Below are positions 1 to 64,000 of a stretch of 64,000 nucleotides of DNA, in pieces. Source of the DNA: Sandarakinorhabdus sp. AAP62 (GTDB lineage Bacteria > Pseudomonadota > Alphaproteobacteria > Sphingomonadales > Sphingomonadaceae); contig NZ_ANFY01000017.1 of the NCBI RefSeq assembly GCF_000331225.1, forward strand, positions 62,001 to 126,000, written 5' to 3'. How positions within the stretch are numbered: the first letter of the stretch is position 1; each line of letters begins with the position of its first letter. The notes beneath the pieces were generated by a model. That model had not been told where the DNA came from, did not search any database, and worked only from the letters and a program-made list of their open reading frames with translations. The position numbers and the translations under genes were made by a program.

Positions 1-193
1 GGGCGAAAACGATATCCGCGTGCCGCGCGGCCAGGCGCAGGAAGTCGCCGACATATTGAAGGCCAAGGGCAACACGGTGGAAACGATATTCTACCCCGCC
101 GAAGGCCACGGCTTTCGCAAGCGCGAGAACCAGCTGGATGCGCTGCAGCGCACGCTCGACTGGTTCGAACGCCATCTGAAGCCGGCCAAATGA
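1..193 (+). CDS. S9-type (prolyl oligopeptidase family) peptidase, C-terminal end only
   Basis: The gene enters from the left edge; the visible frame gives 63 residues and ends in TGA at 191-193. The segment reads GENDIRVPRGQAQEV and then YPAEGHGFRKREN. That is the end of an alpha/beta-hydrolase peptidase of the S9 family, where the His of the EGHGF motif is the catalytic-triad histidine and the preceding D (in END) lies near the catalytic Asp. The final helix (LDWFERHLKPAK) is also typical. The stop overlaps the start of the following amidohydrolase gene (ATGA), so the two are probably co-transcribed. Signal peptide and nucleophile lie outside the window, so the exact subfamily cannot be told. 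Confidence 0.75.
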   Translation, partial: GENDIRVPRGQAQEVADILKAKGNTVETIFYPAEGHGFRKRENQLDALQRTLDWFERHLKPAK

Positions 194-1857
194 AGCGGTT
201 CGCCCTGGTCGTGTTGCTGGCCAGCCCGGCCAGCGCGGCAGACCTGCTGATCCACGGCGGGCCGATCCTCACCATGGTGGGGGAAAGGCCGCAAACCGTG
301 GCCGCCATTGTGGTCGAAGGCGGCAGGATCGCGTTCGTCGGCCCGCTGGCACAGGCGCGCCGCCTTGCCGGGCAGGGGACGCCGCAGCTTGATCTGAAGG
401 GCCGCACTTTGTTGCCCGGCCTTGTCGACGCGCACAGCCATCTCGCCATGGCGATCGATCTGGCGCGGCGGGTGAATGTGTCGGGCGCGCCGGTGGGCAC
501 GGTGGCCAGCATTGCCGATCTGGTGGGGAAACTGGCGGCTGAAGAGGTAACGCTGAAGATCGCGCCCAGTGAATGGCTGGTGGGCTGGGGCTATGACGCC
601 AGCCTGCTGGCCGACAAGCGCGACCTGACCCGCCGTGATCTCGATGTGCGCTTCCCGGATCGGCCGGTGCTGGTGATGCACGTGTCCGGCCATGGTGCCG
701 TGCTGAACAGCGCCGGGCTGGCGGCGATTGGCGTGACGCCGGAAACCAGGGCACCCGAAGGCGGCCTGATCAACCGTGAAGCCGATGGCCGCACGCCCAA
801 TGGCCAGATCTGGGAAAGCGCGCTGATGCTGGCCGGGCCGGCGCTGAAACCGCCGCCGCGCGAGCAGCGGCTGCAGAATCTGGCGGCCGTGCAGCAGCTT
901 TATGCGAAAAATGGCTACACGCTGGCCAATGATGGCTTCACCAGTCTTGCCGATCTCGATCTGCTGCAGGCCGCCGCCGCGCAGGGCCGGCTCGTGCTCG
1001 ATGTGGTGGCGCTGCCGTCATTCGTCGATTTCAAGCGCTGGGCTGGCAATGCCGCCTACCCCATCGCGCAATGGCAGGGCCGGCTGAAACTGCAGGGCAT
1101 CAAGATCACCCAGGATGGCAGCCCGCAAGGCCGCACCGCCTATATGAGCGTGCCCTATCTGCACGGCGGCCCCAACGGACAGGATAATTGGCGCGCGCAG
1201 GGCATCCAGCCCTATCCGGCCTTCCTCGCCACCGCGAAGGCCGCCAGCGCTGCCGGGCTGCAACTGTTCATCCACGCCAATGGCGATGCCGCGATCGACG
1301 ACGTGATCAATGCGGTGGACACGCTGAAGCTGCCCGCCGATCACAGGACGGTTGTCATCCACAGCCAGGTGCAGCGCCCCGATCAACTGCCGCGCTATGC
1401 CGCGCTCGGCATCACCCCGAGCTATTTCACCAACCACAGCTATTTCTGGGGCGACGTCCACCGCAGCAACTTCGGCGAGGAGCGCGCGGCCCATATTTCC
1501 CCAATCCGGAGCGCGATGGCGCTGGGCATCAGGGCCAGCAACCACAGCGATTACATCGTCACGCCCTTGGACCCGATGTTCATCCTGTGGACCAGCATGG
1601 CCCGCACCACCCGCAGCGGCTTCGTGCTGGGGCCAGAGCAGCGCCTCGACGCCTGGGCCGGCCTGAAGGCGCTGACCATCAACCCGGCCTGGGCCTATCG
1701 CGAAGAAAGCCGGCGCGGCAGCATCGAGGTGGGCAAACTGGCGGACTTCACATTGCTCAGCGCCAATCCGCTGAAGACGCCGGTGGCGCGCATCCGGGGA
1801 ATCAAGGTGGTGGGGACGATGAAGGAAGGGCGGTTCGTGTGGGAGGCGGGGAACTAG
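190..1857 (+). CDS. Exported amidohydrolase, YtcJ-like metal-dependent hydrolase
   Basis: The 555-residue product begins with a short signal peptide ending near ASPASA (about residue 16), so it is probably periplasmic. The amidohydrolase-3 hallmarks are visible: the LLPGLVDAHSH metal-binding HxH at about residues 82-84, later histidines in FIHANGDAAID and VVIHSQVQRP, and a late Asp in NHSDYIVTPLDPM. The C-terminus (GSIEVGKLADFTLLS) is the usual return strand of the small beta domain. Proteins of this family hydrolyse amide or imide bonds with one or two metal ions; the substrate here is unknown. The start overlaps the stop of the upstream S9 peptidase (ATGA), which suggests a shared peptide or amide scavenging role, but this is inference. 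Confidence 0.85.
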   Translation: MKRFALVVLLASPASAADLLIHGGPILTMVGERPQTVAAIVVEGGRIAFVGPLAQARRLAGQGTPQLDLKGRTLLPGLVDAHSHLAMAIDLARRVNVSGAPVGTVASIADLVGKLAAEEVTLKIAPSEWLVGWGYDASLLADKRDLTRRDLDVRFPDRPVLVMHVSGHGAVLNSAGLAAIGVTPETRAPEGGLINREADGRTPNGQIWESALMLAGPALKPPPREQRLQNLAAVQQLYAKNGYTLANDGFTSLADLDLLQAAAAQGRLVLDVVALPSFVDFKRWAGNAAYPIAQWQGRLKLQGIKITQDGSPQGRTAYMSVPYLHGGPNGQDNWRAQGIQPYPAFLATAKAASAAGLQLFIHANGDAAIDDVINAVDTLKLPADHRTVVIHSQVQRPDQLPRYAALGITPSYFTNHSYFWGDVHRSNFGEERAAHISPIRSAMALGIRASNHSDYIVTPLDPMFILWTSMARTTRSGFVLGPEQRLDAWAGLKALTINPAWAYREESRRGSIEVGKLADFTLLSANPLKTPVARIRGIKVVGTMKEGRFVWEAGN

Positions 1858-1875
1858 CAGGCTTCCCTTTCCTCC

Positions 1876-2661
1876 TCACGTCATCTCTTCCGGATCGAAA
1901 TTGATCTCCACGCTCCCCCACAGATCATACAATTCCGCCGGCAGCTTCAACGGTTGGCAGCGCAGCACCGCGCGGCGGGCGGTTTCGGCGAAGGCGCGCG
2001 CGTAATCGGCGTTGGTGGCGGTCATGCCGGTGGGGGTGCCGGCTTGCGGCATGCCGATCACCCGGCCGTCGCGGCTGTAGTTCACGGTCACGATCACCGT
2101 CATCCGGCGCACGTCGCGGCCGCCCACGGGCGGGTTCCAGCACGGGGCGACCTGGGCGCGGATGGCCTGGGCGAGCGTGGCGGCGGCGCGGGGATCAACG
2201 GTGGCGCGGGCGGGCGCGGCGGCGTTCAATTCCTTGGCCAGCTTTGACGTATCGAGCGGCTTCTTCGTCGCCTTGGGCAGCGACTTGTCGATCAGGCTGG
2301 CCAGGGTGGAGGTGTCGAGCGGCGAGGGCGGCGCCTTGGTCGGCGTCGCGGCCTTGGGCTTGGGCGGCGAGGGCTTGGTGGGTTCGGGCGGCGGCACGGC
2401 ATCGGCCTTCACCGGTTCGGGTTCCGGCGCAGCTTCGGCTTCGGGGGCAGCGGCCGCGGTATCCTGCGGCGCGGCTTCCATCGAGGGCTTCGGCGGTTCC
2501 GGTGTGCGCGGTGCATCGGATATGTCGACGATTTCCACCGGCACGGCGTCGGTGGGCGCAGCCAGCATCTTCTGGTTCTGCCAGGCGAGGCTCAGCGCGG
2601 CCAGCAGCACGATGTGCGCGGTGGCGGCGCCAGCAATGCTGAGGCGTTCGCTGGGCGTCAT
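1876..2661 (-). CDS. tolA: TolA-like cell-envelope protein
   Basis: The 261-residue protein has one N-terminal membrane segment (about residues 9-28, AAATAHIVLLAALSLAW). A long Pro/Ala/Glu/Lys-rich linker follows (about 45-150), then a C-terminal TonB/TolA-like domain with PCWNPPVGGRD and repeated NADYARAFAETARRAV. In the Tol-Pal system TolA links the inner-membrane TolQR motor to the outer membrane during division. It is the last gene of ybgC-tolQ-tolR-tolA and its start overlaps the tolR stop (ATGA). No tolB or pal follows; instead the convergent amidohydrolase gene ends 18 bp away. The linker is shorter than in enterobacterial TolA, as is usual in this group. Confidence 0.85.
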   Translation of the reverse strand: MTPSERLSIAGAATAHIVLLAALSLAWQNQKMLAAPTDAVPVEIVDISDAPRTPEPPKPSMEAAPQDTAAAAPEAEAAPEPEPVKADAVPPPEPTKPSPPKPKAATPTKAPPSPLDTSTLASLIDKSLPKATKKPLDTSKLAKELNAAAPARATVDPRAAATLAQAIRAQVAPCWNPPVGGRDVRRMTVIVTVNYSRDGRVIGMPQAGTPTGMTATNADYARAFAETARRAVLRCQPLKLPAELYDLWGSVEINFDPEEMT

Positions 2662-3101
2662 TGCGGGGTTTTGGGCGCCTTGGTGTTCTGGCCGTCGGTG
2701 ACGAGCGCCACCTTCTTGAAACCAGCGCCATTCACGTCGCCAACCACCTTCATCACCCGGCCATAATCCAGCCCGCGATCGGCACGCACATACACGCGCG
2801 CTTCGTCACTGCGGGCTTCGCGCAGCGCGGCGAGCTTGGCAGGCAGGGCGGCCGGTGCGATGGCCATGCGATCGACGAACAGCTCACCCGCCGCATTCAG
2901 GCTGATCTGGATCGGCGACTGGTCCTGCGGCAGGCTTTGCGCCTTGGCGTCGGGCAGGTCCACCGGTACGCCCGCCACCAGCAACGGTGCCGTCACCATG
3001 AAGATGATCAGCAGCACCAGCATCACGTCCACCAGCGGCGTGACGTTGATTTCCGCCATGGGCTGGCGGCCTCTTCCCCGGCGGGGTGCACCCATGCCCA
3101 T
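2658..3101 (-). CDS. tolR: TolR, ExbD-family proton-channel subunit
   Basis: The 147-residue protein starts with a basic cytoplasmic stretch (PRRGRGRQPMAEINVTPLVD). A single transmembrane helix, about residues 22-42, follows and contains the conserved Asp of the TPLVDVMLVLL motif that takes part in proton flow. A periplasmic domain follows (VYVRADRGLDYGRVMKVVGDV). Its start shares one base with the tolQ stop (TAATG), and its own stop overlaps tolA, so the three genes are tightly coupled. Length and motif order match TolR rather than ExbD because of the neighbouring tolQ, ybgC and tolA. Confidence 0.93.
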   Translation of the reverse strand: MGMGAPRRGRGRQPMAEINVTPLVDVMLVLLIIFMVTAPLLVAGVPVDLPDAKAQSLPQDQSPIQISLNAAGELFVDRMAIAPAALPAKLAALREARSDEARVYVRADRGLDYGRVMKVVGDVNGAGFKKVALVTDGQNTKAPKTPQ

Positions 3102-3814
3102 TACTGGCTCTCCATCCCGTCAAGCTGGCGGGAGAGGAGATTGAGATATTCCTCGGCAAAGGCGTTGAGGCGCGCTTCCAGCCGGTTCACGCGGTGGAGC
3201 AGGCGGTTGTAGCCGATCACGGCAGGAATGGCCGCAAACAGGCCGATGGCGGTGGCGAACAGGGCTTCGGCGATGCCCGGCGCCACCACGGCCAGCGAGG
3301 TGTTCTGGCTGGCGGCGATGCTGGCAAAGCTGCGCATGATGCCCCACACCGTGCCGAACAGGCCGACGAACGGCGCCACCGAACCGATGGTGGCGAGCGC
3401 GTTCAGCCGGTCTGACAGTTCATCGATATCGCGGCCGATGGCGACGCCCGTGGCGCTGGCCAGGCGCGAACGCAGGCCTTCGCGATCGATGCTGCGGCCG
3501 GACTTGCCGGCAAGGGTGCGGCGCCATTCGTTCATGCCGGCGAGAAAGACGCGGGCCGACGGGTGATCGGCGCGGGAGGCGGGTTCGTAGAGGCTGTCCA
3601 GGTCCTTGGCCTTCCAGAACCAGTCCTCGAACTTGGCGGCCTCGCCGTTCAGGCGCGATAGTCGCCGCGAGCGTTCGAGGATGATCGCCCAGCTCCAAAC
3701 ACTGGCCAGCAACAGCCCGAACATCACCGCCTTCACGACAATGTCCGCCTGCATGAACAGGGCGAAGGGCGACAGTTCGGCCGCGGTCTTGATGGCGATA
3801 TCGGCTTGCATCAT
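3101..3814 (-). CDS. tolQ: TolQ, MotA/TolQ/ExbB proton-channel subunit
   Basis: The start chosen is the ATG at 3814, which overlaps the ybgC stop (ATGA) and gives 237 residues beginning MMQADIAIK. A longer open frame upstream only reads through ybgC. There are three membrane segments: about residues 25-48, then the pair around SVAPFVGLFGTVWGIMRSF and LFATAIGLFAAIPAVIGYN. These last two carry the conserved channel-lining Thr and Pro/Gly residues of the family. TolQ forms the inner-membrane motor with TolR and uses the proton gradient to energise TolA for outer-membrane constriction. Second gene of the ybgC-tolQRA operon. Confidence 0.95.
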   Translation of the reverse strand: MMQADIAIKTAAELSPFALFMQADIVVKAVMFGLLLASVWSWAIILERSRRLSRLNGEAAKFEDWFWKAKDLDSLYEPASRADHPSARVFLAGMNEWRRTLAGKSGRSIDREGLRSRLASATGVAIGRDIDELSDRLNALATIGSVAPFVGLFGTVWGIMRSFASIAASQNTSLAVVAPGIAEALFATAIGLFAAIPAVIGYNRLLHRVNRLEARLNAFAEEYLNLLSRQLDGMESQ

Positions 3815-4257
3815 GGTTCCTGTGCCAGAAGTTCGTGGAACCGCGCCATCCAATAGCGCGGTTGCCGGCGGGGGCGGCCGGCGGGATCGAGGAATGCGGC
3901 GACAAGTGTTGCGTCCAGCAGTGGCTCGCCAGCGCGGGTGATGCGTTGGGCGATGGCGCAGGCCGCAGCGCGCACGGAGAGCAGGCGGGTTTCGATGGTC
4001 AACACATCGTCCAGCCTGGCCGGGCGCAGCCATTTGATCTGCATTTCGGTCACCGCATAGGCGCCTACACCGGCCTTCACCGCCGCACCGTGATCGATGC
4101 CGACCACCCGCAGGAATTCGGTGCGGCCCCGTTCCATGAAGTGCAGATATTTGGCGTGATACATGATGCCGGCCGTGTCCGTGTCTTCGAAATAGACACG
4201 CGCGGGCAGGCGGTGGATGCCGCCGTCGATCGCACCGGAGGGGGGAAGGGGGGACAT
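3811..4257 (-). CDS. ybgC: YbgC-family acyl-CoA thioesterase
   Basis: The 148-residue hot-dog-fold thioesterase carries the YFEDTDTAGIMYHAKYL signature in which the first Asp of DTD is the catalytic residue of the 4HBT/YbgC family, followed by FMERGRTEFLR. It hydrolyses short-chain acyl-CoA or acyl-ACP thioesters in the cytoplasm and is linked to phospholipid metabolism at the Tol-Pal site in other proteobacteria. It is the first gene of the tol operon, its stop overlapping tolQ. About 100 bp upstream, containing the rplS terminator, separates it from rplS, so the tol promoter must lie in that short gap. Confidence 0.93.
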   Translation of the reverse strand: MSPLPPSGAIDGGIHRLPARVYFEDTDTAGIMYHAKYLHFMERGRTEFLRVVGIDHGAAVKAGVGAYAVTEMQIKWLRPARLDDVLTIETRLLSVRAAACAIAQRITRAGEPLLDATLVAAFLDPAGRPRRQPRYWMARFHELLAQEP

Positions 4258-4290
4258 GAATTCAGATAGGGGCTAGGGCAGCAGACACGC

Positions 4291-4331
4291 AACGAAAAAG
4301 GGCGCCAGCAGCAGTGCCACTGGCGCCCTTT
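4291..4331 (-). terminator. Rho-independent terminator of the ffh-rpsP-rimM-trmD-rplS operon
   Basis: On the minus strand a perfect 12-bp stem (4297-4308 paired with 4320-4331, AAAGGGCGCCAG on the plus strand) encloses an 11-base loop and is followed by TTTTTCGTT. It sits 32 bp past the rplS stop and before ybgC, so it ends the ribosomal operon and insulates the tol operon. Confidence 0.9.
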
Positions 4332-4362
4332 CGGCAATCTGAATGGGGATTATTCGGCGAAA

Positions 4363-4740
4363 TTACTCAGCGACGGGGCGCGCGTCGCGCTTTTCGACGA
4401 TGCGGGCGGACTTGCCGCTGCGACCACGCAGATAATAGAGCTTGGCGCGGCGCACGACACCGCGGCGGACGACTTCGATGGCTTCGATGCTCGGGCTGTA
4501 CAGCGGGAACACGCGTTCCACGCCTTCGCCGAAGCTGATCTTGCGCACGGTGAACGACGAGTTGATGCCGCGGTTCGAACGGGCGATGCACACGCCTTCA
4601 TAATTCTGCACGCGGGTACGCTCGCCTTCCACAACCTTCACGCCCACGCGCAGCGTGTCGCCGGCGCGGAACAGCGGGATGCTGCGCTTTTCGGTGAGCT
4701 TGGCAATCTGCTCGGCTTCGATCTGCTGGATGAGATTCAT
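4363..4740 (-). CDS. rplS: 50S ribosomal protein L19
   Basis: The 125-residue protein starts at the ATG at 4740 ([15 protein letters not shown]). An upstream extension of the frame lies entirely inside trmD and was discarded. The family motifs [52 protein letters not shown] and [18 protein letters not shown] are all present. L19 sits at the interface of the 30S and 50S subunits. It is the last gene of the rpsP-rimM-trmD-rplS operon, starting one base after the trmD stop (TGAGATG), and is followed by a strong terminator. Confidence 0.98.
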
Positions 4741-4741
4741 C

Positions 4742-5473
4742 TCATTCCTCTTTCTTCTGTTGTCGCGCGCCAGAGGGCGAATGGATCCGATCATCCCCAT
4801 GATGATCCCACAGATCCGGCCGCCGTGACCGTGTGTCCATTTCGGACCGCGCGCGCCGCCATCTGGCGATGCGTGCGTGATCCCCCGATCGCAACGCTTC
4901 GGGGATCGCCAGACCTTCCCATTCGGGGGGTCTGGTATAATGCGGATGTTCAAGCAGGCCGCTTTCGTGGCTTTCCTCGATCCCGCTGGAAGCCGCGCCC
5001 ATTACACCGGGCAGCAGCCGCACGCAAGCATCCATCACCACCAGTGCGGCAACTTCGCCGCCGGACAGCACATAGTCGCCAATCGACACTTCCTCGATGG
5101 CGCGGCGCTGGAAGATGCGCTCGTCAAAGCCCTCGAAACGTCCGCACAGGATGATGGCGCCGGGGCCGGCGGCGAGTTCGCGCACACGGGACTGGCTGAG
5201 GGGCTTGCCGCGCGGCGTCATCGCCAGCACGGGCCGGCCATCGGCCACGGCATCAATGGCAGCGCTCAGCACGTCCACCTTCAGCACCATGCCGGGCCCG
5301 CCGCCGGCCGGCGTGTCATCCACGGTGCGGTGCTTGTCGGCCGCGAAATCGCGGATGTTGACGGCGTTGCAGGCCCAGATGCCCTCATCCAGCGCGCGGC
5401 CGGCAAGGCTCTGGCCAAGATGGCCGGGGAACATCTCGGGATAGAGGGTGAGGATCGTTGCCTGCCAGCTCAT
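4742..5473 (-). CDS. trmD: tRNA (guanine-37 N1)-methyltransferase
   Basis: The 243-residue protein has the SPOUT/TrmD knot motifs: [21 protein letters not shown] at the N-terminus, [35 protein letters not shown] and [20 protein letters not shown], and the C-terminal [15 protein letters not shown] that contributes to the active site. It methylates G37 next to the anticodon using S-adenosylmethionine, which prevents +1 frameshifting. Its start overlaps the rimM stop (ATGA) and its stop is one base from rplS. Standard member of the operon. Confidence 0.98.
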
Positions 5474-5958
5474 TGCAGCCAGGCTTTATCAACAATCAGC
5501 CGGTCCGCCTCCTCGCGCACGACGTGGGCGAGGAAGGGCACCATCACCGTGCCGCCCCTGGCCAGCGCGATATCGATGATGTCGGACGCGCCGAAATTGT
5601 CGATTGATTTGACCGTGCCGACCACTTCGCCGGTCTCATCGACCACCGTGCGGCCCAGATAATCGGCAACATAATATTCGCCCTCCGCCAGCGGCGGCAG
5701 CGCCGCGCGGGAGACAGACAGGGTGAGCCCACGCATGGCTTCGGCCAGGTTGCGATCGGTCACGCCTTCAAAGCGGGCGATGGCGGTGCCCGGCTTGTCA
5801 GCACGGATCGCCGCCAAAACCAGGGCCCGCCCGCCCGCATCGAAGCGGGCGTGGCGAGCGAGGGATTGCGCGTCGTCGGTGAACAGCTTCAGTCGCACCT
5901 CGCCGCGGATGCCATGGGCGCCGGCAATGGCGGCCAGCACGATCTGATCGGCCGCCAT
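5470..5958 (-). CDS. rimM: 16S rRNA processing/ribosome maturation factor RimM
   Basis: The 162-residue protein begins [24 protein letters not shown], the diagnostic RimM N-terminal beta-barrel sequence. It ends in a PRC-barrel domain ([23 protein letters not shown]...[10 protein letters not shown]...[20 protein letters not shown]). RimM binds ribosomal protein S19 and assists maturation of the 30S head. It lies 12 bp after rpsP and overlaps trmD by four bases, in the standard operon order. Confidence 0.97.
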
Positions 5959-5970
5959 TGCACGCGTGCC

Positions 5971-6492
5971 TTAAGCGGCGGTTTCGTCGTCGGCAGCGGC
6001 TTCAGCAGGCGCTTCAGCAGCAACTTCCACAGCCGCTTCTTCAGCCGGGGCTTCTTCGACAGCCGGTGCAGCAGCGGCTTCGGCAGCAGCAGCTTCGGCA
6101 GCGGCGGCGGCTTCAGCCGCTTCGGCTTCGGCGGCAGCAGCGGCTTCGGCAGCTTCGGCAGCCTTCTGGGCGGCCATTTCGATGCGTTCCTTGGCCTTGG
6201 CGCCCGGTTCGCCCTTCTTCGGGTTGTTCTTGGCGGCGCGGGTACGCAGGCCGGCGGCATCGAGGAAGCGGGCAACGCGGTCGGTCGGCTGCGCGCCAAC
6301 GCCCAGCCAGTAAGCCGCGCGCTCGGTGTCCAGCTTCACGCGCTCGGCCGAATCCTTGGGCAGCAGCGGGTTGTAGGTGCCCAGCTTTTCCAGGAACTTG
6401 CCGTCACGCGGGGCGCGGCTGTCGGACACGACAATGCGGTAGAACGGGCGCTTCTTCATGCCACCACGGGCGAGACGGATCGAGATTGCCAT
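5971..6492 (-). CDS. rpsP: 30S ribosomal protein S16 with a long Ala/Glu-rich tail
   Basis: Residues 1-80 are a normal S16 ([30 protein letters not shown], then the [18 protein letters not shown] motif). From about residue 85 the protein continues into a low-complexity tail of roughly 85 residues made mostly of Ala, Glu, Lys and Pro, doubling the size of a bacterial S16 (usually 80-90 residues). Tails of this composition are known in alphaproteobacterial S16 proteins, though this one is long. S16 binds early during 30S assembly. The gene follows ffh by 35 bp and precedes rimM by 12 bp. Confidence 0.96.
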
Positions 6493-6527
6493 TGGTATCT
6501 TCCTTCAGTTCATTCAGGTGATTGTGG

Positions 6528-8012
6528 TTATTTTCTGCCAAACTTGTTGAAGCCGGGCGGCAGGCTGCCCATACCGGGGCGGCCGAACATCCGGCCCACT
6601 GCCCCCAAATCGATGGCGCCGCCGGGGCCTTCGCCGCCTGCACCGCCTTCCGGCCCGCCAGCTCCACCCATGCCGGCCAGCATCTTCATCATGCCCTTCA
6701 TGCCGCCCATCTTCTTCAGGCGCTTCATGACATTGGCCATTTCCTGATGCATCTTCAGCACCTTGTTGACATCCTGCACGGTGGTGCCGGACCCATTGGC
6801 GATGCGGATCTTGCGCTTGGCGGTGAGGATTTCCGGCTTGGTGCGTTCCTTGGGCGTCATCGACAGGATGATGGCTTCCATGCGGTCCAGCATCTTGGGA
6901 TTGACCGCGCCGCTGTCCATCGCCTTCTTGGCGGCGCCCATGCCCGGCATCATCGCGGCCAGGCCCGAAAGCCCGCCCATCTTCTTCATCTGGGCCAGTT
7001 GCTGGCGCAGATCGTCCATGTCGAACTGGCCCTTGGCCATCTTCTCGGCCATTTTCTCGGCCTGTTCGGCTTCGAAATTGGCAGCGGCCTTTTCCACCAG
7101 GCCGACGATGTCGCCCATGCCCAGGATGCGACCGGCGACGCGGCGGGCGTCGAACAATTCCAGCGCATCCAGCTTTTCACCCACACCGGCAAAGCGGATC
7201 GGCGCACCCGTCACCTGCCGCATCGACAGCGCCGCACCACCGCGGGCATCGCCGTCCATGCGGGTGAGGATCACGCCGGTCAGCGCCACGCGTTCCTTGA
7301 AGGCGGCGGCCACATTCACCGCGTCCTGGCCGGTCAGGCTGTCGACCACCAGCAATATTTCATCGGGCGTGGTGGCGGTGGCGATGGCGGCCATTTCGGC
7401 CATCAATTCCTCATCGATGCCGAGACGCCCGGCGGTATCGAGCACCACCACGTCAAACCCCTGCAGCCGGGCCGACTGGCGCGCGCGTTCGGCGATCTGT
7501 ACCGGCGTCTGGCCGGCGATGATGGGCAGGGTGGCGATGCCGGTCTGCTCACCCAGCACGCGCAATTGCTCCTGGGCGGCCGGACGGGCGACGTCCAGGC
7601 TGGCCATCATCACCTTCTTGCGCTCACGGGTGGAAAGCCAGCTGGCCAGCTTGGCGCTGCTGGTCGTCTTGCCCGAACCCTGCAGGCCGACCATCATCAC
7701 GACAGCGGGCGGGGTGACGGCGATCTTCAGCGGGGTTGGTTCATCCTCGCCGCCCAGCAGTTCCACCAGGCAATCATTGACGATCTTGACGACCTGCTGG
7801 CCAGGCGTGACCGACTTGATGACTTCAGCACCGATGGCGCGCTGGGTGGCGTTCTCGATGAAATCCTTGACAACGGGCAGGGCGACATCGGCTTCCAGCA
7901 GCGCCACGCGCACTTCACGCATGGCGGCGCGCACGTCGATCTCGGTCAGCGCGCCACGGCCGCGCAACCGTTCGAATATGCCGCCAAGGCGTTCGGAAAG
8001 ACTGTCAAACAA
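6528..8012 (-). CDS. ffh: Signal recognition particle protein Ffh
   Basis: The best start is a TTG at 8012, giving 494 residues beginning (f)MFDSLSERLGGIFERLRGRGALTE, the standard Ffh N-terminus. The frame stays open another 49 codons upstream to an ATG at 8159, but that leader does not look like Ffh. The NG domain has GLQGSGKTTSSAKLA (P-loop), DTAGRLGID and TRMDGDARGGAAL. The C-terminal M domain is rich in Met and Gly (MKKMGGMKGMMKMLAGMGG) and binds 4.5S RNA and signal peptides. Ffh targets ribosomes translating membrane proteins to FtsY, whose gene lies 2.6 kb away. First gene of the ffh-rpsP-rimM-trmD-rplS operon. Confidence 0.95.
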   Translation of the reverse strand: MFDSLSERLGGIFERLRGRGALTEIDVRAAMREVRVALLEADVALPVVKDFIENATQRAIGAEVIKSVTPGQQVVKIVNDCLVELLGGEDEPTPLKIAVTPPAVVMMVGLQGSGKTTSSAKLASWLSTRERKKVMMASLDVARPAAQEQLRVLGEQTGIATLPIIAGQTPVQIAERARQSARLQGFDVVVLDTAGRLGIDEELMAEMAAIATATTPDEILLVVDSLTGQDAVNVAAAFKERVALTGVILTRMDGDARGGAALSMRQVTGAPIRFAGVGEKLDALELFDARRVAGRILGMGDIVGLVEKAAANFEAEQAEKMAEKMAKGQFDMDDLRQQLAQMKKMGGLSGLAAMMPGMGAAKKAMDSGAVNPKMLDRMEAIILSMTPKERTKPEILTAKRKIRIANGSGTTVQDVNKVLKMHQEMANVMKRLKKMGGMKGMMKMLAGMGGAGGPEGGAGGEGPGGAIDLGAVGRMFGRPGMGSLPPGFNKFGRK

Positions 8013-8242
8013 AGCCCTGAGGCCCTTTCGAAAAACCCGCTTGCCTCCAAATGGAAACGCGCCGGCGGGCGAAAACTCGCTGGCCGGCGTGCATCCTCGG
8101 ACGCATGGCCTCCTCCCGGAAGCCGGCGCCTCCTTAGGCGCATGGGGCAGGGCGGTCAAGCACCGTGCCTCGCGGGCGTCGTTCCCGCCGCAAACCAGGC
8201 TGCTATTCAGCCTTGTGAGACCATGTTAAGCATCGGGCTGAA

Positions 8243-10585
8243 ATGGTTGGTTCCGATGTTCTTCGTGCTCAGGCGCAGATGCGCCGAAGCTGGCCCCTGC
8301 GCTGGGCCCGGAACCTGCTGGGTGCGCTGTTGCCGCCATCCCTGCAGGCCGAACTGACCCGCGATCTGGGCAATTACTTCCTCTCCTTCGTGTTTGCCGG
8401 GCCAATCGCCGCGCTGCTGGCCATCGCCACGGCGCTGACGGTGCAGAGCATGGCGGCCCTGTTCTTTGCCGGCCTGGCGCTGGCTGGCTTCGGCTTCGTG
8501 ATCTCGGCCTGCAGCGCCGTGCGGCTGCCCGATGCCGATGTCGATCTGGAAGACGTGGAATCCCGCTATGTGCTGGGCACCATCATCGTTGCGGTTGGCA
8601 TTGGCGGGATCGTGACCGTGGTGCTGCGCGGGCCGGCGCCGGTGTTTGCGCAGGCCATGGCGGTGATGGTGGCGCTGGCAACATTGGGGGCCGCCAATGG
8701 CACCGGACCGGGTCGCCCGCTGATCGCGCTGGTGCAGTTCCCGGCCATCAGCCTGCCCATCGGCCTGTCGCTGATCCGTCACTGGCCGGCGCCCTGGGGC
8801 ATTGGCACTGGTGTGGGTGTGCTGGTGTTCGGGCTGCTGTGCGTGGCGATGGCGCGCCGGGCCTATGCCACCAACATGCAGCTGCTGCTGGCCCGCGAAG
8901 CGCAGGCGGCCGAACGCCAGCGGCTGGAAACCGCGGTCCACACGCTGAGCCAGGCGGTGACCATTCTCGATGCCGATACCAGGGTGGTGGCGGTGAACCG
9001 CAGCGCCCTCGATCTGCTGGGCGTGGCACCGATCGATCCGGCCAATCCGCCCACTTTTGCCGAGCTGCTGGCCGATGCGCCCAATCTGCAGAAGGCCGCC
9101 GGCAACCGGGAGGAGTTTCTGGGCCACGCCGCCATGCTGGTCGGCACGCGCCAGGCCTTCAACGCCGCCATGCACCTCGACGATCATCGCGTGATCGATG
9201 TGGAATGCCAGCCGGTGCCCGGCGGCGGCTGGGTGACGGTGATGCGCGACAGCACCGGCGAACGCAACGCCATCGCCGAATTGAACCGCGAGGTCAGGCG
9301 TTGCCCGGTCACCGGCCTTCCCAACCGCCGCGCCTTCATGGAGGAACTGGATCAGCGCCTGGTGCGCAGTGACCGGTTCGTGCTGCTGCTCGTCGATCTC
9401 GATGGCTTCAAGCAGGTGAACGACCGTTTTGGCCACGCCATGGGCGACCGGGTGATCACGCGCGTCGGCTTCCGTTTGCGCACCGCCGATCCCGGCCTGT
9501 TTGCCAGCCGGCTGGGCGGCGACGAGTTCGCCATCCTCGCCGATGGAGACGACGCGGAGGCTGCGATGGCGCTGGCCAGGCTGCTGATCGAGGCCGTGGA
9601 TCAGCCGGCGCGATTTGGTGATGCCGAAATCCAGGTCGGGGCGGCCGTGGGTGTCGCGCTGAGCCCCGGCAATGGCACGGTGGGTGAAGATCTGCTGCGC
9701 GCGGCCGATCTGGCGCTGCTGTCGGCCAAGGGCCACCCGGGCAGCCACGTCTGCCTGTTCACGCCCGAACTGAAACTGCTTTCGGCCCGCAACGCCGGTG
9801 TGGATTCCCGCGTGCGTGCCGCCTTGCGCGCCGGCAATATCGATGTCGCCTATCAGCCGATGATCGATCTTGAAACTGGCCAGGTGGTGGCCTTGGAAGC
9901 GCTGGCCCGCTGGCAGCCCGACGGCGGCGAAGCGGTGGCGCCCGATGAACTGGTGCGGATCGCCGAAGCGCGCGGGCTGGTGGCGACCCTGCGCCGGCTG
10001 GTGCTTGAACAGGCGGCTGCCGTGGTGGCCAACCGCGACCCGTCGCTGAACCTGTGGATCAACGCGTCGGTGCACGATCTTCGCCAGCCCGGCATGGTGG
10101 ACGAGGTGCTCGCCGAGCTGGCCAGCGCCGGCCTGGCGCCGCACCGGCTGGCCCTGGAGGTCACCGAAACCGCGCTGATGACCGATGAAGATGCCTGCCG
10201 CGGCAATATCGAACTGCTCAACCGGCTGGGCGTGGGCGTGGCCATGGACGATTTCGGTGCCGGCTTCTCCTCGCTTGATCGCCTGCGTCGGCTGCCGATC
10301 AACGCGCTGAAGATTTCGGGCTCGCTCCTGTCTGGCGCCCCCGGCAAGGCGGCTGCCACCGATATCTTCCGTGTTGCGGCCAGCCTGGGCCATTCGATGG
10401 ACCTGATGCTGGTGGCCGAAGGCGTTGAAAGCCGCGAGGAACTGGAACTGGCCCGCGCGGCCGGCATTCACCGCGTGCAGGGCTTTGCCCTGTCTCCGCC
10501 AGTGCCGGCCAATCGCATTTCAGACGCGATCGCCATGGCGGAAGCCGCCGCACTCGCCGGGTTGCGGCTGCGGGCGGCAAGCTAG
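8243..10585 (+). CDS. Membrane-bound GGDEF-EAL cyclic-di-GMP protein
   Basis: The product is up to 780 residues; an alternative ATG at 8279 would remove 12. The N-terminal 200 residues contain several hydrophobic helices. A PAS-like segment (TLSQAVTILDADTRVVAVNRSALDLLG) follows. The GGDEF domain has an intact LGGDEF signature at about residue 425 with DLDGFKQVNDRFGH. The EAL domain has LEALARW at about 550, DDFGAGFSSLDRL and VAEGVES. Both catalytic signatures look intact, so it could make or break c-di-GMP; which activity dominates cannot be told. It is divergent from ffh, with about 230 bp between them. Confidence 0.93.
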   Translation: MVGSDVLRAQAQMRRSWPLRWARNLLGALLPPSLQAELTRDLGNYFLSFVFAGPIAALLAIATALTVQSMAALFFAGLALAGFGFVISACSAVRLPDADVDLEDVESRYVLGTIIVAVGIGGIVTVVLRGPAPVFAQAMAVMVALATLGAANGTGPGRPLIALVQFPAISLPIGLSLIRHWPAPWGIGTGVGVLVFGLLCVAMARRAYATNMQLLLAREAQAAERQRLETAVHTLSQAVTILDADTRVVAVNRSALDLLGVAPIDPANPPTFAELLADAPNLQKAAGNREEFLGHAAMLVGTRQAFNAAMHLDDHRVIDVECQPVPGGGWVTVMRDSTGERNAIAELNREVRRCPVTGLPNRRAFMEELDQRLVRSDRFVLLLVDLDGFKQVNDRFGHAMGDRVITRVGFRLRTADPGLFASRLGGDEFAILADGDDAEAAMALARLLIEAVDQPARFGDAEIQVGAAVGVALSPGNGTVGEDLLRAADLALLSAKGHPGSHVCLFTPELKLLSARNAGVDSRVRAALRAGNIDVAYQPMIDLETGQVVALEALARWQPDGGEAVAPDELVRIAEARGLVATLRRLVLEQAAAVVANRDPSLNLWINASVHDLRQPGMVDEVLAELASAGLAPHRLALEVTETALMTDEDACRGNIELLNRLGVGVAMDDFGAGFSSLDRLRRLPINALKISGSLLSGAPGKAAATDIFRVAASLGHSMDLMLVAEGVESREELELARAAGIHRVQGFALSPPVPANRISDAIAMAEAAALAGLRLRAAS

Positions 10586-10599
10586 AGCGCCGCTCGGCC

Positions 10600-11514
10600 T
10601 CAGTCTTCAACCCCGGCCAGCGCCCGGGCAAATTCGCCGGCGTCGAAAGGCTGCAGATCGTCCATGCCCTCGCCCACGCCGATGGCGTGGATGGGCAGAC
10701 CATATTTCTCGGCCGCCGCCACCAGCATGCCGCCACGGGCCGAACCGTCGAGCTTGGTCATCACCAGCCCGGTCACGCCGGCCACCTCGCCAAATACCGC
10801 GATCTGGCTGAGTGCGTTCTGGCCGGTCGTGGCATCGAGCACCAGCAACACATCATGCGGCGCCGAGGGATCGAGCTTGGCAATCACCCGCTTGATCTTG
10901 GCCAGTTCGTCCATCAGCCCGGCCTTGTTCTGCAGCCGACCAGCGGTATCGATGATGAGCAGATCGATGCCCTCGTCCATCGCCCGCTTGACCGCATCAT
11001 AGGCGAGGCCGGCAGCGTCTCCGCCCTGTTCGCCCGACACGATCGGCACACCGATGCGATCGGCCCAGATCTTCAGCTGGGCAATGGCCGCCGCCCGAAA
11101 CGTGTCGCCTGCAGCCAGCATCACCGATTTCCCGCCCGCCTGCCACTGGCTGGCCAGCTTGGCGATGGTTGTCGTCTTGCCGCTGCCGTTCACACCCACC
11201 ACCAGCACCACCTGCGGCCGGTGCATTATCTCCAACGGCAACGCCACCGGCGCCAGGATCGCCTCCACCTCTTCCGCCACCACCTGGCGAATGCCGGCGT
11301 CATCAATGCCCTTGGCGAATTTCTGATCGGCAAGCCGGGTGCGGATCCGGCCAGCCACCGCCGGGCCCAGATCAGCCGCAATCAGGGCTTCCTCGATCTC
11401 GTCGAGCCGTTCGTCGTCCAGCGGCAGCGTGCCGGTGGCCAGCCCGGTGATATTATCGGCCAGGCGCTTCGTGGATTTCGCCAGCCCCTGCGTCAGCCGC
11501 CCCATCCAGCTCAT
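10600..11514 (-). CDS. ftsY: Signal recognition particle receptor FtsY
   Basis: The 304-residue SRP GTPase has the NG domain with VVGVNGSGKTTTIAKLA (P-loop), FRAAAIAQLKIWADR, IIDTAGRLQNK, MTKLDGSARGG and the closing GVGEGMDDLQPFD. The acidic A domain found in long FtsY proteins is missing; only a short N-terminal helix (MSWMGRLTQGLAKSTKRLADNI) precedes the N domain, which is common in alphaproteobacteria. It receives Ffh-ribosome complexes at the membrane. Its start overlaps the dapF stop (ATGA), so it is translated together with dapF. Confidence 0.96.
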   Translation of the reverse strand: MSWMGRLTQGLAKSTKRLADNITGLATGTLPLDDERLDEIEEALIAADLGPAVAGRIRTRLADQKFAKGIDDAGIRQVVAEEVEAILAPVALPLEIMHRPQVVLVVGVNGSGKTTTIAKLASQWQAGGKSVMLAAGDTFRAAAIAQLKIWADRIGVPIVSGEQGGDAAGLAYDAVKRAMDEGIDLLIIDTAGRLQNKAGLMDELAKIKRVIAKLDPSAPHDVLLVLDATTGQNALSQIAVFGEVAGVTGLVMTKLDGSARGGMLVAAAEKYGLPIHAIGVGEGMDDLQPFDAGEFARALAGVED

Positions 11515-12314
11515 GCGTAGCGCTCCAGATCAAGATCGCCGGTAAAGGCGATCACCGCCGGCCCGGCGAGCAGCAGATGGCCATCGTCGCGCCGTGTCAC
11601 GTTCAGGTCTCCGCCGGGCAGGGAGACACGCACGGCTGCATCCACCAGTCCGCGCCGCTGTGCTGCGGCGACGGCCGCCACCGCGCCGGTGCCGCAGGCC
11701 AGCGTTGCCCCGGCGCCGCGTTCCCAAACCCGCAGGATCAGGTGATCGCGGGCGGCTACCTGCGCGATGCCCACGTTCACCCGTTCCGGAAACACAGGGT
11801 CATGCTCGATCACGGGGCCGATATGTTCCAGCGCCACGGCGGCGGCATCGGGAACGAAGAACACCACATGGGGATTGCCCACGGACAAGGCGACCGGATG
11901 TTCCAGGGTTTCCCAGGCCAGCGGCAGGTTTCGCGTGTCCATCGGATAGGCCAGCGGCACCGCATCCCACTCCCAGCGCGGGGCGCCCATGTCCACCTCG
12001 GCGCCGCCGCTGGTGGCCGCGCTCTCCAGCCTGCCGCCCGCGGTCTCGATGCTGTGGTGGCCACCCAGCAGCGCCGCTGCCGCCCGGCTGCCATTGCCGC
12101 ACGCCGCCACTTCACCGCCATCGCTGTTCCAGAAGCGCAGCCGCACATCGGCGCTGCTGCTGGGTTCGATCAGGATCAATTGATCGAAGCCGACGCCGGT
12201 ATGGCGATTGGCCAGCGCCCGCACCTGCGCCGCGCTGAGCGCAACCGGCTGCTCGCGCGCGTCGAGCACAAGGAAATCATTCCCCAGCCCGTGCATCTTG
12301 ATGAAGTGCGTCAT
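11511..12314 (-). CDS. dapF: Diaminopimelate epimerase
   Basis: The 267-residue protein contains both halves of the DapF fold with the two catalytic cysteines in EVAACGNGSRAAA and ATLACGTGAVAAV, and the N-terminal FIKMHGLGNDFLVLDAR. It converts LL- to meso-diaminopimelate for lysine and peptidoglycan synthesis. It is the gene upstream of ftsY, overlapping it by four bases. In many sphingomonads a tRNA methylthiotransferase gene separates dapF and ftsY; here they abut directly. Confidence 0.97.
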   Translation of the reverse strand: MTHFIKMHGLGNDFLVLDAREQPVALSAAQVRALANRHTGVGFDQLILIEPSSSADVRLRFWNSDGGEVAACGNGSRAAAALLGGHHSIETAGGRLESAATSGGAEVDMGAPRWEWDAVPLAYPMDTRNLPLAWETLEHPVALSVGNPHVVFFVPDAAAVALEHIGPVIEHDPVFPERVNVGIAQVAARDHLILRVWERGAGATLACGTGAVAAVAAAQRRGLVDAAVRVSLPGGDLNVTRRDDGHLLLAGPAVIAFTGDLDLERYA

Positions 12315-12323
12315 TCCCCGGCG

Positions 12324-13157
12324 TTAGCCGGAGAGAACCGCATCCGGCAAGTCATACTCACCGCGGATCACGGTGCGCGCCGTGCCAGTGAGGAGGACGC
12401 TGTCACCGGCCACCCGGCAATCGAGCCGGCCGCCGCGCGCGCTGGCCTGGAAGGCGCTGAACTGCGGGCGGCCGAAGCGCCCGGCCCACAGCGGCGCGAT
12501 CACGGCGTGGGCGCTGCCGGTCACCGGATCTTCCCCGATCCCGCAGGCCGGCACGAACACCCGCGACAGCACGTCCGTGTCTTCGCCCGGTGCCGTCGCG
12601 ATCAGCATCAGATCAACACCCGGCGCCAGCGCCAGCACCGCCCCGAAATCAGGCGCCAGGTCGCGCACCTGATCGGGGGAATCAAACACTGCCACCAGAT
12701 AATCATCACCGCGTGCCCATATTTCATGGGGTAACGCCCCCAGTGCGGACGCCACCGCCGCTTCCTCGGCGCCCGTCACCGGCCGCGCGGCAGGCCAGGC
12801 CGGCAGGCTCATCGCCAGTCGCGAGCCATCGCGGGCCACCATCAACAGGCCAGCCTTGCGGGTAAGGAAACGCGCCACCTGCAACTGCGGCAGCGCTTCC
12901 AGAACGACATGGCCGCTGGCCAGCGTGGCGTGGCCGCACAGTGCCACTTCCAGTTTGGGTGTGAACCAGCGTAACGCGAAATCCGCCTCCGGCCCATCGT
13001 GCGGCACCAGAAAGGCGGTTTCGGAAAGATTGTTGTCGGCCGCAATGCCTTGCAGAACGGCATCGGGCAGCCATTCGGCCAGAAACATCACGGCCGCAGG
13101 ATTGCCGGTGAACGCCCCATCGGCAAAGGCATCAACCTGGGTGAAGGGCAGGCGCAT
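12324..13157 (-). CDS. PhzF-family epimerase/isomerase-like protein
   Basis: The start chosen is the ATG at 13157, which shares its first base with the pdxH stop (TGATG) and gives 277 residues. A TTG three bases earlier is also possible. The family motifs are visible: QVDAFADGAFTGNPAAVMFL, the catalytic Glu in NNLSETAFLVP, LRWFTPKLEVALCGHATLASGHV and CGIGEDPVTGSAHAVIAPLWAGR. PhzF-like enzymes have the diaminopimelate epimerase fold and isomerise small molecules, but the substrate of this one is unknown. It follows pdxH and precedes dapF by 10 bp, so it may be part of a pdxH-phzF-dapF-ftsY transcript. Confidence 0.88.
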   Translation of the reverse strand: MRLPFTQVDAFADGAFTGNPAAVMFLAEWLPDAVLQGIAADNNLSETAFLVPHDGPEADFALRWFTPKLEVALCGHATLASGHVVLEALPQLQVARFLTRKAGLLMVARDGSRLAMSLPAWPAARPVTGAEEAAVASALGALPHEIWARGDDYLVAVFDSPDQVRDLAPDFGAVLALAPGVDLMLIATAPGEDTDVLSRVFVPACGIGEDPVTGSAHAVIAPLWAGRFGRPQFSAFQASARGGRLDCRVAGDSVLLTGTARTVIRGEYDLPDAVLSG

Positions 13158-13744
13158 CAAGGATAAACCAGCCCGAAGCGCCAGCCATCCGCCTCACGCC
13201 AGAACACTTCGCGTTCATGCCAGCGGCCATCACGAGCCTGCCAAAACTCGATCCGTTCCGGCACCACCCGCCACCCACTCCAGCGCGGCGGGCGCGGCAC
13301 TTCAGAGGGGAAGCGTGCCGCCATTTCGGTGATGCGGGCTTCGAAGGTGGCACGATCGGGCAAAGGCCGGCTCTGCAGGCTGGCCCAGGCACCCAGCTGG
13401 CTTTCGCGCGGGCGGGTGGCGAAATAGGCGTCGGCCTCCGCATCGGTCACCAGTTCGGCGCGGCCGCCGATGCGCACCTGCCGCTGCAGCGATTTCCAGT
13501 GGAAATTGAGATGCGTCTGGCTGTTGGCTGCCAGCTCGCTGCCCTTCTGACTGTCGAGATTGGTGTAGAACACGAAGCCGCGCTCATCCCACGCCTTCAG
13601 CAGCACGACCCGCAAGGACGGCGCTGCATCCGGTGTCGCCGTGGCAACTGCCATCGCATTGGGATCATTGGGTTCTGCCGCTTCGGCAGCAGCCAGCCAT
13701 TCGCCAAAGCGGGTGAACGGGGCAGGGTGGGGCAGCAGGCTCAT
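13157..13744 (-). CDS. pdxH: Pyridoxamine 5'-phosphate oxidase
   Basis: The 195-residue flavoprotein carries DAAPSLRVVLLKAWDERGFVFYTN, SQKGSELAANSQTHLNFHWKSLQRQVRIGGRAE and the C-terminal RVVPERIEFWQARDGRWHERE, all diagnostic of PdxH. It oxidises pyridoxine or pyridoxamine 5'-phosphate to pyridoxal phosphate using FMN. The ending WRFGLVYP differs slightly from the canonical RLAP terminus. Its stop shares a base with the downstream PhzF-family start. Confidence 0.94.
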   Translation of the reverse strand: MSLLPHPAPFTRFGEWLAAAEAAEPNDPNAMAVATATPDAAPSLRVVLLKAWDERGFVFYTNLDSQKGSELAANSQTHLNFHWKSLQRQVRIGGRAELVTDAEADAYFATRPRESQLGAWASLQSRPLPDRATFEARITEMAARFPSEVPRPPRWSGWRVVPERIEFWQARDGRWHEREVFWREADGWRFGLVYP

Positions 13745-13785
13745 GCGCGGTGGTTAGCCGCGCCGCCGCCCCCTGTCACCCGTCA

Positions 13786-14100
13786 TCATGCCGCGCACTT
13801 GATGCAGCGCGTTGCCGTGGGCAGGGCGGCGAGCCGTGCCGGCGCGATTTCACCGCCGCACGTTTCGCATTCGCCATAGTGGCCAGCCTCGATTCGGGCC
13901 AGCGCGGCCAGGATCTGCTCGGCTTCATGGATGTGCTGCACCTCCATGCCTTCGTTGGTCGCCAGTTCTTCCAGATCATTGGCCTGATCGGCAAATTTGG
14001 CCGAAAGCGGCTGGATGGTGGCCTGTTCCAGTCGGGCGATTTCGGCGTGCACTTCGGCCAATCGACCCTTCAGCGTTTCCGCGATCTCATTGACATTCAT
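13786..14100 (-). CDS. DksA/TraR-type C4 zinc-finger protein
   Basis: The 104-residue protein has an N-terminal helical pair (about residues 1-70) and a C-terminal four-cysteine finger (CETCGG followed by CIKCAA). This is the DksA/TraR arrangement that inserts a coiled coil into the RNA polymerase secondary channel. It is shorter than E. coli DksA, and the coiled-coil tip does not show the usual DxxDxA motif clearly, so ppGpp-dependent control cannot be assumed. Its start overlaps the stop of the DUF465 gene (ATGA). Confidence 0.82.
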   Translation of the reverse strand: MNVNEIAETLKGRLAEVHAEIARLEQATIQPLSAKFADQANDLEELATNEGMEVQHIHEAEQILAALARIEAGHYGECETCGGEIAPARLAALPTATRCIKCAA

Positions 14101-14345
14101 GCCTTTTCCCCTTCCAGCAACACCGCGATCTGGTCCAGCACTGCCAGCCGTTCCTTCTTCAGCCGCTCGGAAACCATATCATCCATTGCCGGCCCCGTCC
14201 CGATTTCGCTGCGGTGAATTTCATCATCCAGCACGGCATAACGCTCCGCCAGCGTGCGGAAATGCCGGTCCGTTTCCTTCAGCGCCCGCAACCGGTCGGC
14301 GGCGGCGGGGAAGATGTCGTGCAGGTCCTGTGGCAAATGGCTCAT
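14097..14345 (-). CDS. DUF465 (YdcH-like) small helical protein
   Basis: The start chosen is the ATG at 14345 (MSHLPQDLHDIF), with GGGAG eight bases upstream, giving 82 residues. A start 11 codons earlier lacks this support. The sequence is almost wholly helical, with the DUF465 pattern: FRTLAERYAVLDDEIHRSE, then ERLKKERLAVLDQIAVLLE near the end. The molecular function of DUF465 is unknown. It is translationally coupled to the zinc-finger gene at 13786-14100. Confidence 0.82.
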   Translation of the reverse strand: MSHLPQDLHDIFPAAADRLRALKETDRHFRTLAERYAVLDDEIHRSEIGTGPAMDDMVSERLKKERLAVLDQIAVLLEGEKA

Positions 14346-14544
14346 GTGGCGCTCCCAAGGGGTTTGTCTTGCCACCAATGTGGGCCGGCCCGGTGCCGCT
14401 TCCCATCGTGGCGATTGCGTATCTGCTGCCCATCAGTGCCGGCCTGTTGCCGGCGTGTGCCGGCCTGCTGGCGCAACGGACACATTGCGATTCCGTAATA
14501 ATCCCGCTATCGCGAAGTCACCCCCAACCCGCCCGAGGCACAAG

Positions 14545-15417
14545 ATGATCCGCCCCGCCGCCGCCCTGATCCTGATCACCGCTGCCCCCGCATTGGCCCA
14601 GCAAGGCCCGGCGCCCGGCGTGCCCACCACAGTGCAGGGCGCGGCTGCGATGCGCCCGCCCGCGCCCAAGGCCTGGACCCTCGGCCTCGGCATCGCCCCC
14701 ATCTATGCGCCCGTCTGGCAGGGCAGCCGCGATTACGGCCTTTCGATCTTCCCGGATCTGCGCCTCAACTACAAGGATGAGGTGTTCCTCTCCGTGCCCG
14801 ATGGCCTTGGCTGGAACGCGATCAACCAGGATGGCTGGAAGATCGGCCCGCTCGCCAAGCTCCGCTTTGGCCGGCAGGAAAACAGCGGCGGCTCGCCCTT
14901 CCTCGTCACTCGCGGTTCCACGGCGCTGCGCGGCATGGGCGATGTCGATCTGGCCGGTGAATTCGGCGGCTTTGCCCAGAAAAGCCTGGCCGGTGGCAAG
15001 CTGCGCCTGCGCGCCGAAGTGCGGCAGGGCACCGGCGGCCACGATGGCCTGATTGCCGATACCATCATCGGCTGGAGCGACCGCAAGCAGGACTTCAGCC
15101 TGCTGTGGAACCTCTCCCTGCGCGCCACCTGGGCCGACAGCGACTACAGCAACATCTATTTCGGCGTCACCCCGGGGCAGAGCTTCGCCACCGGTCTCCC
15201 CAGCTTTCGCACCGGTTCGGGCCTGATCTCCGCCGGCGTCTCCGGCGCGCTCACCAGGCCGCTGGGCCGCTTTGGCAAGAACGGCGCGCTCACCCTGCTC
15301 GCCGGTTATGATCGGCTGGGCGACGTGGCGGCGGACTCACCCCTGATCCGCCTGCGCGGGCAGCGGGATCAGCTGTCGGTGGGGCTCAGCTACGGCGTGC
15401 GCTTCGGCTGGAACTGA
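14545..15417 (+). CDS. MipA/OmpV-family outer-membrane protein
   Basis: The start chosen is the ATG at 14545, giving 290 residues with a cleavable signal peptide (PAAALILITAAPALAQ). The mature part shows the MipA/OmpV pattern: LGLGIAPIYAPVWQGSRDYGLSIFPDLRLNYKDEVFLS near the N-terminus, alternating beta strands, and a C-terminal strand ending in aromatic residues (GVRFGWN) as expected for a BAM-assembled barrel. MipA acts as scaffold for murein synthesis and hydrolysis enzymes in E. coli, but many family members have no assigned role. It converges on the AAA ATPase gene across the palindrome cluster at 15418-15546. Confidence 0.88.
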   Translation: MIRPAAALILITAAPALAQQGPAPGVPTTVQGAAAMRPPAPKAWTLGLGIAPIYAPVWQGSRDYGLSIFPDLRLNYKDEVFLSVPDGLGWNAINQDGWKIGPLAKLRFGRQENSGGSPFLVTRGSTALRGMGDVDLAGEFGGFAQKSLAGGKLRLRAEVRQGTGGHDGLIADTIIGWSDRKQDFSLLWNLSLRATWADSDYSNIYFGVTPGQSFATGLPSFRTGSGLISAGVSGALTRPLGRFGKNGALTLLAGYDRLGDVAADSPLIRLRGQRDQLSVGLSYGVRFGWN

Positions 15418-15546
15418 ATCCCCTCTCCCCGCCGGGGAGAGGTCGCCTCGGGCGAAGCCCGGCGGGAGAGGGGCGACACGCGCGCCTTACCCCTCTCCCG
15501 GGCCGCCCTGCGGGCGTCTCTCGACCTCTCCCCGGCGGGGAGAGGT
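15418..15546. repeat. Two inverted copies of a REP-like palindrome between convergent genes
   Basis: The intergenic stretch consists of two GC-rich palindromic units in opposite orientation. Each has the core CTCTCCCCGCCGGGGAGAG or its mirror (near 15420-15442 and 15521-15546), and the inner arms GGGAGAGGGG (near 15464-15473) and CCCCTCTCCC (near 15490-15499) pair with one another. The pair resembles a BIME, the paired form of REP sequences. It lies between the 3' ends of the porin-like gene and the AAA ATPase gene, so it could also act as a two-way terminator. Confidence 0.75.
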
Positions 15547-15566
15547 GAAACGCCTCACGCCACGCC

Positions 15567-17057
15567 TCAGGCGACTCTGGCCAGCGATCCGCTGCCAACC
15601 CCCACGCCGTCGCCGCCACCAGGGCTGCGGCCCACGGTGAGATTGGCCAGCGCCAGCTGCACCAGTTCGCGGTGCAACGCCGGCGGCTGCGCCTTGAAGC
15701 GGGACGAAGCGACAATCTGCTCGATCAGGAACCGCGGCTGATAGGCGGCCAGATCCAGCCCCTGCGTCACGGTCAGATCATGCTCGATCGCGCGGATCTG
15801 GCCATCCTCGGCCTCGATGCCGTTCGCGGCCGCCACGCTCCTGAAAATGCGCCGCCACGCCTCGGGGGACGGCGGGCCAATCTCCAGCTTGTACGGAATA
15901 CGCCGCAGAAACGCCGGGTCCATCAGATCGGCCGGCGCCAGGTTGGTGGAGAAGATCACCACCGTCTGGAACGGCACCCGGAAACTCTTGCCGGTGGCCA
16001 GCTTCAGATAATCCACCCGGTTTTCCAGCGGCACGATCCAGCGGTTCAGCAGCGCCGTGGGCGACACCATCTGGCGGCCAAAGTCGTCGATCAGCAACAC
16101 GCCGCCCGCCGCCTTCATGTGCAACGGCGCGGTATAGAAATTGCCGCCCGCCTCATGCTTCAGATCGAGCATCTCCAGCGTCAGTTCACCCCCCGTCACG
16201 ATGAACGGGCGGCGGCACGGCACGAACCGGCCATCGGCTTCATCCCGGTACAGCGAAGCCACCAGGCGCGGGCGCGCGGCGGCGGCATCGCGATCCACCG
16301 GCAGATGCACATCCGGATCAAACACCGTCATCACCTGGCCTTCCACCAGCACGGCATGCGGAATGTGGATCACATGGCGAAACACGCGATCAAGCCGCTG
16401 CGCCACCGAAGTCTTGCCGTTGCCGGGCGGGCCATACATCAACAACGCCCGGCCCATGGTGATCGCCGGGCCCAGCTTGTTCACCAGCTCGTCCGCCACT
16501 TCCAGGCCATCAAACGACGCGCGCATGCCCGCCGCATCGATGATCTCGTTGGTCACCTTCTGGCGCTCGATCCAATGGGCATACACCTCCAGCGGCACCG
16601 GCGCCGGGCCGGTATAGCTGGACCGCGCCATCGCCTCGCGCGCCCGCGCCTTGCCCATGTCGGTCAATTCAAACCGCATGCCCAACTGGCCGCCGCCAAT
16701 GGAGCCCAACGCCGCCACCAACTGGCCCCGCGTCGCCGCCTCCAGCAACTCCGTCACCAGCCCCGGCGGCAAACGCAACGCGCCGGCAAGATCGGCCGTC
16801 GTCTCCGCCGTGCCAACAAACAGGAACTTCAACATCAGATCGATCAGAAACTGCTCGGGCAGGCCGGTCTCCGGGATGGTGGACGGCTCCACCGGCACCC
16901 CATCCACAAACTGCGCCAGCGCCTCCGGCGAAATCGCCCCGATCGCCACCAGATTGGGACCCAACCGACCACCCGCCTCAAGCTGACGATCAACCGCCAA
17001 CTCGATCTGCGCCTGGGTAACCAACCCGGCCGCCACCAACAACTCGCCAATCTGCAT
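15567..17057 (-). CDS. AAA ATPase with N-terminal MshEN-like domain
   Basis: The start is set at the ATG at 17057 (MQIGELLVAAGLVTQ), with GAGGGTGAGC just upstream, giving 496 residues. Residues 1-50 (IGELLVAAGLVTQAQIELAV, then GPNLVAIGAISPEAL) resemble the MshEN domain of type II secretion and pilus ATPases, which in some proteins binds c-di-GMP. A helical, winged-helix-like region follows. The AAA module, from about residue 200, shows YGPPGNGKTS (Walker A), GVLLIDDFGR (Walker B), VVIFSTNL (sensor 1) and FLRRIPYKLEIGPPS (arginine-finger region). No secretion or pilus genes are adjacent, so its partner is unknown. Convergent with the MipA/OmpV gene. Confidence 0.8.
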   Translation of the reverse strand: MQIGELLVAAGLVTQAQIELAVDRQLEAGGRLGPNLVAIGAISPEALAQFVDGVPVEPSTIPETGLPEQFLIDLMLKFLFVGTAETTADLAGALRLPPGLVTELLEAATRGQLVAALGSIGGGQLGMRFELTDMGKARAREAMARSSYTGPAPVPLEVYAHWIERQKVTNEIIDAAGMRASFDGLEVADELVNKLGPAITMGRALLMYGPPGNGKTSVAQRLDRVFRHVIHIPHAVLVEGQVMTVFDPDVHLPVDRDAAAARPRLVASLYRDEADGRFVPCRRPFIVTGGELTLEMLDLKHEAGGNFYTAPLHMKAAGGVLLIDDFGRQMVSPTALLNRWIVPLENRVDYLKLATGKSFRVPFQTVVIFSTNLAPADLMDPAFLRRIPYKLEIGPPSPEAWRRIFRSVAAANGIEAEDGQIRAIEHDLTVTQGLDLAAYQPRFLIEQIVASSRFKAQPPALHRELVQLALANLTVGRSPGGGDGVGVGSGSLARVA

Positions 17058-17409
17058 GCTCACCCTCGCGCTACACTCATTCACGTGAACGGCCACGCGC
17101 AGTTCTCCTGCACTCCAACCGTTCCAGCGACCCCAATCGCGGAAGTGTGTGTACACGCGAAGAGTTTATGATTTGCGAATCAATTTGTTGGGGGGGAAGG
17201 GGAGGAGAAGAGGGGGCCTCCGGCGGGCAGGGACGCAGTCCCTGCACCCGTTTGATTTGGGGCGGTCTGTTAGCCGTTCGCTGATCGGAATGCTTCGACC
17301 AGTGATACATCAGTGCACCGAGCACCATCAAAGCTGCTGAGGCACGGTATGGAAAAATTGCAGCTCACAAATCTTCCCATGCCGCTGGCAACCGGCTACC
17401 AAAATTTAC
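17058..17409. other. Intergenic stretch upstream of the AAA ATPase, left edge of the accessory zone
   Basis: No convincing gene lies here. The first 100 bp must hold the promoter of the AAA ATPase gene (-). A purine run (GGGGGGGAAGGGGAGGAGAAG, 17190-17210) leads into the left copy of the 40-bp inverted repeat, after which base composition shifts to AT-rich. A 41-codon open frame at 17349-17474 overlaps the start of the next gene and was not accepted. Confidence 0.6.
17214..17253. repeat. Left copy of a perfect 40-bp inverted repeat bounding the AT-rich islet
   Basis: This block is the exact reverse complement of 19360-19399. Its core GCAGGGACGCAGTCCCTGC (17227-17245) is itself an 8-bp stem with a 3-base loop, so each copy is a REP-like hairpin. 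Base composition changes just inside the repeat. Confidence 0.9.
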
Positions 17410-19152
17410 ATGAAATGCGCTCAGGTGATCCTTCACAGTTGCCTCACACTACCGCCTTCAAATGCGGGCGTTAGCATATTCGGGTTTGCAGAGTTTTTGG
17501 CTGCCCTCGCATTGTTGGTATTGGTCTTCAATTCGACTGACTACTTGTATCGGTTTCGAACTGCGGTTGCCCCGATCCCGCTCGTTCTCATCACGTTTGT
17601 GGCAACCGTGTTAATTGGTGCAGGTACGTTAATAACCGACCTTTGGTTCGCCGTACGGTGGCCGTCGCTGCCTTGGGGCCTATCCCTTGCGAGCATCCAG
17701 GGAATGTTTGCTACGCTCTTTCTGTTTACGGCGCTTCTCTGGATTTGGTTCGCGTTCATGCGCCCACCAATTTTCGGCCGATTTAACTGCAAGCGTTACC
17801 ATTCTGCGCTATATAGCGCATTGGTTCGTGGGTCGGACGCCCAACTCCCAATCTTAGCGGCGGAGGTGATGCGGTCTGCTCCGACGTTGATCCGAATTTT
17901 GAAGAATAGCAGTTCACAACAACAAATTGACAGTAGTGTAAATAAGAAAAATAATAGTGCAAGTGTCGTCGATTTTGCTCACAACGTATTACTGATGCTA
18001 GGAAATCGTAAACTTTGCCGACATATCGTTTCTTCATCTTCTGTCACTGCCATCGTTCTAATGGAAGAGGCTTCGTCAAATAAATGTTATAATGCGCCAT
18101 TGGGCGAATTTGCCCGTAACATCACTACAGAGGCATTACTTAACAAAGATTCTATCTTGTACCTCGAGGATGGACTTAATGCATCCGACTTAGTTGGCAT
18201 CATCCAGCCATTTAGTACGGCCATGTACGGAGATTACCAACTTGTGCAGCGAATCGGCTCAGGCCGATACTCTCCATTAGACATAGACTGGCGCGTGGTT
18301 TCTTCACTGGATGGTGACCAGTTTGATGCCTACTGTCGGATAACCCTCATAACCTTCAAAAATTTCATTGAAGGTGATTACTACCGACAGCATTCGACGG
18401 CGCTCTTTCGCGCATTTCAAAATATTGAAAGCGCAGGCCGGGACATATCTCGATTGAACGGGAGCCCGCCAGATGGCGAGCTTGATGTTGCCTCATTGCG
18501 GCTTATGGCAGCTGTCGGCTTTGTCGACGATGTAATCGATTTCCTTGGCGAAAAGCCTGACTTAGATTTCGGGCATCTCCGGGTTCACGAGACTGCACGT
18601 TATCATTCATCACCGATATTCGAACAAATCGCTCAGCTAGCCTATGATATTGTGCATAATGCCGCTTATGTTCAATCTCCTCCTGATCGCTCTTGGGGTG
18701 TTCAATATGTTCTCGTTTGGGGACGTATCTTTGGTTTCCGAGAAGAGAGTCCGGCTTGGAGAGTACTTCGCTTCAAGATTTTCCGATTATTGTTTAACGA
18801 CATTAAGGAGATGGAGCGCTGGCCGAATTACAAGGGTGCAAGAATATTAGGGATGTGCCTGAACGTTCTTGGTCTTACGGTAGGAGGGAAAGACGGACGC
18901 GACCGGCAAATGTATCCTTTCCGTAAGGCCGTGCTTAATTGGACGCGAAAAAACTATCTTTCGATTGTGAAGGCAAATCCGGACATAGCTGCATACTGCC
19001 TATGCGGAGGCGTCAGCTTCGACACAGATAACAATCGCTTAGTGAAGACCTATCGGCGCGGTACTAGGCTTGAACCTCCTCGCGAATATCTTCAACTCGA
19101 TGATCTGCAGCCCCCTGAAACGGACTCTAGCATCCACGATGGTGCACGCTAG
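17410..19152 (+). CDS. Unrecognised 580-residue membrane protein of an AT-rich islet
   Basis: I do not recognise this protein. Residues 1-20 are doubtful as a true N-terminus (weak ribosome-binding site). Three membrane helices follow (about 21-41, 55-76 and 94-116), then a cytoplasmic or periplasmic domain of about 460 residues. That domain includes a Ser/Asn/Lys-rich linker near 165-190 (QQQIDSSVNKKNNSASVV) and no P-loop, nuclease or metal motif that I can see. The gene is visibly AT-richer than its surroundings and uses codons rare elsewhere in the window (AAA, AAT, ATA, TTA), which points to horizontal transfer. It overlaps a small downstream gene by 14 bp, and the pair is enclosed by a 40-bp inverted repeat. 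Confidence 0.8.
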   Translation: MKCAQVILHSCLTLPPSNAGVSIFGFAEFLAALALLVLVFNSTDYLYRFRTAVAPIPLVLITFVATVLIGAGTLITDLWFAVRWPSLPWGLSLASIQGMFATLFLFTALLWIWFAFMRPPIFGRFNCKRYHSALYSALVRGSDAQLPILAAEVMRSAPTLIRILKNSSSQQQIDSSVNKKNNSASVVDFAHNVLLMLGNRKLCRHIVSSSSVTAIVLMEEASSNKCYNAPLGEFARNITTEALLNKDSILYLEDGLNASDLVGIIQPFSTAMYGDYQLVQRIGSGRYSPLDIDWRVVSSLDGDQFDAYCRITLITFKNFIEGDYYRQHSTALFRAFQNIESAGRDISRLNGSPPDGELDVASLRLMAAVGFVDDVIDFLGEKPDLDFGHLRVHETARYHSSPIFEQIAQLAYDIVHNAAYVQSPPDRSWGVQYVLVWGRIFGFREESPAWRVLRFKIFRLLFNDIKEMERWPNYKGARILGMCLNVLGLTVGGKDGRDRQMYPFRKAVLNWTRKNYLSIVKANPDIAAYCLCGGVSFDTDNNRLVKTYRRGTRLEPPREYLQLDDLQPPETDSSIHDGAR

Positions 19153-19336
19153 AGTTCTCCTACTGCTTGTCCCAATTGCCTTTCTGGTTGGCTCAGCTGT
19201 CGTAAGTCCAACATCTCATTCCACCGCCTGCGGCGCATTCGACAGGAGTAGGGCTATACAACTACAGGCACAGTTGCCAACCCACGCCTCTACTTGCACG
19301 GCGATGGTTACTGCCCTGCGCCAGCATAACGGCTGA
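19139..19336 (+). CDS. Small exported or membrane-anchored protein, 65 residues
   Basis: The start chosen is the ATG at 19139, inside the last codons of the 580-residue gene. A longer frame from 19070 would only add sequence antiparallel to known coding. The product begins VHARVLLLLVPIAFLVGSAVVS, a signal peptide or single membrane anchor, followed by about 40 residues with two cysteines (TACGAF and HASTCTAM) that could form a disulphide. No family recognised. The overlap with the upstream gene indicates translational coupling, so it may act together with it. Confidence 0.5.
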   Translation: MVHARVLLLLVPIAFLVGSAVVSPTSHSTACGAFDRSRAIQLQAQLPTHASTCTAMVTALRQHNG

Positions 19337-19359
19337 ATGTAAGGCAGGGGCCGCCAGAA

Positions 19360-19399
19360 AAACGGGTGCAGGGACTGCGTCCCTGCCCGCCGGAGGCCC
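19360..19399. repeat. Right copy of the 40-bp inverted repeat bounding the islet
   Basis: Exact reverse complement of 17214-17253, with the hairpin core GCAGGGACTGCGTCCCTGC at 19368-19386. It ends nine bases before the stop codon of the displaced uvrA fragment, so it may originally have been the hairpin downstream of uvrA. Confidence 0.9.
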
Positions 19400-19407
19400 T
19401 TCCTTCC

Positions 19408-19594
19408 TCAGCCCTTCCCCTTGCGCGCCCGCTTCACCGGGGCCGCCACCTCTGCCTCCACCGCCACATGCGCACCGGCCAATAGCGGCGCGAGATATTT
19501 GCCGGTCCAGCTGGTGTTGCAGGCGGCCACGGTTTCGGGGGTGCCGGTCACCACGATCTGGCCGCCTTTGTCGCCGCCGTCGGGGCAGAGATCG
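19408..19594 (-). pseudogene. Displaced duplicate of the uvrA 3' end
   Basis: This 187-bp block aligns without gaps to the last 187 bp of uvrA (20323-20509). In the inner 118 bp (19477-19594 against 20392-20509) I count six mismatches by hand; the terminal 69 bp coding for the basic tail are more diverged. The encoded piece ([16 protein letters not shown], then [12 protein letters not shown] and the tail APVKRARKGKG) is the C-terminus of UvrA with its reading frame and stop intact, but there is no start or upstream part. Homology stops abruptly at 19594. It is best read as the old 3' end of uvrA pushed aside by an insertion. Confidence 0.88.
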
Positions 19595-19611
19595 CTGGGC
19601 AATTTGGGCGG

Positions 19612-19803
19612 TTACCAGTCGCCGCCCGCTTTGGTGATGGCGGCGAGGAGGGCTTGTTTGCTCTTCGTGCGGCGGGTGCCGGTGTTGCGGGGGAGTTCGG
19701 GTTTGCCCAGGGCGGCACGGCGTTGGGCCAGGCGCTCAGCGAACTGGGCGAGCGGCGTGGCTTCGGCGGGTGCTTCAGCGGGTTTCGAGGATGGTGCGGC
19801 CAT
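19612..19803 (-). CDS. Small basic protein of the uvrA-linked cargo, 63 residues
   Basis: The start chosen is the ATG at 19803 ([15 protein letters not shown]), within the end of the nucleotidyltransferase-like gene (overlap 29 bp). A GTG three codons earlier is also possible. The N-terminal third is Ala/Pro/Glu-rich. The rest is basic and helical (FAERLAQRRAALGKPELP, then RNTGTRRTKSKQALLAAITKAGGDW). I do not recognise a named family. Its position directly behind the nucleotidyltransferase-fold gene, in the same orientation, makes it a likely partner, but no toxin or antitoxin role can be claimed from sequence. Confidence 0.6.
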   Translation of the reverse strand: MAAPSSKPAEAPAEATPLAQFAERLAQRRAALGKPELPRNTGTRRTKSKQALLAAITKAGGDW

Positions 19804-20326
19804 GGTCTCCACCGGTTTCTTCCCGGATACGCCGCTCAAGATAGTCTTCGTCCAGATGTTCGGCAAGGCGGCTGAGCAGGCGGGCTTGTTCCAGCATTTC
19901 GCTGGCGGTGCCGGAATGATATTGGGCAACGCGATCAGCGATCAGATCTTCGATGGGTATGACAGCCAGTTTTTCGCCGCTGTTGACGGCGAACAGGCGG
20001 ATACGGTCCCGGTCGGCATGGCCGTCCATCAGGGTATCGGCGACGATTTCGAAGCCCAGGGCGAGATCGGGATGCACCCAGCCTCTGGTCAAAAGGCCGG
20101 GGCCGCTGGGTTTGACGAAGCCTCTGGCTTGCAGTGCGGCTTCCACCACATCTTGCCGGATCGCGACCAGATCGAAATCGCCCGTTGCGATGGCGCTGCC
20201 GGAATAAAGCTCGGCGGCTGCGCCACCGACAAGGACGGGGCGGGGGAAGCCTTGCGCGGCGACGGCATCACTGACCTCGGCCAGCACAGTGAGGGCGGCA
20301 TCAAATTGCGGCCGCCACAGGCTCAT
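19775..20326 (-). CDS. Nucleotidyltransferase-fold protein inserted at the uvrA 3' end
   Basis: The 183-residue product has the pattern of a pol-beta-type nucleotidyltransferase: a helix, then [25 protein letters not shown] (GG motif followed by the DxD-like DFD), a later acidic strand [10 protein letters not shown], and [14 protein letters not shown] followed by helices. AbiEii-type and DUF6036-type proteins share this layout. Whether it transfers nucleotides is unknown. Its ATG at 20326 overlaps the uvrA stop (ATGA), so it is coupled to uvrA translation. It lies between the two copies of the uvrA 3' end and was most likely brought in by the insertion event. Confidence 0.72.
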
Positions 20327-23268
20327 GCCTTGGCCTTGCGGGGGCGCTTCACCGGCGCGGCGGATTCTTCCTCCACCGGACGCGGCGCGTTGGCCAATAA
20401 CGGCGCGAGATATTTGCCGGTCCAGCTGGCGTCGCAGGCGGCCACGGCTTCGGGGGTGCCGGTCACCACGATCTGGCCGCCTTTGTCGCCGCCATCGGGG
20501 CCGAGATCGATGATGTGGTCGGCGGTTTTGATGACGTCGAGATTGTGTTCGATGACGACGACGCTGTTGCCTTGTTCCACCAGGGCGTGGAGGACTTCGA
20601 GCAGTTTGCGGACGTCTTCGAAATGCAGCCCGGTGGTGGGTTCATCGAGGATGTAGAGCGTGTTGCCGGTGGCGCGGCGGGAGAGTTCCTTGGCGAGTTT
20701 GACGCGTTGGGCTTCGCCGCCCGAAAGGGTGGTGGCTTGCTGGCCGATCTTGACGTAGCCGAGGCCGACTTCGAGCAGCATGGCGAGTTTTTCGCGGATG
20801 GGCGGCACGGCCTTGAAGAACTCCACGCCGTCTTCGATCGTCATGTCCAGCACGTCGGCGATGGATTTGCCCTTGAATTTCACTTCCAGGGTTTCGCGGT
20901 TGTAGCGGTGGCCGTGGCAGACGTCGCAGGTGACATAGACATCGGGCAGGAAGTGCATTTCGATCTTGATCAGGCCGTCGCCCGAGCAGGCCTCGCAGCG
21001 GCCGCCCTTCACGTTGAAGCTGAAGCGGCCGGGTTTGTAGCCGCGGGCGAGCGATTCCGGCAGGCCGGCGAACCAATCGCGGATATTGGTGAAGCAGCCG
21101 GTGTATGTCGCGGGGTTTGATCGGGGCGTGCGGCCGATGGGGGATTGATCGATGTCGATCACTTTATCGAGGTGGTTCAACCCGTCGAGGCCATCGTGCG
21201 GGGCGGCGAGCAGCCTCGCGCCGTTCAGTTCGCGCGCGGCGGCGTTGTAGAGCGTATCGATGGTGAAGGTGGATTTGCCGCTGCCCGACACGCCGGTGAT
21301 GCAGGTGAAGGTGCCAAGCGGGATGCTGGCGGTGACGCCCTGCAGATTGTTGCCGCGGGCGTTTTTCACGGTGAGTTTCTTGCCCGTGCCCTTGCGGCGT
21401 TTGGCCGGCACCGGGATGGAGCGGCGGCCTGACAGATAGGCGCCGGTGATGCTGGTGGGGCTGTTCAATATATCCTGCAGGCTGCCGGCCGCGACGACTT
21501 CGCCGCCGTGGACGCCGGCGCCGGGGCCCATATCCACCACATAATCGGCCAGGCGGATGGCATCTTCATCATGTTCCACCACCAGCACCGTGTTGCCCAG
21601 ATCGCGCAGGCGTTTCAGCGTGGTGAGCAGGCGATCATTGTCGCGCTGGTGCAGCCCGATGGAGGGTTCATCGAGCACATAGAGCACGCCGGACAGGCCG
21701 GAGCCGATCTGGGAGGCGAGGCGGATGCGCTGGGATTCGCCGCCCGACAGCGTGCCGGACTTGCGATCGAGGTTGAGATAATCAAGGCCGACATTGTCGA
21801 GGAAGCCGAGCCGCTCGATGATTTCCTTCAGGATGCGATCGCCGATGGCGCGTTGTTTGGGGGTGAGATGATCGGCGACGCCGCGCGCCCAGGCCAGCGC
21901 CTGGCCGACGGGGCGGCGCACGGCGGTGGAGATGGTTTCGCCGGCGATCTTCACGGAGAGCGCCTCGGGGCGAAGGCGATCGCCGTGGCAGACTTCGCAG
22001 GGGGAGGGGGACTGGTAGCGCTCCAGCTCCTCGCGCATCATGGTGCTTTCGGTGTTGAGGCGCTTTTCCAGGTTGCGGACGACGCCTTCGAAGGTCTTGA
22101 CGACCTCATAGGCCTTGCGCCCGTCTTCGAAGCGCAGCGGAATGGCGCGGCTGCCGGTGCCGTGCAGGACGGCGTGGCGCTGTTCTTCCGTCAGGTCCGC
22201 CCATCTGGATTTGAGCGTGAAGCCATAGGCGCGGCCAACGCTGGCCAGCACCTGCAGATAATAGGGCGAGGGCGGGTTGGATTTGGCCCACGGCGCGACG
22301 GCGCCCTTTTCCAGTGTGAGCGCGTGGTTGGGGACGATGAGATCGGGATCGAAATGCTGTTTTTCGCCCAGGCCGTCGCAGGCCGGGCATGCACCTTGCG
22401 GAGCGTTGAAGGAGAACAGCCGGGGTTCGATTTCGGAAATGGTGAAGCCGGACACCGGGCAGGCGAATTTTTCGGAGAAGAGGATGCGCTCGGCTGTAGG
22501 GCTCGCTGCGCTCGCACCCTCCCCCGACCCCTCCCTTGCAGGGAGGGGAGAATCAGCCAGTTCGACGAAGGCGATGCCCTCGGCCAGTTTCAGCGCGGTT
22601 TCGAAGCTTTCGGCGAGGCGGGATTCCAGGCCCTCCTTCACCGCCAGCCGGTCCACCACCACGTCGATGTCGTGCTTGTATTTCTTGTCGAGCGCCGGGG
22701 CTTCCTCGATGGCATAAAACGCGCCGTCGATCTTCACGCGGGTGAAGCCGTCCTTCTGCAGCTGGGCCAGCTCCTTGCGGTACTCGCCCTTGCGGCCACG
22801 CACGATGGGGGCGAGCAGGTAGAGGCGGGTGCCTTCCGGCAGCGCCATGACGCGATCGACCATCTGGCTGACGGTTTGCGCAGTGATCGGCAGGCCGGTG
22901 GCCGGCGAATAGGGGATGCCGACGCGCGCCCACAGCAGGCGCATATAGTCGTAGATCTCGGTGACGGTGGCGACGGTGGAGCGCGGGTTCTTGCTCGTCG
23001 TCTTCTGTTCGATGCTGATCGCCGGCGACAGGCCCTCGATATGGTCCACGTCCGGCTTGGACATCATTTCCAGGAACTGGCGGGCATAGGCGGAGAGCGA
23101 TTCCACGTAGCGCCGCTGGCCTTCGGCATAGATGGTATCAAAGGCGAGGGACGACTTGCCGGAGCCGGACAGGCCGGTGATCACGGTGAGCGCGTTCTTG
23201 GGCAGATCGACGTCTACCCCTTTCAGATTATGCTCCCGCGCGCCGCGCACCTGGATATGGTTCAGCAT
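20323..23268 (-). CDS. uvrA: UvrABC excinuclease subunit A
   Basis: The start chosen is the ATG at 23268 ([23 protein letters not shown]), giving 981 residues; the frame open upstream to 23382 is not UvrA-like. Both ABC ATPase modules are present ([20 protein letters not shown] and [10 protein letters not shown]; two LSGGE signatures, [15 protein letters not shown] and [14 protein letters not shown]), as are zinc-finger cysteines ([16 protein letters not shown] with CDVCHGHRY). UvrA dimers scan DNA for bulky lesions and load UvrB. Two oddities: a palindromic repeat is translated in frame at about residues 238-260, and the final 62 codons belong to the copy of the 3' end that came with the downstream insertion. 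Confidence 0.96.
22495..22552. repeat. Palindromic REP-like element translated in frame inside uvrA
   Basis: A perfect 9-bp stem CCCCTCCCT/AGGGAGGGG (22528-22536 with 22540-22548, 3-base loop) is preceded by the repeat-like GCTCGCTGCGCTCGC near 22501-22515. Read on the uvrA strand it encodes roughly [18 protein letters not shown], a low-complexity segment in the spacer before [12 protein letters not shown], where UvrA proteins vary in length. Outer limits of the element are estimated. Confidence 0.7.
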
Positions 23269-23403
23269 GAGCCCGTATGTTCCACATTTGTTCAGGCCGT
23301 GCAAGCCGGCTTGATCGGGAGTTACGAGGCGCAGGCGGCCACGGCAAGGGCTGGCGCAGGCGCAGCACTGTCGCAGTGGCATTCAGCATGAAACACGGCA
23401 GAG

Positions 23404-23429
23404 CCACCCCCGGATCAAGCCGGGGGTGG
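23404..23429. repeat. Palindromic hairpin between uvrA and a membrane protein gene
   Basis: A perfect 10-bp stem (CCACCCCCGG and CCGGGGGTGG) with the loop ATCAAG, extended by one further base pair. The sequence with an ATCAAG loop is of the type that recurs between genes in sphingomonads. It lies 55 bp past the stop of the gene at 23484 (-) and could end its transcript, although no T-run follows. Confidence 0.6.
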
Positions 23430-23483
23430 CCGTGCCATGCGAAGCTCTACCAACTGTTGATAGAGCGAAGAAAGAACAGAGGC

Positions 23484-23897
23484 TTACAGCCCTGCCAACC
23501 GTCGGTTGCGGCCTTCCAGCCACGTTCCGGCGAGCAGCGCAGCGATCACCGCGTAGGACCAGAAGATCAGGCCGACCGCATAGGCCCACGCCATGCCACC
23601 GCTGGCATTGGTGAGGCTGCCGACATGCACCAGCAGGCCAACCAGCTGGAAGGCAGAGGCATACATCGGCCAGAAGCGATCACTCGTCAGCGCCAGCGCC
23701 AACAGGCCGAGCAGCAGACCGAAGTCCACGGCCAGCACGCCATATTCCACGTGCTGATATTCGGCGGTGATCATGCGGGTGGCGAGCGTGGCGGCCAGGA
23801 AGCCGATCGCGGCCAATTGTTCATCACGACCGCCGAAGCCAAAGGCCAGCAGGGCCGCGGCGACAACGGTGACAACAGCAAGAATTTCAAGAAACAT
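23484..23897 (-). CDS. Hypothetical four-helix membrane protein
   Basis: The 137-residue product is hydrophobic throughout, with about four predicted membrane segments: LEILAVVTVVAAALLAFGF, LAAIGFLAATLATRM, YGVLAVDFGLLLGLLALAL and the C-terminal AWAYAVGLIFWSYAVIAALLAG. No catalytic or binding motif is visible. It lies upstream of uvrA in the same direction, separated by about 215 bp including a hairpin, so it is probably its own transcription unit. Function unknown. Confidence 0.75.
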   Translation of the reverse strand: MFLEILAVVTVVAAALLAFGFGGRDEQLAAIGFLAATLATRMITAEYQHVEYGVLAVDFGLLLGLLALALTSDRFWPMYASAFQLVGLLVHVGSLTNASGGMAWAYAVGLIFWSYAVIAALLAGTWLEGRNRRLAGL

Positions 23898-23979
23898 CGT
23901 CCATACTCCAGACGAGAAGCGGTCTCCGGCGCATCAGCGCCATGAACCCAGTTTCAGCTGAAAAAGGCTTGCGCCCAGA

Positions 23980-24336
23980 TCATGCCGCGATCGTGAGGTG
24001 ACGGCGCGGCGTAACCGTTTCGTCCAGGCTGCCCTGTTCCGGCGGGCAGTTGCCCATGAAGTTCACGGCATCGAGGCCGATCTGGGTCTGGGCGGCGCGC
24101 AGGGCGGCGTGCGTGGCGATGATGCGCGAACGGGCCTGCACCAGCTGCTGGCAGGTTTCCATGGCGCCCATCAGGGCGTCCTGGCCGATGCAGGCCGCCA
24201 GATTGGCTTCCTGGGCGGCCATGGGCATCACGGCGGTGAGTTGGGCCACAGCCGACACGGCGGCATTGATGGCGGCTTCAGCGGCGAACAGCTGCTCGGC
24301 AACCTTGTTCGCGGCGAGACGACGTTCTTTCAGCAT
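23980..24336 (-). CDS. Hypothetical helical protein, 118 residues
   Basis: The sequence is Ala- and Gln-rich and predicted mostly helical (KVAEQLFAAEAAINAAVSAVAQLTAVM, then METCQQLVQARSRIIATHAALRAAQTQIG). It has three cysteines (ACIGQD, TCQQ, NCPPEQ) and no signal peptide. No family recognised. It lies directly downstream of the LuxR-type regulator gene in the same direction (95 bp apart, with a hairpin between), which makes it a candidate target or partner of that regulator. Confidence 0.6.
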   Translation of the reverse strand: MLKERRLAANKVAEQLFAAEAAINAAVSAVAQLTAVMPMAAQEANLAACIGQDALMGAMETCQQLVQARSRIIATHAALRAAQTQIGLDAVNFMGNCPPEQGSLDETVTPRRHLTIAA

Positions 24337-24398
24337 AGCACAATCCTTTTGAATAAAAGAACTGGCGGCTGATACGCGCAGCCAGTTGGTTAGACGCC

Positions 24399-24429
24399 CT
24401 TCCGGACGCCACGCAACTGGTTCCGGAAG
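24399..24429. other. Hairpin between the LuxR-type gene and the 118-residue protein gene
   Basis: An 8-bp inverted repeat CTTCCGGA (24399-24406) and TCCGGAAG (24422-24429) encloses 15 bases, just behind the regulator stop codon. No T-run follows on the minus strand, so it may be an attenuating or stabilising hairpin rather than a full terminator. Confidence 0.4.
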
Positions 24430-24431
24430 CT

Positions 24432-25253
24432 CTAAACGAGTGTCTTTAATGCAGCCAGGGCAGCGAGAATGCCGCCGAAGCTCAGCGCAGAGGCCATGGC
24501 GATCCCCATGATCCAGCCAAGCCTGTGGCCGATTCCGAGATCATTCTTCTGGCCCCACGGCCGTGTCTGGTGAAACGGTGTGGTGTGGAATGGCCGGGCA
24601 CCAATGCCAGGGTCGGGGGCTGCAATGCCCGGCCAATCCGTTGCAAGCGTCGCCGAAGCGATATTGCCTGCTGATGCACCGGGTTGGGCGAGGGAGCCAC
24701 CTGATGGACCAACATCCAGCCTGCCAAGAGGTGGGTGCAGCGTCCTTGCGAGGGATCCATGTTCTAGCTGATTGGGGTCGCTGGAACGATTGGAGGCTGC
24801 ACCCGGTTCCTGAGAAGCCGGTGCCCCAATCGTCGCTGATTTCGCGTCGTCAGCAATCTCCGAAGCTTGGTATATCAATTCCTGATACGCATCGCCGGTG
24901 CCGTTATCAGCGACGGGCTGGGCGATACCAAGGAGAATCTCGGTATGGACGAGGGCGCGGGCCGCCTCGATCCGGTTGGTGACCTCAAGCTTGCGTATGG
25001 CCTGGCGCAGCCGCATATCAACGGTATGCGGCGACACACCGAGCTGGCGCGCGATGTCCTTGCTGGTCATGTGCTGGAAAACGAGACGCAGGCAATCGCG
25101 CTCCGCATCGGTCAGCAGCGTCACACGCGGATTGCGCGGGCCATCAGAGTCTTGCCGTGTTGCCACAATAGAACACAGTGACGGGAAGGCGGCAAAGTCA
25201 AGCGTTGCCACGCCCGCACCCCCGATATTCTTTGAAATTCGACCACTCAGCAT
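24432..25253 (-). CDS. LuxR-type HTH regulator with a C-terminal membrane anchor
   Basis: The start chosen is the ATG at 25253 (MLSGRISKNIGG), giving 273 residues; the frame runs open to 25328 but the added residues look non-coding. The helix-turn-helix (LTDAERDCLRLVFQHMTSKDIARQLGVSPHTVDMRLRQAIRKLEV, given here in pieces: LTDAERDCLRLV, SKDIARQLGVSPHTVDMRL) is near the N-terminus, at about residues 40-100. A polar Ser/Pro/Gly linker follows, then one C-terminal membrane helix (IMGIAMASALSFGGILAALAAL). No receiver or autoinducer domain is present. A DNA-binding domain held at the membrane by its C-terminus is unusual for LuxR proteins. Divergent from the carboxyltransferase gene. Confidence 0.82.
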   Translation of the reverse strand: MLSGRISKNIGGAGVATLDFAAFPSLCSIVATRQDSDGPRNPRVTLLTDAERDCLRLVFQHMTSKDIARQLGVSPHTVDMRLRQAIRKLEVTNRIEAARALVHTEILLGIAQPVADNGTGDAYQELIYQASEIADDAKSATIGAPASQEPGAASNRSSDPNQLEHGSLARTLHPPLGRLDVGPSGGSLAQPGASAGNIASATLATDWPGIAAPDPGIGARPFHTTPFHQTRPWGQKNDLGIGHRLGWIMGIAMASALSFGGILAALAALKTLV

Positions 25254-25573
25254 AGCCGCGACCCCATGCGACGCTAAAAACCAAAATGATTTATGAGCCT
25301 TTCCCCAGAGGGAAACAAGGCAAAACACGCGTTCTGGCGGCGACGGAATGCCACAACCCGGAAAACATAAACCATTTTGCAGGGGTTTGGCAAGGTTTCT
25401 TCCGATTTGGCGTCAAACCCTTGGTGCAAGCCCTGCGAATCCCGTTTTGGGCCCGTTTTGGGAACGAATCGGCCCGGATCCGAATCAGCCTCTCCAAACA
25501 TGCACTTTCAGCCACCTGCTCGGCCTGCCACGATGGTGACTTATCAATCATTGAGATGGGGTTTGATAGGCTG
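25254..25573. other. Divergent intergenic region between the LuxR-type gene and the carboxyltransferase gene
   Basis: About 320 bp without a convincing gene, AT-richer than its surroundings. The plus-strand frame is open through it from 25286, but the encoded residues do not resemble the carboxyltransferase family. It contains the short inverted repeat TTTCCC/GGGAAA near 25301-25315. It should hold promoters for both flanking genes; I cannot place -35/-10 boxes with confidence. Confidence 0.5.
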
Positions 25574-27121
25574 ATGGGCTGGGAATCAGAGATTGATGAG
25601 CTTGGCCGCCGCCGCGAGGCCGCGCATGGCATGGGCGGGCTGGAGAAATTGGCCCGGCAGCGCGCGCAAGGGAAATTGAACGTGCGTGAAAGGCTGGCGG
25701 CGCTGGTCGATCCCGGCAGCTTCCACGAGGTGGGCGAGCTTGCCGGCTTTGCCCGTTACGACGACGCGGGCGAGATGACCGGGTTTCAGCCGGCCAATTT
25801 CCTGTTTGGCAATGCCACTATCGATGGCCGGCCGGTGGTGGCGACCGCCGATGATTTCACCGTGCGTGGCGGCGCGGCTGATGCCAGCCTGCACCGCAAG
25901 CTGATCGCGGCCGAGCAGCTGGCCAGCGAATATCGCCTGCCATTGATCCGCATGATCGAGGGCACCGGCGGCGGCGGCAGCGTGCGCACGCTGGAAAGCG
26001 CCGGTTACACCTATATCCCCGAAATCCCCGGCTGGGAGCTGATGACCGCCAACCTTTCCCGGGTGCCGGTGGTGGCGTTGGGCCTGGGGCCGGTCGCCGG
26101 GCTGGGTGCTGGCCGGATGGTGATGGCGCATTATTCGCTGCTGGTGGATGGGTTGGCGCAGATGTTCGTTGCCGGGCCGCCGGTGGTGGCGGCCGCCGGG
26201 GAGAGCCGCACCAAGGAAGAACTGGGTGGCGCCGCCATCCATGCCGCCAATGGCGCGGTGGACGATCGGGTGGCGAGCGAGGCGGAGGCGTTTGCCCGCA
26301 CGCGCTGGTTCCTCTCCTATCTGCCGTCTTCCGTGGACGAACTGCCAGCGCGGGCCGCCTGCCGCGATCCGGCAACCCGCGCCGAGGAATGGCTGATCGG
26401 CGCGGTGCCGCGCGATCCGCGCCGGCTCTATCCGGTGCGGCCGATCGTGGAAGCGGTGGTGGACAAAGGCAGCTGGTTCGAGATCGGGCGGGAGTGGGGC
26501 ACGGGCGTGGTGACCGGTCTTGCCCGGCTGGATGGCTGGCCCGTGGCGATTGTCGCGTCCAACCCGGAAAGCCTGGGCGGGCTGTGGACGGCAGCCACCG
26601 CACGCAAGGTCGAACGCATGGTGGACCTGGCTGACAGCTTCCATCTGCCGATCATCCAGCTGGTTGATAATCCCGGTTTCCTGATCGGACGCAGGGCGGA
26701 GGAAGAGGCGACAATTCGCTGGGGTTCCAGAGCGTTAGCGGCCATATATCAAGCATCCGTACCCTGGTGCTGCGTGGTGATGCGCAAGGCCTATGGCATG
26801 GCGGGCAGCGGCCACGCACCGGCCGACCGATTCCGCTGGCGCATGGCGTGGCCGTCGGGCGACTGGGGTTCGCTGCCCATCGCCGGCGGGCTGGAAGCGG
26901 CCTATCGCGCCGATCTGGAAGCTGCCGAAGACCCGGCGGCGAAGCTGGCCGAGATCAAGGCCAGGCTGGAACAGGTGCGATCGCCGTTCCGCACGGCGGA
27001 GAAGTTTGGCGTGGAAGCGATCATTGATCCGCGCACCACGCGGGCGGAACTGTGCCGCTTTGCCACCATGGCGCAACGGGCGTTGAAGCCGGGGGCGAAG
27101 GGGCGGGGGCTGCGGCCCTGA
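25574..27121 (+). CDS. Acyl-CoA carboxylase carboxyltransferase (beta) subunit
   Basis: The start chosen is the ATG at 25574 (MGWESEIDELGRRRE), giving 515 residues, with AGG five bases upstream; an ATG at 25556 is the alternative. The two crotonase-like halves of the propionyl-CoA/methylcrotonyl-CoA carboxylase beta family are visible: LNVRERLAALVDPGSFHEVGELAG, the oxyanion-hole region IEGTGGGGSVRTLE with LGPVAGLGAGRMV, then GRLYPVR-type start of the second half, VDNPGFLIGRRAEEEATIRWG and VVMRKAYGMAGSG. It transfers carboxyl from biotin to an acyl-CoA. No biotin carboxylase or biotin-carrier gene is nearby, so the partner subunit must be elsewhere. Substrate not determinable. Confidence 0.88.
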   Translation: MGWESEIDELGRRREAAHGMGGLEKLARQRAQGKLNVRERLAALVDPGSFHEVGELAGFARYDDAGEMTGFQPANFLFGNATIDGRPVVATADDFTVRGGAADASLHRKLIAAEQLASEYRLPLIRMIEGTGGGGSVRTLESAGYTYIPEIPGWELMTANLSRVPVVALGLGPVAGLGAGRMVMAHYSLLVDGLAQMFVAGPPVVAAAGESRTKEELGGAAIHAANGAVDDRVASEAEAFARTRWFLSYLPSSVDELPARAACRDPATRAEEWLIGAVPRDPRRLYPVRPIVEAVVDKGSWFEIGREWGTGVVTGLARLDGWPVAIVASNPESLGGLWTAATARKVERMVDLADSFHLPIIQLVDNPGFLIGRRAEEEATIRWGSRALAAIYQASVPWCCVVMRKAYGMAGSGHAPADRFRWRMAWPSGDWGSLPIAGGLEAAYRADLEAAEDPAAKLAEIKARLEQVRSPFRTAEKFGVEAIIDPRTTRAELCRFATMAQRALKPGAKGRGLRP

Positions 27122-27132
27122 GGGCGCGCGCC

Positions 27133-27402
27133 TCAATCCTGCGGAGGCGGCGTCATCCCCATCGCCTGCATGCGCTTCATGCCTTCCATCAGCTCGGGCT
27201 GGGTGACAAAGCCATCCTTGTCGGCATCCAGCATGGCGAAGCCCATCTCGCGGCGACCGGCGGCGAGCCATTCCTCCTTGCTCCACTTGCCGTCCTTGTT
27301 GGCATCGGCGGCGATCAGACGTTCCCGCGGGGTGGCGGGCGCGGCTGCCTGTGCGAAAGCGGGCGTGGCGGCGAGCAGGGTGAGGGCAAGGAACAGGCGC
27401 AT
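27133..27402 (-). CDS. Exported EF-hand calcium-binding protein
   Basis: The 89-residue protein has a signal peptide (LFLALTLLAATPAFAQA) and two EF-hand loops, DANKDGKWSKEEW and DADKDGFVTQPEL, each with the Asp/Asn-x-Asp-x-Asp/Gly pattern and a closing Glu at position 12. It ends in a Met/Pro-rich tail. Small periplasmic EF-hand proteins of this size are common in sphingomonads; their roles are mostly unknown. It converges on the carboxyltransferase gene. Confidence 0.88.
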   Translation of the reverse strand: MRLFLALTLLAATPAFAQAAAPATPRERLIAADANKDGKWSKEEWLAAGRREMGFAMLDADKDGFVTQPELMEGMKRMQAMGMTPPPQD

Positions 27403-27470
27403 CGATGCAATCTCCGGTTGGATGGGGCCAGCCTATCAACGGTTGAGACAGGCGCAATCCCCCGCAAGAT

Positions 27471-27495
27471 CACCTCTCCCCGCCAGGGAGAGGTG
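27471..27495. repeat. REP-like palindrome
   Basis: A perfect 10-bp stem CACCTCTCCC/GGGAGAGGTG with the 5-base loop CGCCA. The core matches the units at 15418-15546, so it belongs to the same repeat family. It lies eight bases past the NUDIX gene stop (-), where it may serve as a terminator hairpin. Confidence 0.75.
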
Positions 27496-27502
27496 AGCGC
27501 GC

Positions 27503-28342
27503 TTATTCCCGCCGCATGTTGCTGACGCGGTCGCCGGTGACCGGATAGTCGATGCCTTCGGGAATGGTCAGCCACGGCTCGCCGTCGCGGGTGACAAACG
27601 CCGGCTGCACATAGGGGGCGGGCAGAGCGCTGACCCGTTCGAACAGCGAGGCCAGCGTTTGATATTGCGCCAGCCGGTGCATGTTGCACCAGGTGGGGAA
27701 CACCATGGCGGCGCGGCCGGCGTCATAATCGGCGATGGCCTGGGCCGCCGTTGTCCAGCGCAGCGCCTGCGCCTCGAACCCATCGGGGCTGATCACGGCG
27801 CTGGCGGAACGGCCCGCATCGGCCAGATAGAAGCGCGTATCAAAGCGGCGGGCGATGGCGGCGGCGGCAGGTGGCTCCCAACGGGCGAAGGGGATGAAGC
27901 GGGCGGCATCCACCTTGTGGCCCATGGCGCCCAGCATGCCGGCAAAGCCCACGGCTTCGGCTTCATCCGGCCCGGCGGCGAGCAGGGAGCGGGCATGGGC
28001 CAGGGCGGCTTCGTCGGGGTGGGGGCCCTCGGTCAAGAGCACGCCGGTTTCCTCCAGCGCTTCGCGGGCGCAGGTGATGCGGGCGGCGGCGTCGAGATCT
28101 TCAAGGCCGTCGAAGCCCATGGCCAGCAGCTCGTTGCGGGCGATGTGGATATCGGCGGCATCGACCCGGCCACCGGGGAAGACCAGCGCGCCGCCGGCAA
28201 AAGCGAGATTTTCGCCGCGTTGCACCAGCAGATATTCGGGCACGCCGCCCGGCCCTTCGCGGGCCAGAATCACGGTGGCAGCCTGGATGGAGACGGGTTT
28301 GGCGGAGTCAGTCATGTGGCGATGATAAGCCGCGTCTTGCAT
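27503..28342 (-). CDS. NUDIX hydrolase
   Basis: The start at 28342 has AGGGA seven bases upstream and gives 279 residues; an ATG at 28315 would shorten it by nine. The NUDIX box is present but stretched: ALVFPGGRVDAAD near residue 55, then after an insertion REALEETGVLL near residue 100, keeping the RExxEE core. The long spacing is that of the COG0494-type proteins related to NUDT19/RNU, which cleave CoA or similar diphosphates. A C-terminal region (ALRWTTAAQAIADYDAG, then MVFPTWCNMHRLAQY) matches this larger subgroup. Substrate unknown. Confidence 0.85.
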   Translation of the reverse strand: MQDAAYHRHMTDSAKPVSIQAATVILAREGPGGVPEYLLVQRGENLAFAGGALVFPGGRVDAADIHIARNELLAMGFDGLEDLDAAARITCAREALEETGVLLTEGPHPDEAALAHARSLLAAGPDEAEAVGFAGMLGAMGHKVDAARFIPFARWEPPAAAAIARRFDTRFYLADAGRSASAVISPDGFEAQALRWTTAAQAIADYDAGRAAMVFPTWCNMHRLAQYQTLASLFERVSALPAPYVQPAFVTRDGEPWLTIPEGIDYPVTGDRVSNMRRE

Positions 28343-28443
28343 GGCTGCATCCCTGTGCTATCGGGCAGGGCGACCGCGCGCCGCAACGCGCGACATCAAC
28401 GAATGTCGCCGGGCAGGGCGTGAACAGCAAGGAGCCTTAGGCC

Positions 28444-29568
28444 ATGAGCGTGCGTCCCTGGCGCGATATCACCCGCCGCAAGAGCCGGCAGATCATGGTG
28501 GGCAAGGTGCCCGTGGGCGGCGATGCCCCGATCGCCGTGCAGACGATGACCAACACGCCGACCGAAGACGCCGGCGCGACCATCGATCAGATCCGCGCCT
28601 GCGAAGACGTGGGCGCCGATATCATCCGGGTGAGTTGCCCGACCAAGGAAGCCACCGCGGCATTCCGTGCCATCACCCGTGCCGCCAAGGTGCCGATCGT
28701 GGCGGACATCCACTTCCACTACAAGCGCGCGCTGGAAGCCGCCGATGCTGGTGCCGCCTGCCTGCGCATCAACCCCGGCAATATCGGCAGCCGCGAACGC
28801 ATCCGCGAAGTCGTGAACGCCGCCAAGGCCAACGGTTGCGCCATCCGCATCGGCGTCAACGCCGGCAGCCTGGAAAAGCATCTGCTCGAAAAATATGGCG
28901 AGCCCTGCCCGGAAGCGCTGGTGGAAAGCGCGCTGGAGCACATGAAATATCTGCAGGACGAGGATTTCCACGAATTCAAGATCAGCGTGAAGGCCAGCGA
29001 CGTGTTCCTGGCCGTCGCGGCGTACAACGGCCTCGCTGAAGTCTGCGATTATCCGCTGCATCTGGGCATCACCGAAGCTGGCGGCCTGATCGGCGGCACG
29101 GTGAAATCCTCCATCGGCCTTGGCATGCTGCTGTGGGCCGGGGTGGGCGATACCATCCGCGTCTCGCTCTCCGCCGATCCGGTGGAGGAAGTGAAGGTGG
29201 GCTATCACATCCTGAAATCGCTCGGCATCCGTGCTCGCGGCGTGCGCATCGTGTCGTGCCCGTCGTGCGCCCGCCAGGGTTTTGATGTGGTGCGCACCGT
29301 GGAAGCGCTGGAAACGCGGCTGGCGCATATCACCACGCCGCTGTCGCTTTCGGTGCTGGGCTGTGTGGTCAACGGCCCCGGCGAAGCGCGCGAAACCGAT
29401 ATCGGCCTGACCGGCGGCGGCAATGGCCGGCACGCCGTGTTTCTTTCCGGCATTTCCGATCACGTGATCGATAGCGAACAGATGCTGGAACACATCGTGA
29501 AGCTGGTCGAGGCCAAGGCCGCCGAGATCGACGCCATCAACGCCGCTGCAGCAGCGGCAGCGGCTTAA
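28444..29568 (+). CDS. ispG: 4-hydroxy-3-methylbut-2-enyl diphosphate synthase
   Basis: The 374-residue protein begins at an ATG preceded by AAGGAG (28430-28435). It shows the TIM-barrel motifs [41 protein letters not shown] and LRINPGNIG, and the 4Fe-4S cysteines in [13 protein letters not shown] and in [12 protein letters not shown]. IspG converts MEcPP to HMBPP, the penultimate step of the non-mevalonate isoprenoid pathway; the fused ispDF gene of the same pathway lies at 58418-59584. An Ala run closes the C-terminus. A small membrane protein gene follows four bases later. Confidence 0.97.
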
Positions 29569-29571
29569 GCC

Positions 29572-29901
29572 ATGCATGGGGGGCCGCCCCGGCCGCGCCG
29601 GGTGGAAGAACCCGTGCGCCAGCAGGCCGTGGCCTATGGCTATGGCGTCGCGCTCTGGTGTTTTGGTTTGGGCGCATTGGTCGTGCTGTTCGAATCCATC
29701 GGCCTCGGTTTCGATGGTGACCGCATCACCTGGATCGCCGGCCTCACCGGGCCGGCGGCACTGGCCTGGCTACTGAAGCGGTTGTGGCTGCCCGATCGGG
29801 TCGACCGCGGTGTGCGCTATTGGGTGTTCGCGGTGCCGTCGGTCGGCCTCGCCTTCTTCAGCGTCATGTGGATGTTCAAGGCGATGGGGCGGATGTTGTA
29901 G
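29572..29901 (+). CDS. Hypothetical small membrane protein downstream of ispG
   Basis: The 109-residue product has a basic N-terminus (PPRPRRVEEPVRQQ) and three hydrophobic segments: YGVALWCFGLGALVVLFESI, ITWIAGLTGPAALAWLLKRL and YWVFAVPSVGLAFFSVMWMFKAM. Starting three bases after the ispG stop, it is almost surely on the same transcript. No motif points to a function. Confidence 0.7.
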   Translation: MHGGPPRPRRVEEPVRQQAVAYGYGVALWCFGLGALVVLFESIGLGFDGDRITWIAGLTGPAALAWLLKRLWLPDRVDRGVRYWVFAVPSVGLAFFSVMWMFKAMGRML

Positions 29902-29970
29902 GCCAATCTTGCAAGTTCATTAAGATTGAATTAATCTCTCCCCCGACTTTGTTTCCGGGGGGGACGTAAG

Positions 29971-30876
29971 ATGAAGTTGCGCCTGCTTGCGGCGACGGCT
30001 GTCGCCTACTCAATGACCTTGGCCACGGCGGCACAGGCCGATTCCGTAACCTATCGCATGATGCTGCAATCGCGCACCGACACGGCGGCGCCCAATGAGG
30101 TGTATGTTGCCTCTTATGCCGACTATCCCAATCTGCAGAGCGGCACGCTGGGCCCCGGTTCCACCTTCACCCAGATCGGCATCTCCTCGGCCTTCGAGAT
30201 TGCTGGCCTTACCCATGATGGCAGCGCCTATCGCATGATGCTGCAGTCGCGCACCGACACGGCTGCACCCGACGAGGTGTATATCGCCTCCTATGCCAAC
30301 TATGCTGATCTGCTGATCGGCAAGCTCGGCCCCGGTTCTACCTTCACCCAGATCGGCATTTCGTCCGCCTTCCGCATCGCCGGGCTGGCCTATGATGGCT
30401 CCTATCGGATGATGCTGCAATCGCGCGCCGATACGGCAGCCCCGAATGAAATCTATATCGCCTCCTACGCGACCTATGCCGATCTGCTGTCCGGCACGCT
30501 TGGCCCCGGCTCCACCTTCACCCAGGTCGGCATTTCGTCGGCGTTCATCGCGCAGGGTTTTGATTGGGATGGCAGCGCCTATCGCCTGATGCTGCAATCG
30601 CGCGCCGACACAGCCGCCCCCGATGAGGTGTATATCGCCTCCTACGCCACCTATGCCGATCTCTTGGCCGGTAAGCTCGGCCCCGGCTCAAACTTCACCC
30701 AGATCGGCATCTCGTCGGCATTCAGCATCGGCGGCCTGGCTGCCGAGATTGTTCGGGATCCGCCGCCGCCGCCACCACCGCCGGGTATTCCCGAGCCGCA
30801 GAGCTGGGCGCTGATGATCCTCGGCTTTGGTTCGACCGGACTCGCCATGCGCCGCCGGCGGCTGCAGCGCGCCTGA
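29971..30876 (+). CDS. PEPxxWA-CTERM protein with four tandem 58-59-residue repeats
   Basis: The 301-residue protein has a signal peptide (AATAVAYSMTLATAAQA) and four near-identical repeats starting YRMMLQSR (residues about 28, 87, 145 and 204). Each contains TAAPxEVYxASYAxYxxL, then GPGSxFTQxGISSAF. A Pro-rich stretch leads into PEPQSWALMILGFG, a membrane helix and RRRR. That is the PEPxxWA-CTERM signal, by which exosortase-type machinery sorts proteins to the envelope or exopolysaccharide in sphingomonads. The start has GGGGGGACGTAAG upstream. The repeat unit suggests a small beta-propeller-like or adhesive domain, unassigned. Confidence 0.9.
   Translation: MKLRLLAATAVAYSMTLATAAQADSVTYRMMLQSRTDTAAPNEVYVASYADYPNLQSGTLGPGSTFTQIGISSAFEIAGLTHDGSAYRMMLQSRTDTAAPDEVYIASYANYADLLIGKLGPGSTFTQIGISSAFRIAGLAYDGSYRMMLQSRADTAAPNEIYIASYATYADLLSGTLGPGSTFTQVGISSAFIAQGFDWDGSAYRLMLQSRADTAAPDEVYIASYATYADLLAGKLGPGSNFTQIGISSAFSIGGLAAEIVRDPPPPPPPPGIPEPQSWALMILGFGSTGLAMRRRRLQRA
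30052..30753. repeat. Four tandem coding repeats of 174-177 bp
   Basis: Units start at 30052, 30229, 30403 and 30580, each opening with TATCG(C/G)(A/C)TGATGCTGCA. The second lacks one codon relative to the others. DNA-level similarity is high, so the array probably arose by recent duplication. Confidence 0.9.
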
Positions 30877-30899
30877 TTGCGGGGCAACCGGCGCACGCC

Positions 30900-31070
30900 G
30901 TGCTGATCCGCGCAGCGGCCGCTCTGCTGTGGCTGGGTGTCGGCCTGGCCAAGGTGGCAGCGCTGGTCTGGCTGATCGAGCAGCATTGGCAGGGGGCGGT
31001 GCTCGCCCTGCTGACCGCGTGGAGCCTGGCCGGGTTGGCGCTGTGGTTGCGCCGCTTGCACCAGGCCTGA
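30900..31070 (+). CDS. Possible small membrane protein, 56 residues
   Basis: A GTG-started frame gives a strongly hydrophobic peptide (AALLWLGVGLAKVAALVWLIEQ and AVLALLTAWSLAGLALWLRR): two membrane helices separated by HWQG, ending in a basic cap. There is no strong ribosome-binding site. The gap between the PEP-CTERM gene and the GNAT gene would otherwise be empty, and the amphipathic layout looks protein-like. Unproven. Confidence 0.4.
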   Translation: MLIRAAAALLWLGVGLAKVAALVWLIEQHWQGAVLALLTAWSLAGLALWLRRLHQA

Positions 31071-31091
31071 ACTGTTGCCATGGCAGGGCGC

Positions 31092-31562
31092 ATGATCCGC
31101 GCTGCAACCCCTGCCGATATCCCGGCCATCCACCGGCTGATCGTTGAACTGGCGATCTATGAGAAAGAGCCGGACGCGGTGAAGGCCACGCATGACGATC
31201 TGGCGCGCGCCCTGTTCGGCGAACGGCCCACGGCGGAATGCGTGCTGGCCGAACAGGACGGGCAGCCCGTGGGCCTCGCCTTGTTCTTCACCAATTTCTC
31301 GACCTGGACCGGCAAGCCCGGCCTCTATCTGGAAGATCTGTTCGTGCTGCCGACCGCACGCGGTTCCGGCCTGGGCAAGGCGCTGCTGGTGCATCTCGCC
31401 GGCATCGCCGTGGCGCGCGGATATGGCCGGTTCGAATGGAGCGTGCTCGATTGGAACACACCGGCCATCGGCTTCTACAAGGCGATTGGCGCGAAATTGA
31501 TGGACGAATGGACGGTGATGCGGGTGGAAGGCGAAGCACTCTCGGCGCTGGCGGCGGGGTAG
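31092..31562 (+). CDS. GNAT-family N-acetyltransferase
   Basis: The start chosen is the ATG at 31092 (MIRAATPADIPAI) with AGGG just upstream; a start at 31080 adds four residues. The 156-residue product has the GNAT signature: IRAATPADIPAIHRLI, then YLEDLFVLPTARGSGLGKALL (motif A, acetyl-CoA pyrophosphate loop), then WSVLDWNTPAIGFYKAIGAK (motif B). The latter is typical of the spermidine/diamine acetyltransferase-like branch (SSAT). Amine acetylation is likely; the substrate is unknown. Confidence 0.9.
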   Translation: MIRAATPADIPAIHRLIVELAIYEKEPDAVKATHDDLARALFGERPTAECVLAEQDGQPVGLALFFTNFSTWTGKPGLYLEDLFVLPTARGSGLGKALLVHLAGIAVARGYGRFEWSVLDWNTPAIGFYKAIGAKLMDEWTVMRVEGEALSALAAG

Positions 31563-31570
31563 CACCACCA

Positions 31571-31600
31571 ACAGAAAAGGGCGGCCCAAACGGACCGCCC
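31571..31600 (-). terminator. Terminator of the pyrophosphatase gene
   Basis: On the minus strand a stem (GGGCGGTCC with GGGCCGCCC, one mismatch) around a 4-base loop is followed by TTTTCTGTT. It lies 24 bp past the pyrophosphatase stop, in the gap between convergent genes. Confidence 0.8.
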
Positions 31601-31623
31601 ATGCCTGTTCGTAGCGCAGAGGC

Positions 31624-32208
31624 TTACCCGAGCGGTGACCCCGGGTGTTCCTTGTGCTCCACCATCAGGCGGCCTTCCTTCTCGGCATTGTAGCGCTCGA
31701 TCGATTCCATGATCAGCCGCTCGGCCGTGGCCCTGCTTTCCCAGCCTTGGCATTTCACCCACTTGCCGGGCTCCAGGTCCTTGTAATGGGTGAAGAAATG
31801 CTCGATCTGATCGAGCACGATCCTGGGCAGATCGCCATATTCCTGCACGTCGGAATAATAGGGATAGACCTTGTTGACCGAAACGCAGAGCAGCTTGGCA
31901 TCGCCGCCGCCATCATCTTCCATCATCAGCACGCCCACCGGGCGCACGCGGGCGATGGAGCCGGGCATGAACGGCGTGCGGGCCACGATCAGCGCGTCGA
32001 TGGGATCGCCATCATCGGCCAGCGTGTGCGGCACAAAGCCATAGTTGCACGGATAGCGCATCGGCGTGTGCAGGATGCGATCGATGAACAGCGCGCCCGA
32101 GGCCTTGTCGAGCTCATATTTCACCGGTTCGCCGCCCAGCGGGCATTCGATCACGACATTGAGATCGTGGGGCGGGGCAACGCCAATCGGGATCGCGTCG
32201 ATACGCAT
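31624..32208 (-). CDS. ppa: Inorganic pyrophosphatase, family I
   Basis: The start chosen is the second of two adjacent ATGs (32208), six bases after AGGAG, giving 194 residues (MRIDAIPIGVAPPHDL). Diagnostic parts are VVIECPLGGEPVKYELDKASGALFIDRIL, RYPCNYGFVPHTLADDGDPIDALI (metal-binding Asp cluster) and KVYPYYSDVQEYGDLP, then IEHFFTHYKDLEPGKWVK. The enzyme hydrolyses pyrophosphate to phosphate in the cytoplasm, pulling biosynthetic reactions forward. It is followed by its own terminator. Confidence 0.97.
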   Translation of the reverse strand: MRIDAIPIGVAPPHDLNVVIECPLGGEPVKYELDKASGALFIDRILHTPMRYPCNYGFVPHTLADDGDPIDALIVARTPFMPGSIARVRPVGVLMMEDDGGGDAKLLCVSVNKVYPYYSDVQEYGDLPRIVLDQIEHFFTHYKDLEPGKWVKCQGWESRATAERLIMESIERYNAEKEGRLMVEHKEHPGSPLG

Positions 32209-32312
32209 CATATTCTCCTGATAATCCTTGCAGCGCCGGTTACGGGGCTGGAACCCGCTTGTCCATGGGGCAAAAGGGGGTTCAAATGCCGCGGGCGACC
32301 GGGCCGCCGGGT

Positions 32313-34226
32313 TCATTTGCGCGGGGTCAGCAATTGTTCCAGCGGCGTTGGTGCCGTGGTGCCGATGCGTTCCAGGCGCGGATAGCGCAGGCCGCCGTGC
32401 CAGGCCCATTCCACCGTGCGCACCCGGTCATCCGTTTTCACCAGCAGCCGGATCGGCGTGGTCCCGCCCTTGGCGGCCGTCACGGCGGCGCGCAGCGTTT
32501 CATCGCTGTAGGGCAGCTCGTTCACGGCCAGCAGCACATCGCCCACTACCAGCCCGGCTTCGAAGGCAGCGCTGTTCCACAGCACCTGTTCCACCTTGCC
32601 GGCGGTGCCCAGCAGCAGGCCGCCGGAGAAACTGAGATTGAGCTGCCGGCGGTTGGCATCGGTGAAGGCCGCCGTCGGCTTGTCGAGATAGACCAGTTTC
32701 CAGCCCGCCAGTTCCAGGCCCTTCAGCGGCGCGCCCTCGGCCTTCTCAGTGAGCCGGCGCTGCAGATGGGAGGCCCAGTCATGCCGCTGCACCGCATTCA
32801 GATCGGCAACGAGGCTATTGAAATCATAGGGCTTCACCCCCCAATCCCCATCGCCGGTGCCAAAGAAGCGGCGCGCAAAATCATCGAGGCTGCGAGTGCC
32901 ATTGCTGGCCCGCCGGATGATTGCATCGGCTTCCAGCCAGATCAGCAGGCCTTCGTTGTAATAATCCTCGCTGCGCTGGAAGCTGAGCCAACCCTTGGGC
33001 GCGCGCGGCGTGATCAGCGGATCGTTGGTGGTATCATCCAGGCTGCGCCAGCTGCGCGCCGGGCGGTTGTCCAGCGTGGCGGCGATATTGGCCAGTTGGT
33101 CGAGCGTGTCAGCCGCGCCAACCAGCCCGGATCGCGCCTGCAGCACATAGCCCCAGAATTGCGTCTGCCCTTCATACACCCACAGCATCGAGTTGCGCAT
33201 CGGCGTGCGGAAATCCGGCGTGACCAGATCGGCGCCGCGCCGGTGCTTGCCGTTCCAGCTGTGGGTGAATTCGTGCGGCAGCAGGTTGCGCCGGCCAGGT
33301 CCGCGATCCCAATCGGTGAAATAGCCGGTGTCGACGCCATTTTCGGAACTGCGGTGATGCTCCAGCCCGATGCCGCCCATCTTCTCGGTGAGGCTGAGCA
33401 GCAGATCATAATGATCGAACTGGCGGGTGCCAAACAGCTTCACCGCCTGCGCAACCAGCGCCTTGTGCTTGCCAATCTGTTCGTCACTGGCCTTCAGGAA
33501 GCGCGCATCATCGGCGACCACGTTGAGCGTGACATTCTGGCCCAGATCCCACCTGGCGAAATGGCGGCCGGCGAAGAAGGGGCTATCCACCAGCGTTTCA
33601 TAATCCACCGTCTGGTACGCGACGCGGCTGCCATCGCGGCTGGCCTCTCGCATCGCGCTGGCCGCCTGCCAGCCCTGCGGCCAGGTGACGGAGAGCGACA
33701 CCGGAATCTGGCGCGTGAACCAGCCCGCCGGATAGAGCGAGACGCTGTTGGGCTGCAGGTTGAGCATGTCGGAGGTGACGACGATCCGCCCCTGCGGCCC
33801 ATCGGTGGCAGAAAGGAACTGGAAGCGCACATCCAGCGCCGTGGCTCCGGCCGGCACCTCCACCCAGAAGGCAAAGACATCAACCGGATCGCGCTGCCAG
33901 CGCAGCAACTGGCCCTGGGCACGGATTTCGAGGCCGGCCAGCTTCTCGATCTCGCCGCGCGGCGCGTGCTTGCCGGGCAGGAATTTCGGGAACAGCAGCG
34001 CCATGCGCTGGCCCGCCAGTTCGGTCGGCACCGGGATGGTCTGTTCCACCTTGAACACGCCGCGCTGGGTATCGGTTGCGTCCACATGCAGGCGCATGGT
34101 GCCGGGGAAGGGCATATCCTTCGCGGCCGGCAAGGCGTCCACGATCGGCAGCGGTTGCGGCATCGAACGCTGCGCAAGGGCAGGGGCGGCGATAAGGGCG
34201 GAAGCCAGCAGGAGAAACATGCGCAT
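32313..34226 (-). CDS. Exported M61-family metallopeptidase (glycyl-aminopeptidase-like) with PDZ domain
   Basis: The start chosen is the ATG at 34226 (MRMFLLLASALIAAPALAQ, a clear signal peptide), giving 637 residues. The zinc motif HEFTH sits in LLPHEFTHSWNGKHRRG at about residue 312, followed by a downstream Glu in LWVYEGQTQFWGYVL. This is the gluzincin arrangement of family M61. The C-terminal 110 residues form a PDZ-like domain (GGLLLGTAGKVEQVLWNSAAFEAGLVVGDVLLAVN). It should cleave N-terminal small residues from peptides in the periplasm. The yncE-like gene upstream lies 39 bp away in the same direction. Confidence 0.93.
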   Translation of the reverse strand: MRMFLLLASALIAAPALAQRSMPQPLPIVDALPAAKDMPFPGTMRLHVDATDTQRGVFKVEQTIPVPTELAGQRMALLFPKFLPGKHAPRGEIEKLAGLEIRAQGQLLRWQRDPVDVFAFWVEVPAGATALDVRFQFLSATDGPQGRIVVTSDMLNLQPNSVSLYPAGWFTRQIPVSLSVTWPQGWQAASAMREASRDGSRVAYQTVDYETLVDSPFFAGRHFARWDLGQNVTLNVVADDARFLKASDEQIGKHKALVAQAVKLFGTRQFDHYDLLLSLTEKMGGIGLEHHRSSENGVDTGYFTDWDRGPGRRNLLPHEFTHSWNGKHRRGADLVTPDFRTPMRNSMLWVYEGQTQFWGYVLQARSGLVGAADTLDQLANIAATLDNRPARSWRSLDDTTNDPLITPRAPKGWLSFQRSEDYYNEGLLIWLEADAIIRRASNGTRSLDDFARRFFGTGDGDWGVKPYDFNSLVADLNAVQRHDWASHLQRRLTEKAEGAPLKGLELAGWKLVYLDKPTAAFTDANRRQLNLSFSGGLLLGTAGKVEQVLWNSAAFEAGLVVGDVLLAVNELPYSDETLRAAVTAAKGGTTPIRLLVKTDDRVRTVEWAWHGGLRYPRLERIGTTAPTPLEQLLTPRK

Positions 34227-34265
34227 GGCCGAAGGGTTAGCCGGCAATGTCCGCCTGTTTCAAGC

Positions 34266-35273
34266 CTATTTGCCCCCCCAGGCCATCCCATCGGCACCGG
34301 CGGCCGTGGCAATGGTGCGGATGACCCGCCGCTGTGCCAGATCGATCACGGCCACCGTGCCATCGCCCGCGCAACTGACATAGGCCAGTTTTTCATCAGG
34401 CTGGATGACAATGGCCTGCGGGCCTTTCCCGACCGGGATGGTCTGGACGACCGCCATCTTCTTCAGGTCAACCACGGCAACCGCGTCGGATCCGGCCGGT
34501 TCACGCATGATGATCAGCAGGGAGCGGCCATCGCGCAACGCGGCGGCGCCATAACCACGGCCGGGCAGGGGCACCCATTGTTTCAGGGTGCGGGTCTTCG
34601 TGTCGATCACCGCCATGCGCGGGGCCTGCGTGTCCGACGTGAAGGCAAGGCGACCATCGGCGGAAAGGGCGATGCGCTGCACCTGATCGGCCACCTTGAT
34701 CACCGCCAAGGTCTTGCGGGCCACCATGTCCAGCACGGAAACCGATCCCGGCCCCACGTTGGCCGTGTAGCCGGTGCGGCCATCGGGTGACAGCACCAGC
34801 ATGTGCGATTGTTCGGCGCCGGTGGGGATGCGGCCAACCACGGCCCGGGCCTTGGGATCGACAATGGCAACGCTGTTGTCGAGCTCGGTGGTCACGTAAA
34901 CCAGGCCGCTCTTCGGATCGATCACCGGCAGGTGCGGGCGCACGCCGCGACCGAAATCCACCGTACCGATGATGGTGCGGCTCGGCAGATCGACGATCAG
35001 CATCTCGCGGCCATCGCTGCCCGGCCGGCCGACACCGGAATTGCCATAGACCGGCAGATAGGCCGTCTTGCCATCCGGCGTGATCGCCACTTCATGCGCG
35101 CGATTCCGGTCCGGCAGGCGCTGCTCGATGCTGCCTACCACTTCAAGCGAGGTGCCATCGATGATGCTGGCCGTGGCATTGCCCTGGTTCACCACCACCA
35201 GCGATTGCGCCCACAACGGTGCCGACACGCCGGCCATCATGATGAAGGCCGCGACGGCCCTTGGTATTTGCAT
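34266..35273 (-). CDS. Exported YVTN/YncE-like beta-propeller protein
   Basis: The 335-residue product has a signal peptide (AAFIMMAGVSAPLWAQ) and seven roughly 40-residue propeller blades, with recurring AVIDxxxxxVVGxI and LSPDGRTGYTAN-type strands: TASIIDGTSLEVVGSI, VAIVDPKARAVVGRI, VSVLDMVARKTLAVI and VAVIDLAQRRVIRTI. Such seven-bladed propellers bind ligands, DNA or partner proteins; the ligand cannot be inferred. It lies just upstream of, and in line with, the M61 peptidase gene, and is divergent from hisS. Confidence 0.88.
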   Translation of the reverse strand: MQIPRAVAAFIMMAGVSAPLWAQSLVVVNQGNATASIIDGTSLEVVGSIEQRLPDRNRAHEVAITPDGKTAYLPVYGNSGVGRPGSDGREMLIVDLPSRTIIGTVDFGRGVRPHLPVIDPKSGLVYVTTELDNSVAIVDPKARAVVGRIPTGAEQSHMLVLSPDGRTGYTANVGPGSVSVLDMVARKTLAVIKVADQVQRIALSADGRLAFTSDTQAPRMAVIDTKTRTLKQWVPLPGRGYGAAALRDGRSLLIIMREPAGSDAVAVVDLKKMAVVQTIPVGKGPQAIVIQPDEKLAYVSCAGDGTVAVIDLAQRRVIRTIATAAGADGMAWGGK

Positions 35274-35387
35274 GGGCTATCCCCCGATGATCCCGATCCA
35301 GTGGACCAGAGCCGTGCGGCAATGTCCACCACCTGAATGCCATGCCGGCGTTGCGCTGGCAGTCTGCCTCGCTTAAACGCCGTTGCC

Positions 35388-36668
35388 ATGAGCAAGGCGC
35401 CCCAGAACCCACCCCAGAAACCTCGGGGCACGCAAGACATGATCGGCGAGGCCGCCGCCCGCTTCGATCATGTGATCGAAACCTTCAACCGCGTGCGCAA
35501 GCTGCATGGCTTTGGCCGGGTGGAAGTGCCGGTGTTCGAAAGCACCGCCGTGTTCACGCGCTCCCTGGGCGAAACGACCGATGTCGTCTCCAAGGAAATG
35601 TATGAATTCACCGATCGCGGCGGCGATGCCATGTGCCTGCGCCCGGAATTCACCGCCGGCATCGCCCGCGCCTATATCGAAAATGGCTGGCAGCAACTGG
35701 CGCCGCTGAAGCTGGCGGCGTGGGGGCCGCTGTTCCGTTATGAGCGCCCGCAAAAGGGGCGGTTTCGCCAATTCCACCAATTGGACGCCGAAATATTGGG
35801 TGCGGGCGAGCCGGCGGCAGACGTCGAGGTGATCGCGCTCGGCCAGCATCTGCTGGAAGAACTGGGCGTGGCCGATGATGTGGTGGTGACGATCAACAGC
35901 ATGGGCGATCCGGAAACGCGCGCCGCCTGGAGCGCCGCCGTGGCCGCCTGGTTCACCAGGCATCGCGGTGACCTGTCCGAAGACAGCCAGCGCCGGCTGG
36001 ACGCCAACCCGCTGCGCATTCTCGACAGCAAGGACGCGGGTGATCAGGCGCTGGTAGCCGATGCGCCGCAGATCGATGATTATTTCAGCGTCGAAGCCGG
36101 GCAGTTCTTCGAGCGCCTGCAGGCCGGCCTGGCCGCCAGCGGCATCGCCTGGACGCGCAACGCCCGGCTGGTGCGCGGGCTGGATTATTATCGCCACAGC
36201 GTGTTCGAATTCATCACGCAAAGCCTGGGCGCGCAGGGCACCGTGCTCGGCGGCGGGCGCTATGACGGCCTGATCGGCCATATGGGCGGGCCGGAAACGC
36301 CGGCTGTGGGCTGGGCGGCGGGGATCGAGCGGCTGGCGATGCTGGTGGCGGAACCGACCTTGCCCAAGGTTCAGGTCGCCGTGGTCGCCGTTGGCCCGGA
36401 AGCCGAAAATGGCGCGCTGGCGCTGCTGCAGGGCCTGCGGCTGGCCGGCATATCGGCCGAACAGGGTTGGCGCGGCAATTTGAAGAAGAAGATGGAACGC
36501 GCCGGCAAGTCGGGCGCGCGGCTCGCCGTGCTGATTGGCGCGGACGAAGTGGCGGCCGGCAATGTCACCCTGCGCGATCTGGGCAGCGGCGAACAGGTGC
36601 CGGTGGCCATGGCCGAAGCCGTCGCCGCCATCCGGGCCCGCCTGTCCGGGGGCGGTCTCAAGGGATGA
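35388..36668 (+). CDS. hisS: Histidyl-tRNA synthetase
   Basis: The start chosen is the ATG at 35388 ([18 protein letters not shown]), giving 426 residues. Class II motifs are clear: [34 protein letters not shown] (motif 1), [14 protein letters not shown] and [23 protein letters not shown] (motif 2), the HisA-type motif VRGLDYY, then [12 protein letters not shown] with GWAAGIERL (motif 3). The anticodon-binding domain is at the C-terminus. It charges tRNA-His. Its stop overlaps the prfA start (ATGA), forming hisS-prfA-prmC. Confidence 0.98.
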
Positions 36669-37729
36669 CGCTGCCGGTCGAGCGTATCGCCCAGATCGAG
36701 CGTCGCCATGCCCAGTTGGCGCACGACATGGGCAATCCGGCGCTGCCGGCCGATCAGTTCGTGGCGCTGTCCAAGGATTATGCCGAACTGACTCCGCTGG
36801 TGGAGGCGGCGCAGGCGTGGCGGGCCCTGCTGGCGACGCGGGACGAACTGCAGGCGATCCCCGCCAGCGATGAAATGCATGCGCTGGCGCAGGAAGAACT
36901 GGCCGAAATCACCGCGCGTTTGCCGGGCGCGGAGCGAGCGCTGGCGCTGAAGCTGCTGCCGCGCGATGCTGCCGATGATCGCTCCGCCGTGCTGGAAATC
37001 CGCGCCGGCACGGGCGGCGATGAAGCCGCGCTGTTTGCCGGCGATCTTGCCCGCATGTATGAGCGTTATGCGGCAAACCACGGTTGGCGCTGGGAAATCT
37101 TGTCGGCCAATGCATCAGATCTCGGCGGCTTCAAGGAAATCGTGGCCAGCGTCGCCGGCGCCGGCGTATTTGCCCGGTTGAAGTTTGAAAGCGGCGTGCA
37201 CCGTGTGCAGCGTGTACCGGCCACCGAAGCCGGCGGGCGCATCCACACCAGTGCCGCCACCGTGGCCGTGCTGCCCGAAGCCGAAGATGTGGATGTCGCC
37301 ATCGACGACAAGGATCTGCGCATCGACGTGTTCCGCGCTTCGGGCGCCGGCGGCCAGCATGTCAACACGACAGACAGCGCCGTGCGCATCACCCATCTGC
37401 CCAGCGGCATCGTGGTTGCCGTGCAGGATGAACGCAGCCAGCACAAGAACAAGGCCAAGGCGCTGAAATTGCTGCGCACCCGCCTGTTTGATGCGGAACG
37501 CGAGCGCCTTTCAGCCACGCGCAGCGCGGATCGCAAGGCCATGGTGGGCAGCGGCGATCGCAGCGAACGCATCCGCACCTATAATTTCCCGCAAGGCCGG
37601 GTGACGGATCACCGCATCAACCTGACGCTGCATCGCCTGCCCGAGATCATTGATGGCAGCGGCCTTGATGAACTGGTGGGGGCGTTGATTGCCGAGGATG
37701 AAGCTGCCCGCCTGGCGAGCCTTGGCTGA
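36665..37729 (+). CDS. prfA: Peptide chain release factor 1
   Basis: The ATG at 36665 overlaps the hisS stop and gives 354 residues; the frame open upstream is antiparallel noise. It contains the catalytic GGQ in [24 protein letters not shown]. The stop-codon recognition region [25 protein letters not shown] carries the PAT-like tripeptide that reads UAA and UAG. The C-terminus ([27 protein letters not shown]) is also typical. The Gln of GGQ is methylated by PrmC, whose gene follows ten bases later. Confidence 0.98.
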
Positions 37730-37738
37730 GTTGGGGGG

Positions 37739-38569
37739 GTGACCCGCATCGCCGATCTCCTGCATTCAGCGGCTCTGCGTATCGGTGGAGACACGGCGCG
37801 GCTCGATGCCGAAGTGTTGCTGGCCCATCATCTCGGGTGCTCGCGTGGCGATCTGATCTTGAATCCAGATCGGAATATCCATCCGCAAGACTATGAAAAA
37901 CTGATCGAACGGCGCGCCAATGGAGAACCTGTTGCGCACATCACCGGCAGCCGCGAATTCTGGTCGCTGGCCCTGAAGGTCACGCCCGATGTGCTGATCC
38001 CGCGCCCCGACACCGAGACCCTGATCGAAGTGGCGTTGCAGCGCTGCACCGCGCCGCGCCGCATCCTCGATCTTGGTACCGGGTCAGGCGCCTTGTTGCT
38101 GGCCGCGCTCAGCGAGTGGCCGCAGGCGACGGGCCTAGGCATCGATGCCAGCCCGGCCGCCCTGGCAGTGGCGCAGGAAAACGCCCACCGCACCGGACTG
38201 GCCGAACGCGCCGCCTTCCGGCTGGGAGACTGGGGTGAGGGGCTGACCGAGAGGTTTGACCTCATTCTCAGCAATCCGCCCTATATTGCTGAAAATGATT
38301 CACTTTCCGAAGAAGTCCGCCGCCACGAACCGGCCCGTGCGCTGTTTGCCGGCAGCGATGGCCTCGACGATTATCGCCGGATCCTGCCGCAGCTTGCCGA
38401 ATTGCTGAACCCCGGCGGTCTGGCGCTGCTGGAGATCGGCCACCGCCAGGGGCCGGCCCTGCTGGACATGGCCGCCGCCCATGGCCTTGCCGCCCGCATT
38501 TACCCCGATCTGGCCGGCCGCGACCGCTGCGCGGCGCTACACATCCCGCCGCTCGAGCCGGCGGCCTGA
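37739..38569 (+). CDS. prmC: Release-factor glutamine methyltransferase
   Basis: A GTG at 37739 behind a GGGGGG run starts this 276-residue protein. Methyltransferase motifs are intact: the SAM-binding DLGTGSGALLLAAL, the substrate-binding NPPY in ILSNPPYIAE, and the N-terminal helical domain ending VAHITGSREFWSLALKVTPDVLIPRPDTETLIE. It N5-methylates the GGQ glutamine of release factors 1 and 2. Its last 33 bp overlap tail-to-tail with the serine hydrolase gene on the other strand. Confidence 0.96.
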   Translation: MTRIADLLHSAALRIGGDTARLDAEVLLAHHLGCSRGDLILNPDRNIHPQDYEKLIERRANGEPVAHITGSREFWSLALKVTPDVLIPRPDTETLIEVALQRCTAPRRILDLGTGSGALLLAALSEWPQATGLGIDASPAALAVAQENAHRTGLAERAAFRLGDWGEGLTERFDLILSNPPYIAENDSLSEEVRRHEPARALFAGSDGLDDYRRILPQLAELLNPGGLALLEIGHRQGPALLDMAAAHGLAARIYPDLAGRDRCAALHIPPLEPAA

Positions 38570-40201
38570 CCACTCCATCGCCTGCGGCACACCAGCCACA
38601 TGCGCCAGGAACCGCAGCCGCTCCGGACTGTTTGGCGCATCATCGGGCACCCAATCATCCTTTCCGGTGCGGCGCAGGGGCAGCACGCCACCCAGGAACA
38701 ATTTGTCGCCGCGCGCCACCACGGCGGCTCCGCCAATCCACGGATCATCGCTCTGATAATGGCCGGCCAGCCCGGCAAGTTCCGGCGGCGTGGCGGGCAG
38801 GGCGGCATTCACGCCTGACCGCACGAAGCGCCGGCTGCCGTGATCGAGCGCGATCACCGCCTTGTCGCGCCGCTGCGCCACCAGAGGCCAATCCACCAGC
38901 CCCGGATGGGCAGTGGCAAACATGCCTGGTGCGATCGCCTGCAGCGGCACCCGCGCACCATCCAGCACGGCAATCAGGCCCGGCAATATGTCCAGCTGCT
39001 GCTGCCCGTCGCTGTAACTGCCAACATAATCGCCGGCATCCGCGGGCAGGGCGGCGAGTTCGGGGGGCGCCGGAATCGCCCCGCCGGCCGCCGCCGCCCG
39101 CAAGGCCCGCAGAGCATAAAGCGTGATCAGGCGCGGGCGATAATTGATGCCGCCCACCGCACAGCTGGCAAAGGCGCCCAGGCCGGCCGCCGCATCGACA
39201 TGCATGGACGAGGAGAAACACACCATGCCGCCGGTGTGATGCAGCAAGGCACGGCCTTCATCGCTGCGGTGCATCAGGCCCAGCCCATAGGTTTCCGCCG
39301 GGTTGGCCGGATCCTGTACCACCGGATTTTCCAGCCACAGCCGCGCCTGCGCATCGGTGAGCAGGGGCGCGCCCTTGCCCTGGCCAACGGCGGCGATGAA
39401 ATCCAGATAACGGCCCATGTCGGCCAGCGGCGCCGCCACCGAACCGGCGCCCAGATTGGCATCCACCCAGGGTGCCGGCGCCATTGCCATGCCCGGCAGC
39501 ACCGGGCGATCCGGGCGCAGCGGGCTGTAGCTGGCGGGATAGCGGGCGCGGTCCTTCCACTGGATGGCGCCGCGCGTCGCGGCCATGCCCAGCGGCCGGC
39601 ACACGCGTTCCTCGATGATCTGATGGAGGATCTTGCCCTCGATGCGTTCCAGCGCATGGCCAACCAGATCATAGCCGGTGTTGCTGTAGCTCCAGCCCTT
39701 GCCGGCGTTGAAACCGCGCCACAATTTCACGCCCAGCGATGGCGCGAAATCCGGCAGGCCCGTGGTGTGATCGAGCAGGCCCCTGATGGTGAACGGCCCG
39801 CCCGACGACACGCCCGGCAATTGCGCTTCGGGCAGATGCTGGCGCAGTTCATCGTCCAGGGTCAGCTTGCCTTCGGCCTGCAGGGACAGGCAGGCCAGCG
39901 CCACGAAACTCTTGGAAATACTGCCGATCTGCCACAATTCATCGCCGGCCAGGGGCTGCGTTTCTCGATAATCACGTGTGCCCGACAGGATGGTGAAATG
40001 CCGCCCTGGCCCGGCCGACACGACCACCCCCATGGCTGGCAAGCCGAAATGCCGGCGGTGCGCCTCCACATAGGCAGCCACCGCTTCCAGCGACTTCGTT
40101 TCGGCGGCGCTGGCCCCCGGCGCAACCAGCGTCGCGCGCGCCGATCCTGCCAGCGATGCGCCGGCAGCCCCGGCGAGAAACAGGCGACGATTGATGGTCA
40201 T
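38537..40201 (-). CDS. Exported beta-lactamase-fold serine hydrolase
   Basis: The 554-residue protein starts with a twin-arginine-type signal (INRRLFLAGAAGASLAG). Class C beta-lactamase/esterase motifs follow: the nucleophile in SISKSF at about residue 95 (SxxK), YSNTGYDLVG (YxN) near 180, and HHTGGM (HTG-like KTG substitute) near 325. The C-terminal 200 residues form a beta-rich domain of unknown role seen in serine hydrolases of this type. It could be a carboxypeptidase, esterase or D-aminopeptidase. The 33-bp antisense overlap with prmC means each transcript runs into the other. Confidence 0.87.
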   Translation of the reverse strand: MTINRRLFLAGAAGASLAGSARATLVAPGASAAETKSLEAVAAYVEAHRRHFGLPAMGVVVSAGPGRHFTILSGTRDYRETQPLAGDELWQIGSISKSFVALACLSLQAEGKLTLDDELRQHLPEAQLPGVSSGGPFTIRGLLDHTTGLPDFAPSLGVKLWRGFNAGKGWSYSNTGYDLVGHALERIEGKILHQIIEERVCRPLGMAATRGAIQWKDRARYPASYSPLRPDRPVLPGMAMAPAPWVDANLGAGSVAAPLADMGRYLDFIAAVGQGKGAPLLTDAQARLWLENPVVQDPANPAETYGLGLMHRSDEGRALLHHTGGMVCFSSSMHVDAAAGLGAFASCAVGGINYRPRLITLYALRALRAAAAGGAIPAPPELAALPADAGDYVGSYSDGQQQLDILPGLIAVLDGARVPLQAIAPGMFATAHPGLVDWPLVAQRRDKAVIALDHGSRRFVRSGVNAALPATPPELAGLAGHYQSDDPWIGGAAVVARGDKLFLGGVLPLRRTGKDDWVPDDAPNSPERLRFLAHVAGVPQAMEWSGRRLERRDV

Positions 40202-40238
40202 GGCACTTCCCCCTTTATGCAGGGTTCAGTGTGGCAAG

Positions 40239-41045
40239 TCAGCCCGCAGCCGGCAAGCCGCGTTCCGCAGCCTTCACCTGTTGCCAATAGGCTTCCTGCT
40301 CCGCCAGCAGCAGCGTCGGGAAAGCGGTGCCGGCCAACGCCTCCATGGCGCGGAATCGCCGTTCGAACTTGGCATTGCCGGCGCGCAGGGCGGCTTCGGG
40401 ATCGATGCCGTGGCGGCGGGCGAGATTGGCGGCCACGAACAGCACGTCGCCCATCTCCTCGGCGCGGTGCGTGTCATCGGTGGCGGCATCGAATTCGGCC
40501 AGTTCCTCCTCCAGCTTGGCGCGCACGCCAGACACATCGGGCCATTCGAAGCCGACCCGCGCAGCGCGGGCCTGCAGCTTTTCGGCGCGCATCAGGGCGG
40601 GCAGGGCGGTCGCGACGCCATCGAGCGCCGAAACCGGCCTTTCGGGTGCGCCGGCCGCGGCCCGTTCGGCGGCCTTGATGCGTTCCCATTCATCCTTCTG
40701 CGCCACGGCGTCGGCCGCGCGCGTGCCATCGCCAAAGATGTGCGGATGGCGCCGCTCCATCTTCTCGCACAGCGCGGTCACCACATCGGCCAGCGCGAAA
40801 TGCCCGGCTTCTTCGGCCATGCGGCTGTGGAAGACGACCTGAAAGAGCAGATCGCCCAGTTCCTTCTTCAATTCCGCCATGTCGCGCAGCGCGATGGCTT
40901 CGGCCACCTCATAGGCTTCCTCGATCGTGTAGGGCGCGATCGTGTCGAAATCCTGGGCCAGATCCCACGGGCAGCCATGCTCCTTGTGGCGCAGGGCAGC
41001 CATGATGCCGGCAAGACGATCAAGCGAGAGTGGGGCGGTGCTCAT
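40239..41045 (-). CDS. mazG: Nucleoside triphosphate pyrophosphohydrolase MazG
   Basis: The start chosen is the ATG at 41045 (MSTAPLSLDRLAGIM), with AGGGA eight bases upstream, giving 268 residues. It has the two MazG halves: GCPWDLAQDFDTIAPYTIEEAYEVAEAI and LKKELGDLLFQVVFHSRMAEE (EExxE-like and ELGD metal sites), then the second half FEWPDVSGVRAKLEEELAEFDAA with EEMGDVLFVAANLARR. MazG hydrolyses NTPs and dNTPs to monophosphates, and in E. coli moderates the stringent response by removing nucleotides. Confidence 0.96.
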   Translation of the reverse strand: MSTAPLSLDRLAGIMAALRHKEHGCPWDLAQDFDTIAPYTIEEAYEVAEAIALRDMAELKKELGDLLFQVVFHSRMAEEAGHFALADVVTALCEKMERRHPHIFGDGTRAADAVAQKDEWERIKAAERAAAGAPERPVSALDGVATALPALMRAEKLQARAARVGFEWPDVSGVRAKLEEELAEFDAATDDTHRAEEMGDVLFVAANLARRHGIDPEAALRAGNAKFERRFRAMEALAGTAFPTLLLAEQEAYWQQVKAAERGLPAAG

Positions 41046-41125
41046 GGCTTTTTCCCTGCCCCACTGGCGCGCGGCTTTCAATCGCGCAGCACGGTCGTTA
41101 TGGGCTGCGGCCAGGGAGAAATGCC

Positions 41126-41713
41126 ATGTTCACGATCTTTGGCGACAAGGTTTCCGGCAATTGCCTCAAGGTGAAATGGGTCGCCGACCATCTGGGCCTC
41201 GCCTATTGCTGGGTTGATGTGGACGTGGTGAAGGGCGAGGCCAAGGCTCCGGCGTTTCTCGCCAGATTCCCGATGGGGCAGGTACCGGCGGTGGAATTTG
41301 CCGATGGGCGCTGCCTGGCGCAATCCAACGCCCTGATGCTGCACCTGGCCGAAGGCAGCGCGCTGATTCGGGCGGACAGCTTCGCCCGCGCCGAAATGCT
41401 GCAATGGCTGTTCTGGGAACAATATAGCCACGAACCGGCCATCGCTGTGCGCCGCTTCCAGAAATATTACCTCGGCAAGCCCGACAGCGAGATTGATCCG
41501 GCACTGACCCGCAAGGGCCGCGCCGCACTCGACCAGATGGAGCAGCATCTGGCCACGCACACATGGTTTGCCGGGCAGGGGCTGAGCTGCGCCGATATCG
41601 GCCTGGTGGCCTATACAAGGGTGGCGCACGAAGGCGGCTTTGATCTGGCCGAATGGCCGGCGGTGCAGGCCTGGGTGGCGCGGGTTGAACGCGCCTTGGG
41701 TCTGATCACCTAA
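41126..41713 (+). CDS. Glutathione S-transferase family protein
   Basis: The start chosen is the ATG at 41126 (MFTIFGDKVSGNCLKVKW), preceded by CAGGGAG, giving 195 residues. The N-terminal thioredoxin-like half shows FPMGQVPAVEFADGRCLAQSNALMLHLAE (the cis-Pro and glutathione-binding SNA region). The helical C-terminal half ends in GLSCADIGLVAYTRVAHEGGFDL, the capping-box motif of GSTs. Substrate unknown. It ends four bases inside the convergent hydrolase gene. Confidence 0.92.
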   Translation: MFTIFGDKVSGNCLKVKWVADHLGLAYCWVDVDVVKGEAKAPAFLARFPMGQVPAVEFADGRCLAQSNALMLHLAEGSALIRADSFARAEMLQWLFWEQYSHEPAIAVRRFQKYYLGKPDSEIDPALTRKGRAALDQMEQHLATHTWFAGQGLSCADIGLVAYTRVAHEGGFDLAEWPAVQAWVARVERALGLIT

Positions 41714-42675
41714 AGCCCCTTCAGCCCGTCCAGAAAGGCCGACAGGGCGGCATTGGTGGCGGCTGGCGCCTCCTGCTGCACCCAGTGGCCAGCGCCTTCG
41801 ATCAGGGTCTTGCCGCGAAAATCCCGGCAGAAGGCGCCGGCATTGGCATAGGCATCCATACCCGGCGCAAAGCCGCGCACCGGATCGCGCGTACCGGCAA
41901 TGAAGGCGGCGGGCTGGGTGATGAACTGGCCGCGCAATGGCACGGCATCATCAAAATCCAGATCCTGCGCGCGATAGCGGTTGATCGGCCCGCGCCAGCC
42001 ACCGGCGGCAAAGGCGGTCTTGTAGATGGCAAGGTCTTCGGCCGGCAGCCAGGATGGCAGCGGATCGGGCAGGGGCAGGCCGGCGAGCAGCGTGTCGCCC
42101 GGCAACTTGCGGCCAAAGCCCGGCCATTGCACGTCGCCTGACAGGGCAAAATAGATTTTCGCCAGTGCGTCCGGATCGGCGGCGAGTTCGGTTTCGGCCA
42201 CACCATCGGGCTGGAAATGGAATTGATAGAAGAATTTGCCGGCGTGCAACTGGCGCATCACATCGAGGAAACGGGTTTCGCCCCACGGCGTGAATGGCAC
42301 GCTCAGCCCGGCAACGGCGGCCACGGCCTGAGGGTGACGCAGCGCCGTGTTCCAGACGATGGGCGCACCCCAATCATGGCCGAACAATATGGCGCGGCCG
42401 CCCAGCGCGGCAATGACGGCGGCAACATCGGACGCCAGCACTGCCAGGCGATAGGCCGCCACCGCATGAGGCTTGTCGCTGCCGCCATAGCCACGCACGT
42501 CCATGGCGGCGATGCGGCGGCCTTGCCCGGCGAAATGCGCGAGCTGGTGCCGCCAGCTGTGTGACAGTTCCGGCCAGCCATGCACGCACAGGATCGGCAG
42601 GTCGGGGCTGTCGTCTGGCCCGGCGACGACGACATTGAGCGCGATGCCGGCGTTATCGACTGTCAGGGTGCGCAT
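41710..42675 (-). CDS. Epoxide-hydrolase-like alpha/beta hydrolase
   Basis: The 321-residue protein has the alpha/beta-hydrolase core: LCVHGWPELSHSWRHQL (oxyanion HGWP), MDVRGYGGSDKP, and LFGHDWGAPIVWNTAL. In that last motif the nucleophile position is Asp, as in epoxide hydrolases and dehalogenases rather than esterases. The catalytic His is in EGAGHWVQQEAP. The HGWP/GHDWG pairing and the cap domain length match soluble epoxide hydrolases. Natural substrate unknown. The next gene upstream (transporter) is divergent, with an AT-rich palindrome in the gap. Confidence 0.88.
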   Translation of the reverse strand: MRTLTVDNAGIALNVVVAGPDDSPDLPILCVHGWPELSHSWRHQLAHFAGQGRRIAAMDVRGYGGSDKPHAVAAYRLAVLASDVAAVIAALGGRAILFGHDWGAPIVWNTALRHPQAVAAVAGLSVPFTPWGETRFLDVMRQLHAGKFFYQFHFQPDGVAETELAADPDALAKIYFALSGDVQWPGFGRKLPGDTLLAGLPLPDPLPSWLPAEDLAIYKTAFAAGGWRGPINRYRAQDLDFDDAVPLRGQFITQPAAFIAGTRDPVRGFAPGMDAYANAGAFCRDFRGKTLIEGAGHWVQQEAPAATNAALSAFLDGLKGL

Positions 42676-42791
42676 GGGATGCTCCGCCTTTGGGTACAGG
42701 CACGGTGGCGCAACGGGACATCATCTGGCAATCGGCATTGATGGCAGGGAAGCGGAGTGGCGCGTCTGTCATGTAACGCCATGATAGCCTG

Positions 42792-42805
42792 ATAATATAT
42801 ATTAT
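42792..42805. promoter_or_regulatory. AT-rich perfect palindrome upstream of the YeiH-type transporter
   Basis: ATAATATATATTAT is a 14-bp perfect palindrome in the divergent gap (42676-42873), which is one of the very few AT-rich spots outside the islet. It is followed by a partly related ATTATGTTTAATATAC. It may be an operator or a promoter -10 zone for the transporter gene or the divergent hydrolase gene; no regulator gene is adjacent. Confidence 0.4.
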
Positions 42806-42873
42806 GTTTAATATACGCAGAGCTGAAACGGACCCCCTTGGCGAAGTCCGCCTGGCAGCCTAACCCTGCAACG

Positions 42874-43923
42874 ATGGATGCCGCCAATCAATTGCCACAG
42901 GCCGCCGATCTCTACGGCGATATCGAACGCACGCCAGCCACGCGCTGGCGCGATTATCTGCCCGGCCTGCTGGTGGCCGTGCTGGCCACGCTGGCGGCCG
43001 CATCGTTGGCAGACCGTTATGGTGCGCCGCTCACACTGCTGGCGCTGCTGATTGGCCTTGCCATGAATTTCCTGTCGGCCGATCGACGCCTGACGCCCGG
43101 CCTGACGCTGGCGAGCCGCGAGCTCTTGCGCTGGGCCATCGTGCTGGTCGGTGCGCGCATCACGCTGGAACAGATTGTGGCGCTGGGGCCGCTGTCGCTG
43201 GTTGCCGTGGTCCTGATCGTTGCCATCACCATCGGCGCTGGCGTGCTGGCGGCACGAAGCCTCGGGTTTTCCTCGGCCTTTGGCACATTGTCGGGCGGCG
43301 CCGTGGCCATCTGCGGGGCCTCGGCCGCGATGGCATTATCCGCCACACTGGGCGAACGCCGCCTGCGCCAGGCGGAACTCACGCTGGTATTGGTCGGCAC
43401 ATCAACGATGAGCAGCGCGGCGCTGGTGCTGTATCCGGCGATCTGCGAACTGTTCAAATTGAATGACTTGCAGGCTGGCTTCGTGCTCGGCGTCTCCATC
43501 CACGATGTCGCGCAGACGCTGGGCGCCGGCTATGCCTTTTCCGGGCCCGCCGGTGAAACCGCGACCATCGTGAAGCTGGCCCGTGTGGCCCTGCTGGCGC
43601 CGGTCCTGGCGTTGGTGGCACTGGCTGCGCCCCAACCCCTGAAGATCAGTGGCGGCAAGCGCGCGGCGCCGTTGCTGCCGTGGTTCGTGGTGGGATTCTT
43701 CGTCGTGGCCGGCATCAACTCAACGGGCATCATCCCGGCGCAAGTCTCTGGTTTTGCAGCCGATGTCTCCAGCTGGATGCTGGCGGTCTCGGTTGCGGCA
43801 ACGGCCATCCGCTCACCATTGGGCGAGATATTGAAAGCCGGGCCCAAGCCACTGCTGGTGGGCATTGCCGCCAGCCTCACCAGCCTGGCGGCGGCGCTGG
43901 GCTTCGCGGTTCTTGCGCTATAA
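42874..43923 (+). CDS. YeiH/UPF0324-family membrane transporter (putative sulfate exporter family)
   Basis: The start chosen is the ATG at 42874 (MDAANQLPQAADLYG), giving 349 residues; a TTG at 42838 is possible. About ten membrane helices are visible. The family motifs are present: LLRWAIVLVGARITLEQI, GGAVAICGASAAMALSATL, and the SIHDVAQTLGAGYAFSGPAGETATIVKLARVALLAPV block. Members are annotated as putative sulfate exporters, but the substrate has rarely been tested. The gene ends six bases into the convergent metallo-hydrolase gene. Confidence 0.92.
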   Translation: MDAANQLPQAADLYGDIERTPATRWRDYLPGLLVAVLATLAAASLADRYGAPLTLLALLIGLAMNFLSADRRLTPGLTLASRELLRWAIVLVGARITLEQIVALGPLSLVAVVLIVAITIGAGVLAARSLGFSSAFGTLSGGAVAICGASAAMALSATLGERRLRQAELTLVLVGTSTMSSAALVLYPAICELFKLNDLQAGFVLGVSIHDVAQTLGAGYAFSGPAGETATIVKLARVALLAPVLALVALAAPQPLKISGGKRAAPLLPWFVVGFFVVAGINSTGIIPAQVSGFAADVSSWMLAVSVAATAIRSPLGEILKAGPKPLLVGIAASLTSLAAALGFAVLAL

Positions 43924-44697
43924 GCTGATCACCTGCCCATCAAAGCCCGGCTCCACACCCGGCGGAAGCTCGGCACGCAGCGTTTCATAGTCCATCGATT
44001 GGTCCATGTGGGTGAGCACCGCCCTGCCCGGCTGGCGCTGCGCGATCCACGCCAAAGTCTGTTCCAGGTGCGTGTGCGTCGGATGCGGTTCACGGCGCAG
44101 CGCGTCGACGATCCAAAGATCAAGTCCGGTCAACGCGGCATCGGCGCGGGCATCAAAGTCTTTTACATCAGTTGAATAGGCAAGCTTCTTGCCTTGATGA
44201 TCAAAGCGCACGCCGGTCGATTCAATGTCGCCATGGAGCTGCGGGAACGGAGTGATGACAAGCTCGCCCAGCACCATCGGCGCGGTGAAATCATGCGGTG
44301 TGCAGGTGGCCGGATAGCCGGTGGCGCCGTGAAACACATAATCGAAACGCGATTTCAGCACCGCGAACGTTGCCGGGCTGGCCCACACGTCCACCGGGCG
44401 GCGCATGGCATGGAAAACCTGGCGCAGATCGTCGATGCCATGGGCATGATCGGCGTGATCATGGGTGATGATCACCGCATCAAGATGCGCGACCCGGGCC
44501 GACAGCAATTGTTCGCGGCAATCCGGCCCGCAATCGATCAGCACCGTCTTGCCGGCGGCTTGCACAAGCACGGAGACACGGCGGCGGCGGTTTCGCGGGT
44601 TTTCAGGGTCACACAGGCCCCAGTTCCCTGATCCATCCGCCCCGCCGATGCGCGGCACACCGCTGGACGTGCCGCAGCCGAGAATGGTGATCTTCAT
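43918..44697 (-). CDS. Metallo-beta-lactamase-fold phosphodiesterase (PhnP-like)
   Basis: The 259-residue protein begins TILGCGTSSGVPRIGG and carries the metal-binding motif THDHADHAHGIDDLRQ near residue 80, with further His/Asp in TPFPQLHGDIESTG and LTHMDQSMDY. The GCGTSSGVPR start and an NRRRRVSVLV stretch place it with the PhnP/ElaC-like phosphodiesterases that cleave cyclic phosphoribose or similar diesters. It overlaps tatD by four bases; the pair metG-tatD-MBL is conserved in alphaproteobacteria and has no proven common function. Confidence 0.9.
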   Translation of the reverse strand: MKITILGCGTSSGVPRIGGADGSGNWGLCDPENPRNRRRRVSVLVQAAGKTVLIDCGPDCREQLLSARVAHLDAVIITHDHADHAHGIDDLRQVFHAMRRPVDVWASPATFAVLKSRFDYVFHGATGYPATCTPHDFTAPMVLGELVITPFPQLHGDIESTGVRFDHQGKKLAYSTDVKDFDARADAALTGLDLWIVDALRREPHPTHTHLEQTLAWIAQRQPGRAVLTHMDQSMDYETLRAELPPGVEPGFDGQVISL

Positions 44698-45464
44698 GCC
44701 GCCTTCGTGAACAGCGCGCGGAAGTTGGCGGTCGTGGTGGCGGCCAGTTCCGCCTCGCTAACGCCGCGCAGATTGGCCAGGAAGCGGGCAGTGTGGGCGA
44801 CGAAGGCCGGCTCGCACGTCTTGCCGCGCATCGGCACCGGGGCGAGATAAGGCGAGTCCGTCTCCACCAGCAGGCGATCCGCCGGAATCGTCCTGGCGGT
44901 TTCCTGCAGATCGCGGGCGTTCCTGAAGGTGACGATACCTGACAGAGAGATGTAGAAACCCAGCGCAAGGGCTTCATCTGCAAAGGCCTGTGAGGCGGTG
45001 AAGCAGTGGATGACGCCGTTCAGCGGCCCCTCACCCGGCTCCTTCAGCAGCGCCAGCGTATCGGATTCGGCATCGCGGGTGTGGACGATCAGCGGCAGGC
45101 CTGTCGCCCGGGCTGCCTGGATATGGCTGCGGAAACTCGTCTTCTGCCGCTCCCGGTCCGATTTGTCGTAATAATAATCGAGGCCGGTCTCGCCGATGGC
45201 AATCACGCGTGGGTGGGCGGCAGCGGCGATCAGCGTGGCGGCATCGGTATCGGGATGTTCGTCAGCCTCGTGCGGGTGAATGCCGACACTGGCCCACACG
45301 CCATCGTGCGCATCGGCGATGGCGATCACCCCGTCCCACTCGCTTTCCCGGCAGGAAATGGCGAGGAATCCGCCCACCCCGGCCTCGCGGGCGCGGGCCA
45401 GCACACCGGGCACATCTTCCCCCAGGATGGCGTAGTTGAGGTGGCAATGGCTGTCGATCAGCAT
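44694..45464 (-). CDS. tatD: TatD-family deoxyribonuclease
   Basis: The start chosen is the ATG at 45464, giving 256 residues that begin MLIDSHCHLNY, the TatD metal-binding DSHCHL motif; the longer frame runs into metG. Further motifs are SVGIHPHEAD, ETGLDYYYD, LPLIVHTRDAE, VIHCFTAS and ETDSPYLAPVPMRGK (last metal Asp). The enzyme is a metal-dependent 3'-5' exonuclease. It starts one base after the metG stop (TGAGATG). Confidence 0.95.
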   Translation of the reverse strand: MLIDSHCHLNYAILGEDVPGVLARAREAGVGGFLAISCRESEWDGVIAIADAHDGVWASVGIHPHEADEHPDTDAATLIAAAAHPRVIAIGETGLDYYYDKSDRERQKTSFRSHIQAARATGLPLIVHTRDAESDTLALLKEPGEGPLNGVIHCFTASQAFADEALALGFYISLSGIVTFRNARDLQETARTIPADRLLVETDSPYLAPVPMRGKTCEPAFVAHTARFLANLRGVSEAELAATTTANFRALFTKAA

Positions 45465-45465
45465 C

Positions 45466-47004
45466 TCAGCCTTCCAGCGTGATGCGCGGAAACACGCCGG
45501 CCGGCGGCGGCAGTTGCACACCGGCCTCAACTGGCGTGTTGAACCCACTGAAATCACGTGCATCAGCCGCCACGCCCAGCTGATCTAGCAGCGCCACCGT
45601 GCTGGCCGGCATGAAGGGCTGGGCCAGGATGACGATGCGGCGGGTGGCGTCGAGCGTGGCGGCCAGCACTTCGGCCATGCGCGCCACGTCGGTCTTGGCC
45701 AACGCCCACGGCGCATTTTCGGCGAAATAGCCATTGGCGGCCGCCACCATCGCCATCAGCGCATCCAGCGCCTTGTGCAGCGCCAGCGCGTTCATGGCGG
45801 CGAAATAGGCCTCGGAACCGGCCACAAAGGCTTCTTTCAGGCGGACTTCCGTCTCGCCCGGCGTGCCGGCGCGGGTTGGCATCACACCGCCCAGGTTCTT
45901 GCCCACCATCGACAGGCTGCGCTGCGCCAGATTGCCGATGCCGTTGGCCAGATCGGCGTTGGTGCGTTCCACAATGGCTTCGTCGGAATAGCTGCCGTCC
46001 TCGCCAAAGGCGACTTCGCGGCACAGAAACCAGCGCAACCGATCGACGCCAAAGCGCTCCACCATCGCGGCCGGATCGACGACATTGCCCAGCGATTTCG
46101 ACATTTTCTCGCCGCGGTTGAGCAGAAAACCGTGGCCGAACACGGTTTTCGGCAGCGCGATGCCGGCTGACATCAGGAAGGCCGGCCAATAGACGGCGTG
46201 GAAACGCACCACATCCTTGCCCACCACATGCAGATCCGCCGGCCACCATTCGCCGTCCAGCCCGCCCGCACCCGTCAGGTAATTGGCCAGCGCGTCGAGC
46301 CAGACATACATCACGTGCCGTTCGTCGCCGGGCACCTTTATGCCCCAGGTGAAGCTGGTGCGGCTGACCGACAGATCCGAAAGCCCGCCGGCAACAAAGG
46401 CGCGCATCTCGTTGAAACGACTGGCAGGCTGGATATACTCCGGGTGGCTTTCGTACAGGGCCAGCAGCTTGTCCTGATAGGCCGAAAGCTTGAAGAACCA
46501 GCTTTCCTCCACCGTCCATTCCACCGGTGTGCCTTGCGGCGACAGCTTGGCGCCATCTTCGCCGGCGACGAGTTCGCCCTCGTCATAATAGGCCTCATCG
46601 CGGACCGAGTACCAGCCTTCGTAACGGCCCAGATACAGATCGCCATTGGCCGCCATGCGCTGCCACAGCGCCTGCACCAGCGCCTTGTGATCTTCATCGG
46701 TGGTGCGGATGAAGCGGCTGTAGCTGATGCCGAGCGCATCATCGAGGGCCTGGAACGGCGCAACCATTTCATCGACATAGGCCTTGGGGGCCTTGCCGGC
46801 AGCGCGGGCGGCCTGGTCGATCTTCAGGCCGTGTTCGTCGGTGCCGGTGAGGAACCGCACATCAAAGCCATCGAGCCGCTTGAAGCGGGCGATGACATCG
46901 GTGGCGATCGCTTCATAGGCATGGCCCATGTGCGGCTTGCCATTCGGGTAGGCGATGGCGGTGGTGACGTAGAAGCGCGGCTTGGAGGATCTTTGATCAG
47001 ACAT
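45466..47004 (-). CDS. metG: Methionyl-tRNA synthetase
   Basis: The start chosen is the ATG at 47004 (MSDQRSSKPRFYVTT), giving 512 residues; an ATG four codons earlier is possible. Motifs include AIAYPNGKPHMGHAYE (HIGH-type signature HMGH), FLTGTDEHGLKI and KMSKSLGNVVDP (KMSKS), with the anticodon-binding helices beyond. The C-terminal tRNA-binding OB domain is absent and no zinc-knuckle cysteines are visible, as in the short alphaproteobacterial type. It charges both initiator and elongator tRNA-Met. Confidence 0.97.
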   Translation of the reverse strand: MSDQRSSKPRFYVTTAIAYPNGKPHMGHAYEAIATDVIARFKRLDGFDVRFLTGTDEHGLKIDQAARAAGKAPKAYVDEMVAPFQALDDALGISYSRFIRTTDEDHKALVQALWQRMAANGDLYLGRYEGWYSVRDEAYYDEGELVAGEDGAKLSPQGTPVEWTVEESWFFKLSAYQDKLLALYESHPEYIQPASRFNEMRAFVAGGLSDLSVSRTSFTWGIKVPGDERHVMYVWLDALANYLTGAGGLDGEWWPADLHVVGKDVVRFHAVYWPAFLMSAGIALPKTVFGHGFLLNRGEKMSKSLGNVVDPAAMVERFGVDRLRWFLCREVAFGEDGSYSDEAIVERTNADLANGIGNLAQRSLSMVGKNLGGVMPTRAGTPGETEVRLKEAFVAGSEAYFAAMNALALHKALDALMAMVAAANGYFAENAPWALAKTDVARMAEVLAATLDATRRIVILAQPFMPASTVALLDQLGVAADARDFSGFNTPVEAGVQLPPPAGVFPRITLEG

Positions 47005-47037
47005 GGCCACGGCCAATGGGGCAATATGCCGGCCGAT

Positions 47038-48006
47038 TCAAGCCGGGACGGCGGCGAGATGCAGGGCGAGGGCGTGCGCCACCTGCCCCGGCTCCAGTTG
47101 CAGCGGCACGGCTTCACGGGCCAGGCGGCTGGCGGCTTCCCATTCGGCGATGGCCGCGCCCCGCGCTGGGCCGGAAAGGCGCTGCGCCCGCGCCGCAATC
47201 AAGGCCGGCACGCGGTCCAAGAGGGCGGCGTAGCGCCCTTCGCGCCCCTTGCCGCCGATGCCGCGCGCCAACATCAGGGCGGCCGGGTTGGCAATCTGCG
47301 GCGGCAGGGCGGCGAGCTGGGCCAGATCGCGTTCCAGCGCGGTGATTCCCGCGCCGGCGAGCGCGATGGCGCGGCCGGGGCAGCCTTCGGCCAGGCGTAC
47401 GAGCAGGGCTTCGTCCTCGCCTTCCAGATCGGCGCTGGCGAGCACGCGGGAAACCTCTGCATCAGTCAGGCGCGAGAAGCGCAACGTGCGGCAGCGCGAA
47501 CGAATGGTGGGCAGCAGCCGGCCGGGCGAATGGCTGACCAGAAGGAACACCGTGTCTTCCGACGGTTCCTCAAGACTCTTCAGCAAGGCGTTGGCAGTGT
47601 TTCGGTTCATGTCATCAGCCGCATCGATCACCACCACCCGGCGCGGACCCAGCATCGGCGTGCCGGACAGGAATTCGCGCAACGGCTGCCCCTCGCTGTC
47701 GGGCCGGCGCACGATCTGGCCGATGACGATTTCACTGCGCATCTTGCCGGTCTTGGCCTCGGTGCGTTCGATCAAGCGATAATCGAGGTGCGATCCGGCG
47801 GCCATCAAGCGGGCGGCCTCACCGTCAGCCGGCACGGCAAAGCCACACCCATGCGGCGCGCCGGCCAGCAGCCAGGTCGCCGCCTCGCGCGCAAAACTGG
47901 CCTTGCCCAACCCCTGCTGGCCGACGAGCAGCCAGGCATGGTGCGGGCGGCCGCCGGTGAAGGCAGCGGTGAAGGCCTCGATCTGGGACTGGTGGCCGAT
48001 CAGCAC
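47038..48006 (-). CDS. holB: DNA polymerase III delta' subunit
   Basis: The 322-residue AAA+ protein has LVGQQGLGKASFAREAATWLLAG (P-loop with the delta'-style degenerate glycines), VIDAADDMNRNTANALLKSLEEPSEDTVFLLVSHSPGRLLPTIRSRC with the SRC arginine-finger motif. The four zinc-binding cysteines of E. coli delta' are not seen. It is a fixed subunit of the clamp loader. It overlaps tmk by seven bases, the conserved tmk-holB order. Confidence 0.95.
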   Translation of the reverse strand: MLIGHQSQIEAFTAAFTGGRPHHAWLLVGQQGLGKASFAREAATWLLAGAPHGCGFAVPADGEAARLMAAGSHLDYRLIERTEAKTGKMRSEIVIGQIVRRPDSEGQPLREFLSGTPMLGPRRVVVIDAADDMNRNTANALLKSLEEPSEDTVFLLVSHSPGRLLPTIRSRCRTLRFSRLTDAEVSRVLASADLEGEDEALLVRLAEGCPGRAIALAGAGITALERDLAQLAALPPQIANPAALMLARGIGGKGREGRYAALLDRVPALIAARAQRLSGPARGAAIAEWEAASRLAREAVPLQLEPGQVAHALALHLAAVPA

Positions 48007-48623
48007 AGCGCATCCCGGATGCGTTGGGCCACATCATCGATGCTGCCGCCAGCGTTGACGGCCGTGCAGCGGGCTGGTTCGGCAGCAGGCAAGGCCACGA
48101 AAAATTCCTGCACGCGGGCGTGGAAATCGCCGCCGATGGCTTCGAAGCGTGCTTCGGCACTGCCGGTGACTTTGGCGCGCGCCGCCGCCCGGGCCAGCCC
48201 TTCGGCTTCATCGAGCAGCAGCACCAGCGTCACATCCGGCCACAGGCCGACCGCTTCATTGTGCAGATCAATCAGGGCGGCATCTTCCAGCCCGCGCCCG
48301 GCGCCCTGATAGGCACGGGTGGAATCGATGAAACGATCGCAGATCACCGTGGCGCCGCGTTCCAGCGCTGGGCGGATGACGCGGGCGACGTGATCAACCC
48401 GCGCCGCCGTCATCAACAGCGCGTCGCTCCATGGCGTCCAACGATCGGGATCGCCGGTCACCAGCAGGCCGCGAATGGCTTCTGCGCCGGGCGTGCCGCC
48501 CGGTTCGCGGGTCAGCACCACTTCGTGGCCTTGCAATCGCAACGCTTCGGCCAGCAGCCGGCCTTGCGTGGACTTGCCGCTCCCCTCCCCGCCTTCCAGC
48601 GTGATGAAACGGCCAGTCTTCAT
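48000..48623 (-). CDS. tmk: Thymidylate kinase
   Basis: The 207-residue kinase shows FITLEGGEGSGKSTQGRLLAEAL (P-loop), TREPGGTPGAEAIR (the DR(Y)-like ERPG-type nucleotide motif) and VICDRFIDSTRAYQGAGRGL (DRF with the thymidine-binding region). It phosphorylates dTMP to dTDP. Its first base is shared with the dacA stop (TGATG), so dacA-tmk-holB is one translational chain. Confidence 0.97.
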   Translation of the reverse strand: MKTGRFITLEGGEGSGKSTQGRLLAEALRLQGHEVVLTREPGGTPGAEAIRGLLVTGDPDRWTPWSDALLMTAARVDHVARVIRPALERGATVICDRFIDSTRAYQGAGRGLEDAALIDLHNEAVGLWPDVTLVLLLDEAEGLARAAARAKVTGSAEARFEAIGGDFHARVQEFFVALPAAEPARCTAVNAGGSIDDVAQRIRDALC

Positions 48624-49783
48624 CAGGCGAAGAAGCTCATCAGCCAGTTCCAGGCGCGGCGGAACATACCGGCTTCCTCGATGGCCACCGGCGTCACCAG
48701 CGGCGCCCTGGCCGGTGCTTGCCCGGGCATGGTGACGGTGAGCCAGCCCACCTGGCTACCCGCCTTCAGCGGCGCCTTCAGGCCGGGCAGGCCCTCCACC
48801 ACGGTCTTGCGCTCCATCCCGAACCCGCGCGGCAGGGTGACAAAAAGATCCTTGCCGGCCACCGCGTCGATCTGTGGATCAGCCGCGCCATCGATGGCGA
48901 CCTTGCCCAGCACCTGGCCTTGTCTGCCAAGCGGGATATTCTGCCAGGCGGCAAAGCCCCAGTTCATGAAATCGACGCTGGCCGCCACGCGCGCGCCAAA
49001 ACTGGGCAGGCCGGCGACGACCATCACCAGGCGGCGGCCGTTCTGCACAGCGGAACCGGTGAAGCCATAGCCGGCTTCTTCGGTGTGGCCGGTCTTCAGG
49101 CCATCGGCGCCGGCGACCTTGCCCAACAGCGGGTTGCGATTGCCCTGGGTGATGGCCTGGCCGGCACCCATGGTCTTGCCCCAGGTGAAGCCTTCCTTCT
49201 GGTAGAAGCGGGCATAGAGATCGGGGAAATCGCGGATCGTCGCTTCGGCAATCATGGCGAGATCGCGGGCGGTCACATATTCGTTCGGATCAGGCCAGCC
49301 ATTGGTGTTGGCGAAATTGCTGTTCTTCAGGCCAAGCCGCTTGGCTTCGCGGTTCATCAAGGCGACGTAATTGGCTTCGGTGCCGCCCAGGCCTTCGGCC
49401 AGCACCACGCAGGCATCATTGCCCGACAGGGTGACGATGCCGTGCAGCAGGTTTTCCACGCTCACCTGGCTGTTCACGTCCAGGAACATGGTGCTGCCCT
49501 GGTTGTTCCACTTCTTCCAGGTTTCCTCGCGCACCAGGATCGGCTGGTCCAGATTGGCTTCACCGGCCTTGATCAGCTTGAAGGCAACATAGACGCTCAT
49601 CATCTTGCCCATCGAAGCGGGCGGGATGCGCTTGTCGGCATCCTTGGCCAGCAGGATGCGGCCGGTCTGCAGGTCCTTCATGAAGGCGATGGGGGCCGCG
49701 GTGGTGTAGGCCGGGGCCTGGGCCAGGGCGGGCGTGGCGGCAAGAAACAGGGCAATCGGGGCAATCAGGCGCATCAGAATCAT
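48623..49783 (-). CDS. dacA: D-alanyl-D-alanine carboxypeptidase (PBP5/6 type)
   Basis: The 386-residue protein starts at 49783 with GAGG four bases upstream and has a signal peptide (LIAPIALFLAATPALAQ). Active-site motifs are intact: SMGK (SxxK) in PPASMGKMMSVYVAF, SGNDA (SxN) and LKTGHTEEAGYG (KTG). The C-terminal PBP5 domain and a final amphipathic helix (FRRAWNWLMSFFA) anchor it in the inner membrane. It trims the terminal D-Ala from peptidoglycan pentapeptides. It is followed by tmk with a one-base overlap. Confidence 0.96.
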   Translation of the reverse strand: MILMRLIAPIALFLAATPALAQAPAYTTAAPIAFMKDLQTGRILLAKDADKRIPPASMGKMMSVYVAFKLIKAGEANLDQPILVREETWKKWNNQGSTMFLDVNSQVSVENLLHGIVTLSGNDACVVLAEGLGGTEANYVALMNREAKRLGLKNSNFANTNGWPDPNEYVTARDLAMIAEATIRDFPDLYARFYQKEGFTWGKTMGAGQAITQGNRNPLLGKVAGADGLKTGHTEEAGYGFTGSAVQNGRRLVMVVAGLPSFGARVAASVDFMNWGFAAWQNIPLGRQGQVLGKVAIDGAADPQIDAVAGKDLFVTLPRGFGMERKTVVEGLPGLKAPLKAGSQVGWLTVTMPGQAPARAPLVTPVAIEEAGMFRRAWNWLMSFFA

Positions 49784-49797
49784 CGTCCTCGGGTCAA

Positions 49798-50670
49798 TCA
49801 GCGTGAAGTGGTGGGGGGAATCAGGCGTGCGTCGGCATAGCCCGCAGCGCGCACCTGCGCCAGCGCCGCGCTGGCCATGGTTTCACTGCCATAGGGGCCA
49901 AGCCGCACGCGGGTGAGGCCGCCGGGCAGGATTTCGGTCAGCACCGGCCCGAAGCTGGAGAGGAAGCCCTTCAGCCAGGACACGCGGCCGCCGTCCCCCA
50001 GCGCCGCGACCTGCACCAGCCAGCTGGATCCCGTTGGCGCGGGATCGCGGCTGGCGGTGGGCAGGGCCACGGTGGTGACGGGGGCAACCGGCGCCGATGC
50101 GACGACAATTGGCGGCGGCGGTGGGGCCACTTCGCCGCGCCCACCCGGATAGACCCGGCGCAGGCGCACGCGCGCGGTGCCGGCGCGATCGACGCCCAGC
50201 AGCTGCGCCGCCTTGCGCGACAGATCGATGATCCGCCCGCGCGCGAACGGGCCGCGATCGTTGATCCGCACGGTCAACTTGCGGCCGTTGTCGAGATTTT
50301 CCACCTCAACCCAGCTCGGCATCGGCAGGGTGCGATGCGCGGCGGTGAGATCATCCTGATCATAACGTTCGCCGTTGGCGGTGCTGCCGGCATGGAAGCC
50401 GGGGCCATACCAGCTGGCAACGCCCTCTTCGCGGTAATCGCGTTCATCGGCCGGATAATAGGTGATGCCGGCGACCTGATAGGGCTTGCCGATCTTCACC
50501 GGCCATTTGCCCAGCTTGGCAGCGTCGCGGGCCACGGCGGCGGTATCGTCGGACACGTCAACCGAACGCTTTGGCGGCGGCGGCGGCACGTTGGCGGTGC
50601 GGGGCGGCGGCTTGCCGCCACAGGCCGCCACGGCAAGACCGGCCAGCACCGGCAGCAGCAACTGCTTCAT
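49798..50670 (-). CDS. rlpA: RlpA-like lipoprotein with SPOR domain
   Basis: The start chosen is the ATG at 50670, which overlaps the upstream transglycosylase stop (ATGA), giving 290 residues. A lipobox LAVAAC marks lipidation at about Cys17. A Pro-rich linker leads to the double-psi beta-barrel (EEGVASWYGPGFHAGSTANGERYD, then LTAAHRTLPMPSWVEVENLDNGRKLTVRINDRGPF, the catalytic region of RlpA). The C-terminal SPOR domain (SSWLVQVAALGDGGRVSWLKG) binds denuded septal glycan. RlpA is a lytic transglycosylase or binder at division sites. Confidence 0.93.
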   Translation of the reverse strand: MKQLLLPVLAGLAVAACGGKPPPRTANVPPPPPKRSVDVSDDTAAVARDAAKLGKWPVKIGKPYQVAGITYYPADERDYREEGVASWYGPGFHAGSTANGERYDQDDLTAAHRTLPMPSWVEVENLDNGRKLTVRINDRGPFARGRIIDLSRKAAQLLGVDRAGTARVRLRRVYPGGRGEVAPPPPPIVVASAPVAPVTTVALPTASRDPAPTGSSWLVQVAALGDGGRVSWLKGFLSSFGPVLTEILPGGLTRVRLGPYGSETMASAALAQVRAAGYADARLIPPTTSR

Positions 50671-51761
50671 TGCAGGCTGCCTGATGCGACCACCGGCGCG
50701 GGTGCGACGGCGGGGGACAAGCTGATGGCATCGGCCAGCAGTGTGACCGACAGCGCATAGAGATTGGAGCAATTGTAGCCCAGCACGGCGCGGTAGCTGC
50801 GGGTGACGAGATAGGCGCCCTGCCCGGCCCCGTCCGGCTCGATCAGGCTCATCATCACGTCGTCGGCCGGCCAGCTGCCATTGACCGGCGTGAAGCCCGC
50901 CGCGCGCCATTCGCGCGCCGGTTTCAGGGCCGAATGGCGCGAGAGTGGCGTGACGCAGCGCGTGGGCGTTTCGCTGGCGACAACCGTGGCGCGATCAAAG
51001 CCTTCGGGTACCAGCGTACGGAAGCCCCAGGCTTCGCCCTTCTGCCAGCCACTCCTGGCCAGATAATGGCCGATCGAGGCAAACACGTCGGCCTGGCTGC
51101 CCCACAGATCGACCTTGCCATCGCCATCGCCATCGCGGCCATAGGCAAGATAGGAGCTGGGCAGGAACTGCGTCTGGCCAAAGGCGCCGGCCCAGCTGCC
51201 CTTCATCGCCTCGCGCGCCACCCGGCCTTCGCCCACCATCTGCACGGCGGCATCGAGTTCACGGGTGAACAGGTCGCGGCGGCGGCCATCAAAAGCCAGT
51301 GTGGCAAGCGCGGACGGTAAGTCATAACGGCCGAGCACGCGGCCATAGCTGGTTTCGATGCCCCAGATGGCGGCAATCACGGCGGCCGGCACGCCGCTGG
51401 CGGCTTCAGCCTGCGCGAGCAGTTCGCGATTGGCGGCAAACTGGCGCTGACCATGCGGGATGCGGTCACCGTGAAACTTGCTGGCCAGATAGTCGGGGAA
51501 TCGGATCGGCTTCGCCGCACCGCCGGGCTGGTTGCGATCGGCGCCGATCACGCGCGGCACGAGGCGAACGTCGCTCAACGCCGCATCCAGCCATTCCGGC
51601 CTCAACCCGCGCGCCGTTGCTTCGGCGCGGTACAGGTTCAGCCATTCGGCGAACGCGGCCTGCTGCTGGGTCGAGACCGGCGTTTCGTCGGCACACGCCG
51701 GTGCTGCAAGCGGCGCAACAACAGCGAGGACGAGCGCCAGAAGGGGGATGCGGGCGTTCAT
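50667..51761 (-). CDS. mltB: Lytic murein transglycosylase (MltB family)
   Basis: The start chosen is the ATG at 51761 (MNARIPLLALVLAVV), with AAAGGG just upstream, giving 364 residues with a signal peptide. Family motifs are present: the catalytic Glu in AIWGIETSYGRVLG, WAGAFGQTQFLPSSYLAYGRDGDGDGKVDLW and DVFASIGHYLARSGW. The enzyme cleaves the glycan backbone with formation of 1,6-anhydro-muramic acid. The overlap with rlpA joins two cell-wall lytic functions in one operon. Confidence 0.92.
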   Translation of the reverse strand: MNARIPLLALVLAVVAPLAAPACADETPVSTQQQAAFAEWLNLYRAEATARGLRPEWLDAALSDVRLVPRVIGADRNQPGGAAKPIRFPDYLASKFHGDRIPHGQRQFAANRELLAQAEAASGVPAAVIAAIWGIETSYGRVLGRYDLPSALATLAFDGRRRDLFTRELDAAVQMVGEGRVAREAMKGSWAGAFGQTQFLPSSYLAYGRDGDGDGKVDLWGSQADVFASIGHYLARSGWQKGEAWGFRTLVPEGFDRATVVASETPTRCVTPLSRHSALKPAREWRAAGFTPVNGSWPADDVMMSLIEPDGAGQGAYLVTRSYRAVLGYNCSNLYALSVTLLADAISLSPAVAPAPVVASGSLQ

Positions 51762-51806
51762 GACCCTTTGTGCCAAAGCCTGCCCGGTTGGGAAAGGCCC
51801 AAAACC

Positions 51807-53153
51807 TCAGTTCATCGCGTCAAAGCGCGCCTTGTCCTTGTCTGACAGGCGCACATCGATGCTGAAGCTGCCGTCATCGCTGGCCTGGCCCACCACTTCG
51901 CCCAAGACCTCACCGTGACTGTGCAGCCAGGCGAGCCGGCGGCCATCGCTCATTGGCAGGGTGATGCGATGCACGCGGGCACCGGCGCGCAGCGTCAGGT
52001 CCATGGCGGCCTGCAAGCGCTCCAGCCCTTCACCGGTGAGCGCGGACACCGGAATGGCATCATCGCCGGCTTGGCCCAGCACCACCGCACGCTGTTCGGC
52101 ATCAAGCGCGTCGATCTTGTTGAACACCGTGATCATCGGCGTTTCGCGCTGGCCCGGCGCGAGGCCCAGGCTGGTGAGCACGTCGATCACATCCTGCGCC
52201 TGCGCGTCGCTGTCCGGGTGGCTGATGTCGCGCACGTGGATGATCAGATCGGCTTCCAGCACCTCCTCCAGCGTGGCGCGGAAGGCGGCGACCAGCTGTG
52301 TCGGCAGATCGGAGACAAAGCCCACCGTGTCCGACAGCACCACCTTGTCATGCCCCGGCAGGCGGATGGCACGCATGGTGGGGTCCAATGTGGCAAACAG
52401 CAGATCCTCGGCACGCACTTCGGCACCGGTCAGCCGGTTGAACAAGGTGGATTTTCCGGCGTTGGTATAGCCGACCAGCGCCACCACCGGCCACGGCGCC
52501 TTCTGGCGCTGCTTCCTGTGCAGGCCGCGGGTGCGGCGTACCTCCTCCAGTTCCTTGCGCAGGCGGGCGATGCGATCGCGGATCAGGCGCCTGTCCGCCT
52601 CGATCTGCGATTCACCGGGGCCGCCCAAAAAGCCGAAGCCGCCGCGCTGGCGTTCAAGGTGGGTCCAGCTGCGCACCAGGCGGCTGGCCTGATATTGCAG
52701 GTGCGCCAGTTCCACCTGCAAAGTGCCTTCCGCCGTGCTGGCGCGCTCGCCGAAGATTTCGAGGATCAGGCCGGTGCGGTCGATCACCTTGGCCTTCAGC
52801 AGCTTTTCAAGGTTGCGTTGCTGCACCGGGGTGACCGGGCCATCGATGATGACCACCTCGGCCTCCAGCGCCGCCACCAACCCGGCGAGCCGCTCGATCT
52901 GGCCGCTGCCCAACAGGCGGGAGACCTGCACGGACCGCAGCTTGATGACCTCGGCGTGGACGACCTCCAGCGCGATGGCGCGTGTCAATCCCACCGCCTC
53001 GGCCAGCTTGGCCTCCGGCGAGCGCAGCGCGTGCACGGATTTTGCCGTGATGTGCGGCAGGATGACGATGGCGCGCGAAACGGTGCGGATGCCGCGTGCC
53101 TCGTCAAAGCCGCCGATGGTCAATTCGCCGGCTTGAGGTGGACTATATCCCAA
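51807..53153 (-). CDS. hflX: Ribosome-associated GTPase HflX
   Basis: The start is a TTG at 53153 with TGAGAG eight bases upstream, giving 448 residues. The N-terminal HflX domain (RLLGSGQIERLAGLVAALEAEVVIIDGPVTPVQQRNLEK, then ERASTAEGTLQVELAHLQYQ and GFGFLGGPGESQIEADRR) precedes the G domain. That has LVGYTNAGKSTLFNRLTG, SDTVGFVSDLP and FNKID. HflX splits stalled ribosomes and is linked to heat and stress recovery. It follows hfq by ten bases, the conserved hfq-hflX pair. Confidence 0.96.
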   Translation of the reverse strand: MGYSPPQAGELTIGGFDEARGIRTVSRAIVILPHITAKSVHALRSPEAKLAEAVGLTRAIALEVVHAEVIKLRSVQVSRLLGSGQIERLAGLVAALEAEVVIIDGPVTPVQQRNLEKLLKAKVIDRTGLILEIFGERASTAEGTLQVELAHLQYQASRLVRSWTHLERQRGGFGFLGGPGESQIEADRRLIRDRIARLRKELEEVRRTRGLHRKQRQKAPWPVVALVGYTNAGKSTLFNRLTGAEVRAEDLLFATLDPTMRAIRLPGHDKVVLSDTVGFVSDLPTQLVAAFRATLEEVLEADLIIHVRDISHPDSDAQAQDVIDVLTSLGLAPGQRETPMITVFNKIDALDAEQRAVVLGQAGDDAIPVSALTGEGLERLQAAMDLTLRAGARVHRITLPMSDGRRLAWLHSHGEVLGEVVGQASDDGSFSIDVRLSDKDKARFDAMN

Positions 53154-53163
53154 AATATCGCTC

Positions 53164-53403
53164 TCAGTCTTCGGTTTCGGCCTCGAACAGCTGCAGCGGA
53201 GTCGCCGGCATCACGGTCGAGATGGCGTGCTTGTACACCAATTGGCTGTGGCCGTCGCGGCGCAACAGCACCGAGAAATTGTCGAACCAGGTGATGACCC
53301 CCTGCAGCTTGACGCCGTTGACCAGGAACATGGTGACGGGCGTCCGCGTCTTGCGCACGGTGTTCAGGAACATGTCCTGCAGGGTGTTGGGCTTGTCCGC
53401 CAT
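53164..53403 (-). CDS. hfq: RNA chaperone Hfq
   Basis: The 79-residue protein is a standard alphaproteobacterial Hfq: [28 protein letters not shown] (Sm1) and [15 protein letters not shown] (Sm2 with YKHA). It forms a hexameric ring that pairs small RNAs with mRNAs. The C-terminal tail is very short. It sits between ntrX (98 bp upstream) and hflX (10 bp downstream). Confidence 0.98.
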
Positions 53404-53501
53404 CTGGCCATCCTCTTGTTCTTGGGCCGGCCAAATGCCGCCGCGCCAACGAAATAGGGATGGCAGGCTGCTTTTTCAAATACGTGTTTCGCCACATGCC
53501 G

Positions 53502-54917
53502 TCAGGCCGGATCGTCGGCCCGATCAATGGCTGCGTCGTCGGCGCCCGGTTCATCGGCGAGGCCCAGCGCCTTCAACTTCCTGTGCAGGGCGCTGCGTTC
53601 CATGCCGATGAAGGCGGCGGTGCGGCTGATGTTGCCGGAAAAACGCCGGATCTGGGCGCGCAGATATTCGCGCTCGAACGCCTCGCGGGCTTCGCGCAGC
53701 GGCGTACCCATGATCGATCGCGCCGCCTGGCCGGGCATCAGCCGCGATGGTTCGGCGGTCACTTCCGATGGCAGCATGTCGATATCCAGGATCGCCATGC
53801 TGGTGGTGGGGGCCATGATCATCGTGCGCTCGATGACGTTTCTGAGCTGCCGCACATTGCCCGGCCAATCATAGGTTTGCAGCGCCGCCACCGCGTCTTC
53901 CGACAGGTCGGGCGTTGGCATGCCGCGCTCGGCGGCATAGCGGGCAAGGAAATAGCGGGCGAGTTCGGCCACATCCTCGCGCCGTTCCGATAGCGGCGGC
54001 AGGCGCACCGGCACGACATTGAGGCGATAATAGAGATCCTCGCGGAAGCGGCCGGCGGCGATTTCGGCGGAAAGATCGCGGCTGGTGGCCGAAATCACCC
54101 GCACGTCCACCCGCACCCAGCGCGCCCCGCCCACCCGCTGGAACACCTGTTCGGTGAGCACGCGCAATATCTTGGCCTGGGTCGTCATCGGCATGTCGGC
54201 CACGTCATCGAGGAACAGCGTGCCGCCATGCGCCTGTTCGAGCAGGCCAGCGCGAACATTCTCGCCGCCTTCCTCCACCCCGAACAGCGCCTCTTCCACC
54301 CGTTCCGGCGTCATGCGCGCCGCCGATACCACCACGAACGGCGCGTCGATGCGCGGGCTCCACTGGTGCAGCAGGCGGGCGGCGACCTCCTTGCCGGAAC
54401 CGGCCGGGCCGCTGATCAGCACGCGGCTGCCAGTGGCGGCAACGCGCTTCAGCGTGGCGCGCACCTGGTTGATCTGCGGGCTGGTGCCGGTCAGCTCGAT
54501 ATCGATGCCGACCCGTTCCTTCAGCGCCTCATATTCACGGCGCAGCCGCTCGGTCTCGGTGGCGCGGCGCACCACCAGCAGCAATTGTTCGGCCTGGAAC
54601 GGCTTTTCGATATAGTCGTACGCACCGCGCTTGATGGCGGCGACGGCGGTATCGAGATTGCCATGCCCGGAAATCACCACCACCGGCAGGGTCGGATCAC
54701 GCGCCTTCATCGCATCCAGCAGCTCGATCCCGTCCATGCTGCTGCCCTGCAGCCACACATCGAGGATGACGAGGCTGGGCCGGCGTTCGGCCAGCGCGGC
54801 CAGCGCACCTTCGGCATTGGCGGCGGTGCGGGTATCAAAGCCCTCATCCCCCAGCACCCCGGCCACCAGCTCGCGGATATCGGCTTCATCGTCGACGATC
54901 AGGATATCAAGGGCCAT
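53502..54917 (-). CDS. ntrX: Response regulator NtrX with degenerate AAA+ domain
   Basis: The 471-residue regulator has a receiver with phosphorylatable Asp53 (LVILDVWLQGSSMDG), an AAA+ domain (GPAGSGKEVAARLLH Walker A) and a Fis-type HTH (ISRTAAFIGMERSALHRKLKAL). The AAA+ domain departs from sigma54 activators. The GAFTGA loop is missing, since ALFGVEEGGENVRAGLLEQ replaces the expected LFGHEKGAFTGA stretch and is several residues shorter. The Walker B motif reads LFLDDVADM instead of LFLDEIGDM. Partner of the NtrY kinase encoded just upstream; ntrB and ntrC are not in this cluster. Confidence 0.95.
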   Translation of the reverse strand: MALDILIVDDEADIRELVAGVLGDEGFDTRTAANAEGALAALAERRPSLVILDVWLQGSSMDGIELLDAMKARDPTLPVVVISGHGNLDTAVAAIKRGAYDYIEKPFQAEQLLLVVRRATETERLRREYEALKERVGIDIELTGTSPQINQVRATLKRVAATGSRVLISGPAGSGKEVAARLLHQWSPRIDAPFVVVSAARMTPERVEEALFGVEEGGENVRAGLLEQAHGGTLFLDDVADMPMTTQAKILRVLTEQVFQRVGGARWVRVDVRVISATSRDLSAEIAAGRFREDLYYRLNVVPVRLPPLSERREDVAELARYFLARYAAERGMPTPDLSEDAVAALQTYDWPGNVRQLRNVIERTMIMAPTTSMAILDIDMLPSEVTAEPSRLMPGQAARSIMGTPLREAREAFEREYLRAQIRRFSGNISRTAAFIGMERSALHRKLKALGLADEPGADDAAIDRADDPA

Positions 54918-54932
54918 GGGGGGCAGTCCTTC

Positions 54933-57257
54933 TCAGGCGGTGGTGGTGGCGGCAACTGGCAGGGGCAAGCCAGGTTGCGGTTCGGCGGCGAGCTCTCGGC
55001 TGATGCGGGCGATCACCATCGCGCCGGGGCCATCAGGATTATCCGCCAGTTCAAGCTGGCCGCCATGATCCTCGATGATCTTGGCGCAGATGGCGAGGCC
55101 CAGCCCGGTGCCGCGTGCACGGGTGGTGACATAAGGCTCGAGCAGTCGCATGCGGTCCTCCGCCGGGAAGCCCAGGCCATTATCGGCCACGCTGATGCGG
55201 ACGTAATGGGCATCGGCGGCCACGCTGATGGCGATCAGGCCGGGCGCGGCAGTATCGCCATCGCGCTCCACCCGCACCATCACGCTTTCGGCGGCATTCT
55301 TGATCAGGTTGGTGAGCGCCCGGCCCAGTTGCTGGCGATCACACACCAGCGCCAGATCGGTGGTGCCGCCAAGCGTGAAGCGGATCGCCGGGAACGCGAC
55401 TTCCTGCAGCACCAGCGCCTGCCGCAGCAGGCGGTCGAGCGCTTCGGAGGCAAACACCGGGCGCGGCAGCCGGGCGAATTCGGAAAATTCATCCACCATG
55501 CGCCTGAGGTCACCCACTTGCCGCACGATGGTGCTGGTCAGCGTTGCGAATGTATCGGCATCCTCGTCGATCTGGCGGCCGAACTTGCGCTGCAGGCGTT
55601 CGGCGGCAAGCTGGATGGGCGTGAGCGGGTTCTTGATCTCGTGCGCGATGCGGCGGGCAACATCGGCCCAGGCGGCGCGGCGCTGATCGGCCAATTGGGC
55701 GGTGATATCGTCAAAGGTGAGCACGAACCCTTCGGCGCGGCCTTCGGCTGCTTCGGCTGCACCGATGCGCACCGCCAGCGTCTGGGTTTCCTCGCCGCGT
55801 TCGATGCGCACTTGCCCGGCGGCGTCCCCGGTCTGCCGCGCCTGTTCCAGCAGATCGGCCAGTTCCGGCGCCACATCCTGCAACATCTGGCCGCGCAGCA
55901 CCCGGTGCGGCAGGGCCAGCAGCGCCGCGGCCGACGCGTTGGCGACCCGGATCACCCCTTCCGGCGTGATCGACATGACACCGGCCGACACCCCGGCCAG
56001 CACCGCTTCGGTAAAGCGGCGGCGAGTGTCCAGCTCGTCATTGGCGCCCAGCAGCGCGGTCTGCTGCGCTTTCAATTGGCTGGTCATGCGATTGAAGGCG
56101 CGTTCCAGCACGCCGATTTCATCGGCCTGGCCGCGCACCGGCACGCGCACATCCAGATCGCCATCGCCCACCCGCTCGGCAGCGCTGGCGAGGCGCGCGA
56201 TCGGCGCCACCAGGCGATTGGCCAGCCACAAGGCAAACCAGATGGCGACGATCAAGGTGAGCAGCGACACCGCCATCAGGATGAGGTTGAAACGCAACTG
56301 CATCACCCGGCTGCGTTCGGTGAGCGCATTATATTCACCCAATGCGCCGGCGGCCTGGTTGGCGCGGGCCAGCACGGCGGGATCGACCTTGCGGCTGACA
56401 TAGAGGAAGGTGCCAGGGCTGCCGGGCACGCCAACAGCGGATTCCACCCGATCCTCGCCGGCCCCGATCAGGGTGACGGGCGTGGTGGCGGCGCGAGCCA
56501 GATCGATATTGCCCACATGCGCCTGCACTTCGCTGGCAGACGCGCCGCTGGCCGCCACCAGTTGCAGCCCCTCGGGCGTCATGCGGAACACGGCAGCTTC
56601 GGTAAGGGTGCGGCCCGCCACCTGGAAATCGAGACCGCGGCGATACAGCGGCGTGGCTTCGCCGAAATCGCGGGCATAGCTGGCGACGTCGGCAGCCATC
56701 ACGACGATATCATCGCCGATGCGCTGGCGGTTTTCCTCGACATAGGCCTGCGCGACCTGGTTGGAACTGTCGAGAATGGTCTTCACCCGATCGGAAAACC
56801 AGAATTGCACGCCGAACTGGAACAGCAGCGAGGCAAACACCACCACCAGCAGCGTTGGCACCGCCGCAATGCCGGCAAACAGCGCCACCAGGCGCAGGTG
56901 CAACTGGGCCACGGCCAGGCCCTTGCGGCGGTTGGTGATCAGAATGGCGACGCGGCGGCCGATCAGCACCACCAGCAGCATCGCCGGCACCAGGCAGGCG
57001 ACCAGCACCAGCGCCACCAGCGGCTGGGACGCACCGGTTGCCGGCACTTCGCGGCGGGTGAGCAGCGCATAGCTGGACCAGCCCAAGATGATGGTGGCCG
57101 CCGCCGCCAGCACTTCGAGGCGGGGATAGAAATTGTCGTGGCGGGTGATCCGCAGCACCCGGCGCCACAGTCGTCGCCCGCGCAGTGACAGACGGGCCGC
57201 AAGGCCACGCCGCCGGCGAACCGGAAGGGTTTCAAAACTGGGCGATTCGACCGTCAC
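54933..57257 (-). CDS. ntrY: Membrane sensor kinase NtrY
   Basis: The 774-residue kinase starts at a GTG at 57257. Four N-terminal membrane helices, a periplasmic loop, a fifth helix and a HAMP linker (ANRLVAPIARLASAAERVGDGDLDV) lead to a PAS domain (VLAGVSAGVMSITPEGVIRVANASAAALL). The kinase core has phosphoacceptor His at about 535 (RRIAHEIKNPLTPIQLAAERLQ) and the G boxes ISVADNGLGFPAED and GTGLGLAICAKIIEDHGG. It phosphorylates NtrX; the signal in alphaproteobacteria is tied to nitrogen or redox state. Its stop is 15 bp before the ntrX start. Confidence 0.96.
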   Translation of the reverse strand: MTVESPSFETLPVRRRRGLAARLSLRGRRLWRRVLRITRHDNFYPRLEVLAAAATIILGWSSYALLTRREVPATGASQPLVALVLVACLVPAMLLVVLIGRRVAILITNRRKGLAVAQLHLRLVALFAGIAAVPTLLVVVFASLLFQFGVQFWFSDRVKTILDSSNQVAQAYVEENRQRIGDDIVVMAADVASYARDFGEATPLYRRGLDFQVAGRTLTEAAVFRMTPEGLQLVAASGASASEVQAHVGNIDLARAATTPVTLIGAGEDRVESAVGVPGSPGTFLYVSRKVDPAVLARANQAAGALGEYNALTERSRVMQLRFNLILMAVSLLTLIVAIWFALWLANRLVAPIARLASAAERVGDGDLDVRVPVRGQADEIGVLERAFNRMTSQLKAQQTALLGANDELDTRRRFTEAVLAGVSAGVMSITPEGVIRVANASAAALLALPHRVLRGQMLQDVAPELADLLEQARQTGDAAGQVRIERGEETQTLAVRIGAAEAAEGRAEGFVLTFDDITAQLADQRRAAWADVARRIAHEIKNPLTPIQLAAERLQRKFGRQIDEDADTFATLTSTIVRQVGDLRRMVDEFSEFARLPRPVFASEALDRLLRQALVLQEVAFPAIRFTLGGTTDLALVCDRQQLGRALTNLIKNAAESVMVRVERDGDTAAPGLIAISVAADAHYVRISVADNGLGFPAEDRMRLLEPYVTTRARGTGLGLAICAKIIEDHGGQLELADNPDGPGAMVIARISRELAAEPQPGLPLPVAATTTA

Positions 57258-57347
57258 AGAACAGCAGCATACTCTGCCATTGTGTCTTTAGGAACACAGT
57301 GCAGCGCCGCAGCGTTGCCCTGATGCGACAGATGACGGTAAAGGAGG

Positions 57348-58364
57348 CTATGCGGCCAGTGCGGACGGGCGCGGCGGCAATGCCATCTGCGCCTCGTAAA
57401 ACCGGTCGATCATCGCCAGCACCGTCTGGCTCTCGGCCACGAAGTTGACCGTGTTGCGGAAGGACGCGCTGTCGTGCAGCCCCTTGGTGTACCAGCCCAG
57501 ATGCTTGCGGGCGAGGTTCACGCCGTTCAGCTCGCCATAAAGATCGAGCATCAGGGCATAATGTTCCTTCACCAGCGCATGCTGCTGCACCAGCGTCGGG
57601 TCCGCCGGCACGTCACGGCCGGTCAGCGCGGCCATCACCTGGCCGATCAGCCACGGCTTGCCATAGGCGCCGCGGCCGATCATCACGCCGTCCGCACCAC
57701 TCTGGGCCAGCGCCGTTTTCGCATCCTCGATCGAACAGATATCGCCGTTGACGATCACCGGCAGCTTCACGGCGTCCTTCACCTTGCGCACGAAGGCCCA
57801 ATCGGCGGTGCCGGAATAAAGCTGGCAGCGGGTACGGCCGTGGACAGTGATGAGGTGCACGCCCTCGCCTTCGGCAATGCGCGCCAGTTCCGGCGCATTT
57901 AGGCTGTTGTGATCCCAGCCCATGCGCATCTTCAGCGTGACGGGCAGATTGACCGCCTTGACGGTCGCGCGGATCAACTGCGTCGCCAGTGGCAGATCGC
58001 GCATCAGGCTGGAGCCGGCGTGGCCGTTGACCACCTTCTTCACCGGGCAGCCCATGTTGATGTCGATGATCGCCGCGCCCTTCTGCTCGTTCAACTTGGC
58101 AGCTTCGGCCATCCGCTCCGGCTCGCAACCGGCCAGCTGCATCGACACCGGCTCCTCGCTCGGATGCCAGGCCGCCTTCTGGATGCTCTGCCGCGTCTCG
58201 CGGATCATCGCTTCCGATGCGATCATCTCGGTCACGGTCAAGCCGGCACCGAACCGCTTGACCAGCGTGCGGAACGGCATGTCGGTCACGCCGGTCATCG
58301 GTGCCAGGATCACGGGCACGTCGATGCGGTTGGGGCCGATCCGGATGGGGGAGATGAGGCTCAT
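57348..58364 (-). CDS. dusB: tRNA-dihydrouridine synthase B (NifR3 type)
   Basis: The start chosen is the ATG at 58364 ([18 protein letters not shown]), giving 338 residues. FMN-binding TIM-barrel motifs are clear: [39 protein letters not shown] with the catalytic Cys, [27 protein letters not shown] and [17 protein letters not shown]. It reduces uridine in the tRNA D-loop. As nifR3 it usually heads a dusB-ntrBC-ntrYX cluster in alphaproteobacteria; here ntrBC are absent and ntrY follows directly. It is divergent from ispDF. Confidence 0.96.
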
Positions 58365-58417
58365 TGCGCGCGGCCCATATCGCATTATGCCCCTTCCCGA
58401 CAAGGCAAGCCCGGCTT

Positions 58418-59584
58418 ATGCCCCGCCACATGCGGATTCACGCCATCATCGTTGCAGCCGGAGCCGGATTGCGGGCGGGCGGCGGCATGCCGAAACAATA
58501 TCGCGCCGTGGCCGGGCAGCCGCTGCTGCGCCACGCGGTCGAGCGGTTGCTGGGCCATCCCGCCATCACCGGCGTCACCGTGGTGATCAACCCGGAATGC
58601 CGCCTGCTGTATGACCAAGCGGTGGCCGGGCTGGTTCTGCCCGAACCCGTCGCGGGCGGCGCGACCCGGCAGGAGAGCGTGCTGGCCGGGCTCGAAGCAC
58701 TGGCTGCCGACGCGCCGGACATCGTGCTGGTGCATGATGCTGCCCGCGCCTTCGTGCCGGATGCGGTGATCGATGCGCTGGTGGCGGCGTTTGCCGATGC
58801 GGGCGTGGACGGCGCCTGCCCTGCCCTGCCCCAGGTCGACAGTTTGCGCCGGGGCGAAGCCGGCCGTTTTTCCGGCAGCGTTGACCGCGAGCACCTGTGG
58901 CGCGTGCAAACCCCGCAAGCCTTCCGCTACCACGCCTTGCTCGCGGCCCATCGCGCCGCCGTTTCCGGGGCGACCGATGACGTCGCCATCGCACTCGCCG
59001 CCGGGCTCAGCGTCGCCATCACGCCCGGCGACGAACGCGCTTTCAAGGTGACGGAGCCGGCCGATTTTGCCAAAGCCGAGGCCATGACCGTCTATTCTTC
59101 CCGCGCCGCCTCCGGCTTTGACGTGCACAAGTTCGGCCCAGGGACACATGTCTGGCTGTGCGGCGTCAAGGTTCCGCACGATCATGGCCTGATCGGCCAC
59201 AGCGATGCCGATGCCGGCCTGCACGCGCTCACCGATGCGCTGCTCGGCACCATCGCGGCCGGCGATATCGGCGATCATTTCCCGCCCAGCGATGAACGCT
59301 GGCGCGGCGCGGCGTCAGACCAGTTCCTCGCCCACGCCGCCACCCTGGTGCGGACACGCGGCGGCCTCATCGATCATGTCGATGTCACCCTGATCTGCGA
59401 ACGCCCCAAGGTTGGCCCGCACCGCGAGGCCATGCGCACGCGGATCGCCGAAATCCTCGGGCTCGGCATTGACCGGGTCAGCGTGAAGGCCACCACCACC
59501 GAGAAACTGGGCTTCACTGGCCGTCAGGAAGGCATCGCAGCCCAAGCCATGGCCAGCGTGCGCCTGCCGGAGTCAATCACATGA
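58418..59584 (+). CDS. ispDF: Bifunctional IspDF: MEP cytidylyltransferase and MECDP synthase
   Basis: The start chosen is the ATG at 58418 ([17 protein letters not shown]); an ATG at 58430 is the alternative. The N-terminal IspD half (to about residue 230) has [30 protein letters not shown] and [10 protein letters not shown]. The C-terminal IspF half has [32 protein letters not shown] (zinc site) and [24 protein letters not shown]. The fusion catalyses two non-consecutive steps of the MEP pathway and is typical of alphaproteobacteria. It overlaps pncC by four bases. Confidence 0.97.
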
Positions 59585-60069
59585 CCCCCGATCTGATTGC
59601 CCTTGCCGAACAGGTGCTGGCCGAAAACCGCGCCGCCGGCCGGCGCGTCGCCACCGCCGAAAGCTGCACGGGCGGGATGGTGGCGGCGGCGCTCACCGAG
59701 ATTCCCGGTTCGTCCGACGTGTTCGATCGCGGCTTCGTCACCTATTCCAACGAAGCCAAGATGGAAATGCTGGGCGTTTCCGAAGACGTGCTCGCCACTT
59801 TCGGCGCCGTCTCCGTCGCCACCGCCTGGGCCATGGCGTTGGGTGCGTTGAAGCACAGCAACGCCGATGTTGCCGTATCCATCACCGGCATCGCCGGGCC
59901 GGGCGGCGCCACTGCCAACAAGCCGGTCGGCATGGTGGTGTTTGCCCGCGCCGTGCGCGGCGAAGATCCGGAAATGGTGGTTGCCGATACACGGCAATTT
60001 GGTGATCTGGGCCGCGCCGAAGTGCGCCGCCTGGCAGCACGGGTGGCGCTTGAGCTGCTGCGGCCCTAA
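59581..60069 (+). CDS. pncC: Nicotinamide-nucleotide amidase / CinA C-terminal domain protein
   Basis: The 162-residue single-domain protein contains the CinA C-terminal motifs: [45 protein letters not shown] and [20 protein letters not shown]. It deamidates nicotinamide mononucleotide to nicotinate mononucleotide in the pyridine nucleotide cycle. No N-terminal CinA (MoaB-like) domain is present. The ispDF-pncC pair is a common alphaproteobacterial arrangement; the stop overlaps the convergent ratA gene by four bases. Confidence 0.93.
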
Positions 60070-60503
60070 CGCGGCCCGTACAGCGCTTCGGCGCGCGCCA
60101 CGAACGCACCCACCATCTTTTCAAAGGCCTGCGTGAAGAACATGCCCGCCAGCGCCTCGAACGCGCGGTTGCGGAATTCGAAATCCACCGCGAAATCGAT
60201 CTCGCAGCCACCATCAGGCGCATCGCGGAACGTCCAGTCGTTGAACAGATGCTTCATCGGCCCGTCGAGATATTCGACATGCACCGTCCGCGGCCGATCC
60301 AGCGTCACCCGGCTGGTGAATTTCTCGCGGATCATGCGGAAGCCCACGATCATGTCCGCCACCACGATACCGTCCCGCTCTGGTCCCACCCGCATGCCCT
60401 GCACCCACGGCAGGAACTCCGGGTAGCGGCCGATATCGGCGACCAGATCGAACATTTCCGTTGCCGACCACGGCAGCCGGCGCACTTCGCGATGCTTGGG
60501 CAT
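60066..60503 (-). CDS. COQ10/RatA-family START-domain protein
   Basis: The 145-residue protein has the START-fold pattern of COQ10/RatA: REVRRLPWSATEMFDLVADIGRYPEFLPWVQGMRV at the N-terminus, DFAVDFEFRNRAFEALAGMFF and VGAFVARAEALYG at the end. Bacterial members are annotated either as ubiquinone-binding chaperones (COQ10) or as the E. coli RatA toxin; the former is likelier here, since it is conserved next to lipA in alphaproteobacteria. Its ATG shares one base with the lipA stop. Confidence 0.9.
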   Translation of the reverse strand: MPKHREVRRLPWSATEMFDLVADIGRYPEFLPWVQGMRVGPERDGIVVADMIVGFRMIREKFTSRVTLDRPRTVHVEYLDGPMKHLFNDWTFRDAPDGGCEIDFAVDFEFRNRAFEALAGMFFTQAFEKMVGAFVARAEALYGPR

Positions 60504-61429
60504 CAGGCTTTTGCTGCAGCTTTCCGGCGCGCCTGCATCTCGGCGAAATCGCGCCCGGCGTGATAGCTCGACCGGGTGAGCGGCGAGGCTGCCACCAGCA
60601 GGAAACCCTTGGAGCGCGCGACGGCGGCGTAGGTCTGGAAGGTCGCCGGCGGCACGAATTCCATCACCTTGGCATGGCGCGGCGTCGGCTGCAGATACTG
60701 GCCCACGGTGAGGAAATCCACGCCCGCCGAGCGCATGTCGTCGAACACCTGGTGCAGTTCCAGCGGCGTTTCGCCCAGCCCCACCATCAGGCCGGATTTG
60801 GTGAAGATCGTCGGGCTGAGCTGCTTCACCTTGTCGAGCAGGCGCAGCGAATGATAATAGCGCGCGCCCGGCCGGATGGTGGGATAGAGCCGCGGCACGG
60901 TTTCCAGATTGTGGTTGTACACGTCCGGCCCGGCCTCGACGATCATCTCCACCGCCCGGTCCATCTTGTTGCGGAAATCGGGGGTGAGAATCTCGATCGT
61001 GGTGCTCGGCGTCTGCCGGCGCAGTTCCTGGATCACCTTCACGAACTGGCTGGCGCCGCCATCGGGCAGATCATCGCGGTCCACCGAGGTGATGACGATA
61101 TGTTCGAGGCCCAGTTTGGCGGCGGCTTCGGCAACATGGCCGGGCTCGGTCGCGTCCACCTTGTTCGGCATCCCGGTCTTCACGTTGCAGAAGGCGCAGG
61201 CGCGGGTGCAGGTATCGCCCAGGATCATCACGGTGGCGTGCTTCTGGCTCCAGCACTCACCGATATTGGGGCAGGCGGCTTCCTCGCAGACGGTGTTGAG
61301 CTTCAGCGAACGCATCAGCGCCCGCGTCTCGTTATAGGCCTTGCTGGTCGGCGCCTTCACCCGGATCCAGTCCGGCTTGCGCGGCAGGCCGGATGGCGTG
61401 AGGGGAAGATCAAGGACAGGCTCGCTCAT
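60503..61429 (-). CDS. lipA: Lipoyl synthase
   Basis: The 308-residue radical-SAM enzyme has both iron-sulfur signatures: [13 protein letters not shown] (auxiliary cluster) and [13 protein letters not shown] (radical SAM CxxxCxxC), plus VMVGLGET-like [19 protein letters not shown] and the C-terminal [10 protein letters not shown] (Arg-Ser-Ser-Tyr) that ligates the auxiliary cluster. It inserts two sulfurs into octanoyl chains on lipoyl domains, such as those used by pyruvate dehydrogenase, whose E3 subunit gene lpdA is at 63402-64000. Upstream neighbour is a small membrane protein gene. Confidence 0.98.
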
Positions 61430-61481
61430 GCCTGCCTGATAGCCGTCAGTCCGGGTGTGAACAACCGGTCAGTTGCGCATA

Positions 61482-62036
61482 TCAGCCATTCGGTGGTGCG
61501 GCATAGGGGCTGCCCTTTGCCCACAGCTCGGCTTCTTCGGCGGCCTCGATGGCGGCGGTGCCGATGGACATGATCTTGTCGCACAGCGCATCGGCGGTGC
61601 AGTCCAGCCCGGGCACCAGCAGCAACACGCAATTGCTGTCCACAAAGCCATAGCTGCGCAGGAACCGCGCCAGCAGCGTATGCGGCGGATTGAGCGCCGG
61701 ATCGTGCAGGCGCAGTTGCACCGCCGGCAAGCCAAGGCAACGGACCGGATCGAACTCGGCAATGTTCAGCCAGCTGATCGGCTTGGCAGACCAGCGCCGA
61801 TCCCTGATGCCATCCGACGAAAGCCGCACCGCCGGCCGACTGTCGCGCAGCAGGAAATAGGAAATGCTGAGCGCGATCAGCGCCAGAAAGGCGAGGATCC
61901 AGACCAGGGCGCCGGCAATGCCGGGGGCCTTTTGCTGAAGATGGTAGGTGAGGAGCACCGCCAGCATCAACAGGCCAAGACCAGCCAGTGCCACGCGCAC
62001 CGGTGCTTCTTCACGATAACGGGCTGCAAAGTTCAT
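61482..62036 (-). CDS. Hypothetical membrane protein with STM3941/PH-like domain
   Basis: The 184-residue product has two membrane helices near the N-terminus (VRVALAGLGLLMLAVLLTYHL and GIAGALVWILAFLALIALSISYFLL). A PH-like beta domain follows (VRLSSDGIRDRRWSAKPISWLNIAEFDPV), then a short helical tail. The layout matches the STM3941-type proteins, whose role is unknown. It lies upstream of lipA and is divergent from the carbonic anhydrase gene. Confidence 0.7.
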   Translation of the reverse strand: MNFAARYREEAPVRVALAGLGLLMLAVLLTYHLQQKAPGIAGALVWILAFLALIALSISYFLLRDSRPAVRLSSDGIRDRRWSAKPISWLNIAEFDPVRCLGLPAVQLRLHDPALNPPHTLLARFLRSYGFVDSNCVLLLVPGLDCTADALCDKIMSIGTAAIEAAEEAELWAKGSPYAAPPNG

Positions 62037-62152
62037 CTGCCGACATCCCCTTTACGCGCTACTCTGGCCGGCCACGAATCGATAAGCATTGGCAGCCGGC
62101 CCGGATGCTGAGATAATCGATCCAACATGAATGCTGCATTGCGGAGGATGAG

Positions 62153-62845
62153 ATGCCCGAATTCAAGGCCCTGCTCGAAGGCTATCGCCGGTTTCGCACC
62201 GGCGCCTATCAGGAACAGCGCCGGCGCTACGACGCGCTGGCCGACAAGGGGCAGGCCCCGGGCGTGCTGGTGATCAGCTGTTCCGACAGCCGGGTGGACC
62301 CGACCCGCATTTTCGATGCGGAACCGGGCCAGATGTTCGTGGTGCGCAATGTCGCCAATCTGGTGCCGCATTTCGATCCCGATCCGACCCACGGCCAGCA
62401 CAGCACGTCGGCGGCCATCGAATATGCCGTTACCCAGTTGAAAGTGCACCATATCCTGGTGCTGGGCCATGCCCGCTGCGGCGGCATCAAGGCCAGCCTG
62501 GAAGGCACGTTCGACAATGCGGCGCCGGGTGAAGGCGGCTTCATCAACCGCTGGATGAGCCAGATCGCCCCGGCCCGGGATACCATCCGCGCCGCCGCCC
62601 AGCTTTCACCCGATATCGATGCCTGCAGCGCGCTGGAACTGGCGTCCATCCGGCTTTCGATCGAAAATCTGCGCAGTTTCCCCTTCATCGCCGCCGCTGA
62701 AGCCACGGGCGACCTGCATCTGCAAGGCGCCTTGTTCGATATCGCCGAAGGCGTGCTGCGCGTGCTCAACCACGAAACCGGCAAGTTCGAATCGCTGCCG
62801 GTGGAGTGGGAAGAGGAGAATGTGACGGCGCTGAAATCGGCCTGA
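62153..62845 (+). CDS. Beta-class carbonic anhydrase
   Basis: The 230-residue enzyme starts behind GGAGG with a 5-base spacer. Zinc ligands are visible: Cys in VISCSDSRVDP (about 42, with the Asp-Arg dyad of SDSR), then His and Cys in VLGHARCGGI (about 104 and 107). It interconverts CO2 and bicarbonate, providing bicarbonate for biotin-dependent carboxylases such as the one whose carboxyltransferase subunit is encoded at 25574. No signal peptide, so cytoplasmic. Confidence 0.96.
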   Translation: MPEFKALLEGYRRFRTGAYQEQRRRYDALADKGQAPGVLVISCSDSRVDPTRIFDAEPGQMFVVRNVANLVPHFDPDPTHGQHSTSAAIEYAVTQLKVHHILVLGHARCGGIKASLEGTFDNAAPGEGGFINRWMSQIAPARDTIRAAAQLSPDIDACSALELASIRLSIENLRSFPFIAAAEATGDLHLQGALFDIAEGVLRVLNHETGKFESLPVEWEEENVTALKSA

Positions 62846-62855
62846 AACGCGAAAC

Positions 62856-62897
62856 GGGCGTATCCGACACAAACAGGGGGGAGTGCCGGATACGCCC
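62856..62897 (+). terminator. Hairpin behind the carbonic anhydrase gene
   Basis: An 11-bp perfect stem GGGCGTATCCG/CGGATACGCCC (62856-62866 and 62887-62897) encloses 20 bases, ten bases past the stop. No T-run follows, so termination is plausible but unproven. Confidence 0.5.
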
Positions 62898-63030
62898 GCA
62901 GCAGCTTGGCCTTCGACAAGGGCAGTTGCCTCGGGCCGCGCCGTTGCAGACGATATAGGACAATATTGGTCTTGTTTGCAAGCGCCAAGATTGCCTTTCT
63001 GTCATTTTGACCTGCGGCAGGCTGCCGCAG

Positions 63031-63402
63031 CTAGCGTGGTTCGCCATAGGCCCGGCCACGCGGATCACTGCTTCCGGCCGCCTGATTCACGTTGTTCTTG
63101 AACGCGTTATATTTGCATCCAAACGGCCCGGCTGGGCCCCAGCTTCCCGAGCACGTCCCGGCGGTTCCAACATCCGGTCCCAGCAACTTGTTGCGTTCGG
63201 CCGATACGCTGGCGGTGCCGCGCTCACCAATTTCCCGCAACACCGGCAGCGGCGCACGATAGGGCGATTTGGCTGGCTCTCGATCAGCACACACCACAAT
63301 CTCGTCGGGCCGCCGCTTGGGCGGGCACAAGACGCTCCACCCCGGCGGCATCAGGCTGGCAGTGCCTGCAGCGGCCACCGCCAGGGCCGCCAGCAGGCTC
63401 AT
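63031..63402 (-). CDS. Small exported protein of unknown function
   Basis: The start chosen is the ATG at 63402, which overlaps the lpdA stop (ATGA), giving 123 residues with a signal peptide (LLAALAVAAAGTASLM). The mature part has four cysteines (SVLCPPKRRPDEIVVCADRE; GTCSGSWGPAGPFGCKYNAF) that could form two disulphides, and an RP-rich centre. Small proteins with a PDEIVVCADREPxxPYR-type pattern are frequent in sphingomonads; no function is known. It is translated behind lpdA. Confidence 0.7.
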   Translation of the reverse strand: MSLLAALAVAAAGTASLMPPGWSVLCPPKRRPDEIVVCADREPAKSPYRAPLPVLREIGERGTASVSAERNKLLGPDVGTAGTCSGSWGPAGPFGCKYNAFKNNVNQAAGSSDPRGRAYGEPR

Positions 63403-64000
63403 CAGTAATGCAGCGCCCGGCCGTAGGCGTCGAGAACGCTTTCGTGCATCATCTCGGAGAGCGTCGGATGCGGGAAGATGGTGTGCATCAGCTCCGCCTC
63501 GGTCGTCTCCAGGCCCATGGCGATGGCATAGCCCTGGATCAGTTCGGTGACTTCCGCACCCACCATGTGCGCCCCGAGCAGCTGCCCGGTGGTGGCATCG
63601 AACACCGTCTTCACAAAGCCTTCCGCCTCGCCCAGCGCGATGGCCTTGCCGTTGCCAATGAAGGGGAATTTGCCGACGCGCACCGTGTGGCCGGCCGCCT
63701 TGGCCTTGGCCTCGGTCAGGCCGATGCTGGCCACCTGCGGGCGGGCATAGGTGCAACCCGGAATGCGCGCCACGTCCATCGCATGCGGGTGGCCGCCGGC
63801 GATATGTTCGACCGCGATGATGCCTTCATGGCTGGCCTTGTGCGCCAGCCACGGCGGGCCGGTGACATCGCCGATGGCATAGAGGCCGGGCACGTTGGTG
63901 CGGCACATGCCGTCCGTCACGATATGGCCGCGGTTGGTGGCGACGCCCAGGGCTTCCAGGCCGATATTCTCGGTATTCGGCACGATGCCGATGGCTACGA
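63402..64000 (-). CDS. lpdA: Dihydrolipoyl dehydrogenase, C-terminal part
   Basis: The gene runs off the right edge, so only the last 199 codons are seen; frame continues to the end (VAIGIVPNTENIGLEALGV). Visible motifs are YAIGDVTGPPWLAHKASHEGIIAVEHIAG (FAD-binding GD) and the dimerisation domain with AEVTELIQGYAIAMGLE and the catalytic HTIFPHPTLSEMM (His-Pro with the Glu partner). This is the E3 subunit that reoxidises lipoyl groups of 2-oxoacid dehydrogenases. The downstream exported protein overlaps its stop. Confidence 0.97.
   Translation of the reverse strand, partial: VAIGIVPNTENIGLEALGVATNRGHIVTDGMCRTNVPGLYAIGDVTGPPWLAHKASHEGIIAVEHIAGGHPHAMDVARIPGCTYARPQVASIGLTEAKAKAAGHTVRVGKFPFIGNGKAIALGEAEGFVKTVFDATTGQLLGAHMVGAEVTELIQGYAIAMGLETTEAELMHTIFPHPTLSEMMHESVLDAYGRALHY

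Follow-up and report, generated by a model that had tools for sequence, protein, structure and literature searches.

The data are best explained if, in the Sphingomonadaceae, small gene cassettes dock repeatedly at the 3' end of uvrA. In the window, the 64,000-nucleotide stretch of the Sandarakinorhabdus sp. AAP62 genome that was analysed, this end is present twice around two genes, NT and SM, and a displaced uvrA end was detected close downstream in 21 of the 378 family genomes that yielded a uvrA match. The reading that we favour, with a probability of about 0.58, is insertion with long target duplication, whereby homologous recombination within uvrA was accompanied at the opposite end by illegitimate or remnant-mediated joining and followed by turnover of the cargo.

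Duplicated uvrA ends in the window

The features of the locus are as follows, with positions numbered within the window.

15567..17156, minus strand: AAA ATPase-like gene (named by eye), the native downstream neighbour of uvrA, which it adjoins in genome G020
19360..19420, no strand assigned: repeat-family element beside the remnant, with the same flank behind those of G001, G003 and G011
19407..19597, minus strand: displaced uvrA 3' end (remnant), the outer repeat copy, from repeat, copy and flank comparisons
19598..19614, minus strand: right junction, with the SM stop and then uvrA-like sequence within about 15 nt, the alignment beginning at the SM stop
19612..19803, minus strand: SM, a 63-aa basic protein and possible antitoxin overlapping the end of NT, from the open reading frame and from SM following NT elsewhere
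19775..20326, minus strand: NT, a 183-aa nucleotidyltransferase-fold protein and possible toxin, from the open reading frame, predicted fold, G-G and D-x-D motifs and sub-threshold Pfam matches
20322..20512, minus strand: uvrA 3' end in use, the inner repeat copy, from repeat and copy comparisons
20323..23382, minus strand: uvrA, from the first ATG of the frame in the open reading frame list, with UvrA domains by Pfam; the true start probably lies about 38 codons further inside, judged by eye

The initial annotation of the locus described a uvrA 3' end occurring on both sides of two genes, and this was borne out by a repeat search which yielded a direct repeat of 191 nt and 84% identity (19407-19597 and 20322-20512), the highest-ranked direct-repeat family within positions 15000-28000. 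An ungapped comparison over 198 nt gave 37 differing sites between the copies, with 23 in the last 69 nt and 6 in the inner 111 nt, in agreement with the six mismatches counted earlier. The match between the module flanks scored 261.5, against a maximum of 36.5 in 60 shuffles, and the reported overlap of the NT start codon with the uvrA stop was found to extend over 4 nt. The possibility that the outer copy was part of a genome-wide repeat was discarded, given that only its flank at 19360-19420 belongs to such a family, for which 62 places were listed in the same genome.

Displacement of the old uvrA end, as originally proposed, is supported by the position of the outer copy on the side of the native neighbour, the AAA ATPase gene, and by its 3' flank, which is that of the displaced remnants in G001, G003 and G011. 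Empty sites with one 3' end and no cargo had been anticipated and relatives of this kind were found, among them G020, where the 5' region of the AAA ATPase gene starts about 20 nt behind uvrA; a single end at a cargo-free site and a long repeat around an insert are together characteristic of insertion with long target duplication.

The further proposal that the retained 3' end was imported is supported in several relatives but not in the window. Differences between kept and displaced copies at first, second and third codon positions numbered 4/3/29 in L149, 7/1/35 in L202 and 7/5/31 in L189, a third-position bias of the kind that import predicts, implying that both copies were functional while they evolved apart (the count of 18/17/24 for L116 was left out because the alignment runs past the duplicate). 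Judged from these sequence comparisons, import of the kept end appears well supported in some relatives. The bias is absent in L129 and L205 and, in the window, the displaced copy deviates without codon bias and its kept counterpart is native-like. The remnant tails of the window and G001 are 78% alike, and each is only 67-68% alike to its own kept end, which points to an older displacement followed by cargo turnover.

Recurrence at uvrA and spread of the NT-SM module

Kept and displaced ends in the family enclose NT-SM, HicAB, other genes or almost nothing, with only 32-119 nt separating the copies in eleven genomes; some near-empty cases among the 21 genomes may share one origin. Remnants come after SM in the window and also in L116, L149 and L074, with more decayed ones in L129 and L099. 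Different cargo at the same uvrA end, another expectation of the initial annotation, was found repeatedly, including HicA and HicB in L199, a SnoaL-like gene in L203, and hydroxylase/LysR cargo followed by the remnant in G001, G003 and G011. The closest relatives of the window carry different cargo and then a remnant with the window's flank. Such recurrence across independent loci and genomes is characteristic of insertion with long target duplication. A VapC-like frame, named by eye and lacking a Pfam match, was also seen behind uvrA in G012.

The notion that genes in general have their 3' ends duplicated this often was abandoned, as displaced ends were absent for three control genes, LipA (0/194), MetG (0/170) and FtsY (0/197), with Fisher p values relative to uvrA of 2e-4, 5e-4 and 2e-4, respectively; three controls are few, and MetG is a weak one because its C-terminus is poorly conserved. 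Class-wide, at a cut-off of E 1e-6 which is stricter than the 1e-3 of the family survey, uvrA was matched in 130 of 142 genomes and, among the matches listed, a close second uvrA end occurred only in the window's own genome. Three uvrA matches each were found in G461, G535 and G552 and four in G446, in this last case perhaps reflecting a paralogue. The duplication in L197 was confirmed weakly (46 nt, 76%), and candidates L198 (G327) and L206 (G343) were set aside as unconfirmed at the DNA level. Spurious long alignments produced by a very cheap gap setting were left out of the results.

The window's cargo is a conserved module of NT and SM, and the idea that it was a one-off was dropped when homologues were found in other genomes. 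uvrA adjoins 35 of 94 NT loci (32 after removing repeats), its stop is overlapped by NT in 23 of these 32, and SM follows NT at 74 of 93 other loci; an SM-like frame was also named by eye in L202. Through the overlap with the uvrA stop, expression of NT would be coupled to uvrA. The module also lies behind other genes, for example in L077, L088 and L130, where the gene ahead of it is one that we take, by eye, to encode ribonucleotide reductase beta. Both uvrA and nrdB are DNA-damage genes. The module is common in sphingomonads and has had no name so far. A search for a donor of the window's copy found none, the nearest NT relatives being about 64% identical.

The pair probably comprises a nucleotidyltransferase toxin, NT, and a small antitoxin, SM. 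NT has the predicted nucleotidyltransferase fold together with conserved G-G and D-x-D motifs, a combination typical of MenAT-type systems, and its distantly nearest relatives are the MenT toxins, with MenT1 and MenT3 among the closest solved folds (TM about 0.57, about 15% identity), although the resistance enzyme ANT(2'')-Ia is a comparable match. Sequence profiles did not reach MenT, and Pfam gave only sub-threshold matches to DUF2204 and DUF6036 and no assignment to DUF1814, the family expected of a MenAT-type system. For SM, no convincing solved structural relative was found. NCBIfam yielded nothing useful for five proteins, and PADLOC, run on four, gave only AbiEii at E 0.014 for one NT homologue.

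Proposed insertion with long target duplication and its alternatives

Incoming DNA would bring a cassette, here NT-SM, preceded by a uvrA 3' end. On the left side the incoming end would recombine homologously with the resident uvrA while, on the right, the cassette would be joined without homology, or via an existing remnant, somewhere within the 3' end of the resident gene. uvrA would thus remain whole, the cassette would become the next reading frame and the resident 3' end would be left decaying downstream, where the remnant and the kept end could then serve as homology arms for cargo swapping. These recombination steps, and the donor, are what we infer from the arrangement of the sequences. 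They are consistent with a start of the duplicate that varies while the overlap of NT with uvrA is constant in most linked modules. Against them, the right junction is often neater than would be expected from random joining, coinciding with the stop codon of the last cargo gene or lying no more than about 15 nt from it; G011 and G003 show that such a junction can arise by erosion of the remnant. Moreover, the window's kept end is not visibly foreign, those of L129 and L205 also lack the codon bias, and the scheme gives no account of why uvrA is targeted and the control genes are spared.

A bolder and decidedly tentative extension is that these are a class of recombinase-free mobile cassettes using the conserved 3' end of a host gene as a portable homology arm. 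Such a cassette would carry a copy of the gene end, enter another strain via RecA and rebuild the gene, and the old end would stay as a second arm so that the cassette could be exchanged like a slot. If so, toxin-antitoxin-type cargo would make an occupied slot hard to lose, and the neighbours uvrA and nrdB would link the module with DNA damage.

Tandem duplication of the uvrA end in place, with cargo later inserted between the copies and the outer copy decaying, is rather unlikely. It would fit the window's remnant, which deviates without codon bias and whose inner part has fewer differences from the kept copy than the 14-16 that separate the kept copy from G001, G003 and G011, as well as the eleven genomes with closely spaced copies. 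However, the strong third-position bias in many pairs requires separate evolution under selection, the window's remnant tail is nearer to that of G001 than to the window's own kept end, and the native flank on the remnant would arise by chance only.

An integrase encoded elsewhere, directing small non-autonomous elements to an attachment site within the 3' end of uvrA as happens with phages and islands at tRNA genes, would explain why one gene end is repeatedly hit and three control genes never, why the gene is restored each time and why the right end of NT-SM lies near the SM stop in several genomes. Yet the duplicate starts about 196 nt before the module in the window, 284 in L116, 302 in L149 and 230 in L074, and up to 426 nt ahead of the uvrA stop in L199, so that start points differ by more than 200 nt and define no fixed attachment core. 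The phage- or island-like integration first suggested was therefore not borne out, and this explanation is improbable. The module also occurs behind other genes, and the only genes in the window's insert are NT and SM, with no recombinase by Pfam or among its open reading frames, as the initial annotation had stated.

It is highly improbable that uvrA-NT-SM is an old vertically inherited operon lost by most lineages, with the duplicated ends as unrelated noise: although the arrangement recurs among several genera and also, NT being decayed there, in G037 of another family of the order, and the tree groups uvrA-linked NT genes more than shuffling does (11 changes, shuffled mean about 22), a single uvrA-linked clade was rejected, NT is present in 34 of the 397 family genomes, the two carriers among 24 genomes of the window's genus are placed in different parts of an NT tree with long branches, and other cargo has the same duplicated ends while the control genes have none.

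Relation to known systems

It has long been asked by what means very small gene sets, toxin-antitoxin pairs among them, move in the absence of a transposase or integrase. Here each arrival is recorded by a displaced end, and this allows the process to be counted from genome to genome and tested at the bench. No paper describing a uvrA 3' hotspot was found in the available portions of the literature searched, which includes PMC2654758 and covers subscription journals thinly.

Regarding the cargo, MenAT1 as described in the available text of PMC10435456 has a similarly small partner protein, MenA1 (68 aa, compared with 63 aa for SM), but menA1 lies upstream of its toxin gene whereas SM lies downstream of NT. 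For the mode of arrival, homology-facilitated illegitimate recombination has been proposed for type VI effector-immunity modules of Vibrio cholerae which, in the portion of PMC5361080 consulted, share with the uvrA locus a conserved upstream anchor, a non-homologous right end and an old 3' end moved downstream. There, variable effector and immunity cargo is displaced, whereas here the target is the conserved uvrA, which is left intact by cargo that bears no relation to it.

The closest precedent in kind is insertion with long target duplication of Helicobacter pylori restriction-modification genes (Nobusato et al. 2000, as cited in PMC1643837 and PMC4978471). In the excerpts of these accounts available to us, as here, a small, possibly selfish gene set lies inside a long direct repeat of resident sequence, and a transposase or integrase is not reported. 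The uvrA case differs in that the repeated sequence is supplied by a single housekeeping gene, whose 3' end is used in many genomes of a family with varied cargo, and in that the first cargo gene overlaps the stop codon of the restored gene.

The duplicated uvrA end and its cargo

In the window, the 3' end of uvrA occurs twice as a direct repeat of 191 nt with 84% identity, and its alignment score of 261.5 compares with a maximum of 36.5 in a shuffle test. The displacement of a uvrA 3' end put forward in the initial annotation is real, with the displaced copy lying at 19407-19597. The features, all on the minus strand with uvrA, are as follows.

20322-20512, uvrA strand: uvrA 3' end in use by the gene (kept end), direct repeat with 19407-19597
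19775-20326, uvrA strand: NT, nucleotidyltransferase-fold gene, 183 aa, with a 4-nt overlap between its start and the uvrA stop
19612-19803, uvrA strand: SM, basic protein gene, 63 aa, between the uvrA copies along with NT
19407-19597, same orientation: second (outer) copy of the uvrA 3' end (remnant), 915 nt beyond the inner copy

Around the outer copy, a repeat family is represented in the flank alone (19360-19420); 62 places were listed for it in a search of the window's own genome. Two inverted 61-nt copies of this family (89%) bracket a 580-aa gene (17410-19152, plus strand) that lacks a Pfam match and sits between the remnant and the native ATPase neighbour; the region 17193-19420 looks like a separate insertion.

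The cargo between the uvrA copies is a module. NT relatives were detected in 5 of 60 relatives, including the window's own genome, in 34 of 397 Sphingomonadaceae genomes and at 64 loci of the genome collection, with 144 stretches matching a pattern, and SM lies downstream of NT in 74 of 93 loci. With the window counted, 35 of 94 NT loci adjoin uvrA and, after removal of three repeats between collections, 23 of the 32 uvrA-linked modules overlap the uvrA stop and the remaining nine start 15 to 430 nt behind it. Elsewhere, the module follows genes read by eye as ribonucleotide reductase beta (L077), altronate dehydratase-like (L113 and L115) and HAD-like (L105). Plasmid-borne NT relatives occur in Croceicoccus (three records) and Acidiphilium (two records), and a search of phage records yielded none. 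One uvrA-NT-SM locus, from a record titled Bacillus sp. 2B10, groups with Sphingomonas hankookensis, which points to probable mislabelling or contamination of that record.

A tree of 67 NT proteins, 29 of them uvrA-linked, was built without eight rows that were distant or odd and without sequences shorter than 150 aa. The uvrA label changes 11 times on this tree, against a mean of about 22 after shuffling. Well-supported branches force at least four of these changes, and the hypothesis of one uvrA clade is rejected. The window and G017, a genome of the same genus, are placed apart in the tree, although its long branches call for caution.

The structure model of NT (pLDDT 91.3, predicted using 27 homologues) has among its nearest solved folds the toxins MenT1 and MenT3 and the resistance enzyme ANT(2'')-Ia, all of them distant matches (TM about 0.5-0.6, about 15% identity), and Pfam gave nucleotidyltransferase families at sub-threshold level only. 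Nucleotidyltransferases are expected to have two glycines and D-x-D, and both features are invariant across the 27 NT sequences. SM has a conserved basic C-terminus, and no convincing solved relative was found for it. The most likely reading of NT-SM is a putative toxin-antitoxin pair, since MenT1 is blocked by a 68-aa antitoxin (PMC10435456).

Recurrence of displaced uvrA ends

Remnants of uvrA ends lie behind SM in the window, in L116 (Sphingomonas cavernae; the locus is also listed as L146), L149 and L074. In L129 and L099 the decay is further advanced, and L078 is a borderline case. Alignment of the module flanks gave no uvrA remnant behind SM for most other uvrA-linked modules.

A profile of six sequences matched uvrA in 378 of 397 family genomes, and 55 genomes, namely those with more than two uvrA matches plus G422 and G012, were re-searched. 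The duplicate was found at the DNA level in 18 of 20 fetched loci, only weakly in L197. Adding the window, G212 and G326 gives at least 21 of 378 genomes, a lower bound because short remnants like those of G001, G003 and G011 escape the search. Searches of the same kind, each with a single sequence, found no extra copy of the LipA end in 194 matched genomes, of the MetG end in 170 or of the FtsY end in 197, out of 199 genomes for each (Fisher p 2e-4, 5e-4 and 2e-4 against uvrA, values that are optimistic given the relatedness of the genomes and that compare a profile search with single-sequence searches). The second FtsY match in nearly all genomes is presumably the paralogue Ffh. At class level, no other close second uvrA end appeared among the matches listed for 142 genomes, three genomes being set aside.

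The proposal that other cargo would occur at the same uvrA end is borne out. HicA and HicB lie between the copies in L199, a SnoaL-like gene and more in L203, other genes in L200 and L201, and a 56-aa lipoprotein-like gene (by eye) is the sole clear cargo in L204 and L205; in L202 a GIY-YIG nuclease gene on the opposite strand takes the place of NT, with an SM-like frame and the uvrA remnant retained. In eleven duplicates the copies are no more than 32-119 nt apart, and six of these share the same bases after the uvrA stop, so that events are fewer than genomes. Six otherwise near-empty duplications (L187, L188, L189, L190, L191 and L197), from six genera, have in common TGACGATG just behind the stop, which reflects inheritance from a single event or else the scars left by loss of a cassette beginning like NT. 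In G012 (L058, L059), another contig terminates in a second uvrA 3' end, and this genome therefore probably also has a displaced end, its cargo lost in the assembly gap.

In L115 (2340-3850), from the Acetobacteraceae, the 3' end of the upstream altronate dehydratase-like gene is duplicated (291 nt, 84%) around a distant NT relative and an SM-like frame, which is the window's layout at another gene and in another family.

History within the window's clade

In G020, a genome of this clade, about 20 nt separate uvrA from the 5' part of the ATPase gene, whose counterpart in the window (15567-17156, minus strand; named by eye) is found on the far side of the remnant and of a further inserted gene. 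The clade members G001, G003 and G011 carry behind uvrA a 2.5-kb cargo of a membrane protein without a Pfam match, a fatty-acid hydroxylase and a LysR gene, the last absent from the window genome. This cargo terminates with the LysR stop and is followed by a uvrA remnant, about 57 nt long and beginning 40 nt past the stop in G001, about 20 nt long and immediately at the stop in G011, an arrangement that G003 shares by eye. The flank of these remnants is that found in the window.

The window and G001 have remnant tails that match each other at 78%, whereas each tail matches the kept end of its own genome less well (67 and 68%). The displacement therefore probably predates their split, the cargo having changed since. 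The window remnant differs from the kept end at 6 of 111 positions in its inner part and at 23 of 69 in its tail (p 1e-6; p 0.01-0.05 against the pattern among relatives). That the inner part so nearly equals the kept end of the window points to exchange, either between the two copies or with one coming in from outside.

Proposed mechanism of insertion

Differences between kept and displaced copies are in excess at third codon positions in many pairs (positions 1/2/3: L149, 4/3/29; L202, 7/1/35; L189, 7/5/31; L190, 7/4/33). Such copies diverged as working genes, and the kept end therefore probably arrived with the cargo. Little or no codon-position bias is seen in the window pair (10/9/13), L129 (7/9/9) and L205 (3/2/3), which counts against this arrival. 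For G326 and G147, of one genus, the kept ends match their own remnants at 87 and 80% and each other at 85%, a comparison that singles out no donor.

The likeness to phage integration drawn in the initial annotation was not supported: the start points of the duplicates inside uvrA vary widely between genomes, an argument against any fixed attachment site. On the left, the junction between the uvrA stop and the NT start is mostly constant, as expected of a junction brought in by homologous recombination. On the right, the junction varies between loci, yet it often lies near the last cargo stop codon, a position to which erosion of the remnant can bring it, as G011 and G003 show. The best fit is homologous recombination within uvrA at the left junction, with the right one joined illegitimately or by way of a remnant. 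This model accounts neither for uvrA as the target nor for the tidiness of the right junction.

The DNA-repair gene uvrA is a family-wide insertion hotspot, with no integrase seen. Insertion with long target duplication is a name that fits the product, and homology-facilitated illegitimate recombination denotes the same two-sided picture as that proposed here for uvrA.
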